Shown in pieces: positions 1 through 64,000 of a DNA stretch of 64,000 bases (the stretch's first letter is position 1; each line of letters starts with the position of its first letter). The notes below the pieces were generated by a model. That model was not told where the DNA came from. It worked only from the letters and a program-made list of their open reading frames with translations, and did no database searches. The stretch spans positions 1,302,001-1,366,000 of the forward strand of contig JAPEUQ010000011.1 in assembly GCA_027946365.1 (NCBI GenBank), read 5' to 3'. The DNA is from Kalmusia sp. IMI 367209 (lineage: Eukaryota; Ascomycota; Dothideomycetes; Pleosporales; Didymosphaeriaceae). A program made the translations under genes and the position numbers.

Positions 1-112
1 AGAGAGGATCTCGCTCATACTACTGGCCCTAGGGTATCCGATGGAATTAGCATACCGCTGGAATACAATGGGCTCAAGATTGTGAGCTGCTTAGGTTGCT
101 TCCAAGTTCAGC

Positions 113-934
113 CTACCATCGCCCTCTGCCGCGTCCGCGTCCACCCTCACGTCCTCCTCTCCAAAATCCCGACTCCCTGGGCTCCCTGTCCGGAGGCGCT
201 TCGCCTCGACGCCATTCACCGGATGGAACTCCGCTAGCATCCCTCCTTTCATCGAATCGGCCTCCGCCTCTGCCTCCTCCCCTTCCGAATCCGTAGTCTC
301 CGCCTCCTCGCCCGCCGTATCCGTTCGCATAATCCCGACCTCCCCCTCCTCTGCCTCCGTATGCATCGCGCGGCGATGGACCTCCTCGCGCAGGTCCAGT
401 CGATGGAGGCGGCGGCGCAGCTTGTACGCTGCCGTCTGCCAGCGGAGGCAAGATAGCGCATGAAACGTAATCTCCAATGACGAACTTCGCATCTCCGAGA
501 GTTCTATCGGGCTCCCCATCCAATTGCTTGAGTGCCTCGCTCACCTCTACGGTCCTTGGTCCCTCCTCTTCCGCCTCATCTCTTTCACTTCCTGTCTGCG
601 CACCTATAACGACGCTTCCCAGGTCTCTCGACAGGAACCTCGCCGGCGCACCTGGTCGATTCGGCCCGTTCATGTCTCCGTAGACTAGGCGAAAGGCAAT
701 ACGCGTGCCAGCGTATGGTTTCGGAAGTAAGTCCGGTATGGCGCCGAGCAGGAGAGAGCAGAGCTCACTCAGAGTGCACGATTGCCATGTGTAGATTTGA
801 AGGTGGTCTTTGGGAAGGCGGTGGGTGGGATCGAAATCGTCTAGGTGGTGGAAACTGTTTCGCTTGAAGAATAAACGGAGAAAGAACGGGGTCGTGGATT
901 GGCGATCAATTTTGGCGGGGGATGGGGATGACAT
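113..934 (-). CDS. SAP18: SAP18-family protein (Sin3-associated polypeptide p18)
   Basis: Intronless ORF of 273 aa from the first true ATG at 934; the frame continues upstream but only to a TTG. Residues about 15-150 match the SAP18 fold: a TTPFFLRLFFKRNSFH start, the signature HLQIYTWQSCTLSELCSLL, and RDLGSVVIG. SAP18 is known from Sin3-HDAC and ASAP/exon-junction complexes, where it supports transcriptional repression and splicing, so a nuclear role is expected. The C-terminal ~90 residues are a low-complexity Gly/Arg-rich RGG tail (repeated GRGGG and GGRG), typical of RNA-binding tails and common in fungal SAP18 proteins. It is divergent from the splicing factor gene at 1297, sharing a 362-bp intergenic region. 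The family call is firm; the function is inferred from homology. Confidence 0.88.
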   Translation of the reverse strand: MSSPSPAKIDRQSTTPFFLRLFFKRNSFHHLDDFDPTHRLPKDHLQIYTWQSCTLSELCSLLLGAIPDLLPKPYAGTRIAFRLVYGDMNGPNRPGAPARFLSRDLGSVVIGAQTGSERDEAEEEGPRTVEVSEALKQLDGEPDRTLGDAKFVIGDYVSCAILPPLADGSVQAAPPPPSTGPARGGPSPRDAYGGRGGGGRDYANGYGGRGGGDYGFGRGGGRGGGRFDERRDASGVPSGEWRRGEAPPDREPRESGFWRGGREGGRGRGRGRW

Positions 935-1296
935 TGTTGGGTGTTTGGGGAGCTTTGAAGCTCTGTGCGAAGCGCGTTTCGCGTTCAATGGGCGGTGATG
1001 ACGTTCCGAGTTGGACCCGTGGCTCGAATGGAAGTGAGATTGAGAAAAACAGTACGATCAGGGTATTGACAGAGTATCCGTGAGTGCGGACGGTGGAATG
1101 TGAAGTGACCTAGAAACAGAGCTGCTTGTCGCATTGGGAAGCTGCTTTAGCGCGCCGGTGGCGGCAAAACGAATATTCCGGTGCAAGTCAACGAAGGCGC
1201 GTCACTCTTGCTCCTCACTTCACACTATCTAGCATTCAACGCGCCTGCAAACTACTGTGCCCCAATAGCAGGCAGTAATTAAGCATCAGTAACAAC
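935..1296. promoter_or_regulatory. divergent intergenic region between SAP18 and PRP18
   Basis: This 362-bp stretch must hold the promoters and 5' UTRs of both flanking genes. No TATA box is obvious. I see no ORF or repeat in it. Confidence 0.4.
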
Positions 1297-2385
1297 ATGG
1301 ATTTCGCCAAACTGATGTCCGCCCAGATCAAAAAGGGCAAGGATTCAGCACGCCCCGCCGAATCGAGTGACAAGAAATTCTTCAAGCGCAGCGAACTCGA
1401 AGCCCAACGCCAAGCTGCATATCAAGCCGAGCAAGAAGCCGCCGAGAAGGCACGGCAAGAGAAGCTTGCGCGCAAGCGGAAAGCAGAGGAAGAGGAGACA
1501 GCAAAAGAAGAGGAGCGTCGCGAGAAGCGGAGAAAGCTAGCAGAGGAGTCGAAGCGACGGCGGGAAGAAGAGGCTGAAGAAGAGGAGCGCAGGCGGAGAA
1601 AGCGATTGGGGCTCCCAGACCTGCCACCAAAAAAGGCGGAGGGCGAGGACGAGGGCACACCAGTACCAGAAGACGAGGATATAGATGAGGATGAGCTTCT
1701 TGCGAAGCTGAGGGCGCTCGATGAGCCGGCGATACTCTTTGGCGAAACCCACAAGCAGCGGCTGAAGCGTTACAAGAAGCGAGTCGGAGCAGACAGCCTC
1801 AAGGCCATACTAACGGACGGGCCCATACCCACAACGCTGCAGCTCGTGCCTGAGAAGGACATGAAGGTCGAGCTAACCTTACCAAAGAACAAGGATGGTC
1901 GCGAGTTCTTGTTCAGGCAACTCGCGAGCTACTTTACAATGGTGCTGCAGGAGTGGGATGACACACTGGCTCGGCGGACCATCGATGTCAAGAACAGCTA
2001 CCCCGGCAAGCAAGCCTACAGCGCTATGGTGCAAGCCCGCGAGAATCTACGCCCGCTCTTTAAAAAGATGGAAAAGTACGATCTGCCCGACCATATGCTA
2101 GAACCGGTGGTAGAAATCGTGCATGCGGCGCAGGAGCGAAGATATGTTGATGCGAACGATGGCTATTTGAGGCTGAGTATCGGAAAGGCGGCATGGCCGA
2201 TCGGTGTCACCATGGTGGGTATTCACGAGCGAAGTGCACGAGAGAAATTACACGAGAGCGACAAGAATGCAGCGCACATCATGAGTGACGAAATTACCAG
2301 AAAGTATTTGCAGAGTATCAAGCGGTGCTTGAGTTTTGCGCAGACAAGGTGGCCACCGACAGACCAATTGCAGCTGATGGGTTGA
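1297..2385 (+). CDS. PRP18: pre-mRNA-splicing factor 18
   Basis: Single-exon gene of 362 aa starting at an ATG preceded by AACAAC. Residues 1-~130 are a charged Lys/Glu/Arg helical region with an FFKRSELE motif near residue 28, as in the N-terminal PRP4-like part of Prp18. Residues ~190-350 carry the conserved Prp18 domain, with the characteristic GREFLFRQLASYF, SYPGKQAYSAM, NDGYLRLSIGKAAWPIGVTM and HIMSDEITRKYLQSIKR. Prp18 acts in the second catalytic step of splicing with Slu7, stabilising the U5 snRNP and 3' splice site. The length is normal for the family and I see no disruption. Confidence 0.95.
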   Translation: MDFAKLMSAQIKKGKDSARPAESSDKKFFKRSELEAQRQAAYQAEQEAAEKARQEKLARKRKAEEEETAKEEERREKRRKLAEESKRRREEEAEEEERRRRKRLGLPDLPPKKAEGEDEGTPVPEDEDIDEDELLAKLRALDEPAILFGETHKQRLKRYKKRVGADSLKAILTDGPIPTTLQLVPEKDMKVELTLPKNKDGREFLFRQLASYFTMVLQEWDDTLARRTIDVKNSYPGKQAYSAMVQARENLRPLFKKMEKYDLPDHMLEPVVEIVHAAQERRYVDANDGYLRLSIGKAAWPIGVTMVGIHERSAREKLHESDKNAAHIMSDEITRKYLQSIKRCLSFAQTRWPPTDQLQLMG

Positions 2386-2559
2386 GGCGACAGAGAGGAA
2401 TTTAAGGATAAAGTCTTGCTCTTGACGTCCTAGCATCCTCGGAAGCGTTTATAGCGGGATAATGCATGTTTAGACATGACTATACCATCTCGCAAAGAGA
2501 GAGTCGAAGCTTTTGACCAATACCTGACAGAACTACAGGCTATCATCGTCATCATCAAT

Positions 2560-2594
<35 letters not shown>

Positions 2595-2965
2595 TAGGCT
2601 ACCTCACTCAGATAGAGATAGGCGAAGAACTAGTGAGCGAGACGCTTGTCCAAAAGCGCTTTTATATTCGGGCATGTTGGTTTTGAGTTACGTTTTTCGC
2701 TCCCAAAAAGACCGGCATTTGTGATAGTAGAAATATGTCCATGCATCTTACCTGGATAAAGGAATTGAAAACTGCGCTTTCCCTACCTAGGCTCCCCGCT
2801 TTGACACGGAAGTGACGCGCGTTCATGTGCGGGGCATACTCACCACATGTCTACCCATCCAATCGCGCCCAACACTACCCTACACAGACCGAACTCGGCG
2901 TCCTAAAGAGCAGCTCGTTACGCTCCATAAAGTGTTTCTTATCCCTGGCGTGCGCCGGTACTGAG
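2386..2965. other. intergenic: PRP18 3' end and DML1 promoter
   Basis: 580 bp without a supported gene. It holds a trinucleotide microsatellite (2560-2597). The ORFs here have no coding character. Confidence 0.4.
2560..2597. repeat. trinucleotide microsatellite (AGC)n-(AGT)n
   Basis: About six AGC units run directly into about six AGT units, a compound triplet repeat lying between two genes. The clean junction suggests a single C-to-T change that then expanded. Confidence 0.9.
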
Positions 2966-4966
2966 ATGCACGAGATTGTCACTCTTCAATTCGGCCAGCA
3001 GAGCAACTACCTTGGCACCCATTTTTGGAACACTCAGGTATGTTTAAATAAAAGCATCTATGATCATTCGCTCCGAGCCACTTCTGCTTTATTATATTCA
3101 TTAGCCGTATTGTCTCCGATAGCCATCTGAGCGGATTTACTGCCCGTAGCTCAGCACAAGAATTTTTTTTCGCTTCCATTGTTTGGCGTTGGGGCTTCAA
3201 CAGTCCACCTCACGACTCCATCTCTGCCATTGCTTCATTGACTTAACTCTACTTGAAGGAATCTTACTTCACCTATCCATCTGAGCCTGAATCACCTGTC
3301 AACCATGATATCCACTTCCGAGCTGGCATTGCCCCAGATGGATCGGATACGTTCACGCCACGAACACTCATATACGACCTTAAAGGTGCTTTTGGGAGCA
3401 TGAGGAAGGTCAATGCCCTCTACGAACCTGAGGAAGATGCCAACGTCGAACGGTCTGGCGTTTGGCCATCAAAGCCGATTATTCAACGCTCTGCACCGAT
3501 ACAAGAATCCTCATATCAGACACACCTCGATGCTGGATTAGACCCTCCTCCGCTTACTACCTCGACTGTTCGGTACTGGTCTGATTACTCCCGGGTCTAC
3601 TACCATCCAAAGTCATTGATACAACTATCCGAGTTCGATGTAAATGACAGCCTAATGCCTTTTGAGAAGTGGCAAGTTGGCATGGAATTTTTTGAGAAAC
3701 TTGAAAGAGACGTTGATCTAGTTGACCGGGATCTAAGACCATTTGTCGAAGAGTGCGATGGCATGCAAGGTCTTCAAATCATCACTGGCGTAGATGATGC
3801 CTGGGGAGGATGGGCCAGCGGGTGGCTAGAACGACTGCGCGATGAGTACGGAAAGCTGAGTATCTGGACGTGGGGTCTTGGAGATCAAGGAGGAAATTTG
3901 TCCACAACGAGGGACAGACGGCTACAGCAGATCGAAAACTCATCACGATCACTTCACACGCTCGCTGAGCAGTCTTCGGTATACATACCAATCTCGAATA
4001 TACCAATCAGCATCCCGTCATATCTCTCATTGAAGAGCACCTCACAATGGCACACCGGGGCGCTTCAAGCAGTAGCTATGGAGAGCATGACGATATCCTC
4101 CCGCCTGAAATCTGCTGTTAGCGGCCGAGGAACTCTTCAGGATCTCGAAGAGACATTCAATAGCACAGGAAAGCGCCGTATCGCTAAGCTGGAAATGAGC
4201 CTTGCAGATCCAGACGTGTTGTCAGAAAAAGCATCGGCACAAATCGCTCATGCTGAGAAAGCGGGCTCCACCACGTCGCATCGAACAAGCGAAGCAGATG
4301 AACAATTGACCAAGTTCGATGTTGATTCTTTCACAAAGGACTACAGGATTGGGGCGTTACGGCCAACAAGGCGAGACCACGTCTTCGGCAGGGCGGAAGC
4401 AGCACGAGGCGATTGGAATGTTCTCGAGGACCGTGATCCTAACGACAGGTTCGGCGAAGGACCAGTTGTGCAAAGGTACGTTGCCCCCACAGACCCGCTC
4501 GTTATGATATCATTTGCCCATCTTAGCACGCGTGGGCACCGAGTACAGAGACCGAGAGACGAGTCAGCCGTCAACAACCCGTCGTGCTATCGGAATACGG
4601 GTCACGATGACTGTGAAGTCTCTAACCGAATGCCTCATGCTAGCGATTCATGAATAGTGTCTGTGGAAGATAGCTAATCATCACTCATACAGGTTCGTCG
4701 CGCCGCTACTCTTCCCGCTTCTCGATAGCTTCCCGGCATCGATATTTGACATGGGCACCGGAGAAGGCCATAAAGTCGCCGTACACACGGGCCTTACGAC
4801 CAGCACAGCAGTTGCCGACCAGGTGCGGGCGGTTGAACAGATTGTGCGTCGCATGCATATGGTCGGTGTTGATGAGCGCGAGACAATCTGTAATGGGCTG
4901 CAGAGCATGGCGGAGGAATACGATGAAGGTTGGGATAGTGGAAGCGACAGCGATGCGGACGACTAA
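2966..4966 (+). CDS. DML1: DML1/Misato homologue, tubulin-like mitochondrial segregation protein
   Basis: Three exons: 2966-3037, 3259-4475 and 4693-4966, giving about 520 aa. Exon 1 encodes MHEIVTLQFGQQSNYLGTHF, the N-terminal signature of Misato/DML1. Exon 2 starts ESYFTY and continues with HDIHFRAGI and the TLIYDLKGAFGS motif. The junctions are in phase (0, then 2). The C-terminus is acidic (WDSGSDSDADD). The family has a tubulin/FtsZ-related N-terminal segment and is known from yeast Dml1 to be needed for mitochondrial DNA inheritance and mitochondrial morphology. The 221-nt first intron is long for this window. Splice sites are by eye; the family call is strong. Confidence 0.9.
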
Positions 4967-6443
4967 GACCCCGGTTGGACCGGCAACCACCTTCTCCGGC
5001 ATGACCATGATGTGTATTTTGTGAGCGCCCAGTCTCACAGCAGGCATATTCGCCTTGTTATCAATATATGCACCCCTTGCCCAGTTCCCCCCGCCGTCAC
5101 TTACGATCTCGGATTGGCCTTGCCGGGCATCTCGCCTGTTGCTGCCAGCAGGCCAAGATCCCGGCCCCTACACCGCTCGGCACGCCGCAAGCCTATCGAT
5201 AGCGGCGGAACCTGGACGTCCCAATACTTGATGCTGCGTCATGTCGTTCGCTCGTTCCATGCTTTTGGGCGCCTGTCAGAGGAAATTCGCTCCCAGTATC
5301 TGGTCGTGTGTAGTAGGACCGACGTTCGGTCACTCTCGAAACTCTATCGCTGCGTTCTCGTCGGTTGGATGCACGCAGCGCCATGGCTTGCAAAAGCAGA
5401 GACATGTCTCGAGCGTTGCGTGCGCATCCGGTGGCATGGGCCGTTACGGTATCGCATAGTCATCGACTCGGCACAGCGCCGAAGCCATGGTGCAGACGAC
5501 CGTGGGTTGTGCTCCGTACGCTCTGATTTTGCGAAACAGTAGCCGACCGGCTGTCGACGGATGAGAGCTAGACTGACAAGACGATCCTTGTGAACGACTT
5601 GTGAAAGTTTCCAGTCCGTGCTGTCCCTTGTGCCGAGAAAGTTCCTATCGTCAGAGGGCTGCTAGCTGCATGCTCAGTCAGATCGGCCAACGCTTGGGTG
5701 GACCTCCGTCAGAGACGACTCGATGGCGGCGGCAACGGCTGCAGGAACAAGCCAGAGGCTGCGCGGGAGAGGGGGGGTAGCTCGGCCTACCTCTCCCAGG
5801 GGCGAGGTGCAGCAGTACAGCTCACCGTACGTCGTCACGGCGATGCTGTCTAGACTTCGCGACGAGTGCGACATTCAACAAAGGACTTTGGCAGTGATAT
5901 CATGGCGGAGGCTGGCGGGGCCACGGCACGCAAGCGAGCGCGTTACGGCAGGATTTCCAGCCTCACCACCGGCCAACCGCGTCGCGCAAAGTCAGCGCAC
6001 AGGGCCGCATCCATGCGTTTCGATAAAGAGCCCTGCGAAGATCGCCATGGTGTGCCGTGGGCGTTGACTACGGGCGGCACGAACAGCATCGTGCCTCCGA
6101 CCTGAAGCCCCGCGATACTGCACCCCGCCATCGCGATGGCCACCACTCATGAAGCCAGCCGTCGCGCGACATGGCGCCGTTCGCGCACATGCGAAAAGCC
6201 TCCGCTCCCTCAACGGCGCAACGTGTATGTGCTGACGAACGAGCGCGCCGATGGGGTGTGACAGCCCGACACAGCGCGCGCACCGGGCGAGTGAGCGCAG
6301 GTCCTAACGACGCTGGAAGCGGCAGCTGGCAACTTTGCTCGGGCGATCACACTCAACAAAGAAGAGATATCGAAGCTGATGCAGATCGCAGTGCTACTAT
6401 TTTCGTTGCCCAAGTTTTGCTCGGGCCCGTGCAGGGCTTCCGA

Positions 6444-6908
6444 CTAGCAGATGCCCGCCTTGTATTCTTGCATCATAGCGAGGGCTCGCGCGACTTCAGA
6501 GCGTTCAGTCGTGATGCGTTCTGGTGGGTCGACGGACTGATGGGGTTGATTCCTCGCCATTTGCTGCTGACATTGTGTGTGGTGTTCATCCTGGATCTTC
6601 AGAAGATCCTCCGGCGAATTGAGCTGCAGCATGTACTCGGGATGGCAGGGACCAGCCGCCTTCAACTTCTTCTTTTTTGCGATTTGCAGAAAGCTGCAAG
6701 AATGTGTCCAACCGCGGCCCCAGCCATAGCGTAGTGCTTTTCATCATAGTAAGCCGTATGCAGCGCTTGAGCTGGCATCACTGATCCGGGAGCTTCGGTG
6801 AGCCCCATGTTGCCAGGGCAGCGCCCGCCTATCGGAGATCAAGCTCAGTATCGAATTGCCCAGTTTGTCGACCTCAGTCCACCGGTCGTAGCTCGGAGCT
6901 CCAGTCAT
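6444..6908 (-). pseudogene. possible decayed minus-strand gene with two frame breaks
   Basis: On the minus strand an ATG at 6908 opens a segment MTGAPSYDRWTEVDKLGNS. The plausible reading then moves to a second frame (HTAYYDEKHYAMAGAAVGHI) and, at an A-rich run near 6675, to a third (CHPEYMLQLNSPEDLLKIQ, ending at 6444). One extra C near 6825 and one missing A in the run near 6675 would join all three into one protein of about 150 aa. I do not recognise the family. It could instead be a coincidence of GC-rich sequence, or a real gene with unrecognised introns, so this is a weak call. Confidence 0.25.
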
Positions 6909-7232
6909 ACGAGAGCTCGCTCCATGCCTAAGCCCAACACCACCCCACCGATACGGGTAGGACTCGACGAAGCGGCCTCCAAGCTTCGCTTGGCATATGC
7001 AACCCTGCCGTTTCCACAGCAGAAGTCGTTGCTAGGATCAGACTCTTCAGAAGGCTGGTCATGCATCGTTAGCTCCCCTCGTGCAGTTTATATGGGCTTG
7101 CCCGCCCTCGTCTCGTCGTCTTTTGAGCCTCACCTCGCACAAGTGATTTGAGATCGACCCAACCTCTGGCCATCTCTCCCAGCCTCTCCAACGGTCGCAA
7201 CTCGCTCGCTACGGTTGCACTGTACCCTTCGT

Positions 7233-7239
7233 TATATAT
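7233..7239 (+). promoter_or_regulatory. TATA-like box of the Tyr/Pro-rich gene
   Basis: TATATAT lies 61-67 nt upstream of the ATG at 7300, a plausible core promoter position if the 5' UTR is short. Confidence 0.4.
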
Positions 7240-7299
7240 CTCGGCTCCCCATCAACCATCCTGTCGCTGTCAAGCTAGTCATCCATTGACTGAAGAAAC

Positions 7300-8502
7300 A
7301 TGAGGACTACTCTCTCCATCGTCGCCCTTGTGGGCTCTGTCTCTGCTGGGTACGGTGGTTACGGAACGGGCTACAGCTCGCCCGCGTACACCCCTCCAGC
7401 ATACAGCGCTCCTCCAGTATACAGTGCTTCGACACCCGAGTACTCTGTTCCGGAATACTCTGTATGTATCACTCCTCCCATCGTTGGCATCATCCAGACT
7501 GACCCAATCAAAGACCCCGGCGCCGCCCGCGTCTTACCCGGTGTCGACTCCTGAGTATTCGGTAAGTCACATGATGAATGTGCCGCAAATATACACGGTG
7601 AACTAACAGATGAAAAAGACCCCGGCTCCTCCGGCATCCTATCCTGTGTACACGCCGCCTGCCTATTCCCCAAGCAGCGTCTACACTCCCCCGCCGTACA
7701 ACACTCCCCCACCATACACCCCTCCTGCGTACACGCCTCCTGCTTACACGCCGGCTCCTGTAGGTTTAATCACTTTCTTCTTTCCTAATCATAGGAAGGA
7801 ATCACCATCGAAGAACAACACGCTAACATGCCATAGCCTGCAAACTACTCCACTGCTCCGCCGTACACTCCGGCCCCTCCCCCATCATACAGCGCTGCTC
7901 CTCCCCATCATACAGTGCTGTTCCTCCCCCATCCTATAGCGCTGCTCCTCCCCATCCTACAGTGCTGCCCCACCACCATCTTACAGCGCTCCTCCCCACC
8001 ATCTTACTCTGCCTCTCCTCCTCCCTACACCCCGGCCCCTCCGCCATCGTACCCTACGGCTCCCCCGCCATCTTACAGCACGTTCGTTCCTCCTCCGCCG
8101 TACTTTAATTCCTCAGTCCCGTCGTACTCTACCGTCACCACCGTCATCACCACCAAGACTACCGTGACCATCCCGTACACGACTGTTTACAGCAGCGGTT
8201 ACGAGACCCCGGGTACGACATCGACTTACTCGACCACTGTCATCACCACCGTCATCACCACGGCTTATCCTGTGGCGCCTACCACGCTCATCCCTGGCCC
8301 GTCCGGCTACCCGCCGGCTCCCCCGCCAGAGGCTACTCCTGTCGTTCCTTCGGGCACTGCTGTACCTCCTCCCGAGACGCCCGGCTATGCCACTCCCACG
8401 CCGACGCCGTCGTCGCCTGCCGAGTTCCCTGGTGCCGCTTCGGCCCAGAAGCCCATCATGGCCCTCGTTGCCGGTGCGTTGGCGCTCGCCGCTTTGGCAT
8501 AA
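7300..8502 (+). CDS. Tyr/Pro-rich secreted cell-surface protein, probably GPI-anchored
   Basis: Four exons in phase 0: 7300-7461, 7514-7561, 7619-7759 and 7837-8502, about 338 aa. It begins with a short signal peptide (MRTTLSIVALVGSVSAG). Most of the protein is tandem repeats of the type YTPPAYS, PPPYTP and PPSYSA. Next comes a Ser/Thr/Val stretch (YSTVTTVITTKTTVTIPYTT) typical of fungal wall proteins. The end is a hydrophobic tail after a small-residue site (GAASAQ then ALVAGALALAALA), the pattern of a GPI-attachment signal. Each short exon ends inside the same YS/PAP repeat, suggesting growth by repeat duplication. In exon 4, three repeat units each lack one C, so about 30 residues between ~7904 and ~7995 are read in another frame before the frame is restored. 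No named family; a wall-structural or adhesion role is inferred. Confidence 0.7.
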
Positions 8503-9935
8503 GCGGAGTCTTCACTTCTCGGCTGTATAATTTAACATTTCTACACTCTCCTTTGACGTGTCCAGCAACACGCAATTAACGGCCCTTTTTTACGAATTTA
8601 ATGGTATGATATCGGACGATGAATACAACAGGCACTCCTTAGATAGACCGAGTACGGCACACGCTCATTGGAAATTGGGTCGAGATGGGATTGGGAGTCT
8701 GGTGCAGGACGGGGAACATGGGGATAGAGATGGGTGGATACCTTTGGATGGAGGGGGACATTAATGTTTGAAAGCTTCTCAGTATATGTAGTTGAGCTTG
8801 CTCGAGCGTAATACGAGGATTATTTGACTTGGCAATCTGCGCTGTTGCTTCCTACGTTCCCGATGATGGTGCCAATCGGTGAAGGTTCGCGTCCCGACTA
8901 AGACGCGGCGCATTATTGGTACTACGAGATGCCGCAGCACCACAGATGCACATGGACATGGCAGAAGGAGTGAAACGAAGGAGCGTATCTGCAAGCCGGG
9001 GAAAGGCTTTGAGCCACCCGAACTGGTCGGAAAGAACACACGATATGAAGCCCCAATCAGCATCAGTCCCGGACATAAGATGCCAGTCGGCGACATCAAT
9101 TGGCACAACGCAAACGATTTCGATCGTAAACCGGTGTTCAAAGACGTCCCTCGTACCCCATTCATGTTCTCTTACTCTTTTTCTCCTCCCTCTCTCTCTT
9201 TCGCCCCGCACCATGTTGCTGCCTTGTTTCTCGCCTTTGGAAGTGCTGAACCGGTGAAGGACGCGTCGGACCAATCAGAACGCGGCGTGGCTGCCACTTT
9301 GTTTCTGCCCACGCCGCGGGCGCAAACACCGTGTCCGTCCGTCGCATCGTCAGTCGGATCGTCCGTCCAAGCCGTCCGTCGCACGGCTGCAGCTCTTCCT
9401 TCGCCTTCACGCAGCAAGCCGTAAGTAAGAAAAAAAAAAGGTCACCGCCAGCTGCTGTCCGGCGTCCCACACGCAAGTCACGCTGCGTCCTCAGTGCAAC
9501 ACGACGCGCGGGGTAACGAGGCAACCAGCATGCCGACGACTCGAGCAATCAGCCAGCACTGCTCATAAGCGGCCCCCCCTCATCGCCCTCGTTCTCAATC
9601 TCTGCTGGACGACGCTCGTAGTTCGTTTTGCGGCGACATTACCGGTATACCACTCGCTTATTTGCCGGTCAGTGGCCAGAAGCGTCGTTGGTGCCATAGC
9701 ATAGTAGGCCCGCTATGCTCAGTAGCTGTTCTTGCTTGACCGGACCTGCAGGTGCCACTTGGCGGCCCCCTCGCTGCGTGATCGCCTTCACCGGAAACCT
9801 ACGAAGGGGGGGAGGGTTCCCTTTAAGCATATCGCACGCTGCTTTGCCTCTTGCAAAGGGGCCGTTGATAGTTTTCTCCTAGCTGCTTCGCAGGCTCGAA
9901 GCGTGTATATGTGTGCGTGTGTGGACGCTGCAGTC
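8503..9935. other. intergenic interval
   Basis: 1.4 kb between the surface-protein gene and the aminopeptidase gene. Open frames occur on both strands but overlap each other and show no family resemblance. There are pyrimidine-rich tracts near 9175-9215 and an A-run at 9430, likely promoter or UTR. Nothing else is supported. Confidence 0.4.
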
Positions 9936-12784
9936 ATGGACACGGCGTCTCTCGATGCGATGAAGCTTACGGACCGTCTGCGCGGCCTGAGGCAGGAGGA
10001 GTACTGGCTGCACCTGGACACAGAGAGCCCCTTGGACAAGTATCCGGGTGAGTTTCTGCTTCCAACAACCATCCCATGCCAGCTTGGGTTAACGGTCGTG
10101 TAGCGAAGCAACATGCGCGCAGGGTCCGCGATCGCCTGGATGTGGCAGAGGGCTTGATCTACCTGCCCGGTGCTCCCCTCCGGAGCAACGAGGACAGCGA
10201 CATGCCAGCGCCTTTTCGTCAGCGACGATATTTCTACTATCTGAGCGGGTACGGCCCTAGCAAGACATTCACAGACCTTGTGCTAATTCGTACAAAGCTG
10301 CAATGAGCCGACCTGTCATCTAGCCTATGACATCAAGCAGGACGTCTTGACTCTCTTCATCCCGCGCGTCAACCCAGATCGCGTCTTCTGGAATGGCCGA
10401 GGTCCAACTCCCGCTGAAGCCCTGGATAGGTACGATATCGATGAAGTCTTCTACAGCGACGAACTGGAGTCCTGGATCCAGGACTGGTTTCTGCACTACC
10501 GTTACGATGAGCGTCTCTACGTTCTGCATGACGACCAGGTCCCAACCTCACGATTCCCGTGGCCTGTCGACTCCACATCACTGCAACCCGCAATCGACCA
10601 ATGTCGCATGATCAAAGATGAGCACGAGATCAAGCTGATCCGCAAAGCCAACGACATCTCTTCGGAAGCGCACAAGCAAGTTCTTGCCAACATCACCAAA
10701 TTCAAGAACGAGGCCCAAGTTGAAGGTCTGTTCCTCAACGTGTGCATCTCGAAGCAGGCGAAACAACAGGCCTACGATCCAATCGCAGCTTCAGGGCCAA
10801 ATGCTGGTACGCTACACTACGATGCGAACAACGAGGACTTTGATGACCGTCAGCTCATGTGCCTGGACGCTGGATGTGAATTCGACCTCTACGCATCCGA
10901 CATCACCCGCACTTTTCCCCTTTCGGGCTCCTGGCCCTCCAAGGAGGCCGAGAATATCTACAAGCTGGTTGAGCGCATGCAAGAGAGCTGTATTCAGAAA
11001 TTAGCCCCTGGCGTCCGATACCTTGATCTGCATATCTTGGCGCATCACATCGCTATTGATGGCTTGTTGCGACTTGGTATACTCCACAATGGCACAAGAG
11101 AGGAGATCTACAAGGCCGGTACTAGCAAAGCCTTCTTTCCGCACGGTTTGGGTCATCATGTAGGGCTAGAGGTGCACGACGTAGGCCAGCGAGAGTTGAT
11201 GAGTCTCTATCAGAACCCAAAATACGAAAAGGTGAGAGGATCAATGTGATTGCGGTAAGAGCGCAATTAACGAGATATAGGTCCCTTCGCTTTATCCCGA
11301 GGATTTTCATCTGCCAGTCTACGACAAGGATCTGTGTATGGCTCCAACTCATCCGCAAAGCCCTCACCTAGAGGAGGGAATGGTGGTCACGGTTGAACCT
11401 GGAATGTAAGTGCCTAACCACTAAATAATTGTTGCCTCGGTGTAGCTAAATTGGCTCTAGCTACTTTTCTGCATACGTTCTCAGCTACTTCTACCTTCCC
11501 TCTCCTGTTCATTCAAGGTACATCAACAAAGAGGTACTCTATCGATATTTCCCTGTGGGTGGTGTGCGCATTGAAGATGATCTCCTCATCACTTCCAAGG
11601 GTTACGAGAATCTTACTACTGCTCCAAAAGGCGACGAAATGCTTAGCATCATCTTAAATCAAGGTTTTCGGCCGTCTTCTGCCACCAAATCCATACTAAG
11701 GTCCATGGACCGGAAAGAAACAATCGAAGAACCACTACGTCGTGCGCCGGGTATTCCAACAAGGGTAAAAGATCAGGTACTAAAGCCCATTTCTAGAGCA
11801 GCGACCGAGCCTGCCAGGGGCATGGTAAGGGCAAGTGCGGCAGAGAAGGAGGGCTTCGACAACCATTGGCTCTTCTCAGGCACTAAGAATATGAATGAAG
11901 ATACAAGTACTGGACAGAAAGAACAGGTGCGAAGATTCGAGATTCCGATAGCACATCTAAAAAGTCTACCCCCTCTCTGTGGGGTTCGCAACGATGACGT
12001 TGAACATGTAACGATGGGCTGGCAGAATGAGTCCGGCCAGTTGCCAGCTCCTTCCGCGTCCCGTTATGAAAGACCAAGGCCAAAGTGTCAGCAGTGCATT
12101 GTTCTTTCTGAGACGGTTGACCGTTTGAGAAAAACACTCAGCCGATCGACGAGAACTTCGCCGAGGCCAGAGGCTGGTATGCCACTGCATAACGTGCAAC
12201 CTGCATCGGTGGACAAAGTGCCAGAGATGCGACAAATCACACCATTGGTCCCGAGTAAAATTGATGACAGAAAACAAAACATCACACTGCCAAATGTGCC
12301 ACCAGAACACTCAAAACCTACGATGAGTCTTCGCCATAATCAGCCTCCACCATACCGACCAGCGGGTGGTTGCAAAGTCACCGACGCACGCTCATGCACA
12401 ATACCATCTACTATAGGATCAAAGGCATCTGAATTGTCTTCTTTCGAAACCAAACGACGCCTAGAGCAGGAGATGCGTAGTGAGAACAACGGCAACATGG
12501 CGGCTACACCCTCAAACAAGGGCACAGCGACGGTCCGTCACATTCGACAGCTACCCCTCGCGCTCGCAACCTCCATTTTCTCAGCCCCAAATTTTACCAT
12601 CAAATCCGTGGTATCCCAGCACCGGCTCCGAGGCACAACATACTACAAGACATGTCGATATTGCACGAGCCCAGCTTGCGCTACCTCCGTCGCAGCGATC
12701 GATCTACGACTTTCCGCTGCCATCAGATGCCCGCACAACACTAGATCAGGAAGCGAGGCAGCGACGACCCCAACCTGCTGGTAG
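9936..12784 (+). CDS. Xaa-Pro aminopeptidase / prolidase (peptidase M24B) with long C-terminal extension
   Basis: Five exons: 9936-10047, 10104-10248, 10298-11231, 11281-11405 and 11518 onward. Joins restore family motifs such as [17 protein letters not shown] and [19 protein letters not shown]. The N-terminal creatinase-like domain covers ~1-170 and the pita-bread M24 domain ~180-460. All five metal ligands are visible: two Asp in [20 protein letters not shown], His in [14 protein letters not shown], Glu in VTVEPG and Glu in VRIEDD. It removes N-terminal residues preceding proline using two metal ions, probably in the cytosol. Normal family members stop soon after [10 protein letters not shown]; here the frame runs on ~370 residues as a Ser/Pro/Arg-rich disordered tail to a stop at 12784. 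That stop follows a likely frame slip, so the true protein probably continues in the next frame to 13244. An in-frame upstream ATG exists at 9909. Confidence 0.88.
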
Positions 12785-13244
12785 CAGGACACTAGCTGCA
12801 ACGCTTGAGCGCGCGCGCGAGCATCATACGGACTCTGCACGTCTAATGAGAGGACTGAGCGCACAGCCCTCACTCCCTACTCTGCGCCCAGGACAAGCAA
12901 GCGAAATCCAAGCTAACGAATCATCGGCTCTCTCACAGGCCCGTCAAATCCTGCTCCCACCTGCTCAAGAATCAGCCCGAGACCCCGCACGCAGGCGCTC
13001 CATGGGCGGCGCGCTGAGAACCGAGCATTCCGCGCCAGGCCAGGCCAGCGGTATCTCCCCACTCTCGAGCAACCCATACCTGAGCAGGAGGTCGACAGAG
13101 CAGCAATTCAACTTCCCGCACGATCGTGCAATTATTGCGCAGAACTTACAGGAGCTTGATCGGCGCCTGAGCCGTATTTCGAGGGCGTTAGAGCAAAGGT
13201 GCGTCACGCGTGAGGATCTTGGCGACTATGAGCGATCGAGGTAG
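12480..13244 (+). CDS. disordered Arg/Ser/Pro-rich ORF, probably the 3' part of the prolidase gene
   Basis: Open frame one base off the prolidase frame, with no convincing own start (it opens at a GTG just after a stop at 12462). Its content matches the tail before it: low-complexity R/S/P/Q sequence, a segment [16 protein letters not shown], then a predicted amphipathic helix near the end ([20 protein letters not shown]) that could form a coiled coil. Removing one G from the run at about 12520-12523 would fuse the two frames smoothly (SNK then AQRRSVTF). An intron starting at the GTGAGA at 12480 is the other option, but no nearby acceptor gives the right phase. It could also be a separate small gene. 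No function is recognised. Confidence 0.5.
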
Positions 13245-13983
13245 TTTTCGGTTCTCAAGGTTCAGGTGTCCCTGGTCATACGTGAATGTTTTCTTTTTCA
13301 TTTTGAGCGGAGGGCAATCGGGTATGGGAAGTTGTTTGGTCGGATTTATATACGTTATTCAAAATATACGTTTTTTTATACAAACTACTTGTGTACGAAA
13401 AGACAACCCCTTCCCTTGGGTAATTGTGTCTCCTTCTTGGAATCTTTTGTCAGGGATAAAACATGTTTGCTATGCTAGGAAAACGAGTTTCTTTTTCGGT
13501 ATCTATACTCCCTTGATCAGCGAGACCACGCGGGCACAGAGAGGATTTCATCTCAGATGAAATAATCACAATCGTTCCTTTGTTACATGAATCGATATGC
13601 CACTCCTTATAACCTACTGTTTTTCAGCATTGTGAGACAGCATTGTGTCTCACCCTCTATCTTTTTGTCTCATGGTGTATACACAGTTACAATGACACTG
13701 ACACGACAGCCTGTCTTGCGCCACGTATGTTTTGAATAACTACTGCAAATGCCCTCTCACATTGTGCATGAAGACCCTCCGAGGTCGACGCCGTATATAA
13801 CAGATTCAACGTATTGTACCAAGATGTTTGGCCAACTTAGATACTACGACACAAAACTATCAACAGCGCTTCCATCTCCAGCGCTTTTACCTACGAATCG
13901 TCCTGATATATATGCTGTGTACAATCACAAACACCATGACATATAATAGCCGCGCGGATGAGATCGTGACCAGATCTGTCACG
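13245..13983. other. intergenic interval, AT-richer, promoter of the HExxH gene
   Basis: 740 bp with T-rich tracts near 13290-13380 and no supported gene. The downstream ORF is open from about 13828, so part of 13828-13983 could be coding if an earlier start (for example the ATG at 13936) is used. Confidence 0.4.
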
Positions 13984-15690
13984 ATGGCGACAAGGAGAAA
14001 GCCAATCGACGATGACGACGTTTCTGAGCATCTTCCCAAGCGCCGTTGCCTCAGCAGCCACGTCGTCAAAACTCAGCAGCTTCAAAATATAGCAAATGCA
14101 ACTGCTCGACCACTCCATATATTCGAGACAGGCGGCTCCGTCGAGGCACACGAGATGTATCAGAGGATCCTAGGCAAGGATAGGGTTCTGACTACTCTTT
14201 TTGAGGAACGAACCCAGAATTCAAAGAAGAAGCATTCGTACGCTATCCAAGATTTTAACAGCGACTATCATGAGTATCTGGATCTTGCTAACAACGCCCA
14301 GTCATTCGATCGCCATTGCCAAGTATACTTGAACGCGAGCTGGCCAAAAGATTCTGACGCGCTCGACAATACTATCCATCCCATCTTCGAGTCTAGCAAG
14401 TGGGATCAGAGCGTTCCAGTCGCGTTGGACTTCTACAACGCGATCCGGCCAGCACTACGATTGGCGTCGCACTTGCTGACCGCCCGTGAGCTGAGTGACT
14501 GGTGGGTACATGTCCACTACGCAACAGGCACAACTAACAACAAGCAGGCCAAAAAGGAGGTCCTCGTCTCCACCGCCGGGGAGATCGACCCGGACGTCGG
14601 CTACGACGCGGCGCAGGCCGCGCTTCGTGAGCTCGCCGAGAGCACACGCTGGTACATTCGGCCGCTCTGTCCTGCAGACGCCGTGACCGACAGGAACCTC
14701 TGGGACGCTCTGAAGCAGATGTACGAGGGGTCGAAGGCACCAAAAGAACCTACTCTCGAGGAAGTAATTTTCGTATCCTCGGTCGCGGCGGATGCGGTGG
14801 CACCAGTCTTGGGCATTGCCTCTGAGTACGTCTACCGCGTGCTCAGCGAGCACGGCTCATCCAAGCGCTCCGTAGGCCGAGACATGCGGACCCAGTTCCG
14901 TCTGGCGATCAGCCTCGTCCACGAAGTCTCGCACGCCTTCTTCATGTGGAAAGAGCGCGACGCAGGTTTCACGCCTTTCGTAAAGAGCGTCACCCAGAAG
15001 AGAGGGCGGGGCAAGCAGACGTTCGAAGTCGCCTACGAGCCCTACGTCTACGCCACGGACCCGGTGCCCGAGGTTGGACTGAGCTGGGAGCACTCGGTGT
15101 TTGGTGCTTTCGTCTCGCCGGATGTGCGGCCGCTCAACGACGTGGGGCCCCTAATGCTGAGACCTTGGGAGTTTGCGTATTCGCATCTTCGGGTCGGGGC
15201 TTTGGTGCCCATGGCCAATGTTCAGGAGTGGTTCCTGGAGAGCACGTGGGCGAACCTCGACACGAAGAACCCGTCCAAGCGACTCCCGAACGTATACAAG
15301 TGTGGTGAGTCGCTCTCGTTCATCGCCGAGCGCTTTGGCGCGTATCCTAGGATGCGCGCCTTCCACGTCCTGTACATCGACGGCAGACTGGTCGAGCAGT
15401 TTGACACTGCGAAAGAAGGCACCGGAGCCGTCGATGTAGCGACCAAAAAGCAAACAGGCAGCAAGGCAACAACCGGTACCAAGACCAAGACCGAGCTCGA
15501 AGAAGTTGATGCTCCTCGTGGTGACGAATCCCTGCGCATGTGGTTTGCGAGGCTCACCGAGAAAGAGATCCACTTCGCGCGTTTCACCGGAAAGCAGCCA
15601 GTTGCAAAGTGGGCCAAGGCCCGAGGCAAGTACAAAGACGACTGCTACGATGGATGCGGTCCGAAGTGGAAGGGGCAATCCGTCCTTTGA
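13984..15690 (+). CDS. hypothetical protein with HExxH zinc-metallopeptidase-like motif
   Basis: Single-exon gene of about 568 aa from the ATG at 13984, which precedes a basic stretch (MATRRKPIDDDD); an in-frame ATG at 13936 is an alternative. Around residue 313 there is LVHEVSHAFFMW, a HExxH motif as in zincin metallopeptidases. About 50 residues later comes PEVGLSWEHSVFG, which could supply the third, glutamate ligand of a gluzincin-type site. The N-terminal ~300 residues are mostly helical and unrecognised. The C-terminus is basic and cysteine-containing (DDCYDGCGPKWKG). There is no signal peptide or membrane segment, so it is probably intracellular. I do not recognise a named family. Peptidase activity is an inference from the motif alone. 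Confidence 0.75.
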   Translation: MATRRKPIDDDDVSEHLPKRRCLSSHVVKTQQLQNIANATARPLHIFETGGSVEAHEMYQRILGKDRVLTTLFEERTQNSKKKHSYAIQDFNSDYHEYLDLANNAQSFDRHCQVYLNASWPKDSDALDNTIHPIFESSKWDQSVPVALDFYNAIRPALRLASHLLTARELSDWWVHVHYATGTTNNKQAKKEVLVSTAGEIDPDVGYDAAQAALRELAESTRWYIRPLCPADAVTDRNLWDALKQMYEGSKAPKEPTLEEVIFVSSVAADAVAPVLGIASEYVYRVLSEHGSSKRSVGRDMRTQFRLAISLVHEVSHAFFMWKERDAGFTPFVKSVTQKRGRGKQTFEVAYEPYVYATDPVPEVGLSWEHSVFGAFVSPDVRPLNDVGPLMLRPWEFAYSHLRVGALVPMANVQEWFLESTWANLDTKNPSKRLPNVYKCGESLSFIAERFGAYPRMRAFHVLYIDGRLVEQFDTAKEGTGAVDVATKKQTGSKATTGTKTKTELEEVDAPRGDESLRMWFARLTEKEIHFARFTGKQPVAKWAKARGKYKDDCYDGCGPKWKGQSVL

Positions 15691-16086
15691 AAGGTAGCAA
15701 TGCAATGGCCGGCCGATGGAGCTCGAGTGGTGATCTTGGGATTGGGAATAGCTAGCTTTCCTAGGCCCTGGTAAGAGGTTTGGTAGGTTTTTCATCTTCA
15801 AGATATGGATATATATGACAATGATATATCAAGGTTTTTTTTAATATGCTAGATCAGGTGAGAGCAATGTTTATTGGGCTTCCAATTAAGCCTGGGCCCA
15901 TTTTATGAATTGAATGAGCCAACGAGGAATCTGTGAATACTGAAATGTGTCAGAGCTCTTACATAAAAGTTGCGATTGGATGTCACGATACGCTACCACT
16001 ATTATGCTCCCACATTCAGCACCTAACATTCGTCATACGCCCCGAATTGTTCGTGGCTTTCGAATAATCGCTTTTTTTAATTATGT
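15691..16086. other. convergent intergenic region
   Basis: 396 bp between two converging genes, AT-rich with a T-run near 15835. It is likely shared terminator sequence. Nothing else is visible. Confidence 0.4.
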
Positions 16087-17866
16087 CTATAAGCTATTCG
16101 CACTTTTCACGCAATACAATCCCATGTTCAGACGGTTCTGTATATCCCACCTCATTGCCCGCAACACTTTGATGTCATCCGGTTCAGCGTTCTCTTCTAT
16201 CCAGTTCAAACGCCCCCGAATCCACTCCTTCATATCCGGTTCCAAAAAACCTATATCGGGAAGCGGCAAAAGGTGCCAGAAGATATGATAGAGGCTATTC
16301 GGCCTTGGCCGCCGATGTCCATCCATCACGGGAGGTAATTTCGACTTCCTGAAAGGGCCAGGGATGTAGATCAAGGAGGGACTGAGCTCTACCAGCGCGC
16401 AAACGAATTGGTGTGGAGAGTCCTTGTAGCAGTTTTCTGAGATGTGGTCCTTGTTGAACTTTAGGCGATCGAGGTAGTCTGCTAATTGAGGAACTGCTGC
16501 GCAAATGTCTTTTGCGAGCCGTTTTACTGTGGCTTCAGATACGGCCAGCTGAGCTAATATCGTTCCTTTCGAGACTTTTGAATGGCTAGAAAGTGCCGTT
16601 CTGCAGTGCTGGATCAAGATCAGATTCAAGTGTATCTGGAATAGGCGAAGATTGTTCCGCTGATGAGCGGTATTCGGTATTGGATAGACTAGCTATTCGT
16701 TAGCGGAGCTTATTATGCGTGGAGTGGAGGCATGCAATGAAAACTCCCCTGATAGACTAATTCTTCGTATTCTTCATTTGCAACCTCCTCGACGAAATGA
16801 CCACGCGGAGGAATGTCGTCGATGAAGGATTGTATAGCAATGTCCAGCTTTATACCTTCCAGAACTAACATTGGAAACTGAAGACGCCTGCGTTGAACCA
16901 AAGTTTCGAATTGAATCAACTCTATAATCAGATCTTTAAGCTTTGTCTGGGTATGGTGTGGATCTGAAAGTTCTCTGTCTCTTACGTGGAAGAATTCTGG
17001 TGGAAGTGGCCTGTGGTCATACCAGCATTGCAACGAGAATATGCGAGTTACTAAGGGCAGTACTCTTCGGTGCGTCATAGACAGTCGCTTTTGCTTTGTA
17101 GATAGGAAAGCCAGAGACAAAAGACCGTTGAGGTGGTTCGTCCAATTCTTCATACCTGACTCGTGCGGCCAAGTGTTCACCTCGAAAGTCGCTAGCATCA
17201 TGACTGAAAACAGCATTTCGTCCCTGAGCGCAATATCAGGTTGAGAGAGCATCCCACCGATAATACGCACAGCAGCAGAATAACTGGCTTCGGCGAAACG
17301 CAGTAAATCGCTTCTTTGAGTGTCTTTCGCGTATCCTGCGATGCCAACAGCTGCTATGCACTGACCGATATGAGAAATACTCGTTCGTTGATGGTAGCTC
17401 GAAAAAAAGTCTTGCTGCAAAGCGAACATGGAGTTGCATCCCAGACGAGTACGCATAAACCAAGCAATGCCCAACTCATCAATAGATTGTAGTACAACAT
17501 AACTTAGAGGGCCTCGAGGTTTCTTCCCGAACTGTATTCGTTGAAGGTGCAATTTGGAATCTGATAGTGTTGACTCCAGGCTGTTCGATGGACGCTGTTG
17601 TGAAGCGGCCTTTTGGATGACCTTTCGCGTTTCATGAACAAACATAGAATCGGTCATATTACGCGGGCCCGAACACTTTCTTTTCGCTCTGAGGCATTGG
17701 TTGCATGTTGGAACGGCTAGATCACACTGGCATTGAGTCAGTATATAGTACTTAGACAACTATCGGTGCGACTGGGGTAAATGCTCGGTAGCAGCGGCGG
17801 ATCCACCTTTGTTTTCCTTGTTCGGCACTCCGCACATGCTGGTGACGGTTTTCCCTTGAACGTCAT
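16087..17866 (-). CDS. Zn2Cys6 fungal-type transcription factor
   Basis: Exon 1 (17866-17807) encodes MTFKGKPSPACAECRTRKTK and joins after an 80-nt intron to exon 2 at 17726 (CDLAVPTCNQCLRAKRKC). Together they form a full C-x2-C-x6-C-x6-C-x2-C-x6-C binuclear zinc cluster right at the N-terminus. Exon 2 then holds a fungal-TF helical domain (LGCNSMFALQQDFFSSY and onward). A second intron near 16665-16740 is required to reach the last exon, which reads NNLRLFQIHLNLILIQHCR and continues to the stop at 16087. I could not find an ideal donor for it; exon 2 runs into a stop after FHCMPPLHA. Either a non-canonical donor is used or the gene is damaged here. It is probably a nuclear regulator with unknown targets. 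The total is about 500 aa. Confidence 0.8.
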
Positions 17867-18538
17867 TCCGGTATGAGATGCTTTTTGGACAACAAATTTC
17901 TTAACTAGGAGGCTCTAAGCCTAAATATCAAGTTAGCTTTATCCAAATAGGAAAATGGGTCGACTAAAGGGGAGCGCAATGGAATCCCATGACCGGATCA
18001 GAGTGACACCTGATTAGCAGTTAGAGAAGGGGCGAAAGGAATCGAACACCTTATCGTACGGGAATTTTCATGCTTCAGCCGCACAATAATTCACAAGGCA
18101 GATATGTTGATGACATGAGATAGGTACGCCATTGGCTCGCTAGAGCGATGGGGCACAATTATCCGGATCTAAGCGCAAGCAGTATCGATCAAATCAGCCC
18201 AACCGCAGCGAAATTCGGTATTGATACACAGACCCTGAATTCAAAACCTCACGCGTGACATCCATCAAAATCCAGAAAAGATCATTTTTTGGCGTTGACT
18301 TTGTATGTGGCTCTCTTCTCGGCGTTCACTAGATCCTAAGAGACCCATCCCTGCTGCTAACCTTGCCTGGTAACCCATCGTAACGAGTTTCATTGGCCCA
18401 AAATGCTGACGTATCTGCATCGGCACACTGTAGCTAAATCCTCCTTGTACAACACCGGCATCTATTTAATTGCGCTTCCGAGACATTTGTATCTTGCGCG
18501 CTTCCACCTGCTACGCCTTTGCATTCGAATCTTGAAAG
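17867..18538. promoter_or_regulatory. divergent region between the Zn2Cys6 factor and the PAQR gene
   Basis: 672 bp that must contain both promoters. A GGAATCGAAC-like element near 18038 resembles a tRNA T-arm but no cloverleaf can be built around it. Nothing else stands out. Confidence 0.35.
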
Positions 18539-19508
18539 ATGCCTCGACTGTTGTCCTTCAACGAGCTTCCCGCGTGGATGAAAAAAGACCCACGCATCCA
18601 AACAGGGTACAGGGAAGAACTTCGAACTGCTGCGAAATGTTTCCTATCGCTTTTTTACATCCACAACGAATTCGTCAATATATGGTCGCATCTCCTTCCG
18701 GCAATTGTATACGCAGCGATACTGGCGAAAGAAGCCCGTTTTGCCCTCGTAGACTGGAACACGAACGTCGGCGGTGAAATGACAGCAATCCGATCCTATA
18801 TTGCTACAAGTTTTCTGCTTATGGCTTTCTCGGTACGTATTATGTAATATAACAAACGTTACTGACATGGGACAGAGTATGTATCATATCTTGAGCGCCC
18901 ATTCTGAGCGCGTAGCTCGGAAGGTGCTGAAGCTGGATTACCTTGGTATCATACTCAATGTTTCTGCGACATGCGTAACGAGCTCGTGGTTCGGATTTCG
19001 AGGACAGGCTCATTGGGCCAATATGTACATCAGCCTCACTTTGGCACTGTCTGTCACGATAGTGTTCATGTTCCTCAAACCTGGGGCAGATGGTCCTACG
19101 GCAGCAGTGTGGAGGTAAGACATTCTGCGACAATGTGATGCTAGTTCAATGCCGCTGATCTCATCACTAGAGCGTTAGTCATTGGCGGATTGATGGCAAC
19201 GGGCTACACTCCTTTGATTCATGCCTTTCTGGTCAGCGGTATTGAAGGGTTGCAGTATTTTCCGTGGCTCGCTGCCGTGAAAATGCTGACTGCTGATGTT
19301 GTTGGGGTGCTTTTCTACATCACGAGATTTCCCGAAAAGCGGTTTCCAAGAAGGTTTGATATCTGGGTAAGTGTAAAAATTAAATGTAATTGGATCTTGC
19401 TAATGATGCATTTCGTAGGGAGCGAGCCATCAAATCTTTCATATCACCGTTGTTGTGGGGCGAATTGTGTATCTTCGTGGTCTGAAGGCTCTGATCAGCT
19501 CGGCGTAA
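18539..19508 (+). CDS. PAQR family protein (adiponectin receptor / haemolysin III type)
   Basis: Four exons: 18539-18832, 18876-19114, 19171-19366 and 19419-19508, giving 272 aa with consistent phases. The N-terminus LSFNELPAWMKKDPRIQTGY is the PAQR signature. It is followed by an FYIHNEFVNIWSHLLPA helix, SMYHILSAHSE and the last-helix motif GASHQIFHITVVV. The conserved Ser/His residues of the zinc site are present: the His of NIWSHL, the His of MYHILSAHSE, and the His pair of SHQIFH. PAQR proteins are seven-helix membrane proteins; fungal members (Izh-like) influence zinc, sterol and sphingolipid homeostasis, and many have ceramidase activity. The short C-terminal exon is complete and the gene looks intact. 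Confidence 0.9.
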
Positions 19509-19695
19509 TGGGATGAAACATCCACATCATAATACTCATGAAACCTATCATATCATAATCGTAGACAATTCGTAGTCCAACGCCCCAATGCAGTGTATTC
19601 GTCTTTCACACCATCCAGAAGTAGGAGATAAATGCATGCTGCCACTTGAGATTGAGAAGCATCGACATCTTGCGACTCGCCTGTCCGGGGTTCCT

Positions 19696-21296
19696 CTACT
19701 GAGCCAACTGCAGTCCCCTCAACGACACACTAAGCCGCACTGTGGCGCCATTGCCCACATCAAAACCATCCGCGACACCCAAGTCCTGTCCGTTCAGCAC
19801 ATCCGCAAAGGGAATTTCCACAGCACCAGTCTCAACCTCCTTATTCAATAAGGTAATCTTGAAACTCGCCGGGTTGCTCACCATATCACTCGTGACGGGA
19901 ATTCGGAATGCCTGGTCGAAGGATGGGTTGAATATATCCGTTCCTGGGGTGTACGACTTGATCGCTGTGCGGAACTCCTTCGCTCCCCAAGTCACCTTGA
20001 CGCTGGGGTTAAGATCGTCGCGCTGGCCTTGCAGACCGAGGGCGCTGGCAACAAGCACGGTAGCTAGACCGACAAGTTGACCTTCTCCCTGGCTCTGCGA
20101 GGCGGAGAGGGTAGAAGCCTCGCTGACGAAGTTGTAGAATTTGGCGTGCACTGTGACATGTGCTCCAGTATGGTCACCCTTGTGTGACAGAGCGATTTCT
20201 TTGCTGCCGCCGCCGAGCAGGATATCTTTGATGGTGATGGAACCGATACCGATGTCGTCGTCGCCACCAAGATCGTCATCCTGGACATCAATGGTGATGG
20301 CTTGGTCGACGTCTGCTACGAGGAAGTCGTGCGTTTCGTTCCATTCCGGATCGTGATCATTCTTCTTGGTGGAGGTACGCCACTCCTCTTCGGCACCAAC
20401 GCTAACTTTGCAGTAGCAGTCTGGCACGTCTTTCACGATCTTGGCTAGGAGCCGTTTTGCACCGCTTTTCTTCGGACCGGCGATGCCAACTGCTCGCTCC
20501 ACGGTTATACGCACGACACCGAGGTGGGGTTGGTGGATCTTGAAGTAGTCGCTTGAGCTGTCCAGCTTGACGAGGAAGCGGTTAGGAAGAACGGCCATGC
20601 CGCCAATGATTCCAAGAATGGTTTTGCGGATGGTGCCTGAGAGTATTGAGAGGTCGGCAATGTTGGCGGCATCGGTGAAGTCGAGCTTTAGCTCCGGTGG
20701 ATTGATGAAAGCAACCTGTGCAGCACCGATCTAGTCTTGTCGTTAGTGTGCATCGATGCCTTAAGCAGAGCGCTTGTTACCAAAGGGATGACATTGGTCA
20801 AAGGGCCAAGCAAAACAGAGAGCCGGCCCTTCAGATGGACGTGTTCGATGCCCTTTCGTCACGTCAGCATTTCAACGTACATATGCCGTAGGAAGACTCT
20901 ATCTTACAATCTTTGGTACCATGCTTCCGTCCAGCTCGATGTCACTCTTGCTCTCCCAAGTCACGTTCATGTCCACTTTGATTCCGCCTGTGGCTGTCTT
21001 GTGGACGTCGACCTCGGAGAGACGCATAGGTACGTGGCCTAGATCGATTTTGACGAATCGCAGATTGGCGAGAGGGCCTGGCAGCGTGGATGCCAGAATA
21101 GGTTCGACAATCTCTTTGACCATTCGACAGCCGGCAACATTGATGTTAGGCCATAGCTGAGCGACGATGTCATTGAGGAAACCTATTCCGAGTAAGTTGG
21201 TGCCCGTTGTGTTTAGGTACACTTTTCCTTACCCGCGGGCTCTGTACCGCCAGAGGCAGTCAAGGAGTCCATCAGAGACGACTGCATTGTGTTCAT
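19696..21296 (-). CDS. SMP-C2-C2 lipid-transfer protein (synaptotagmin/tricalbin-like)
   Basis: Four exons (21296-21233, 21182-20908, 20852-20781, 20730-19696), about 481 aa. Exon 1-2 joins EPA-GFLNDIVAQLWPNI, the start of an SMP domain. The SMP domain runs to about residue 200 (VHLKGRLSVLLGPL, AQVAFINPPELKLDFT). It is followed by a C2 domain (about 210-320) with aspartates in VPDCYCKVSVG, DHDPEWNETHDFLV and DVQDDDLGGDDDIG. A more divergent C2 follows (about 345-460; DLNPSVKVTWG, NPSFDQAFRIPV). SMP proteins carry lipids between membranes at ER contact sites, and C2 domains bind acidic phospholipids, usually with calcium. Unlike tricalbins or E-Syts there is no N-terminal hydrophobic hairpin; the protein starts almost at the SMP domain. 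Confidence 0.87.
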
Positions 21297-21833
21297 TTTC
21301 CTTCGATCAATGTGACAGGGGAGCTTCCCGATAGCAGAGGGAGTCTTTTCTGTCGTGCTGTAGGGTCGACAGGAAACTTGGAGGGGTTTTATTTTCGAAG
21401 CTTGGTTGAAACGCGTTGAGCAAAGGAGCTATATTAAGCTTTTGGCGATGGCGAGCGGGGTAAATCTGACCTTGGTTGTGGATCACCAGATCGATCGGAA
21501 GAGGGGTGAATCAAGCTTGGAACACGATGTGGCATCGCAAACAAGACGACGCGTTGTTTGCATGCATGACGTTCGCGGCCTCCTCCCACGTCACTCGTCT
21601 GGAGCGTAAACAGGGTCTAGCGCAGTTGTGAGCCAATGATGCCTGCTCTCGGTTGCCAAGTCCACCGCTAGAGCGCGGCACATCTCCGTACTCGCATGAC
21701 TACTCGGGCACGCATGCCTTGGCGCGATGGCAGTGCGCTGATTTAGGGGAGGAGCCCTATACCGCTCTTTCCATTCCAAGGTTTCACCCAACAAGAGTAG
21801 TCACTCTAGCTACCAGCTCCATCTTTCCCCATT
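21297..21833. other. intergenic interval
   Basis: 537 bp between the SMP gene promoter side and the 3' end of the F-box-like gene. No supported gene or repeat. Confidence 0.35.
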
Positions 21834-22565
21834 TTAGTGGTTCGTCGACTGGTGTGGCCGCTTCTTAAGCGTCAACCAGAATGCTGGTTGTGTACCTCTA
21901 TCCTGGAACCATCCAAACCTTTGCGCCATCTCTGCATCATCCACAACCTCCAGCCAGTCCTCGTTTGTGCTCGCGATCTGATCGCACCTTTCGGATTCCA
22001 GGGTGGCGACCACCAGTTCTAACAGGCCGTTACGCTTGATGCCCATACGTGTCAACATCGTAGTCACGTCACCAGCGGCGACTACACGACTACGAACCCA
22101 AGCCGGAGGGCCGTCATAGAAGAGAACAAACCGCGTTATCCAGGCCATGTACGTGCTACTGGGGCCTGGTGGTATATCGTAGGTTCCGCGGTGGCCTTGA
22201 CGGTATTCATCTGCCCATGGGAAGAAAGAGTTGCCTGCAGAGCTGAACCACGTGTTCTCTCCATACAGTACCGCGGCAGCTTCGTCGTGAATTTGTTTGT
22301 TGGTCTGCAGGATTGCGGGGTACGGCCTTTTCCCATTTTCGTACCAAAATGCGATTCTCAAGTGCATTATGAAGGGATATGCGCTCAAAAGAAGTTCGCG
22401 GTAGACCATGTTCCGGATTTCGCTAGGGAGTCGTAGGAAGGGAAAAGCACCAGAGGGAGCCTCCGGGTCGCCTTCACGGGAAACTCTTTGGTAAGAGTGA
22501 GATCGGGACTTCGACAGTAAAAGACGCATCTTGTGTATCAATTTCGGCACATAAGCGGGTTCCAT
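21834..22565 (-). CDS. F-box-like / 2EXR-type hypothetical protein
   Basis: Intronless ORF of 243 aa from an ATG at 22565. Residues ~40-60 read FPFLRLPSEIRNMVYRELLL, the F-box-like start found in a very large family of filamentous-ascomycete proteins. It is followed by ILQTNKQIHDEAAAVLYGENTW, also typical of that family. The remainder has no recognised catalytic motif. If the F-box is functional it would bind Skp1 and recruit a substrate to an SCF ubiquitin ligase, but most members are uncharacterised. It is divergently placed to the permease gene at 23038. Confidence 0.75.
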   Translation of the reverse strand: MEPAYVPKLIHKMRLLLSKSRSHSYQRVSREGDPEAPSGAFPFLRLPSEIRNMVYRELLLSAYPFIMHLRIAFWYENGKRPYPAILQTNKQIHDEAAAVLYGENTWFSSAGNSFFPWADEYRQGHRGTYDIPPGPSSTYMAWITRFVLFYDGPPAWVRSRVVAAGDVTTMLTRMGIKRNGLLELVVATLESERCDQIASTNEDWLEVVDDAEMAQRFGWFQDRGTQPAFWLTLKKRPHQSTNH

Positions 22566-23037
22566 GGTGCATAACGTAACTCGAGATGATTACTGCTGCT
22601 GGTCGCTCTTCAGTACTTAGGGCTCCAGCGACAAGGGTCGTCGTGTGGCGGATTGCTCCGAATAGTCCAGGGCGAAGAGATCGAAGAGACAATGCGGCGA
22701 CGTGATGGGACCGGTATTGCCCACGCAGATGCAAAGGAAGGGGGTGGAGAACGATGATTGTGCCGCTGTCAGCTTCCGCTCACGCGACCTGCTTACATAG
22801 ATTACATATCGTCCGACCAATCATCGCTGGACTGGCCATCTACCAATCATATACTTGGTTCTCACGTGATTGCGGCCAAGTCATCGCGTGCGCTGCCACT
22901 CGATCACATCATCGCTTAGTGTCTTGTCCCTGCCAGAAACGAACGACATAAACAAAACCGCTTTTACATAAGAGAGTGTACCATCCCAATGCATCTCTTT
23001 CAGCTTTCCGTGATTTCCACTGTGCTCATCGCCCACC
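22566..23037. promoter_or_regulatory. divergent region between the F-box-like gene and the amino-acid permease
   Basis: 472 bp. CGCATGCGC- or GATAA-type nitrogen motifs were looked for; no convincing cluster is visible. It contains both promoters by position. Confidence 0.3.
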
Positions 23038-24699
23038 ATGGCGCATTACGACCATTCCAAAATCCTCCCTGAGCAGGCGTCGCCGGCCAGCGACCGCGAT
23101 GAGGACTTCCAGCGCATTGATCCAGAGTCTGGGGTAAAGCGCGGCCTCAAGACACGACATCTCAGCATGATGGCTTTGGCTGGCATCATTGGGCCCGGTC
23201 TCCTCGTAGGATCAGGCGGTGCATTGGCGAGCGGCGGGCCCGCATCTCTCATCATCGGCTTCGGCATCATCGGTATAATCGCATTTTCCATCATGCAGTC
23301 CCTCGGCGAACTCACCACCCTATATCCCACAGGAGGTGCATTCACTCACTTGTCCGACCGCTTCGTCGATAAGGCCTTCGGCGTCGCCGTTGGGTGGAAC
23401 TACTGGCTTATCTGGGGATGCGTCCTCGCAAATGAGTACAACGTGGTTTCGTCCATCTTGGTCTTCTGGTCTGATAAAGTACCCTTGTGGGGTTACTTTC
23501 TGATCTTCTGGTTCTTTTTCTTAGGCTTTCAGATGCTCGGCGTGGAGAGTTTTGGTGAAGCAGAGTTCTGGCTTGCCCTGTTGAAGCTTGGCGGACTCTG
23601 CGCGTATTTCATATTCGCTATTGTGTATGCGAGCGGAGGTTTGATCGGACAGAAAGAGACTCTGGGCTTCAGGTACTGGCATGATCCAGGGCCGTTTGTG
23701 TCTGGTTTTCGGGGCGTTGCTACTGTCTTCGTCTTTTGTTCTACTTTCTACGCTGGGGTGGAAAGCGTTGCGGTCGCGGCCACCGAAACTAAGAACCCCG
23801 GTGTTGCAGTGCCCTTGGCAGTAAGTCTGTCCATCGTGATAGTCTCAATAGGATGACTGATATTGTGACAGATACGTCAAGTTTTCTGGCGTATAATTTT
23901 CATCTACATGGGCTCGGCTTTCTTCTTCGGACTCACATGCCCTTCAGATGCTGAAGGGTTAGTGAATGGAGCAAGTCGTGCTCTAAAAAGCCCCATGACA
24001 ATCGCAATCCAGAATGCCGGCTGGGAAGGCGGTGTGCATTTGATCAACGCTTTCATTTTTATCACTGTTCTTTCTGCAGCAAACAGTTCGATATACATCG
24101 GCTCTCGTACCCTGCTCTTCATGGCTCAGGATCGCAAAGCACCGCGCTTTCTCAAGTACACCAACGGCCGTGGCGTACCCGTATATGCCATTATTTTCAC
24201 CAATCTCTTCGGTGTCTTAAGTATGATGAACATCTCTACGGGGGGTGGCAAGGCATACTCCTATATTGTTAACCTTTCCGGCGTGTCAACTTTCCTTGTA
24301 TGGGGCGCTATCTCTTTCACACATATTCGGTTTCGCCAGGCTTGGTCTGCGCAGGGCCGATTTCCTGATGAACTGCCTTTCAAATCGTTGTGGTACCCGT
24401 GGAACGCGTACTTCGGTCTTTTTGCCAACATCTTCCTGGCACTGGTGCAAGGATGGACAACTCTCAGCCCGTTCGACGCTGGAACTTTCGTCGACGCTTA
24501 CATCCTGCTTCCGTTGTTCATCATGATCTGGTTCGGCTACAAGTTTGTTTTCAAAACGAAGTTTCACGGACTATATGAAATTGATTTGGATTCTGGAAGG
24601 AGGAGAGATCTGGAAGCGAGAGAGCATTTCCTTAGCCCGAGCGAAGGGCAAGACCGTGAAAAGCTATCGTTATGGAAGAGGCTGTGGAAAAATTTTTAA
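23038..24699 (+). CDS. amino-acid permease (APC superfamily, YAT family)
   Basis: Two exons (23038-23820 and 23872-24699, phase 0), 536 aa. After a hydrophilic N-terminus the family signature appears: VKRGLKTRHLSMMALAGIIG, then GPGLLVGSGGAL and the LGELTTLYPTGGAFTHL segment. About twelve hydrophobic helices can be traced, including AVGWNYWLIWGCVLANEYN and SAANSSIYIGSRTLLFMAQD, both diagnostic for fungal amino-acid permeases such as Gap1/Dip5-type carriers. It would import amino acids across the plasma membrane by proton symport. The substrate cannot be told from sequence. It is complete, with a basic cytosolic C-terminus. Confidence 0.93.
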
Positions 24700-26012
24700 G
24701 TTGCATACATAGTTGTGCGTTCCGATGTTAATCACCGACAATCGTTGAGATAGTACGCGCTGTTGGCGAGTCAGAACGAATCAAATTGATGCTCAAAAGC
24801 AGGAGGGAGCCGCTGCTATCTTTGTAGTCTACGATCCTTGAAACTACGTACGATCCTTCGAAGCTTAGTCATACATATACATATATTGATGCTCAAACCA
24901 CTCCAACGTTCCACCGTCTTTTCGCATTGCCCATGATTCCAGCGATGGCGATTACGTAGCAAGCGTGCCTTTGACACTATGCAACCGGGCAGTGTCCTGT
25001 TCAAGGTGTAGAGGAGGCAGCCAATCATGTTGGCGCGATATCATTCCCACGGAAAGTGGCAGCGCTTGGCAGCGCCTCACAATCCTTGCCCTTTTGGTGA
25101 TCGGATTAAGGAAATTGAAGCGGCCTCAGACCGTCGGTCGTTGCCATAGTGGCATGCGTCATAGATATCGAAAGAAGGTGCGCACTGGTGCATAGCGGGA
25201 GCGTGGAAAATGGGAACCATCTCAGAGCATGCATTCGCGGCTGCTAGAGTTGGTGCATGATGTGTCAAGTTCGACATGATATACTTGCTTCGATGCCATA
25301 GTGCCCTATATTATTGCACCTACATATTCATTCAGCAGTTTCCTACCGCTGAGGGCTTTCGTTTGACCTTTTCTTCTTATTGGGGGACCTGCTTCTATTG
25401 CTAAGATTATATTCTAAGGTGTTTGTCATCAAGCAATGGGAACCCGATAATATGCGTGCGGTCGTGACAGCTGTGTGATCTTAGCATGCTTGTTTATTGA
25501 GGAATGCAAATGGGAAGCCTCAAAGATCTGCCGACAGTGTTAATCACCAGTGGCTAACGAATTATGCTATTCAGACCTAGTCCGAATGAATGCAGCCCTG
25601 TGGCAAATTCCAATCTACCAAAGATGCGCAGGTTCCCTACCCTTTACGAAGCACGCTTTCTCTAAGGTTTTACTGACTACTTTTGGCTATACATGTGCTT
25701 ATTTAATGACCCGTTTTGTTATTAGGTCCGCGTTCCTGGCGTTCTACATCCGTTTGTCTCCCCTCTACGTGCACTCCACCCGCCACTTCGCCGTCCTCGC
25801 CATCTTCAGCCTAGACCTTACCACCACTCCGGCATGAGCCTTCTAAAATTTCGCGTGGAATAAGTATCGGGTGTATGATACGTCTGCACCGCTTGCTGCT
25901 GATAAATTAGCTCCGTAGAGCTATTCTTTGCTATCATGGCGCTCAATATACCGGCGCTCAACCCGTTTTGGACGAAGATAGCGGGGGGCTTGGGACAAGG
26001 ATAGTTCGGGCC

Positions 26013-26345
26013 TCATCTAAGAGGAGCGATGTCGCGCGAGTAGAGCGACATTAAGTCTGAGCCGAGGCTTGGGATCGGAGTCCGAGGAGGTGCTTGTTGA
26101 GGCACGCACGACGTCGAGGCCGATTGACATACGGGGAAGAATGCATGGGGAAAAGCAGCGATAGGGTTGAAATTTGGAAAGGTCGTTTCGGTCTCAGGTA
26201 CTACTAAAGCTAGAGCAAATGCGTTGGGAAAGCCGTTGGTGTGGAGGGCATTGAGATCTCCGAGAACATGAAGAATTGACACATAAATCAAAATCTCACT
26301 AAGAATTAGGATTCCAAGTCTTATCATGATTGCATCTCCGATCAT
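26013..26345 (-). CDS. small ORF, possible secreted protein
   Basis: 110 codons from a true ATG. The first ~28 residues are strongly hydrophobic (MIRLGILILSEILIYVSILH from the second Met), consistent with a signal peptide or membrane anchor. The rest is Pro-rich with two cysteines (VCQSASTSCVP). No family is recognised. It could be a chance ORF. Confidence 0.25.
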   Translation of the reverse strand: MIGDAIMIRLGILILSEILIYVSILHVLGDLNALHTNGFPNAFALALVVPETETTFPNFNPIAAFPHAFFPVCQSASTSCVPQQAPPRTPIPSLGSDLMSLYSRDIAPLR

Positions 26346-26547
26346 GCTAGCTCAGCACAAATTTATTCTTCCCGCTTGTGGTCAAGTTAAGAGGATGAGA
26401 ATACACAGAGGGCCTCAAACGAGACAGGTGAAGACCCTGCAATTGGATTCAATCTATTATTCAGTATACTAAGAACTTTTTGTAGGAATGATGTCAACCA
26501 ATGTACAAACATCTGCTCTCTCGAACCTTCGTGTGGCTTCTTCAATA

Positions 26548-26805
26548 TTATAGAGAAACAATAGACTGGCTTGTAACGATGACATCATCTCCGCGACTCA
26601 TCGTCTGCACTGGCAAATCACATAGACTCTCATATAATTCGTCTAGAGCGAAGTGCTCATAGTGTGAGGTGAGCAGCGTAATCCACCTGAGCTGTGTCGT
26701 ATCCTTAGCGTTCCTTCTATCGATAACTACTACATATGTCTGATGGTGCCAATGCTTGTTATAGACCAATATCGACTTGAGAGGGAGTAGACATGATCCA
26801 CTCAT
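26548..26805 (-). CDS. small unrecognised ORF
   Basis: 85 codons from an ATG at 26805, just downstream of the rhodopsin-domain gene on the same strand. The frame is open somewhat further upstream but without an ATG. It has a balanced, globular-looking composition (YVVVIDRRNAKDTTQLRW) but no known motif. It may be a gene fragment or chance. Confidence 0.2.
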   Translation of the reverse strand: MSGSCLLPLKSILVYNKHWHHQTYVVVIDRRNAKDTTQLRWITLLTSHYEHFALDELYESLCDLPVQTMSRGDDVIVTSQSIVSL

Positions 26806-26869
26806 CTTTTGTGGATGGATACTGTACAATGGTAAGTCTCGTTTTATGTAATCCGTAAATGCTCTTGTC

Positions 26870-28113
26870 TCATGGTCCTCTTTTTAAGAGGTTCCCCAGA
26901 TCTATGGGTATATCTGTTTCGAAAGGTTTCGATGGTTGCCGGGTATGTTTCGTCTGGGTAAGGGCTAACTCTTCATCCGAAACTTTTCGGCTTGGGGTCA
27001 TCGCTGTAGCAAATGCCGTGCCGTCTCGCTGCGATCGTACTATATTACTGTTTGGAGGAGGTCGACTGTCCCACGGCGCTGGGGTTTCCGAGCGGTCATC
27101 TTTCTGGGTGAAGAGGCTCCGTAAGGTGCCTGCGCAGGCTACAATGATGGCTGGGTAACGGTCAGTACATGAGCTTCCCTTGAACACAATCAAAGAATGA
27201 AAAGCTTACCGGTGTTGGCCTCAATATGTGTAAGAAATAGAAGCAAGGTGATCTGGAAACTCTTGCCCTTCGAGATCCCGTGTGCGGAAATTACAACACG
27301 CACGATGGCGACAAACATGGTGATGAGCTCAAACGAGAATATGGAGTATAGGATGAGTTTCTGGCGTAGGGAAAGTCGCAGATGAGAGAGTATCGCAAAA
27401 GGAATGGCAACGACTGTCTACCATTAGCGCAGACACGCAAATTAAAGGACGGACAAGACCTACTGAGGCAGTCGGTAACGATATCAAAGGCGGTGGCAAA
27501 GGACAAGGCAATGGGAGTGAACTTGGCCACGGCAGGGTCCCGATCGCATGCAGACAAGCCCTTCTTGGCCCAGCAGTCAAATGGGTTTAGGAGCCAAATG
27601 CCAAGGTAAGCCGCGATGGTCAGGCCGAGGACAATATTCCAGTATTTTCTCACAGAGGGCAAGGCTACGACGCCGATGCGCCGGAAAAAGATCAGGAAAG
27701 ACACTTTGATGGCCCAGAGACTGTTGTAGAAGAAGATTTGGGTGATGGGGCGACTCAAGAAGAGGCTCTGGTAGCCCGTGAACAGTCTGGTGTCATGTTT
27801 GGAAGCGATGGTCAACTGCGCAGCCATGGGTACCTAAGAGGTCGTATGAGATGAAGCTATCCCTTGCGTATTCCACCTAGCAGGGAGGAGACTCACGGAG
27901 AAAACCCAGGCCACGAAAACGAAGAGGTCGTCCCAGTAGAACTTGGAGAAGCGCCAGTACCGCGTCCAAAGGCGCGCGCCCAGTGCAATAGTGGCCAGGC
28001 CTGTCACCATCCAGACAGTGACCTGCTACTAGTCAGCGTGTACGAGGAGCGAACTGGCATGGTGCAGAACAAACCAAGAGCCCGCGTTGATAGTCGGACG
28101 AGGCAGACGACAT
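26870..28113 (-). CDS. rhodopsin-domain (SAT4-like) integral membrane protein
   Basis: Five exons (28113-28075, 28022-27897, 27833-27464, 27413-27210, 27150-26870), 339 aa, all phases consistent. The fungal rhodopsin/SAT4 domain is clear: LWTRYWRFSKFYWDDLFVFV, then ITQIFFYNSLWAIKVSFLIF and FRRIGV, NPFDCW, a splice restoring FDIVTDCL-IVVAIPFAIL, and LRLSLRQKLILYSIFSFEL. About seven transmembrane helices fit. The ~75-residue cytosolic tail is Ser/Thr/Pro-rich. Family members are abundant in plant-associated ascomycetes and mostly uncharacterised. No CFEM domain precedes it. Function is unknown; a receptor- or channel-like role is only suggested by the fold. Confidence 0.85.
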
Positions 28114-29172
28114 GTTGTCGTGAGGATTAGTGAGTGCGACGATTAAAACTAGGTGCAAACATTAAGGAGAGCCAAAGGAAAGCATCAACATGGCGACCAT
28201 CGGGCGAAAGGCCAGGTGCAAGGCTGGCATTTTGTTCAATCACGGCCTTCAGATATTGGGCGTCCATGTGAAACCAGCGGTAGCGCACAGGCCGGCGTCG
28301 CGGTATACTGAGTCGCTAAATGTGGCAAGCAGCGGTTTGTCCGTGGCCCACGGACGCCCGCTACACGGTCTACCCGGCGCATGTGCCTCAGTGCGGTATC
28401 GCAACCCAGTGCCGCCGTTGCAGAGGGGGGCAGAATGACACGAGGCCGCAAAGGGCGAGGCTGATGGCGCCGAAGATATGCGCAGGGGTCGCCGGGGAAG
28501 GCGCCATCCGCACGCGAGGCGCCATGCCCCAACGGGCAAGGTGTGCGCTGCGCTGGGCAGGTACGATGGGCTGCCTGGCGTCTCCCTCTCACACACCCGC
28601 CGCCCAGACTCCGCCCTCTCCTGCATGTCACCAACCTTTCACCACGATCCCCCGGCGACTCCATCACGATTGCATCTCCGCAGGGCGTGTGCCTTGCAGC
28701 GGGCACCAGGCCTTCGTTCGCCGCTCAATCCGTCCTTCCCGTCGGAACAAGTCGTGCGGGCCGGGGCAGCAATCCTCCTTTTGCATCCACCTCCTCCGCC
28801 CTGCTAACTCGTCTGTCGCTGTGCTTTTGCCCCCAACCGGCCACCAAGTAAGCAAAATCGTGATGCGTTACAAAGCATCGCGCCATGGAAATAACTTGAG
28901 CCGGCGCCGCGTCCGAATCGGGTGTCAGTTTCGTTGCAGGATGTTAGCGCTGATCTAGTTGTAACCCCAAGACTGTGCCACAAATCGAGATAAAAGCGAC
29001 CATCTTCTTCACACCCTTTACCAATCGTTACTCTTTTTCTCTTTTGGCGCGGTACGAGCATCCCTAGATGGTGCATCGTTGAATTGATCCTCTGCTGGGT
29101 ATCGGAACTCCGTCTTCCCTCGTGTCGTGTCTTGTCTGTGGGTTCTGTATAACCTGATAGGCTCACATCACC
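28114..29172. promoter_or_regulatory. divergent region between the rhodopsin-domain gene and the P450
   Basis: 1.06 kb, GC-rich from about 28200 to 28900, with long overlapping open frames on both strands (up to 212 codons) that I consider spurious. It must contain two promoters. Confidence 0.35.
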
Positions 29173-30947
29173 ATGGCTTCCATTGGTCTCTCAATTCCGG
29201 CCCTGCTGGCCGTCCTCTTTGGCTATTTTCTCCTCAAGCTCCGGCAGAATCGACGGAAGATCAGAGACCTTCAAAAGGCCGGATTGGTATGTCGGCATCG
29301 TCTGCTACTACCGTGCTGGCACTGACGCGGCAACCCCAGGACATGCCGGCCGACCACAGTTTCATATGGGGGCATCTTCCACTGATGGCCGAAGCCCAAA
29401 AACCTTACCCTCGCACGGCGACCCACGATTATGGCGTAGCAGCCCTCGGAAAGCCTTTTACTAATGGTCTTTTCTACATCGACACATGGCCCTTCAGTTT
29501 GCCGCTTCTGGTGGTCAGGACGCCCACCGCTGCCAATGTACTACAGAAGTACAGTGCAGGCCTACTCAAGCCAGACGATGTCAATGGACCTTTAGACACG
29601 CTGTGCGCGGGGAGTAGCATGATGACCATGAAAGAAGAGACCTGGAAGCAGTGGAGAGTGCTGTTCAATCCTAGTTTTAGCATCACGTATCTGACACAGC
29701 TGGCACCCACAGTCGCGGGCGAGGTGAGGATCTTTTTGCGAGAAGCTGAGGCAGGCCGTAAAGCAAGGTGAAGTAGTCGAGCTAGAGCCTCTCGCTTCCC
29801 GATTGACCATCGACGTGGTGGGAAGAATATCTTTGTAAGTCCTCGTAGGCTAGTCGTGGATGCCGAAGATGGTATCACTGGTTACTATTCCTTATGCCAC
29901 CTGAGTGGCTGTCCGACTTCGATACTGACCGTCCATAGTGGCACGACCATGGGCCACCAGCACAAAGATCACCCAATCGCCGCGACCATAAGAAGTCAAG
30001 CCAAGTGGATAAGCTTCTCTCCCATCGTAGAGCCTTGGACTATGCTCAACCCCAAACGCCCCTTCATTTTATGGAACAACAATCGTCTCTTCAAAAAGCA
30101 CATCGGCGCAGAGATCGATAAACGATTTGCTGAAGTAAAAGCCAATACCAAAGAAAAGACAAAGGCAAAGGCGCTACTTCCTGCAGCTCTCGAGAGCTAC
30201 ATCAGCGACGCTCAGAGCCGAGGAAAGCCGTCTGATCGCTTGGACAAAGATTTCAAATCTTCTTTGATTAGTAATATGATCATATTCATGGTCGCAGGAC
30301 ATGAGACGTCAAGCACTACAATCTGTTTAGCCATTCATAGCTTGGCTACCCACCCGGACTATCTTGCTCGCATCAGAGCCGAGCACGATGCCGTCTTCGG
30401 TACTGACACTTCAACTGCACACATCATGAGTGTCGTTGAACAGGAACCAGAACGTCTCAACCAATTACCCTACACACTGGCTGTCATTAAAGAAACCCTT
30501 CGACTGTATCCTCCAGTCTCTGGAATTCGCATGGGCGCGTCTTCCGTCACTCTTCCCGACGACTCTGGCAAGCTCTTTCCGACTGACGGCATTAAGATCT
30601 GGACCAATCACACAGCTATGCATCAGAATGAAAAGTATTGGCCAGAGCCCGAGAGGTTTATTCCCGACCGTTTCCTTGCAAAAGAAGGCGATCACTTGTA
30701 TCCGGTCAAGGGAGCCTGGCGGCCTTTCGAACATGGAAGCCGAAATTGTATTGGCCAAGCACTGGCACTGATAGAACTCAAGCTGGTTTTGGTAATGACG
30801 ATGCGGGAGTTTGATTTTGAACCTGGGTACAGTAAGGAGGATGGCGAGGTCTTCGGAAGCAAGGCGTGGATTACTGGGAACCAGGGTGTTGGTGGAACGC
30901 CCTCTAAGGAATGTCCAGTGCGCATACGGCTTGCGAATCGATTCTGA
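29173..30947 (+). CDS. cytochrome P450 monooxygenase with a one-base frame break
   Basis: Exons 29173-29286, 29340-29834 and 29939-30947. It starts with an N-terminal membrane anchor (IPALLAVLFGYFLLKL). The WKQWRVLFNPSF C-helix, an I-helix AGHETSS, the K-helix ETLR and the heme loop FEHGSRNCIGQ with its axial Cys are all present. It would be an ER-bound heme monooxygenase; the substrate is unknown. In exon 2 the frame breaks at a run of five T (29733-29737). As written, translation ends at a TGA near 29771. Reading four T gives the expected EKLRQAVKQGEVVELEPLAS and runs on to VVGRIS-FGTTMGHQHKDHP across intron 2. So the copy is either a recent pseudogene or carries a sequencing error; everything else is intact. 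Confidence 0.85.
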
Positions 30948-31415
30948 GGTTCGAGTAATGTTAATAACTGGAACAAGAGAATTGCGCTCTTTGTGTTTCA
31001 TGGCAATCTACGCTTGCTTGACTCTCTCGCCACATTTAGCCTCCTCTTCCGCGAGTAATTTTACGCGCGCTATGCCATGCGTTTGCTGCCGATGTTTACT
31101 GTAGATTGCCTTGCTTCCTGTTTTGGCGAAGTGTGCATCGCTTATTGGTGCATGTGGCACTAATTGACCAGGTTCCCCAGATCTTATCTATGCGGAACCA
31201 GTCTACGGTTACAGCGTTTTACATCACTCCACCAACCGAACTATTGTGTTTATACAGGAGCAATATGTGGAGACGAGATGCGGAGGATTGTATGGCCATG
31301 GCAGAATGTCTATATACTACTCGCCCCCAGACCAGGCGCTCACGTCAAGCTCATCCCCGGACATCTTCCTCTTGTGCGACAGCAGAATTCCTACCCAATA
31401 GTCATTTTTGTCACG
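30948..31415. other. intergenic region, GH16 promoter
   Basis: 468 bp between the P450 and GH16 genes. It contains the TATA-like element noted at 31311. No other gene. Confidence 0.35.
31311..31316 (+). promoter_or_regulatory. TATA-like box of the GH16 gene
   Basis: TATATA about 100 nt upstream of the ATG at 31416, followed by a pyrimidine/AC-rich leader. Confidence 0.35.
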
Positions 31416-32205
31416 ATGCGTGTCCACGTTGTCTCCCTATCCCTGCTACTCCCCACCCTTTCAACCGCCGCAACACTGATACCCAAGTCCGTTTTCGATT
31501 CGACTTCCACCCTCACACAGTACTTCTCCTATAACTATCCTTGGGGCACCGACCACAATGGCGGCGCACGCATGGCCCAATCCCATGCCACAATCCCCAC
31601 ACCTGGAACCCTCACCTTGACAGCACAGAAAGTCTCCGGTCAGCCACCTGCAACGCATGCCGGCAAGCAAATTCCCATCAACTACCTCTCCGGCGCCGTC
31701 TTCGCCAAACAGCATTTCACCATTCCTACAGGAGGCGGTTTCATCTTCTCAGGCAGCTTCCAAGCCACCACTACCAAGGGAACATGGCCTGCATTTTGGC
31801 TCACGGCTGTGAACGGGTGGCCACCGGAGGTCGACATGGCTGAGTGGAAGGGCAGCGGCAAGATCAGCTTCAACACTTTCAACACAAGCTCCGTGCTGCA
31901 GTGGAAGGATGTCGATTATGCAGATCCCGGGAGCTTCCACGACATCAAGTGCCAGGTGAGGGATAGGGGAAATGGTAAGGACGCGCAGGTCAAGTATTGG
32001 TTGAATGGGGTCGAGGTTACGACGCATTATGGGAAAGACTATGTCGGGAAACCGCTGTACTTGATCATCAATCTCCAGATGGAGGGGAGCAGCGGAAGTC
32101 CAGGGCCTTCATCGAGTAAATTTTCCAGAATGGGTTCGCGAACTGGCGCTAACGAGTACAGACACGGCGTATTCGGTTCGTAATCTGGAAGTGACTACGA
32201 TATGA
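31416..32205 (+). CDS. secreted glycoside hydrolase family 16-like enzyme
   Basis: Two exons (31416-32115 and 32162-32205), 247 aa. Residues 1-~19 are a signal peptide (MRVHVVSLSLLLPTLSTAA). The GH16 active-site motif ExDxxE is present as E138-V-D140-M-A-E143, in the context NGWPPEVDMAEWKGSG, preceded by GTWPAFWL, the usual upstream strand. GH16 enzymes cleave or transfer beta-1,3/1,4-glucans, galactans or wall glucan-chitin links outside the cell. The 46-nt intron near the end restores the conserved strand TAYSVRNLEV; without it the protein would end in an unrelated 16-residue tail. There is no GPI signal or carbohydrate-binding module, so it is probably free and extracellular. It lies 1.1 kb from an AA9 LPMO in the same direction. 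Confidence 0.88.
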
Positions 32206-33282
32206 TTGCGACCGAAGGGGGCGACGGGTGCAAGATATGCTTTCGAACATTATTCTTCTCGCTCATCAGCAAATGAGCGGTATCAAGTTTGCCAATACTA
32301 AAGAAAATCCAACCCAAGCTTCTCATTTTCATTCTCCCGCGTACTAACGATAAGCCTCGACACATGTATTCGGTTAGTGTTCGTCTTTCAGAGGCGGTCT
32401 TTTCAACGGTAGTTCTGCTGTGCCCTAGAAATTTCAGACATGGCCTTGCCGCGATTAACAATAGGATCGCATGCCATGTCGATGGCCAAATCTTGTAGTG
32501 GGTAGTGAGGTACGAAGAGAAGCAGTTGAGATAGATGCTGTCTTCACGTCTGCTTGCATAGCGCTGCGACGCCTCACGTAGATGCATGGAAGCGCTTACC
32601 AGTTGTTCGGGCCGGCATCCGTCTCAAGTGTCCGGCTCTACCAAATCCTACGTCTATGCATCATGCCCAGTATTCTAGGCGAACTTCTGCACTCATGGTA
32701 ACAACGTTGCTAAAGCTGTTCACCTTCCCTTTCCACATGTCACAAGCACCGCTAAATCACGAGACGTACGACTTCGGTATGCCTAGACACAGCACTGCCT
32801 CCACGTTTGGCCTCTCCAAATGAGAACATGGAAACCCCAGAGAAATAGATTAACCACCGGGGAAACCGGGTCATCGGGCATCCCTGCACCCCGCGTTGCA
32901 CAACAGTTTTACGAAACTTCCACCAACGCATTTGCGGCTCTGCAATATATACGGAAATACTAGGAGTTCTCCACACCATCAGTTCCGGGATTGAACGTTA
33001 CGCAGTGTTGTACGCGAGCCGCAAAAGGGACGCCAAGCATCACGACAGACTTTCCAAATCTGCTGATTCGCGCAAGAAGAGTAGGTTTATGAACTCGTGA
33101 TACAGAGGCGAGTCGATTCCTGCCCAAGTCTGCCGGCTTTCTCGTTCCGGGGATGGTGGCTATGGGCTAGGGAGAAGTTGGGTCTGCAGTGCCATAAACA
33201 CTGCACTATAAAGAGCAACACGATTATCATTTCCTTCTCCTGCATCGACTATTTGTCTCAAACCTTCTCATATAGGCTCAGA
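32206..33282. other. intergenic region upstream of the AA9 gene
   Basis: 1.08 kb without a supported gene. It contains the TATAAA element of the AA9 promoter at its end. Confidence 0.35.
33207..33212 (+). promoter_or_regulatory. TATA box of the AA9 LPMO gene
   Basis: TATAAA 71-76 nt upstream of the ATG at 33283; a textbook spacing for a highly inducible secreted-enzyme gene. Confidence 0.5.
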
Positions 33283-34175
33283 ATGTACACGATCGCTCTC
33301 CTCTCTGCTGCGGCGACCTTTTTGGGGACCGCTTCGGCCCACGGTATGTCATCGTAGCCCCGTACCTACCTTGTTTCCTTTCAGTCTCACTAAATACCAA
33401 CAGGATTCGTTACCGGCATCCGAGACAGCGGTGCCATAACCAAGGGCTCAGATCCCGTATGGTACTACTACGTGCAGAACGGGCAGGCCCGTCCTGTTAC
33501 TGCCGGCTGGGACTCGCTCAACCAAGACAACGGCTTCGTGAGCCCTGACTCGTTCACGACCGCCGACATCAACTGCCACAAATCTGCTCTGGCAGGCCAG
33601 GCCTACGTCAACGTGAAGGCAGGCGACAGCATTGACTTTATCTGGAACACGTGGCCCGACAGTCACAAGGGTCCTATCATTAACTACATCGCACCCTGCA
33701 ATGGTAGGTCTCTCTCAACCCACTCTGCAGATAACAAACAACCTGTGTGGAAGTTCTAACACGACACCCCCATACAGGCGAGTGCACCTCCCTCACCCCG
33801 ACCGCCCTCAAATGGTCCAAGATCTCTCAACAAGGCCTGATCACGCCCGGCGGCTCCGGCACGTGGGCCACGGACAACCTCATCAAGAACGCCTTCACGG
33901 CCTCGACCGTGGTCCCCAAAAACCTCAAGGCGGGCAACTACGTCATTCGCCACGAGATCATCGCGCTGCACGGCGCGGGCAGCGACAACGGCGCCCAGAT
34001 CTACCCGCAGTGCTTGAACTTGAAGGTCACTGGTAGCGGCACGGTTGCGCCGACGAGTGGTGTCGCAGGTACAAGCTTGTACAAGAGGACTGACCCAGGC
34101 ATTCTGTTCAATCTGTACAGCAGCCCCACGAGCTACACCATTCCGGGCCCGGCGCTTTGGACTGCTGCGAACTAA
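33283..34175 (+). CDS. AA9 lytic polysaccharide monooxygenase (formerly GH61)
   Basis: Three exons (33283-33343, 33404-33703, 33778-34175), 252 aa. The signal peptide ends ...LGTASA, leaving His20 as the mature N-terminus (HGFVTG), the first copper-brace histidine. The second histidine is in WPDSHKGPIINYIAPC. The RHEIIALH and AQIYPQC segments give the outer-sphere His/Gln and the axial Tyr. AA9 enzymes are copper monooxygenases that oxidatively break cellulose and related glucans, helped by H2O2 or a reductant. There is no C-terminal CBM1; the tail is short and ends shortly after a Ser/Thr/Pro stretch. Introns split the codon right after His20 and after the PCNG turn, a common position in this family. 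It is intact. Confidence 0.94.
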
Positions 34176-34833
34176 GTAGTCGGGTGTTGAGAGTGAAGAT
34201 ATATAGGGGGCAGCATTGCGCTATCTATTTGCTAGCAATCAAAGAGATATCAATGTCATCGTGAAGTTCTCACTGAGCTGTGCGAATACCTCCATCTATC
34301 TGTAGGATCTGATCAAGTAGTGCGTTGACAAGACTTTCATCTGCACTTTATGGCCAGCAGAGTGTATAATTCTGACTATGTTGACTTGTGGTGTGACCTA
34401 TGGCTCCAATTTGCTATGATCTGTATAACTAGCAAGGGATCGAAATCGCATCGGCTGATGGACGTTCCCTCCCGCGGGATGTCCGCGGCGGCCAATATAC
34501 ACATCGTTCCCCCTGTCTCGAAACGGCAAAGTGCGTCGCTGCAACCATGTTTGGACAGCACACTCATCTCGTGTCCTTGCATTCATATTGATAGTGCCAC
34601 GTCGGCATGCGGCCCATAACACTCAGGGATGTGCCATGCATGTTGCATGCTGGAAGTTCAACGTATTGTGTAGAAACATGTCCCTCTCTAAAGTGAAACA
34701 TGATGCAATCGCTCATATTCAGTGATTAAGATCCACCATCTGAGCCAGGGTGAATTGAAGGTCTGAAATCCAAGCAAAGTACAAACATCAACCTTTTACC
34801 TACTCGCACATACCACCCAGGGTGGTACTACAA
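34176..34833. other. convergent intergenic region
   Basis: 658 bp between converging AA9 and FAD-monooxygenase genes. No supported feature. Confidence 0.35.
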
Positions 34834-36229
34834 CTACAACTCAACAGGAAGCCCAGGGTACTTCTTCGGAAGCTCCCACTTATCCCTCTGCAGATCTCGC
34901 GGCAGCGCCCATCTCACCCAGGGTTCCACTCGCTTTACTAGAGAAGACGTCAAGACACTGACGAAAAACCCTACCAGCCGAAGTCCCAACATGGTCTGCG
35001 GGATGCCTACATGCGGCATCCCGGGAATTAACCGCTGGCATTGATCCGAGAAAGGTCGCAGCGAATTGGTGTAACGCTGCAGTGCTGCAGGGATGTCTGA
35101 CGGTGAGCCAGCAATTTCACCAGCGAGCACGTAGGAGCCCACGATTGCGAGAGCAGTTCCCTTTGATGACTTAGAATCGTCAAATACGAGAAGAGAAGAG
35201 CGCTTACCATGCCAGAGAGCGGCGAAGGACAATATCCCGCATCGCCCAACAACGCGACTCTACCCTTGGCGAAACCTTCCTCTCCCATCTTGACCTGCAC
35301 AATTTCCTGCATGTAGAAGTCCTTCGTCGTCTCCATGCCCTCCAAGATCCTCTCGATCTGCCAACCCGCACCCTCAAATTCCTTCTTCAGCCACTCCTTC
35401 GCCTTTTCCTCATCCCTCTTCTTCACCGCCTCATCAATTCCCTCGAATCGCTTGAAATCTGGATCGCATACTCCAAGGAAAACGCGCGTATCATCGTAAG
35501 GGGAAGGCCTCGTTACTATTAGTCGACCCCCGGTTGTGGAGTACCACTGCGCGTACTTGGTGTCGCTGGAAGTCCGTGGAATGGTGAAGAAGGCCATGTA
35601 TTCGCCTATTCGGCGAAGGTAGTCATCGTTTTGGGGCCCATGGCCGAAGACTAGCCGACGTGTTCGAGAGATCTGGCCGTCGGCGCCGACAACGAGGTCG
35701 TAGTATGCTTCTGGGAGGCGATTTTTGAAAGCGACGCGGACTTGGTCGGGCCGTGTGGTTTGATCGATTTCTTTGATGGTTTCGTCGAAGATGTACTCGA
35801 TGCCTTTCTTGTCTTTTGTTACATCGTATAGAATGCGGGCTAGGTCACCTCTCAGGATCTCGTACCTGATTGAGAGAATCCAAGTCAGCAAAATGACAAA
35901 TTGCGTTTTCTAGAAAATACATACTCGCTTGTAAAACTCTGATTTTTATCATCTCCCGTAGCATCCATCTTCGCTTTAGACACTCCGTCTGCGTACACGA
36001 ATTCGAAGCCTACTTCCGTCGTGCTCTTGTCTCGGATTGCCTGCTCAAGACCCATAGCTTTCATGACATCGACTGCCGCACCGCGGATGTCGACTGCTTG
36101 TCCTGATACCCTTGGTTCGGGTGCGCGCTCAATGATGGTTATCTGCGCGTTGACTTGTGCTTTGTTCAACCACCAAGCGAGACATGGGCCTGCGACACCT
36201 CCTCCAGATACCAAGATTTTGAGAGTCAT
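34834..36229 (-). CDS. FAD-dependent monooxygenase (PHBH/UbiH-like)
   Basis: Three exons (36229-35925, 35865-35208, 35160-34834), 429 aa. The ATG at 36229 places the dinucleotide-binding GxGxxG-type motif at residue ~8 (VSGGGVAGPCLAWWL), followed by ITIIERAPEPR, whose Glu binds the ribose. The middle has the DLVVGADGQISRTR (DG) motif. The C-terminal FAD motif GRVALLGDAGYCPSPLSGM continues across an intron into GTALAIVGSYVLA. Such flavoproteins hydroxylate or oxidise aromatic or other small substrates with NADPH, and often belong to degradation or secondary-metabolite pathways. No membrane segment at the start. Upstream in-frame sequence has only a TTG. The substrate is unknown. Confidence 0.9.
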
Positions 36230-37109
36230 CCTAGATCGTAAGGTTCTAACAATGGAACGATACAAGAGTCCTATTATCAGAGGTATATATGTTGGAATGT
36301 TCTCGAAAGGATTCAATGGGGGTCGCCGACGATATATAGGTAAATATGTACAGGGTTGAAATGATCAGAAGACCTGTTGCATGCACCTAGGATACATTCA
36401 ATGTTCCACCGCAGCGATATAGCCATTATATACGGAAATAGTTCCAAGGCCATGTCACCGGTGTTATTCTGTACGAATTGCATGTCGTGGTGTTACCCCC
36501 GCAGAATGACGCAGTCTATAACCTTTCGGGCTCGGGGCTAAAACGACGCCGCTCGGGCTCGGTACCGAAATGACGCCAGTCCGATCATCACCGACTTCAA
36601 TGCAGATGGTGTCGTGCTCTATGATACGTACGAAAAGTCGTCCTCGATGCGATCTTGGTAGGTTCCGATATGCTGTACCTGAGTTTTATCTATGATGCGT
36701 GTATTGTTCGTGTAGCATCACGTTAGTACATCGAAAATTCAGCGACTTCAGCACCCCAGCAGGTCTGTGTCAGATGAGTGATTCGAGCTGTGAGATAGAT
36801 CTAGATCTATCACCTCTATGATGCACGGTGAAGTCTTGACTTCGTTCAGCCAGTGTGACACATGCTAGATTCAACATGACATCGTATTTGCACAGACAGA
36901 AATATGCAGGAAAAGAATATTGCAGACATTAAAACCAAAATTAGACAGCTCAGCTATGACTTAACGCTTCCAGTTCGCAACTTCAGCGCGAGAAGGTATC
37001 TCATCACGTCTGCAAAAAATTCGAAGAGTCGACGGATCGACTCTCTGCCTTCCCTTTGGGAATCTATTCACTATGAGCGCCTCTGATTGGACTGGGGCAT
37101 TATGTTCAC
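36230..37109. other. intergenic interval with a short tandem repeat
   Basis: 880 bp. A two-copy 27-bp tandem repeat lies at 36527-36580. Otherwise AT-rich with no supported gene. Confidence 0.35.
36527..36580. repeat. two-copy imperfect 27-bp tandem repeat
   Basis: Two adjacent units both beginning CGGGCTCGG and containing an A-rich core then GACGCC. They differ at several positions. They sit ~300 bp upstream of the FAD monooxygenase start, so they could be protein-binding sites. Confidence 0.6.
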
Positions 37110-37788
37110 TTACTCTTCCTCTGCCTTCTCTCTTGCCTTCGTCTTCTTCTGCCCGTCCCAGATTCTTAGCTTCTCTAACAGCATGTTACCGAAGTAATAA
37201 GACGCGCTGTCTCCGCCCCTCATACTGCCGCTCTGTTTCAAGAATGAAGTAAGGGCTCCAACACTAGGCCCGCCATTCGACAATTGACGATTATGACAAA
37301 TGACTGGATGTGTACGTTCCGCTACTTCCCTGAGTTCTTTGCTAAGCGTAGTTTTGTTGAACACCTTATCAGAATTGGGAATCTTGGTCTTCTTGTCGAT
37401 GAGAGAGTTCAATTTACGGCGAATAGCCGCAGCCTAGTGATGAGAGCTGATCAGTCGATGACTAGGCATCTGGTAGGGGATGCTTATGTACATTTTCATA
37501 ACAGGGGACTTCTCCATCAGCTTCCTCAAGCGGTATGTCGAGGTAGTTGCTGGGCAGGTTTGAGCGGTTTGATTCTTTTTTAGAGCCTTTCTTTGCAGAA
37601 GGACTATTCGACTTTGGTGGAGATGGCTGTTCCTTTCTAGCATCTGATTTTTGGCTGGAAAGGTTGTCGCTCGTGCGTGGCGGTTGATTCTCCTTGCCTT
37701 CATCCCGCTCCCCATGATACGCGTGGCTTGTAAGGTAGGGCTCGTAGCGAGCATTGCTAGTGCGACCTTTAGCACGACTTGCGACCAT
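37110..37788 (-). CDS. hypothetical protein, possibly DUF7726-like
   Basis: Two exons (37788-37492 and 37433-37110, 58-nt intron, phase 0), 206 aa. The N-terminal half is hydrophilic and disordered, with Ser/Lys/Pro-rich stretches (KENQPPRTSDNLSSQKSD). The C-terminal half reads AAAIRRKLNSLIDKK, then GALTSFLKQSGSMRGGDSAS and YYFGNMLLEKLRIWDGQ. This pattern (a short helix with xIRxKLxxFI, then a helix ending FLxQxGxxxGxxS) resembles a fungal helix-turn-helix-like family I associate with DUF7726. The resemblance is from memory and needs a profile search. It ends in a charged Lys/Glu tail. Probably nuclear if the resemblance holds. Confidence 0.6.
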
Positions 37789-39145
37789 ATCGGACGTCAA
37801 TTGAGAAGAGTGACTTTATAGAATATGTTAAACTCTCAACGAAATATCAAATGAAGCGACGTTGGTGCTCATTCATACCAAGGGTCGCGATCGGCGTTGA
37901 GCCGTACGCGTGACGTGATGTGGCTTCCTGAGACACATATGACATCATTTGTTGTTGTTGTTGAAACGCGTGAAGTCGCGTAATCACGTGCTGTGATCCT
38001 CCTCGAAGTTCTACGCTCTACGCTTTCATTCGCACTTCTTACTTCCTTACTAGTGGGCGGAGGCATTACTACAAGGAAATGTGGTCCTCCGTCCGAGATG
38101 CCTGGGTAGATATTTATCTCTGGAATGCCGCACTTCCCACCAAGAATGTACGCGTATATCACCGCCTTGAGCGAATCGATAATATGCTTTGGGATGTCAG
38201 CGAACTACTAAAGCCAGTGCCCTTTCGCTTACTGGGGTACCTACGCATATACTTGGAAGTAGTCGGTGGTTTGTTCTTACAGCCGCTTAGCGAGTGTAGC
38301 GGGCTCACGAGATGGAATATTAGACTCACCTTGTACTGGACTGTCACTGCGTTACATACAGATTATCTCGTCAATTTTCATGGAGCGGTACCGCAGCACC
38401 ACAGCATACCCAGCTTATTCAGATTTATAACATCCTTATTGTGCTCCTAACTATTAGAGGTTGCCTTCTAATTCGTTAGATTGGTGTCTAGATGTAGCGT
38501 CACTGATTTACTGAGAGACATGCGTGTGTATAGGAAAGAAAGTCCTAAGTCTACGGCTTCGATCGCGACCACGACTGCGAGGTTGTCCCTACTACTATGC
38601 CAGCTGCGACGAGCTGGACGTGCGTCTAGCTGTAACGTGTTTCTTATAACTTAATCCAGCAAGTAGTATCTTTTAAGAGGATAAAACCTTCCGCTCCCTA
38701 ATGCAATGCATCGATAGCACCGTTCGTCGCCTCCGGGGATAGATGCTTCGGCGCGATCCTGTACAACACGCGCAGAACCGTGGTCGAAGAATGGCAGCAC
38801 TGTTCTTTCAAGGAAATGTGGAACTTCGTTTTATAATCGTGGCTGAGAGAGAGTGTGTCTAAAACTGAAAGTGATCGAGGCTTCGGGATCTGAGAACATA
38901 TCTGGTAGAACGACGCGGCGAATTTGTGTGTAAAGGCACGTTCGGATATACGCTGAATACGAGGACTAGTTTCGAAGCCCTGCGAAAAGATGCGAGCAGA
39001 TTTACAGATTTGGGCAAAGTCAAGCTAGATTAGGCAGGTATCTGAATTCCTCGTATTCGCTAGCCTCGAGGTTCTCGTAAAGCACTTTACAAATATGCGA
39101 TCGTTTACCCCACCAGAATTCGATGTGAGTTCGAAAAATTTTACG
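37789..39145. other. intergenic interval
   Basis: 1.36 kb. On the minus strand 37869-38162 is an open frame with some protein-like stretches (KCGIPEINIYPGISDGG, HFLVVMPPPT) but no ATG or family. It may be a relic. Nothing else is supported. Confidence 0.3.
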
Positions 39146-40426
39146 ATGCATTCACTCTCGTGCACGATTCTCCTGTGCACTTTCGCACGTCTGATTCTGG
39201 CTCACAATGGCCCCATTCTCCTGCCTCAAGGTCACGGTCCTTACTATACTTCCCTTACAAACTCAGAGTTGGTCGATACCTCACGTCTTGACCCTTTCAA
39301 CTCGACGCATCTCCGTCGCATTATGATTTCACGCTTCAACCCGATCCCCAAGGCTCAATGTAGGAGGCTCATCACAGTACCTTATATGACAGCCACCACC
39401 GCTGCCATTGAGGATGAGATTCTCGCAGAATACGATTATCCTAAAGGTCTCTGGGCACGTTTTGTACACCAAGTCTGTAAAATCTCTGCGAACGGACATA
39501 TGACCGAAAAAGAAAAGAGGAGGAAGTTTCCATTAGCGTTACTCAGCCCAGGACTGAACACAACAAGATTCTTCACAAACCACCTTGCGCAGGAACTAGC
39601 AAGTCGTGGATTCACTGTCATCACCATAGTAAGTAAATGCCCAAATACAAAGTAAATGTGCACTGTTATAAAGGAAAACATATGTATTTGCATTAGGAAA
39701 ACATTGAGAACGTATTTGGTGCCACTTTTGACTTATACTGACTCTACATACGTGAATTAGGATCATCCATACGACACCGATGTAGTTGAGTTCCCCAATG
39801 GCGATATCATTATTGGTGGGCGCGTGACGAAGGAAAATGCTTCTCTAGAACACGCGCTGCAAGTGCGAGCGGATGATGCTAGCTTTATTCTAAACAACCT
39901 AGGTATGAGTGCCGAAGACGAGACGGCAGTGATGTTCGGGCAGAGCTTTGGTGGAGCAGCAACCGCCACAGCATTATTGAACGATAAAAGATTCCGCGCG
40001 GGTGTGAACATCGACGGACTTATGTTCGGTCCAGTTTTAACTACGCCGTTGGGTAAGCCAACGCGCCCACAAGCCTTCATGCTCTGGGGGAGCGACGGGC
40101 ACGAGGAATATCCGTCCTGGACGCAGTTCCAGGCAACACTAAGCAACAGCACGTTTGTCGATTACTGGAAGCACTTCAATATTGTGAACAGCACCCATGG
40201 TTCTTACTGGGACCTCAACATCTTAGTGGACATAGCTGGCATTCGCGGTGGTCTTAGTGAGACCGCCCAGCTGTTGATTGGGCCTGTTCCCGGGGCCAGG
40301 GTATGGGATATTGTGGGAAGGTATCTATCGGAGTTCTTTTGGTATACTCTGGGATTAAAACTGGAGGATGAGATCTTGAAAAGGCCCAGTGCGAAGTTTC
40401 CAGAAGTCAATGCCTTATACCAATAA
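39146..40426 (+). CDS. secreted PAF-acetylhydrolase-like alpha/beta hydrolase
   Basis: Two exons (39146-39628 and 39761-40426), 382 aa. It starts with a signal peptide (MHSLSCTILLCTFARLILA); a second in-frame ATG at 39095 would place residues before it and weaken the signal. The intron joins VITI to DHPYDTDVVEFPNG, the typical beta-strand region of the PAF-AH family. The nucleophile elbow is GQSFGGAATA (GxSxG). A downstream VNIDGL supplies the probable Asp and NSTHGSYWD the probable His. Relatives hydrolyse short acyl esters of oxidised or platelet-activating-factor-like phospholipids, or cutin/ester substrates. Several NxS/T sites fit a secreted glycoprotein. Confidence 0.82.
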
Positions 40427-41977
40427 GACGCTTGCTGTAGAGAGTTTGCGAACGATGAACAAGGATCAAGGCTTAGTTAAACTGGCTACATTGCTGGCTC
40501 CGAGCGAGCATCAATAAACCTTGTTGATCGAATAGGGAATTGGTGAAACAACTGCTAAGTGAGCTGCTACCATATTCTGACCACCTATATCGGGTTGAAC
40601 TCAGCTCTGAACTCTCCAAGGGGCAAGGGAAGCCAAGACTCGTGGTTCGTTGTAATTTTAGGTGACTTTGAATTAGCACGATGCTCCTCAGTTCGCCAGG
40701 TTGGGCATGAAAACAGATACACCCATTATGCAATTTCGCGATGGATCAAGTCGCGAAAGCCTCGGCTTGTTACAGTGTGGTATGTCTCTCCTCTCTATGG
40801 GAATGACGCAGACTTGTATGTACGCGAGCGTAGAGGCACAACCCATCATCACGGTCGGAGCAAGTGTAATGATGGTCATGACTTCGTGTCAGACCAATCT
40901 CTTGATATCTTCTCATTTGTGACAATGCTCTAGGAATATAGATTTTTGCAATAGCAATGGCCCGCGTTCATACCAGAAGTTGAACAGCAGTCCCTCTAGC
41001 CAGATCTAGTAATTTACATCTAGATCCCACGTTCACTTTCACCTTCCTCTTTCGTTCGCATGTCTCATGTATCATGGCTTCGGTGAGGATCTTGTATTTC
41101 CACAGATCTGAGAGATCCACCGTGCGTGCTTCTGCGAGGTCGCAAGCCCATTTCACCTAACTTCGCTTTGCCTTGCCAAATACCAAACGCACCACAGTCT
41201 CCCCACGAGTTCTCAGTAGCCTTAGGGGCGCCACCAACGTCGCCTAGACACCACGCTCCTTCGCCCCGGATTCTTATAAAGATAATTCTTCCGTGCGAGA
41301 GGCTCTGCGCTGTCCGGCACCTCGCTTGCGCTTTTGGCCCTCGCGTGGCGCCTGCAGGAGCGATTAGCTTTGTGATGAGCACGTTAAGCGAAATTAAAAA
41401 TCCATCGCTGTGAAGATCGGAGCAAGGCGCAGCTGGACGACCTCGTCAATGCTATCTGTCATTGTGGCGCTGATTCATTAAATTGGACTATTCATCTCGC
41501 ATAGCATGAGGTCCCAGGAATCTCTTCAGTTTAGTGTTTGGATTGAGAGTTGAGCCAGGGGGCTTGTGGTGATCAAGAGGTCAACTGCCTAAAGCTTCGA
41601 TATACATACAATTGCGAATAAGTGTACAGTATCATGGAAAACGTGACAAAGGAAAACCGTCGGGGGATATCGAGCTAAAACAGAGAGCCTCCAACGCCAG
41701 ATGAGATCGACTCGTGTTGCAGTCCAAATTAGTATTACATCGTCACCTCACTTCAAAAGGCATCCAAAACCTTAGACTTCCTGTCCTCTCTAGAACCAGG
41801 TAGAGGTCCACTTGATTCACTTCCTAAATCATCATCCCTGACCTTGCCCTGATAATCATTCGCCACGGCATCGGTAATCCATCTCCAACTACTCAGCGAC
41901 AAACTCCGACGCCTGTCCCTAAATTAGCGTTAGTACCCTGCTGCGAGGAATGAAAAGACGGGTCGCGTACGGTGTAC
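40427..41977. other. intergenic interval
   Basis: 1.55 kb with no supported gene. Probably the 3' flanks of the PAF-AH-like and ankyrin genes. Confidence 0.35.
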
Positions 41978-44767
41978 CTACTGCTTCTGCCTCGTTTGTG
42001 CATTCGGGAACAGCAGCGCCAGTCCCTCCTCCCAGCCCCTCTCCGATACAATATCGATGACAGGGCGTCCAGACTCGTCGATCGCCTGCAAATCCACGGA
42101 GCCGCCCTTCTCGATGAGCAGGCGCAGAATATCAGCGTCACCATTTTCGACGGCTTGTAGAATAGCGTTCCATCCGCGGTGCATCTTGTTGATATCGGCA
42201 CCACGCGTAAGCAGCATTTGCAGGATCTCGGTGTCACCGGGAAGCAGTCTGCGAAGTGCTTTGACGAGAGGAAGATGCTCGCCAGGCGCGTTCGGGTCGG
42301 CATTCGCTTCGTCGAGCAAATATCGCACAATATGCTTGTGACGTTCGCGAATAGCGGTCGTCAGCGGAGAGAAAACACCGCAATTCTTGTCCTCAACGCT
42401 GACTCCTGCTGCAAGGAGCATCTTGATGCTTTCTAGCTGATTGGCGACGACAGCCATTTCAATGACACCACGGAAGGCACGCGGGTTTGGTGTTGCAGTA
42501 AGAAGCTTCTTGAGAATTGCAGGTTGCTTAACGGCCATGCAGAGTGGCCAGTCTGCACCACGGATAGTTGGGTCTGCACCGTTGGCAAGAAGAGTGTCAA
42601 CCAATTCAATGCGTTCATCGCGGATAGCCGTCGTTAGCGCCGTGTTTCCTTCTGGGCTGCGGTCATTGGGGTTCACGCCCTGGTCAAGAAGGTACATCAA
42701 GGCGTCCTTATTGTTATGTGCGATGGCCGTTTCAATGATGCCTTTTGGAGTGCGCAAGTCTGCCCCCGCAGCGACGAGCTGAGGCAGGAAATGCACACGA
42801 TTGTGAGTAATGCACTTAAAAGCGGGATACTCAGCCGCATTGAGGTTTGGGTCGGCACCGTGTTCCAAAAGGTAGGTGACAATGTCTGCGCTGTTGTCAC
42901 GAATGGCCGAGCAGAGAGGAGTGTAGATGTTGTCTTTCCTCACGTTAGGGGATACGCCTGCTTGCATGAGAATAGATATGGACTCCATCTTCTTCAGACT
43001 CGCCGCTAGCTCCATGATTCCAGGTGTCTTCTTACAGTCAGCACCACGAGACAGCAGGAGTTGAAGAGCTTTCGGCTTGTAGGTAGAAGGCCAAAGCGGG
43101 TGTTTCGGGCCAGGAAGGTTAGGACTAGCACCGTTGTCAAGAAGCACCGTCATCAGGTCCACCCGATTTGCTTGAATGGCTTGGAACAGCGCCGTCGTAC
43201 CCTCGCCGTTCTTTGCGTCGGCATCAGCCCCCGATTTTAGAAGAAGTTCAACGAGCCTAGGCGACACTGTTTTATTCATGCACTGGACGAGCGTAGTGCT
43301 ACCGCTCTCCATGATGTAACCTGCGTCTCCACCGCTCGCGAGCATGAGTTGAATTAGATCGATACGGTTTTCGCAAGCGGCCACACAAAATGGTGACTCA
43401 GAATTGGGGCCTGCAGAGAGATTTGGATCTGCACCAGATTTGAGGAGTAGCTTTGCGCCTTCGAAAAATGATAGTTCGGCTGCCGCGAGCAGAGGTGTGA
43501 CATCATCCTTGTCAAGGCCATTGGGGTTGGCACCATACCGAAGGAGTAAGGCGAGGCTTTCAGCATCGCGGTTCTGTACCGCAGTCCTGAGCATACTAGC
43601 TTCCAAACGTGGATCTGCTTTAGCACCACCATCCAACATCTGTTCTAGTATTCGATGTTTCCTCTGATGTACGGCATCAGCGAGAGCGGCTTTGCCGCTT
43701 GATTGCATAGAACCAGCTTGTTGTCTAGGTGCCCACTGCGGTGCCACTGGACCTTCTGGCTTTGACAAATATGTTTGTGGGGTTTCAACCGAATACCGCT
43801 CCTGAAGGGAGAGATGGTGCAGATCGTTATCGATATAAGTGTGGGACCTAGCCGAGTCATCTGATGAGTGCTCCCCATAGCCCGGTTGACCATGGAATGC
43901 TCCGTTGTGCTGGTAGACAGTGTCTCGAATTGAATGCGTGGTGCTGCCGGATCGTACGCTGGGGGCGCGCCAGTGGTTGTGCAGATCAACGATACCAGGT
44001 GAAATGCCGTGTTCATCTCTCCGAAAGTCATGATTGGATGGTCGGTCTCGTAAAGGCGTGTTCGGACGCTGATCGAAGTGAGAGGGAGCTCGGTCTAGCC
44101 CACGTTCTTGTGGCGGTGGCACTCGTTGCATGGACGACTGCTCTAAAGATCTGTGATCTATCGAAGCAGCATGCATAGAAACTTGTTTTGATGGAACCTC
44201 GGGCGGTGAAGAAACAGGTGGCGGTTGCATGGGCAGAAGGACGTTGCTTTTGCCTGGGTTGAGACGCTCGAGCGCTGCAATCAGGCCAGTATACCCAATG
44301 CCCATCTGTGAATCGGCTTTGGCGTCTCCGAGCGACCATCGGAACATTGCTGAGCTCACTTTCAAAGCATCGCGGCTCTTCGTTAATGTGTTCCTCACTT
44401 TATCGACATCGGTATCGGCGAACATCATCCGGAATGCCCTGCCAAATCCGCCCTTCTTGGTCTCGTTGTCCAGGAACTTAAGCATCATCTGGTTGACGAC
44501 GATGAACTCATCGTGGATCCTGCGGAAATGCTTATCGAGCTCTTGTGTCACCTCGGCCGGAATGGCATTCCGCTTGTGAGACGATTCTGTCAACCCCGCT
44601 TCAATTGACCAGATGAGGCGGCTCAGCTCGAGGAATTCGTTTGCGAGGGCCTGGATGCCATGGATGGGATTCTTCGCTGAGCTGAGATACTCTAGCATGC
44701 GAATTGCGATGCTGTTACCTTGAACGGTAACTTTGTTACATAGGTCGAGGGTCTTCGGTGGAGCCAT
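41978..44767 (-). CDS. large ankyrin-repeat protein with N-terminal helical domain
   Basis: Intronless, 929 aa from the ATG at 44767; the frame upstream has only a TTG. Residues 1-~170 are all-helical (ALANEFLELSRLIWSIEAGL; HFRRIHDEFIVVNQMMLKFL) and look like the fungal N-terminal domain often fused to NACHT or ankyrin modules. Residues ~180-370 are a Pro/Ser/His-rich linker. From ~385 to the end there are at least 14 ankyrin-type units with the G-A-D/N-P-N turn (LLLKSGADPNLS, LLLRYGANPNGL, YLLDQGVNPND, LLLTRGADIN). Ankyrin arrays bind other proteins. No enzymatic domain, NACHT or transmembrane segment is present. A scaffold or regulatory role is inferred. Confidence 0.88.
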   Translation of the reverse strand: MAPPKTLDLCNKVTVQGNSIAIRMLEYLSSAKNPIHGIQALANEFLELSRLIWSIEAGLTESSHKRNAIPAEVTQELDKHFRRIHDEFIVVNQMMLKFLDNETKKGGFGRAFRMMFADTDVDKVRNTLTKSRDALKVSSAMFRWSLGDAKADSQMGIGYTGLIAALERLNPGKSNVLLPMQPPPVSSPPEVPSKQVSMHAASIDHRSLEQSSMQRVPPPQERGLDRAPSHFDQRPNTPLRDRPSNHDFRRDEHGISPGIVDLHNHWRAPSVRSGSTTHSIRDTVYQHNGAFHGQPGYGEHSSDDSARSHTYIDNDLHHLSLQERYSVETPQTYLSKPEGPVAPQWAPRQQAGSMQSSGKAALADAVHQRKHRILEQMLDGGAKADPRLEASMLRTAVQNRDAESLALLLRYGANPNGLDKDDVTPLLAAAELSFFEGAKLLLKSGADPNLSAGPNSESPFCVAACENRIDLIQLMLASGGDAGYIMESGSTTLVQCMNKTVSPRLVELLLKSGADADAKNGEGTTALFQAIQANRVDLMTVLLDNGASPNLPGPKHPLWPSTYKPKALQLLLSRGADCKKTPGIMELAASLKKMESISILMQAGVSPNVRKDNIYTPLCSAIRDNSADIVTYLLEHGADPNLNAAEYPAFKCITHNRVHFLPQLVAAGADLRTPKGIIETAIAHNNKDALMYLLDQGVNPNDRSPEGNTALTTAIRDERIELVDTLLANGADPTIRGADWPLCMAVKQPAILKKLLTATPNPRAFRGVIEMAVVANQLESIKMLLAAGVSVEDKNCGVFSPLTTAIRERHKHIVRYLLDEANADPNAPGEHLPLVKALRRLLPGDTEILQMLLTRGADINKMHRGWNAILQAVENGDADILRLLIEKGGSVDLQAIDESGRPVIDIVSERGWEEGLALLFPNAQTRQKQ

Positions 44768-47700
44768 GACCGGTAGATACCTGCCTCTGCAAGTCGAGAG
44801 GAACGAAGATTGAAGCAGACGCAAAAATTATCGAGCGGGCTCAGGGCTTCTGATCCTTTTGAAGGCTTATCTGAGCGTACCATTGTTTCGTGCCCTCGCG
44901 CCCTACCGCGTTCTGGCCTGGCCGTCCGAGGTACGAACTGCTAGTTACGGTCATTACAGCTCATTGAGCTAGCAGGCGAATTGACGGGGACCGCAGAGGG
45001 TTCGTCATGCGTAGCGTACTCGAGAGCACGAGCCTTTGACATTAGGTTTGCCCAGCCGATGCCCCGTCAACACTAGCGCCCAATGCCCAGTGCCTGTCCC
45101 CGAGAGAGGGGCGCATCCAGGTGCACCCCAGGCAGCCACAGCTCCTGTGACAGCTGCCATGCAGCGGCTGCACCAGTAATCCCTGGATAGTGGGAATCCT
45201 CAATTCTGCTCACAAGCAGTCCCTGCCCTAGGGCTGCCGTCATTCGCTTGAAGGGCAAATCGCGCCGTCACAACTGCACCATCATCACCACAAACCTTGC
45301 TAGTAGAATGTTTATATTTTGTCGTTGCTCGATCCTATCCATGTTGTACAGGTCTCCTAGAAATGTAAATGACTTCTTGCAAATGCAAGTCGGTCATACA
45401 ACAATTGAAGTTAACTTGCCTCCTGAGTCAGTAGCGAGCTATTAGTAAGGTAAGCGCGGCAGTCGATAGATACGACGAAAGCTCTCACACATCGCTGCGA
45501 TACGGGACGATCGAGAGTGACTGGTAATATCGAAAGCCTGGGGCTTCCTGATAAGATTTCATGGGAATCTTCCGTACAGAATGCCTCCCAACGCATGCGT
45601 TCCGTAGCGTTGACAGAAGCTGTCCCTCTTGATTTGGCATAGTGCTGCAATGGATATTCACACACCTGTCATACTCACGCTCTTGCATCCTAATTTCTAA
45701 GCAAGACTCGGCAGTTTATCGCTAGTTTTTTTTGTAGGCTTTCAGGACAAATGCAGATCTTCACTTTCAACAGATGACCTTATGAATGTAGGTGTGCTAA
45801 TGGGGACGTTACTGAAGTGCTTGGACCAAAGACCCTAGCTACGGCTGAGATATGGGTGGCCAGGCTATTGACGACATCAGCTGCAAGGACTCTTCGACGC
45901 AAGCATCACATGCGCCCCGCTGTGATGAGAGCCTCGAGACAGATCCACACCTTGATTTGTGGGGCAATTGGACCCGGGTCCGATTAGCGCACGCAACATG
46001 ATTGCAACGAATGACAATACCTTGGCTTTGCCACGCCTTGACCGAAATTGGAGCGGTTGCCTCTGGTAGCGAACAAATCATTTGTGGGTAACAGCAGGTA
46101 ATGTAGTATTCTCGCCATAAGAGTTCGCCGAGCGAGACCGACCGGCGTCGCTTCCTCTGATGGCTTAGTGTTAACATTGCTCCTTTCTTGAAGCTATTGA
46201 CTGCCATATCGATTGCCCACGGGTAGCTGCTATAACTCTGGTGATATAGTAGTGGACGCCATTCGCAATATCGAGGTGAACCGAAATCCTGAAGGAACAT
46301 AGAGATCTGCGTGCTTCAAGATGAAAGATGAGTGCGGGGCGCCGGAACAGAGACCAATGGTTTGTGCAGATGGCTTAATGCTAATTTCCGTAAGGTTTAG
46401 GTCGCTTGAACGTATGTACTAACACAGGAAGTATATCGTTGGAATTAAGGCTTCTAAACAAGCTTGTAAGCTCTCAAATCTTATCGAATACGTAGCAAAT
46501 TCAAATATAATGCCGACCAGTCTGGAGTGCACGCACGGAGCGTGCAGCGACGAGCGCGATCTCGCGGTCATCACGCAACCAAAAAAAAATTCGCTGGCTG
46601 ATCGATTTTAGTGCTGCGGGCGCGGGCTTGTTCCCACGTGGATTCCGGAGCGCACCCGCTGGTGTGTTGTGGCAGTGGCCCGACCGATGTCGAACGTAGG
46701 GTGGCTTGTGACGGACTGCAACGGCGTGTGGACAAGCAGTTCGACAGCTGAACAAGCGCACCGGGATTACCGAGTCCACGACATCGGGCAAGTCGCGTAA
46801 TCTTCTGCAAGGAATAGCGCTGGCTCAAAGCTAAGGTAGCTCCCCTTTCCAACATTGGCACGGCGCAAAGCCGGTCCAGGCCGCGCGTATTGGTTGAAGG
46901 GGAAAGCACTGAGCAGTGGCTGCGTCTAGACTGTCTTAGTGCCGCTCAGGAAGAGAATGCGATAGGGGAGGTCTTTATCGTGATCGGAGGATTTCTTCGG
47001 ACGGTGGGAGCACGGAGGGAGTTCGAGGAGAAATTGCAAAGATTGGGTCGCAAAAGGTTGGAAATCGAGCCGCGCGATCGCTCGCGCTAGTAGCTCCTAT
47101 GGACTAGCGCAATCTAGAAGGCTCTAGTCCTAGAAGCGCTGCGGGGAAGGCGCGGATGAGGAAGAGGCAGGCGCAGCGGCAGAAGCAATAACAACGACAA
47201 CCACTTTTACGGCCATCTCCAAGTCCTCTGTCGGCTATCGGCTGTCGACTGCCGGCTGTCTGCTCGCGTGCGCAATTGAGATTTGAGCACCGCCTCATAG
47301 GGCGTCGTCAGAGGGCAGCCCTGTCGTGATCCTTCTCTCTCTCTCTGCCAGTTAGTGCCCGCATCGGACCACATTTGTTGTGCTCGGTAGAACCCTCAAA
47401 GGTACCTGGAGTCTGCATATTTGACACTGGTACCTCTTGCGATTAGATCTCGTTGTGTTCATCCCGTAAGAGACAGCATAACAAGCAGATCGAACGTGCT
47501 AAATCTTGTAAACGCAGGCTCGAGCATGGAATTTTTCAAATCTATCACAAATTTACACTCCTGTCATTGTGCTTACTCTCTGGCTCATGGCATCGGGCAG
47601 ACCCCCACGGAATTTGTCGCAGCCGAGCCGTTCCAAGCTCGATGAAACTTCGCCCAAAGTCCGTCATCTCCCATGGCACTGCCGAGAACAAACACGACCA

Positions 47701-48436
47701 ACGATGCATCCATTTTTTGTTCATAAGACCGGATGTGCCTGAGGTGCACGACTGCGAGAAATCCTGTTTGGGTATTCCGAGACGCGACGCGCTTCAGATG
47801 TCCGGGCTGTGCCGCGCCACGACAACGATTTTGGGCTGTCAATCAGCTGTCGTTCCTCCTGTGGCTAGCTTGGCTACCAGACCTCTAACGACTCCTGTTT
47901 AGCCAAGGAATCCACGGGCTCTGCATGGATTTTCTAGAGTCTTCATTATTTTGCCCTCTTGTTTGCGACTGATTGGCCGAATGTATCACAATAGCCAACA
48001 TATAGCCAATGAGGATTCTCATATCACGGAGTCGGACCAGACGAAGACGCGACACACCATACATTGCGCAAAGCCAGCGGCCGAGGCCTCAGTCACCTCT
48101 GGGCATCTACACAAGTGCAGCAGAAACCATGCACGCAGTCCCCCATCAAACACTTCCAGTTTACCAAAAAGCCCGCAGTGCGACGTCAGCTTTTAGAAAC
48201 GCTCATATGCCAAGAGTCTGAGCTTCAATGCCAGAGTATATATCGAGTCCTGCCATGTTCCTGCCGAATGCTCACCATCAATTACAATCAACCATCTCCT
48301 TTCTTTTAGTTTACATTCGCTGCGCAGCGCGCTAATTCGTAATACACTAGAGCAGAGCTCCATACATTCTTTCAACATCACTCCTTGCTGTCCAACTTTC
48401 ACGTTTTTATTACCTTTCCCTCGAACATTTACGATC
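44768..48436. other. long gene-poor interval
   Basis: 3.7 kb. One minus-strand ORF of 153 codons (45839-46300) is listed separately. GC-richer around 46500-47300 with overlapping spurious frames. A TATATA at 48237-48242 is the likely core promoter for the Ala-rich gene, ~195 nt upstream of its ATG. No repeats or mobile elements recognised. Confidence 0.35.
45839..46300 (-). CDS. unrecognised 153-codon ORF
   Basis: Starts at a true ATG and contains ten scattered cysteines. Composition is unlike a clear globular protein and I see no motif or signal peptide. It could be a chance ORF in an otherwise empty interval. Confidence 0.2.
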   Translation of the reverse strand: MFLQDFGSPRYCEWRPLLYHQSYSSYPWAIDMAVNSFKKGAMLTLSHQRKRRRSVSLGELLWREYYITCCYPQMICSLPEATAPISVKAWQSQGIVIRCNHVACANRTRVQLPHKSRCGSVSRLSSQRGACDACVEESLQLMSSIAWPPISQP

Positions 48437-50006
48437 ATGAAGACTACGTACTCACTACTCACACTACTTTGCGCATCACTCGTTGTTGCCGGACCACTCC
48501 CAATCAATCGTAATGGTGTACTCGTACGGCGCACAGAACATCTTGGAGAAGCTGCCCCCGTTCCCTCTGCTGCACCTGCGCCCGCTGTAGATGCTGAAGC
48601 TCAGAAGGCTGCCGAAGAGAAAGCAGGTAAGGTCCCTCTTCTCTGTAGTTTTGTACACGTTCACTGACAATTAGCAGCTGCGGAACACAAGGCGAAAGCA
48701 GACGCAATGGAAGCTATGCATGTTGCTGAGGCTGAGGCCAAAGAGAAGGCTAACCAAGAAGGTTTGATTGACAACAGTCTACAACTCTATCTTGATACTG
48801 ACTGTTCCCATCAGCTGCTGCACAGATGGAAGCCATGCATGTCGCCGAAGCGGAGGCAAAAGACAAAGCCTCTCAGGAAGGTACATTCTCTCCCTCCTGT
48901 ATGCTCTCACGGCCTTATTAATATTCCTTTAGCTGCAGCTCAGATGGAAGCGATGCATGTTGCTGAGGCTGAGGCCAAGGACAAAGCTCATCAAGAAGGT
49001 ACCGAGGCCTAAACATACCGTTATTGGAAGTTATCACTAACAAATCTCAAGCGGCCGCTGCGATGGAAGCCATGCACGTCGCCGAAGCCCAAGCTAAAGA
49101 CAAAGCAGCCCAAGAAGGTAAAAAGCCAAAGTAACCACTGATCTAATTTAATGACACTGACTGTATCCAGCTGCCGCTAAAGCAGAAGCAGAGCACAAGG
49201 CCAAGCTCGAAGCCGAAGCTGCCGCCCACAAAGCCGCCGCCGATGCCATGGAAGCCGAACATCAGAAAAAAGCACAGGCGGAGGCTGACAAATTGAAGCA
49301 AGAAGAAGAGGCCAAGAAATCTGCGGAACAAGCGGCCGCGAAGGCCACTGAGGCTGTCGCTCATGAATCTGTTGCTGAGACACCAAGTGCAGCAGAAGCC
49401 ATCACCGTCGTCGCTGAAGCTACGAGCACTGCTGAACACGTTGGAAATACCAGCACTTCTGAGCATACCGCTATTGCGCAAGCCACTTCTTCAGCCGAAC
49501 ACGTCGTCATCGAAACTACAAGCTCTGTGGAGCAAGCAACAGTGGTTGCTGAGGCTTCGAGCACTTCAGAGCATGTCGCTGCAGCAACTGAAGCCACAAG
49601 CACCTCAGAACATGTTACTTCTGCTGCTGAGGCTACAAGCGCTGCAGAACAGATCACTGTGGTCGCCAGGCTTCAAGTACTGTTGAGCATATCACTAGTG
49701 CTACTGCCGCTGCTGTCACCGAGCAAGCAGAGCACGTCTCCTCGACCGTCGCCGAGCACGTCGTTTCTACAAGTGTTGCAGAGCACGGTGCATCTGAAAG
49801 CGCTGCGGAAGCTGTTGCACCATCGAGTACCACCGCGCCTATCACTGTTGAGACTTCGACACCAGTATCCGAGGAAGCTTCCGCGCCGACTCCTACCGAA
49901 GCTGCTGTGGAAGGAGAAAGAAGCTGAACAGCCTCCTGCGGGCGAATATGTATCGACGTTGGTCTTCGAGCACGTCTTGGCACCAGCTGCAACTGAGGCA
50001 GCGTAA
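48437..50006 (+). CDS. secreted Ala/Glu-rich repeat protein with tandemly duplicated exons
   Basis: Six exons: 48437-48626, 48678-48761, 48815-48880, 48933-48998, 49052-49117 and 49171-50006, about 435 aa; every intron is phase 1. Signal peptide MKTTYSLLTLLCASLVVAG. Exons 3, 4 and 5 are each exactly 66 nt and encode near-identical units, AAAQMEAMHVAEAEAKDKA and variants. Exon 2 carries the same unit after a short lead (AEHKAKADAMEAMHVAEAEA). The last exon begins with a helical Ala/Lys/Glu stretch, then degenerate Ser/Thr/Ala repeats (TSTSEHV, TSSAEHV, SSTSEHV). A long alpha-helix or coiled coil in the duplicated part is likely. A missing base near 49667 and an extra G near 49913 put ~80 residues in a foreign frame that stays open. 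No named family. Confidence 0.75.
48815..49117 (+). repeat. three tandem copies of a 66-nt exon plus ~52-nt intron
   Basis: Exons at 48815-48880, 48933-48998 and 49052-49117 are the same length, share the G|CT or G|CG phase-1 borders and encode the same 22-residue unit. The introns between them (52 and 53 nt) are similar in length but diverged in sequence. The upstream exon 2 carries a fourth, longer copy. Confidence 0.9.
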
Positions 50007-51139
50007 TGGTTAGATGAGGACGAAGTGTTGGGTACATGTGACACAACCTTGAACTTTGCATCATAAGGTGGTCGAATATTCCAAGTCGTACTGAATACTC
50101 CTGTGTATATATGCAGTAGTTGTTCAACTTTACGAGGCTACTAGTACAGAGGATGTTACATTTCTCGACGAATTAAGAGAGCCATAGACAAATTGATAAT
50201 ATTAAACAATATATATTTTCGAAAGTCTCCGTAACTTACTCCAATTCGGGTACAGTACATATCATATTGTTATCTTTCCCTGCATGGTCTAAGTATTCAA
50301 ACTTAGTACAAGACTTGATCCAAATTATATAGGGCACCTGTGATACTCTCTGCTTCATATACTTCTATACTCAATCCACTACACGGCCTCAATCAGCTAT
50401 GCCGGTAGCTAAATGTATAGAAGATACACTATCAGCATGCCAGCGTACCTCACCTTTCCCCACTCTACACCATATCTATTCATCTTAAAATCAAAATACA
50501 TCTAACCTCGACCCCGCCGCTTCTATCGTACATCCCCGTCTAGATTTGACTATCGACCCTTCATCGAACTAAATCACCACACCTTCACCATGTTTGCAAC
50601 AACGCACAAGGCTAGTTAGTTGTGGCTATTGCGAACTGCCGAACAGTATTAACTACATTTGATGAAATTTAATTATTTGAATGCCGTAGCCGTCTAGAAA
50701 GGATTAGTCATCTGAAATGGGTGCTGCGTGAAACTTAACTATTTACTATGACTATTTACTCTAATTAGATAGTTGTAAATGTGAAACACTTCCACTACGT
50801 CCAAGAAAAGATCTATCATTTGAGTGGCTAGGACGATATCATACCATTTGTTCAGTAAACAGTGTGGGTTGAACATATTACTTCGGAATGGCTTCTTTCC
50901 CAACGATCTAATAGTATACGGGATTTGTGCAGCCACGCGACCAACGCGACTCCAAAAGTTACTATATTTCAGGATCCAAGCTAGCATCTAAGGCAAAATA
51001 ACATTACGTTAATCAATTACTTCAGTATGGAGCACTATATAAGCACAAGCATCTGCCACTACTGGAGTAGAGCGGCTTTGCTGTCCTGTATATAATGCTA
51101 TACATGTACTACTAAGCAGCGAAAGGTCGTGCGTAGTTA

Positions 51140-51190
51140 AAAGGATAGTGAATTAACAAGATAGCAGCGGTCCCACTCCTGCTTTTTCAT
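51140..51190 (+). repeat. dispersed repeat copy A
   Basis: Shares with copy B an A-rich lead (TAAAAGGATAGT in A, TAAAAGATAGT in B), then AAGATAGCAGC and CACTCCTGCTTTTTCA, separated by a few changed bases. Same orientation, 1.1 kb apart. Confidence 0.55.
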
Positions 51191-52261
51191 GACTTCAAAA
51201 GCGTGTTAAAGGTGGTGATAGTAAGATGTTACGCTCCCGCCAAGCTGATTGGGTCATTAAGCGAGGCTTGGCGCATGCTCCAATTGAAAGTCGATCTAAT
51301 GTTATATAGAAAACTGTCAGCCAGCCAGCCAGCTGGGGAGCCGGGCAGCAGATGCTGTCACTTTATAGGCAACGAGAGTGGCAAAACAAGGCTACGAAAG
51401 TAGCTGTTTGACGCCATAGCCTCCCTGCACGCTTCGTGTGTTTCGCCAATCATATCCTGCTTGTTTGCAGGTTAAAGCTCGGCTGAGTCCACTAATCTAA
51501 AACTATGGATTGGATTGGGTTGCATATATCGCTTATCATGCAATGAAAGATATTGAGCTCGAACGTACAGGTTTGGATATCGGTGAAGCCGAGATCACTA
51601 ATCATTGACTAGGCGCAGGCTCTGTCTACCTGTATATATCGCCTCTTTCAAGCGTAGTAATCTTCCACGTGATAGCGCGCCTGTAGAAGAGGCATCAGCC
51701 TTTTTGGCAACCTAAGAGACCCCCACGCCCCGCCATGCTGTCACATGTGCCCGTTCTTCCAGGTGCACACTCTAATAGTAATGCCACCTGACACCCTTCA
51801 CTCACCCCTGGCACCCGTCGCTCATACACCATGAAACTGCATACGATACGAATGATACGAATGATAGGGCCTTGGACTTCCGCTCTTCCTCTACCAGCAT
51901 TAATCTTTGACTACTTGCTGAGCTTTTGCTGATATGTTGACAGTGTTGGCGACTATTTTCTGAGCCATCATGTAGACACCTGAGTTTTCTGGAGATGCTC
52001 GACTGAGGAGGAGACATCTTCATCATCCTTTATAGATAAGTTCAATTCACCCATTGTATTATTGTTTACCTTTCATCTACCCTCCAGGATAAAACAGTAA
52101 CGATTTGTGATCTAGCTCGGAAACTAAAGCCTATTCGACCTGGGATTTTTTTCTATCTTAACTGCGCCCTAGACTACCAGCGAGCTTGAGACCTTCCTAT
52201 GAAAGTATCCTCACAACGATACAATATGCATTTCTAAACATCGAAGGATTGTACCTTGTGC

Positions 52262-52311
52262 TAAAAGATAGTAGACTGCAAAGATAGCAGCAGTTCACTC
52301 CTGCTTTTTCA
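52262..52311 (+). repeat. dispersed repeat copy B
   Basis: Second copy of the element at 51140-51190; see copy A. Terminal inverted repeats or target-site duplications are not evident, so the element type is unknown. Confidence 0.55.
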
Positions 52312-52826
52312 CTTGAATTGTGCTTTATTCCAATCTTGAATATAACAAGTTTGTTCTCCGAATTACTGTATTTCCACGCTGTCATGGACATTTTCGAGAC
52401 GGAGAGGCCTGTGAGCCAGATGTAGAAGCCGCGCTACTTACGATATATTGAGCTTGCTGCGGGAGAGCGATAGGTGCCACGTGAGAGCGAGTGATGCCAA
52501 GGGAGCTTGCTTTGCACTTTGTGAGGACACTATACTTGAGTACATTCTCATATCATAAATCGCTCTATTAGCAGTGGATGATCAACCCTGAAGAGCAGTC
52601 GTGGGGCATTTTGTGCAAGGACAAATGAGTAAACTCAAACGCGTACGTCTGTGGACGCTTGGTCCGTGTTCCGTTTTCAGATGTGATCGATAATTCTTCA
52701 AATAAAGACAAGACTGGATGCCTACAATCTGCGTGATCACGTAGATATCTGATGATCCAAACTTTCCTAGTAGCCTGTGAACCTCCTCATAGCCGTGTGT
52801 TGACCCCGTCAATCGTATACTTCCAT

Positions 52827-53293
52827 CTATATTCCCTTTCTCTTGTCTTTCCTATCTAAACACCCTTTCCCTTGCCTTACCCATCTCAACATCCTCTTAA
52901 CCTCTCCCTTCATGTTTGCAATCTTCAAGTCATCAAAGCCAAACTCTGATACGACAGCGCCTTTGACATGCTTAATCGCATCCTCTAGAGTCAGGAATTT
53001 CCTGTCGATCCTCAACTTATTTTTGTTGTCGACGAGAAGACTCCCCTGAACCTCGACGATAATGTGATGCTGTATTGGTGTGTATTCTGTTCGCAGCGTG
53101 CTAATTTTGGCCCCGGTATTAAGGGAGGAGCATAGATCTAGCAACGCTGTGTTCTTGACACAGTCATCGTCCGATGGGTACGTGAGGAGTAGAAACCTGG
53201 TAGTTGTCAGAAGGCTATAAAGTCTTAAGGAGGTGTCCCTAACCAGATTGGTTGCTGCGGATGTTCATCGCTGTAGCTGATTCGGAGCGACAT
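52827..53293 (-). CDS. small hypothetical protein, two exons
   Basis: The 3' exon (53196-52827) is open but lacks an ATG near its start. A 47-nt GT-AG intron joins it in phase to a short exon at 53293-53244 (MSLRISYSDEHPQQPI then a split Trp codon), giving 139 aa. The body has a mixed globular composition (HHIIVEVQGSLLVDNKNKLR, VVSEFGFDDLKIANMKGEVK) and a basic C-terminus (DRKDKRKGI). No known family, signal peptide or membrane segment. It is the only likely gene in a 4.4-kb AT-rich stretch. Confidence 0.5.
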
Positions 53294-54444
53294 TGGAGTC
53301 GATGCTCGCTTCGCGATCGTGGTACCCCGACTTGGGAACTCGGTGCTCGGTATTCTCAGTTTTCTCTTCCTAATGTTATCGGCCGCGATGCCGAAATCGT
53401 GGAGTTAACGACCAATCTAAGGATACCCATAAAGAATGTGGCCATTGAAGTGAACTGGCGAGAGATAAGCACTGTTTCGGCGAAAGGATGCTAGGAAACT
53501 TACCCTGGCGTATAAAGGTTGTGAGATATCAGGACAGGATGTGAAACAAAGCTGGAGGTTAAGAGCCCACAGTCTAGGATATCATCAAGCAGTGGAGCAG
53601 AGGAGTGCTAAAACACCTGAATGGCAACCACACAGCAAAGCAAGATAGGTAAAGGGGAAATATAGAAACTAGGAACCTAGTTGACAATGATGGCGCAGAA
53701 CTCTCATATCCTACATAAATTTGGTGCTGAAAATTAGAAGCCCATGTATCGAAGCTGGCACAACTTAGTGGGTCGCCTCCACCTACTCAAATTTTCTTTT
53801 CGAGATTCCCAAGACCGGTGCTCTTCTTCCGTAGTAGCTCTGTAGATGCCTCAAATTGGTATATGGCTTGATGAATGTTCTATCTGGGGCGAGTTATGAA
53901 GAGTTACGCGCAATGTCTTCTTGAACGAATATATACAGAGATTTAAACATGGATTGATATTTCTACTGCGAGCATTGATTCAGCGCTAATACTTCCGAGC
54001 ATATGACATATGGAGTAGTAACAACTCTGACCAAAGCTGAAAGTAAAGACGCGGGTAGTGTTATATCTGCCTACAAGATGCAATTTGCGCTAGATACAAA
54101 GCTAGACAAGCTACCAAGCCCATGGATTTCCTATTTACGTCCCCTTTTCCCGAATCGCGCTATCCTATCGAACCCTACCGCAGTCTGTGCCGACATTCGA
54201 ACCAACATCTCCAACTCGTCATAGTCGGGCTTATCAAGAAAACAATCCAGCCGCAATTGATCCAGATCTAGCAAGGAAAGAATTCCATTTATGGCAATAC
54301 CAAGGTACTCGTCAATCAATGATAGGTACAGACGAAAGAAATACTACACGCTCCCTGATAACTCCACCCGCGGCATCAACAGGCCGCTTCAATGAAGGTG
54401 TCCCATCGGATATATTTCCTCAAAATTTAGCTTGTCACCTTTGG
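53294..54444. other. intergenic interval
   Basis: 1.15 kb. A minus-strand open frame at 54131-54340 has protein-like sequence (LDLDQLRLDCFLDKPDYDEL) but no start. It may be an orphan exon. Nothing else is supported. Confidence 0.3.
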
Positions 54445-55555
54445 TTAAAAACAATCTACATCCTCTGAGCCGGTAATTCGTTTATCGCCCCGTTGTTTGG
54501 TGTATATTGGGGTACTGGACCTGGACTCAGAGGCGGCGCTGGCGCTCCCCCCCACCTCCACCGCATAAGGATACGTCGTCGAAGGAACTTTCTCTGGTGG
54601 TGGAGCAACTACCGTACCAGTGTACGGCTTATGCTCCTGTAGAGGTGGTGATGCATATGTTGATTGCGCTGGTGGTGTGTTGCGACGGCGTCGGATGAGA
54701 AGAATAGCTGCGACTATGACGGCAACAACGGCTGCGACGCCGCCCACGACACCACCGACGATGGCGCCAATAGGCTTGGATTTCTTAGATTTAGTGGGGC
54801 TGTGCGTTGTCACAGAGGTGTTGAGTGGTTCAGAGTTCGAATCTGTGGCTGTAGGATCAGAAGTAGGTGATTCCTCTGAGGCAGAGGGTGAAGCGCTGCT
54901 GCTGAATTCGCTCGACTCGGCACTCGAGGTACTCCTTGCAGGAGATGAATTTGGCCCTGTGCATAACGTGAGCCAATCTGTGACCTGAGCAATGTTACAC
55001 GAGCCTTACCATCTGTGGGAGTCTCCTTGTACAATACGAAGCCCGTCTCAGTCGCACTATCGCAAAAAAAATTTGTGAGCGGTGCTGTATCAAATACATC
55101 CGTATATAACAAATTTGAGCTGCATGTCAGACCGCTTGCTGATCCACTACGCGGTTGATTTAGTAATCTGCGACTACTTCAAAATGGTGCAAATACATAC
55201 CAGGCTACTGCTGTGGTACTCATGACATAGGTGCTACCGCTGCATGATCCAAAATTGCAGCTATTTGACGCACAAAGTGCGAATTGGCTTCCAGATGTCG
55301 CTACCATGGCGCCTTGCGTCTCAAAGGTCACGGTTCCCCCTGTCGGCTATCAGCTTTCATTCTCAACTTCTTGCTGAATGATAGGAAGACTTACATAACA
55401 TCGTTCCATCTTCGCTTCCCTGTCGAATAATACCCTACTGTCGTAATTGCTCTTTTTCTCAGCGCAGGTTGCGCAGTGATGGTCGCAGTAGGCGCCGATA
55501 GCACCGCTGCTGCTGCGCAATGGCTCCAGAGAGCGAAAGACAATAGTCCACGCAT
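54445..55555 (-). CDS. single-pass cell-surface membrane protein with Ser/Thr-rich stalk
   Basis: Probably four exons, about 300 aa. Exon 1 (from the ATG at 55555) encodes a signal peptide (MRGLLSFALWSHCAAAAVLS). The next exons carry a small Cys-containing ectodomain (TGGTVTFETQGAMVATSGSQ, CNFGSCSGS, LTCSSNLLYTDVF). The last has a Ser/Thr/Pro/Glu stalk, one transmembrane helix (AIVGGVVGGVAAVVAVIVAA), an RRRR stop-transfer and a ~75-residue cytosolic tail. This architecture is common in fungal wall-stress-sensor-like proteins. The exon 1/2 junction is unresolved: the strong GTAAGT donor gives the wrong phase for the signal-peptide frame, and a GTTATG donor 6 nt earlier would fix it. Function is unknown. 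Confidence 0.7.
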
Positions 55556-56278
55556 AATCTACAAAAGAGTTCCAGGGTATGCTTGAATAAGAAGGCATGT
55601 GGGCGGATGCTCATGGGCTATGTACTCGAGAGCAAAGGCTGAGAACCAAACGCACCGGTCTAGGACTCGGTCCGAAAATAGTGCGCTGTACATCGTGGGC
55701 GCATGTATGGCGTGGAAAAGTGGATCTCTAGCAACGGCTGAGGCGGGTTAGCGGCTGCGGCTGAGAGGATCTCCACAATCACCACCAAGTACATGTACAT
55801 CTGTATTGTTATCTTTAATAACGAGTCATCGTTACCATAGCTCATCTATCGTCCTCTTTTCAAATCGCTTGATAATTCATGTTCTCATTAAAAAATTCCC
55901 TCAGGATATTCTTTCGTTCGTGTAACCAGCCTTCAGCTGGAGAACCGCAAATATGCCGTCCCGTATTCGGCTGCACCGTCGCATCACGGCGCAAAATTAT
56001 AGGCCAAGCTTCGCCCTAGACAAACATTGTACTTGCCCCTTTTGTCTACGCCCCAGGCCCAAAGAAAAGACATGTGCCGCCAGGGTTACATTCGGGCAGG
56101 ATATCCGGCCGATTTGCTCGGTACATATACCAGAGAGAGGCATGTTTGACGACTCGTCTTCACCGGTCGAAGTGATCGACTTCAGCATACCCGCGATATC
56201 CCCGAACTCGTACTCATGCGTGGTTGTTAGGCTTATTGGTATCATGTTGCGAGGGTTTTGATTTCCAATCATCATCCA
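55556..56278. other. intergenic region between membrane-protein gene and PAL-like gene
   Basis: 723 bp. It contains a plus-strand ORF at 55953-56261, listed separately, overlapping the expected 3' region of the PAL-like gene. Confidence 0.35.
55953..56261 (+). CDS. unrecognised 102-codon ORF
   Basis: Opens at a true ATG. Basic, Cys-containing start (HCTCPFCLRPRPKEKTCAAR) without a recognised zinc-finger spacing. Ends 18 nt before the PAL-like stop on the other strand. It may be chance. Confidence 0.2.
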   Translation: MPSRIRLHRRITAQNYRPSFALDKHCTCPFCLRPRPKEKTCAARVTFGQDIRPICSVHIPERGMFDDSSSPVEVIDFSIPAISPNSYSCVVVRLIGIMLRGF

Positions 56279-58513
56279 TTACACTTTCTCAAAGCACTCC
56301 ACTACCGCTCCATAGAATGCTCCATTTCTCATGCTCTCATACACCGCACTGATCATACTCCCCATAGTCCGATATTGTACTCTATTACCCAATCGTGTCC
56401 CATCGTCCCTTTCTGCTGTCCGAAAATACTCGTTTCCCGCGAACGGTACCTCCAACTCTTTCCTCACAAAATGATAACATCTTTTGCTAGCTTTCCCTAG
56501 TATAGGTGTTGCATCTGGATTAGCAAGATAGCGCGTGCGTACAGCAGCGTAGGTCGCACATGCCTCGTTCACGCAATCAGCGTTCCATTGCAGTACAGCT
56601 TCAAGCGAGCGGGCATTCGTGGGAAGTGAACGCAGGAAGAGTGTCTGCAGATAGTCTAGGGCGGAGGAAAAACGGGCTCGTGAGTCGAGATGTGTAGTAG
56701 TGTTCATGCGGTCGGAGAGGGTAAGCCAGAGGTCGTATGCTATTTCAGCGCTGGGACCTTCGCTAGAGGGTGTCGTGGGTTCGATGCAATCACTCAGGCA
56801 GCGGCGTGTGAGGAACTTGAACTTCGGAGCGAGCGCGTAAAGGAATTGCATGTGTAGTGCGCGCAGGTCGAGGGCCTGACACAAGGCAACGACGTGTGCA
56901 GCCGCGAGCTGTGTGAGAACATCGATGGAAGTGAGGGTGTAACGGGCAGATATAAGGGAGAGTGAGTTGATGGCTTGATAACCCATTTCTGCGAACTGGA
57001 CGTGAGTGCTGACGGGACTCGCTAAAAAGCCCAGCTCTGATTGCAGACCAGCAATGAGAATATCAGTGCCTTTGAAGAGGCCCGACTGGCTGGGCTCGTC
57101 TACGACAAGGTAGGGCGCGAGGCCTTTATTGGATGCTGGATTGATGATCTCCGTGCACTGTGAAAAGAGCATCTGACCCAGACTCTGGCAGGCCTGGCGG
57201 ACCTTCTCCATTGCTGATGCCAAAGATTTACCCTGGAAGTTTCCACCATGGACCATTTTGCCCATTGGATCTATTAGCGGTGTATCGGTCGCAGAATTGA
57301 TTTCGATCGAGATTTGCGAATGCGCAAGTTGTAGGTCTTCAAGACTGGGGCCTATCCATTGGGGCGCAGTCCTGACGGCATATTTATCTGATCGCTCCAT
57401 GAACTCATCTGTTGCCGAGTCCCAGACGATCAATTTTGAACCTTGTACGAATGAACGTAGGTTCGTCGCGCACTCCATCTGCCCCGGATGTGGCCGTAGT
57501 TCAGACAGAAGAGGATGGAAGCACATATCTGATGTGCATAGCGCCTCCGCTGACATAGCCGTCAGTACTTGCGAAGTCGCAGCAAGACAGACTGCTTCAT
57601 GAATTGCGAGCGAGGCAACACCTGCCGATGTTGACGTCCCAATCAAAAGGGCCAGCCCCTCCTTTGCACGCACTGCCATCGGTTCGATTTCTGCGTAGCT
57701 CAGTGCTTCATCAGCTGGCACTAACCTACGCCCACCTTGAATGCGATCTCCTATCCAGGCTTGCACTGATGGTTTACCCGCCAGTATGCTCCCAATATAC
57801 GACTGCGGACCCGCATCGCCTACGCCAGATATCGTGGCTCGCAGTGGGAGTCTTGGGACAACGTCCATGTTGAGTAACTGAGAAAGCTTCTCTAGTAAAA
57901 TCGGCCGTATACCCACAGTTGGATAAGCTAATTGATTTGCTCGAACTAGTAGCTGGGCTCGGACCCATGACTCTGGCATTGTGGTCCCTTCCATAGGATC
58001 AAGTAAGGGAATGGCTGAAGAGAATGTGCGAGTAGCTTGCGATATGTCGAAGTCGGTTTCTCCAGAAAGAATCCCGAAGTGGCAATCGCGCATCATGTCT
58101 CGCTGCCAATGTTCGATAGCTGAGACTCGCATGGGAGCAGCGCTATCCCAACTCATGGGCCTATATGAGCCTTTGCTTGTTAACGACTGCATCTCAACAA
58201 TCTACAAGAGTCAAATACCTGACATCGTCTCACCCTCTCTTAGCTCACCGTACTTCTTCTCCGTATGTCTTCGTATCGTCTCTGCGGTGTCCTCGCTAAT
58301 TGCCACATCTTGGCCATACCTGATGGTTCCACAACGTCAGTGCTCATCATCATAGTATAGGCATCACGTGTAGACGTACCTAGCACACGCGACTACTGCA
58401 GCAACACTAAGGCTGCGCCCATCAATGAGAATCTCCTCGTCTTGCGATCGAAGCTTCTCATGCAGCTCGCGCCAATGCGAAACGAGCAAGCGGCTGAATT
58501 CGCCAGCCGACAT
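56279..58513 (-). CDS. phenylalanine/histidine ammonia-lyase homologue lacking the MIO motif
   Basis: Three exons (58513-58380, 58319-58219, 58170-56279), 708 aa, a normal PAL length. Family landmarks are clear: IDGRSLSVAAVVACAR-YG, TTMPESWVRAQLLVRANQL, GGRRLVPADEAL, RPHPGQMECATNLRSF, YAVRTAPQWIGP, HGGNFQGKSLASAMEKVR, LASPVSTHVQFAEM and LCQALDLRAL. In the MIO segment the usual ISASGDLxPxSYI reads ISGVGDAGPQSYI, so Ala-Ser-Gly is Gly-Val-Gly (residues 194-196; 57818-57826). The catalytic-loop YGVTTGFGGS is replaced by a different sequence ending RPMSWDSAAP. NGTS reads IGTS, and NSTTDNP reads NSATDTP. The Arg and Glu of the substrate site remain. Ammonia-lyase activity via MIO is therefore not expected. 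It could be a pseudoenzyme or have a new role. Exon 2/3 splicing is my best phase-consistent solution. Confidence 0.87.
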
Positions 58514-59205
58514 ATCTGTCCACAGATCCGATGCAAGACTTCGTCTTCGCTTCCCCACAGAGTCAATGACAAACGCGTACGCGTCGCCTCAGACAGGTAA
58601 ACAGCAGAATATAGCCCAAGTGTTGACAGCGGTGAGCCTCCTCTCACCGACTCACAGTCCGGTTTGCGGAGTCACGAGATTCCTTCGCACCCCTGTGGAT
58701 CGTCCCAGAGTGCCGCCTCGCGCGCTATTGCCCCCAGGTTTCCAGAAGAAAGGTGTTGCAGCATGACTGCGTGTCAGTCTGGGAATCTGTATGCCGCTTT
58801 CCACGTGCTTAAACTTACAAATGCTGTGCGAGGTGGCCAATTACGATGCGAAAAAATGCATCATGAGAAGAGTGGTGCTGCAGGAATTATTTAACCGGTT
58901 TCGCACCGTCTAGAAGCGGCTAGAGCCAACTTAACGACGCTGCATGAATCTGTGGGTCGACCCAGGACTGGGCTGGAAATGGAATAGAGCCATCGTATTT
59001 CGATGCGGCTTGAATTTCAACTCGTGGAGGGCATGCAGCCTAGTGCTCATTTTTGGAAACCCGTAGCGCGGATATTGGTCCACTTGAGTGTGAATCGGCT
59101 ATCATTCGCCTAGTTGCAACTGGTGACAGCTGCGAATGGCGCACCATTGTATGGCGTTATCGTGTCAAAAGAACATGAGCCCCACTGCGGTGATTCGATG
59201 CCGTC
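58514..59205. promoter_or_regulatory. region upstream of the PAL-like gene
   Basis: 692 bp between two minus-strand genes; includes the PAL-like promoter and the 3' end of the hydrolase gene. The PAL-like frame stays open ~75 nt further upstream without an ATG, so a short 5' exon cannot be excluded. Confidence 0.35.
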
Positions 59206-60563
59206 CTACAACTTGGCAACGTCTCTTGCTTTGGGTCTTGGTACGTATGCACCCTTCTTGACCATCTCAATCCACCTATCAGATAAATCCTTCCTGTCAT
59301 TCTTACTCTTCCCCGTGTCAATCCTTGCCCAAAACTCGCTCTCTTCTGTCCACCTCCCCACCTCTTTCGCTAACCACTTCGAGATTTCTTTTGCAGTCCT
59401 CTGCGGAGCCTCAAAGCAAAGAAAATGTGACGTCTTGTCGATGACTTTCAATTCAGTGCCGCCGTCCTTTGCCCCTCCGTTCCCACCTCTTTTTGTGCCT
59501 GTCAAACCGAACAATTTATTGCGTTGGTTCGCGGTGTTGATATGCGAATTTCTGCCAAACAGGTAGAGTGTTCTTGGTCGGAGATGGGGAAGCATGTGTA
59601 AGATGTGTGCACTGTCGCCTCGAGCGAATGTCTCAAAACTTGCGTCCTCAAAGGGCAGAAAATCTGGGCTAAGAAGGCGCTCATGATTCCTGGCCTCTAC
59701 TGTCGTGTCCTCGGGTACGGCGTGGAAGTTGGACCGGGCAAATGACCACGCTTCCTGAGCCTTTGGAGTCGTCAAGGTAACGGAACCGCCCCCTAGATTT
59801 TTCAGACCGTACTTCAAATAGGCTTCCAGAATGCGGGGCTCAAAGGTTTGAAAGAGTGGGTGTTTTTTGAATGAAACGTTGGCCTTCTCCCGTGAAGTCC
59901 ACATCTCGCGGCGCAAGGATGAGAACATAGCGGCATTAGGTCCAGGTGGATGCGCGTCCAAGATGACCGGATCGATCAAGATGACGGAGTGGAAAAGGCG
60001 TGGATGGATCAATGCTAGATAGGCGCTGCAGCGAGTGGTCAACGTCCCAATCGTATCACCGTGGTGGGAGTCTTCACTTACATGTGAGCAGATCCCATGC
60101 TGTGCCCAATGCCTACAAAGGGGGGCTTCATTCTCCCCCGGAAAGTATTCACCATAAGCAACAGATCGCGTGAATGATCCATCCAACACGGATCATCCCC
60201 CAGAAGCTCTGCATTCTTTGCATAGCTCGCACCCTGATGCGCATATTCCGCTATCCATATCGATTGCACTTCGAAGCCTTTCCCTGCATCTATGATCTCA
60301 TCCCATATAGCTTCGTAACATTCCTACTGACATCAGCTGGAAGCTTTCGTTGGCGGTATTGCCTCATTTCATACCTTCGGGAAAGCATTCCCATGACTCG
60401 CGATAATAGTCACTGCATTCTTCGATGGTTCTGTATTGCGCGGTCGGTACTCCTTGACAGCGAGGAAGAGCTCAGCGTCATCGCGTTTGACAGCGTGCGG
60501 GTATTCCCGGATTAATTGACAGGGCGACCAATGCTCGGTGACGATAAACTTTTCGGCAGACAT
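59206..60563 (-). CDS. peroxisomal alpha/beta hydrolase (AKT2/LPX1-like)
   Basis: Three exons (60563-60375, 60323-60082, 60025-59206), 416 aa. Alpha/beta-hydrolase features in order: VTIIASHGNAFPK (oxyanion strand HG), WIAEYAHQGAS, the nucleophile elbow GIGHSMGSAH (GxSxG) joined by an in-phase intron to IAYLALIHPRLFHSVILIDP, and a late VIDKTSHFLCFEAP supplying the catalytic His. The last three residues are Ala-Lys-Leu, a type 1 peroxisomal targeting signal. The architecture resembles the group that includes the AKT2-type proteins of host-selective toxin clusters and the peroxisomal lipase LPX1. Without toxin-cluster partners here, a toxin role is not implied. It sits directly upstream (in genome order) of the PAL-like gene, same strand. 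Confidence 0.85.
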
Positions 60564-60994
60564 TGCATTACACGACTACAACTGTTCAAACGCCTATACA
60601 AGTGTCAAGGTGGCACGATATCGAGGCAAGTGGTGCAGGGTTCAGCTTGCCTTCAATTGTTCTGTCACCGTCCACCATGCGGCACAAGCTTCGAGATGTA
60701 AGCAGCCAAGACGTCATCAATCGCCCTGGCGTAAGCCGATCTTCGATCTTCGTTCGCTAACACCGTCGACTCAGTAAAGTTAAATGTCCGCAAATCGATA
60801 GATATTGAAAAGGCTACCATAGGTATCTAGCACTGTATGCTATGTGTCGCCTTCGATAGGGGGAGTGTGCTTGTCAGATCATCCGTGTCCTTCCAGCTGT
60901 AGCAGCAGCAGGCAGCAAGTGGATGTGATAGCAACACCCTGATCAAAACTGAGGATTCGATCCATCATACATTATAACCCTCTACACATGAATG
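60564..60994. other. intergenic region between the transporter 3' end and the hydrolase start
   Basis: 431 bp, the hydrolase promoter. No other feature seen. Confidence 0.35.
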
Positions 60995-62655
60995 TTAGTA
61001 CTTATACCTCAGCTCCAAGTTTTCCCGATCCGTCATATCGCTGAATTCGATATCTGGCCTGTGCTCAACATGCGCCTTATCTCTCCTCTTATTCTCCCAA
61101 TGGTAATACCCAAGTAGAACCAGGACAGCGACGCAAACTGTCGAATCGACCGCAACGATGGTAATTTTCGCAGGGGTGAACTCCGGTGCGTCTGCGTCGC
61201 GGAACGTGAGCGGACCCAGAATGTTTCCCAAGCAGAACGACATAAGGAGGATGGCGTTCATCGTGACTTTTTTGGTGTGACCCTGCACATTGGTCAGACA
61301 GATGGAACTAAATGAAGCGGAAAGGAAGGGGAACCTACTGCAAAGTTACATGCTGCGAACGAGTAGGAAAGTGGTAGGAAGGCGCCAGTGACATGCGTGA
61401 AGTAGTTTCCGACCAGTCTTCCAGCTCGATCACTAGTTGGTAGAAATGCGATCAGACCTCCGCCCAATATGCCACCCCATGCAGTCCACACAATTTGCAT
61501 GGCGCCGCGACGATTGTATCGCGCTGCAATCTGCGTGCCCACGATAACACTCACCACTGCGATGAACCCTCCTGGGATTTGCAGCAGCGCGGTGATCTTG
61601 TTTGAAAAACCAAACGACTTAATCAGCACGCTCTGGAATGAGCCCACCGCGCCGTTCGGAATACTCGCTGCCGTCGTGATATACGCCAATAGCCAGACTT
61701 GCGGGTCGCGCAGCGTTTCGACGAACTGATAGAGCTTAAAGTGCTTGTTTTCGATGCCGGTGTTGTTCTCACGGAGACGCTCGACCGCCATGACTTTTTC
61801 GGCGTGCGATAGTCGACTTGACATTGGGTTGTCTGGCAGAAACAGGATAACGACAACACCCGCGGAGACCGTGACTATGCCCACGACCAGGAACATGATT
61901 TGCCAATTATTGAAGCGTGTGCCATTGTAGTGTTGGAAACCATACGAGATGAGCGATCCAACCATGACTGCACAGCCTACCCCCATGTACCAGAAACCAA
62001 CTCTCTTCGGTTGTTCGTGACTGAAGACAGGTCAGTCACTAATAAAACAACGACCTTTTCGACGAACATACCGCTTGTACCACATCGATGTAACGAGAAT
62101 AAGCGACGGACTAATAGCGGACTCAAACATGCCCAACAAAAAGCGGCACGCAGCGAGCGAAGCATACGAGTTGCAGGCCGCCGTGCAAGCTACAACAGTA
62201 CCCCAAAGGCAGACCATAGTCCCCAGGTATTTTGCAAGCGGAAGTCGTTGCATCAGAAAAGCATGAGGCATTTCGAAGATTAGGAAAGCGAGATAGAACA
62301 GCCACGAGAGCGTGCCGTATTGTTGAGTCGTAAGGTTAGCATCCTCAAAGATGCCCATAACCGCTGCATAATTTACTTAATGATTGTTAGCTTCATTTCT
62401 GGCGAACCATGCTGCGAACTCACAAAGAGATTTGTCGAGATATTGAAGGAAGTAGCAGGCGAACATGATAGGCACGATCATCCAATCGATGCGCATCACT
62501 AGCTTCCTCTCATCGACAACCGTATGTTCATCGCCTGTCTCGTTATACTTCAAGAACTCGAGCGCCTTGTCCATATTCTTGTATGCGCCCTTTTCTGGTG
62601 CAATATCGTCCGCATCTGACAGCTGTCTAGCGTCCTGAATTTCGTCTTTGCCCAT
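60995..62655 (-). CDS. MFS transporter, allantoate/nicotinate permease (Dal5/ACS) family
   Basis: Four exons joined at SL-LNYAAVMG, WYKR-HEQPKRVGFWY and CNFA-GHTKKVTMNAI, all phase-consistent; about 500 aa. It starts with a hydrophilic N-terminus and the RIDWMIVPIMFACYFLQYLDKSLLNYA segment, the hallmark of this family (D, YxLQYLDK). It continues with GTLSWLFYLAFLIFEMP and the RFLLGMFESAISPSLILVTS segment, and twelve helices can be traced. Family members import anionic organic acids, allantoate, nicotinate, pantothenate or small peptides by proton symport at the plasma membrane. The substrate is not determined. It is the third co-directional gene of the PAL-like block. Confidence 0.92.
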
Positions 62656-64000
62656 GATGTCTATCTCTTGCCCTTTCCTCCTCGATTAACTGAAGTGGGC
62701 TTGTCTTTGAGATAAGAAATCCTCCAGATGGTCACGGACGGTAGTATTTCTATCGTCCGACAAGCACAAGGCCAAGTACCCGTCATTGATAATGGTTACT
62801 GCCACCCACCGTTCATCGACATGGTGACTCCTGTATCCGGAAGGTGAATTACAGAAGCGCTACTGAAATGAGAAATAGTGCGAAGCCGGTTAATTCGGAT
62901 TGGTCGTCATCGTTGGGGTAATACACAGCGGTTGAGATTGCCGGTGCGGGGACAAGATAGGCTTATCGCAATAAGGCGAGCGGCAAATGCTTGAGCGTAG
63001 CAGGCAGAGAAAGGCACAATGACAGAAGTGGGACAAAACATCATACCTAGGATCGCGATATTATTGTTGCGCCTTGGTAGAATTCGCGCGAAGTTCTCCT
63101 CGGCGGGTAGCAAAGATCACGTGTCCGATACTGGTCCTGATTTTGGACGATGTTATTAGCTTTTGAATATCGACATTGAGTAATCCTTCCATTCAAAGAT
63201 ATAAGCCAAAACGCCTCGCTTCTTGTGTTCAATTTGTATGTCCAGGCTACGATCCAAATATCTACCCGGTTGCACTCCAATCTCAGCCAACTTATTGCTT
63301 TGATAGTGCCCCGACTCGTATTACCAACGATCCGTTCAGTATGACTTCGAAGAAGAGATTTATCTGCTTAAACCGCCTGTGGTTTGCGCTGTGCGGTCGT
63401 ACTGCTTGAGGTCAAGGTCGATGCGCTAATTCGGTCTACGTGTCCTACTTTTAGGCAGCTATGTACAACCGATCCTCTGTTTCTAAACACCGAAATGCAA
63501 GATGAATAGAGGGACTACTCACCTATGGAGCCTCAACTAAACAACGATAACAACGTGGTAGGCCTAGGTAATATCCGGGACGAGGCGTTCACTTAGACCC
63601 GAGTTGGAAATAATTTTGACCGGTTGTTTACAATAAAGTCATGGAGATTGAAAAAATCCGAGGTACTGAACGATGTCATCGCGCGTAGAAATGTTGGGTC
63701 GCCTCTAAAAGTGGTGCCGTACCTGCATTGAATTCAAGGTGCGATAGCGTTACCAACGGTAATAGATCATACTTGTGGTCGTTCAAAATGATTCGCGATG
63801 ACTCGAATATATTCCGTGGGTACATGAACTAAAGGCGGATCTATTGTAGAGCCGCATACACGGCACCCAAGATCTAGGATCATACACGTAATGTATCGCG
63901 AAGCTACACGTTTTGTTGATTGCAGTGTACGGATGAAAAGCTGGTACATTACGATTAATGGCGTATGTTGTTGAGTTTAGAGAAATAGGAGGCTAGCTCT
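62656..64000. other. intergenic to window end
   Basis: 1.3 kb after the transporter start codon. It includes its promoter. Short ORFs on both strands lack coding character. No repeat or RNA gene recognised. Confidence 0.35.

Follow-up and report, generated by a model that had tools for sequence, protein, structure and literature searches.

A window of 64,000 nucleotides from the 42.8-Mb genome of the fungus Kalmusia sp. IMI 367209 encodes a phenylalanine ammonia-lyase (PAL)-like protein that is probably, at roughly two chances in three, a PAL-fold pseudoenzyme kept by selection for a noncatalytic role. Loss of catalytic residues, a clade of relatives, a low rate of change, and a shift in constraint can be read from the sequences, and the fold is predicted from modeling to have been kept; at the protein level, catalytic residues are lost and selection is retained. 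We propose that a paralogue of fungal PAL in the Pleosporales would have lost the family chemistry and that its polar catalytic pocket would have been filled by aliphatic and aromatic side chains that now serve in packing. The N-terminal segment and helical C-terminal domain would provide the surfaces through which the protein acts, most likely in binding another protein.

Gene model and genomic context

The gene product has 708 residues encoded in three exons, with no internal stop (Table 1). An earlier note on this DNA had described some 700 residues without a stop, which holds for the length and the absence of stops but not for a single frame, the codons being spread over three exons. The upstream exons were called from splice sites and agreement with the NCBI gene models of relatives P0002, P0004, and P0005, with which the exon 1 translation (MSAGEFSRLL..) agrees. 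At 355.8 bits, the window open reading frame (ORF) exceeds the curated cutoff of the Pfam profile PF00221 (27.3), and the last-exon ORF aligns with residues 159 to 709 of Rhodosporidium toruloides PAL (RtPAL). The predicted fold is that of PAL, including the C-terminal domain.

A profile search of the genome recovered two PF00221 loci, of which L001 (C5:576175-577596) is intact and the window gene is dead. The best 120 of 1921 matches in the first protein search include no Kalmusia entry for the window gene, although the fungus's own true PAL (P0121, from L001) has a database entry, so the depositors' annotation may have overlooked the window gene. P0121 has His-Leu at the positions aligned with 136/137, which we take to be a tyrosine-preferring signature, so this enzyme may act on Tyr besides Phe.

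The neighboring genes were searched for a cluster that would name a pathway, and nothing links them to phenylpropanoids. They include a major facilitator superfamily (MFS) transporter, of which 61297-61986 matches PF07690 and 60998-61288 has no Pfam match, and an ORF at 59206-60189 that likewise has none. Upstream of the transporter, positions 62801-64000 have a GC content of 0.459 versus 0.510 for the window, and elsewhere on the minus strand an ankyrin-repeat open frame of 948 codons occupies 41978-44824.

Table 1. Features of the PAL-like gene and its product, in window coordinates
Feature	Position	Strand	Basis or detail
Exon 1	58380..58513	minus	ATG start at 58513; GT..AG splice sites
Intron 1	58379-58320	minus	60 nt
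Exon 2	58219..58319	minus	Splice sites and NCBI models of relatives
Intron 2	58218-58171	minus	48 nt
Exon 3, including stop	56279..58170	minus	Inside ORF 58192-56279 (637 codons)
Ser78 replacing catalytic Tyr110 (RtPAL/PcPAL numbering)	58220..58222	minus	Alignment
New loop SYRPMSWDS replacing INTGFGGSA	58142..58168	minus	Alignment
Gly194-Val195-Gly196 replacing MIO-forming Ala-Ser-Gly	57818..57826	minus	Codons GGC-GTA-GGC (57826-57818), read I-S-G-V-G-D
Ile255 replacing Asn270 (RtPAL; PcPAL Asn260), NGT to IGT	57641..57643	minus	Alignment
Ser339 replacing Gln360 (RtPAL)	57389..57391	minus	Alignment
Tyr342..Arg345 kept (RtPAL Tyr363, Arg366; PcPAL Tyr351, carboxylate-binding Arg354)	57371..57382	minus	Alignment
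Thr375 replacing Asn of TDNP, TDNP to TDTP	57281..57283	minus	Alignment
Phe390 kept	57236..57238	minus	Alignment, 26/26 clade rows
Glu473 kept, Tyr476 replacing Asn499, Gln477 kept	56975..56989	minus	Alignment
Residues 510-559, start of C-terminal domain	56729..56878	minus	Site rates

Active-site residues

The Gly-Val-Gly (GVG) that the earlier note had read in place of the MIO-forming Ala-Ser-Gly is real, as are the three further changes it had pointed to, in the Tyr loop (Ser78), the Asn of NGT (Ile255), and the Asn of TDNP (Thr375). We add two losses, Gln360 to Ser339 and Asn499 to Tyr476. The flanks of the triad, described as aligning perfectly, are only partly kept after it (GDAGPQSYI versus GDLSPLSYI). 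The Tyr loop, YGINTGFGG in the sister protein P0022, reads SGSYRPMSWD, and a hidden loop was sought as TGxG[GA], which is absent from all three minus-strand frames of 56279-59205. Judged by the residues of MIO lyases, the protein is without Ala-Ser-Gly, the Tyr110 loop, Asn260/270, and Asn384 (which we take to be the TDNP Asn of PcPAL) and has the carboxylate-binding Arg354/366 as Arg345. Tyr363, Arg366, Phe, Lys468, Glu496, and Gln500 are all retained in the alignment; the R. toruloides numbering is drawn in part from alignments.

Tyr110, Asn260, Tyr351, Arg354, and Asn384 of PcPAL appear as key or QM-region residues in excerpts of PMC11427684. For the PAL of Rubrobacter, the excerpted text of PMC3903478 reports that the S153A change left no MIO signal and next to no activity. 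That the window protein should be unable to form MIO, as the earlier note had claimed, follows from the missing triad serine, which is absent in 17 of the 22 clade rows with letters there.

Intron 2 lies directly after the codon pair that was formerly the Tyr-Gly of the catalytic loop. In L001 (before 1702), an intron apparently sits at the matching place, the frame being broken between VYG and VNTGYGG, so the loop swap seems to have taken place at an exon edge.

A Pleosporales clade shares the losses

Three protein searches listed the best 120 of 1921, 3180, and 6990 matches, and two trees were built, one of 89 rows (tree 1) and one of 41 rows under a mixture model with 20 loop and 12 further columns removed (tree 2). 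Among the matches listed, both trees put the window gene in a 26-row clade of Pleosporales, with support of 99 (SH-aLRT) in tree 1 and of 100/98 in tree 2, without active-site columns. The clade comprises the window gene, P0001 to P0021, and the fragments P0028, P0029, P0030, and P0032; its named genera are Paraconiothyrium, Bimuria, Paraphaeosphaeria, Byssothecium, Corynespora, Massarina, Periconia (two), Massariosphaeria, and Pleomassaria. Its sister group, P0022 to P0025 (Lojkania, Aaosphaeria, and Phaeosphaeriaceae), shares 56 to 60% identity with the window ORF and has an intact active site.

Residues were counted in a 241-row alignment of the 26 clade rows and 215 other PAL-like rows; the clade rows are related, and their cells do not count as independent events. 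A clade sharing GVG, which the earlier note had suggested seeking by alignment and tree, does exist, with GVG in 12 of the 22 clade rows that have letters at the triad. The remainder read ASG (three), GSG (two), and GLG, GAG, GIG, AAG, and GFG (one each), and Ala-Ser-Gly is found in 214/215 of the other rows. The MIO serine is thus present in 5/22 clade rows, namely, the early rows P0015, P0019, and P0021, still with Ala-Ser-Gly, and P0011 and P0013, with Gly-Ser-Gly; these five might form MIO, and the whole clade need not be MIO-less. A sequencing or assembly error at the triad is ruled out for practical purposes, since GVG recurs in P0001, a different sequence that is 99% identical (7 differences over 637 amino acids), and in 10 further clade rows, and the other active-site losses are also shared.

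The other elements have gone to differing degrees. Asn499 is present in 0/26 clade rows versus 215/215 others, Asn270 in 1/23 with letters versus 215/215, Gln360 in 3/25 with letters versus 215/215, and the TDNP Asn in 9/26 versus 214/215. Retained in the clade are Arg366 and Phe (26/26 each), Gln500 (25/26), and Tyr363, Glu496, and Lys468 (24/26 each); Tyr363, Glu496, and Gln500 are invariant in the 215 other rows. Within the side branch P0020/P0021 (Pleomassaria and a relative), the otherwise invariant Glu496 has become Ala and Lys468 has become Gln; P0021 still has Asn270 and Ala-Ser-Gly.

The Tyr110 loop is replaced in each of the 15 clade rows (of 26) that cover it. At the Tyr110 column itself, 14/26 rows have a letter, Ser in eight, Thr in two, and Ala, His, Lys, and Tyr in one each; the Lys (P0001) is intron read-through, and the Tyr (P0020) precedes a loop that is absent from its gene model, perhaps through a prediction error. 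Among the 215 other rows this column has a gap in 110, other letters in 32, and Tyr in 73, the gaps and odd letters most likely reflecting database ORFs whose start lies within the intron or close to it, and among the other rows the element is solid only in the 73 that have Tyr and at the loop glycine (134/135 with letters).

A third search, with six early clade rows as the query, gave nine new identifiers (P0241 to P0249) among the best 120 of 6990 matches, none of which joins the clade, as all nine have Ala-Ser-Gly and the Asn of NGT. Further or shorter clade members may exist beyond the matches listed. The database models of P0241 and P0246 (Botryotinia and Botrytis), with the triad Ala-Ser-Gly, are ∼1,226 amino acids long and join PF00221 to PF00172 and/or PF11951, which are fungal transcription-factor domains.

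Order of loss and nature of the replacements

On tree 2, the fewest changes required are one each for Asn499 and Gln360, two each for Asn270 and the MIO alanine, four for the MIO serine, and five for the TDNP Asn. Parsimony thus suggests that the loss of Asn499 dates to the root of all 26 rows, that the Tyr loop (covered in 15/26) and Asn270 were gone by the base of 24 rows, and that Gln360 was gone by the base of 22. The proposed order would begin with Asn499, followed by the Tyr loop together with Asn270 and next by Gln360, and the MIO serine would have been lost late and on more than one occasion. Corynespora and Massariosphaeria have Ala-Ser-Gly and have lost the Tyr loop and Asn270.

The 104 replaced cells in the five lost columns include no Lys, Arg, Asp, or Glu and a single His. 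The MIO Ser became Val, Leu, Ile, Phe, or Ala (Val, Leu, Ile, or Phe in 15/22), Asn270 became Ile, Val, Met, or Ala in 17 of the 22 clade rows in which it is replaced, and Asn499 became Tyr or Phe in 20/26; mainly small residues stand in place of Gln360 and the TDNP Asn. In the clade, the rates of these columns are 1.3 to 3.0 times the mean of the protein; in four working groups they are <0.1 of it. The fastest (3.0) is the Asn270 column, which holds I, V, A, M, T, S, or H and has undergone at least 13 letter changes on tree 2. This pattern fits a polar cavity turned into packing and disfavors newly fixed chemistry at the old site.

The replacements bear on two alternatives in which the pocket would still be used. 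We consider it unlikely that the protein is an enzyme that, as ergothionase does, dispenses with MIO and uses a substrate whose leaving group is better. An ergothionase of the same fold does work without MIO (PMC13405746, in excerpt; 6s7j), and Arg366, Tyr363, and Glu496 are retained, but the Tyr110 loop and Asn270 are also gone, and the replaced columns vary among rows (Asn270 at 3.0 times the mean), where a new chemistry should fix residues. Moreover, the sequence scores 328 bits to RtPAL versus 53.4 to 6s7j; the structural Z of the model, ∼41 to PAL versus 35.0 to ergothionase, is not decisive, as other lyases without the C-terminal domain also reach 35 to 38.

Use as a ligand-binding sensor, in which an aromatic acid or amino acid would be held in the old pocket without turnover, is also improbable. 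The carboxylate-binding Arg and the Phe are present in 26/26 clade rows each, and the six active-site residues kept in nearly all clade rows leave room for a ligand pocket. However, 91 of the 107 near-invariant columns are kept at half or more, so retention of Arg and Phe is unremarkable, and we rejected it as proof of ligand binding. The pocket columns also drift and gain bulk, as at Asn499 and the MIO Ser. The suggestion in the earlier note that the protein may bind an amino acid is accordingly not well supported, as the five pocket columns change faster than the protein's mean.

Of the 15 clade rows that have letters at the former Tyr loop, 11 carry R-x-x-S-[Trp/Tyr/Phe]; P0003 starts inside the new loop, and Corynespora, Massariosphaeria, and Pleomassaria are without the motif there. 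A stricter six-letter pattern occurs within the first 140 residues in 10/26 clade rows and in 1/215 others. AlphaFold confidence in the new loop is 70 to 91, which is not telling, as the true-PAL model is likewise weak there.

Constraint on the dead copy and on true PAL

Five species carry both paralogues by name, giving ten species pairs; five further pairs, those with Lojkania, were left aside because its clade-A copy is intact. The dead copy is more alike than true PAL in 9 of the 10, the exception being Kalmusia-Bimuria (identity of 0.808 for the dead copy versus 0.817 for true PAL), and a neutral protein at such distances would not be expected to show such similarity. The preference of the earlier note for a changed function over decay has good support at the protein level: the changes are common to a clade whose degree of conservation is about that of true PAL, with constraint redistributed.

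The constraint has moved within the protein. Most entropy, newly-conserved-column, and rate steps used 17 of the 26 clade rows, omitting the near-duplicate P0001, the early P0015, P0019, P0020, and P0021, and the fragments P0028, P0029, P0030, and P0032; the clade-B group in the rate analysis was taken without P0139 and P0140. Site rates correlate at 0.66 to 0.86 among the four working groups and at 0.13 to 0.31 between these and the dead clade. With a tree length of 2.36, the dead clade is shallow, and three controls of matched depth (2.05, 1.92, and 1.91) were therefore compared. Their correlations range from 0.56 to 0.89 against the working groups (from 0.56 to 0.69 once each one's source group is omitted) and from 0.11 to 0.28 against the dead clade. 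The core stretch 440-510 evolves at 0.33 to 0.36 of the mean rate in the working groups, 0.45 to 0.52 in the controls, and 0.77 in the dead clade, and 510-560 does so at 2.25 to 2.45, 1.75 to 1.98, and 0.71, respectively. Among eight regions, residues 510-559 change most slowly in the dead clade and most rapidly in the four working groups.

Species pairs, which need no rate model, give the same picture. The core is looser than in true PAL in 10/10 pairs, and residues 1-94, 510-559, and 560-649 are tighter in 10/10. For Kalmusia-Bimuria, the differences in the dead copy versus true PAL are 52 versus 16 of 249 sites in the core, 12 versus 28 of 84 in 1-94, 3 versus 14 of 43 in 510-559, and 14 versus 20 of 79 in 560-649. 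Residues 95-259 are about equal (30 versus 26 of 150), and 650-708, with 14 versus 10 of 56, are tighter in the other nine pairs. Fisher tests of the core against 1-94 plus 510-708 (95-259 omitted), for which the regions were picked with the rate map already in view, gave an odds ratio of 5.4 (P = 3e-7) for Kalmusia-Bimuria and, likewise post hoc, 3.6 (P = 1e-5) for the Periconia pair, which has no branch in common with the former. Kalmusia-Paraphaeosphaeria (3.2; P = 6e-5) and Bimuria-Paraphaeosphaeria (2.6; P = 1e-3) have branches that overlap those of Kalmusia-Bimuria.

The looser core would suit a pseudogene in decay, a reading that we consider highly improbable and reject, given the intact frame and splice sites, a divergence like that of true PAL, and the tighter terminal regions. 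The protein database holds open frames only, in which broken copies in other species would not appear. The gamma shape of the dead clade is 0.93 versus 0.41 to 0.75 for the others; this flatter spread of rates could come partly from relaxation and counts against the pseudoenzyme reading. GC content at codon positions is ordinary and uninformative.

The most specific version of the pseudoenzyme reading, and one whose probability overlaps with it, is a regulatory or assembly subunit that forms mixed tetramers with true PAL (clade B, L001) and tunes it. The earlier note had also suggested regulation of a true PAL; we regard such a subunit as possible but doubtful. Arg366/Tyr363 and Phe, which in PAL are presumably donated to the active site of the neighboring subunit, are retained, although Gln360, on the segment of Tyr363/Arg366, is lost. 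The genome has one intact and one dead PF00221 locus, and both paralogues occur in Kalmusia and four more named species among the matches listed. Plant PALs are reported as homo- or heterotetramers in the excerpted text of PMC4560161. Against this, the paralogues are only ∼35% identical (P0002 versus P0121), and such tetramers may not be general across the clade because, of the 11 clade species identified by name, 6 are without a named clade-B PAL in two listings of the best 120 matches, in which unnamed rows and 90% clusters could hide some.

Going beyond the pseudoenzyme reading, we suggest tentatively that the PAL fold may have been reused whole in one lineage of Pleosporales. Asn499, the Tyr loop, and Asn270 would have been lost early and the MIO serine late and repeatedly, the active site would have become a hydrophobic core, and the C-terminal domain and new RxxS[WYF] loop would form a functional module, possibly for subunit docking on true PAL or another partner.

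Comparison with known systems

Many proteins of the clade are named phenylalanine ammonia-lyase in public databases, so pathway predictions that draw on them are probably mistaken. Together with its sisters, the clade forms a graded series from intact to dismantled sites within one fungal order, from which the sequence of steps from an enzyme to a probable nonenzyme, and the parts that selection then holds, may be read. The constraint map singles out residues 1-94, residues 510-649, and the new loop as testable surfaces, and a MIO-less PAL fold is a natural control for the effects of the MIO segment and Tyr loop on folding.

MIO-less members of the fold (ergothionase) and pseudoenzymes are already known. 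Within the open-licence literature (pay-walled work being outside its scope), we found no description of a MIO-less or inactive conserved PAL clade with shifted constraint and no example of an ammonia-lyase pseudoenzyme, and a MIO-less fungal PAL is not named in the excerpts of PMC9002059.

The window gene belongs to the PF00221 fold family and not to the MIO ammonia-lyases. Like the ergothionase of Treponema denticola (6s7j), which the excerpted text of PMC13405746 describes as MIO-less, it has the fold without the MIO-forming triad (GVG). Unlike the window protein, ergothionase is an active bacterial enzyme with a trimethylamine leaving group and is far more distant in sequence; the closest kinship of the window protein is not to characterized ergothionase. 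It resembles the PAL of R. toruloides (1y2m, 1t6p) in its PF00221 domain, its predicted full-length fold with the eukaryotic C-terminal domain, and its retained Arg366, Tyr363, Phe, Lys, Glu496, and Gln500, and it differs in being without Ala-Ser-Gly, the Tyr110 loop, Asn270, Gln360, the TDNP Asn, and Asn499 and in its changed constraint map. It differs, too, from its clade-A sisters P0022 to P0025, whose active-site elements are intact. In pseudoenzymes generally, catalytic residues are lost and fold and selection are kept; the window protein is like them in its lost catalytic residues, its retained selection, and a fold that is predicted to be kept.
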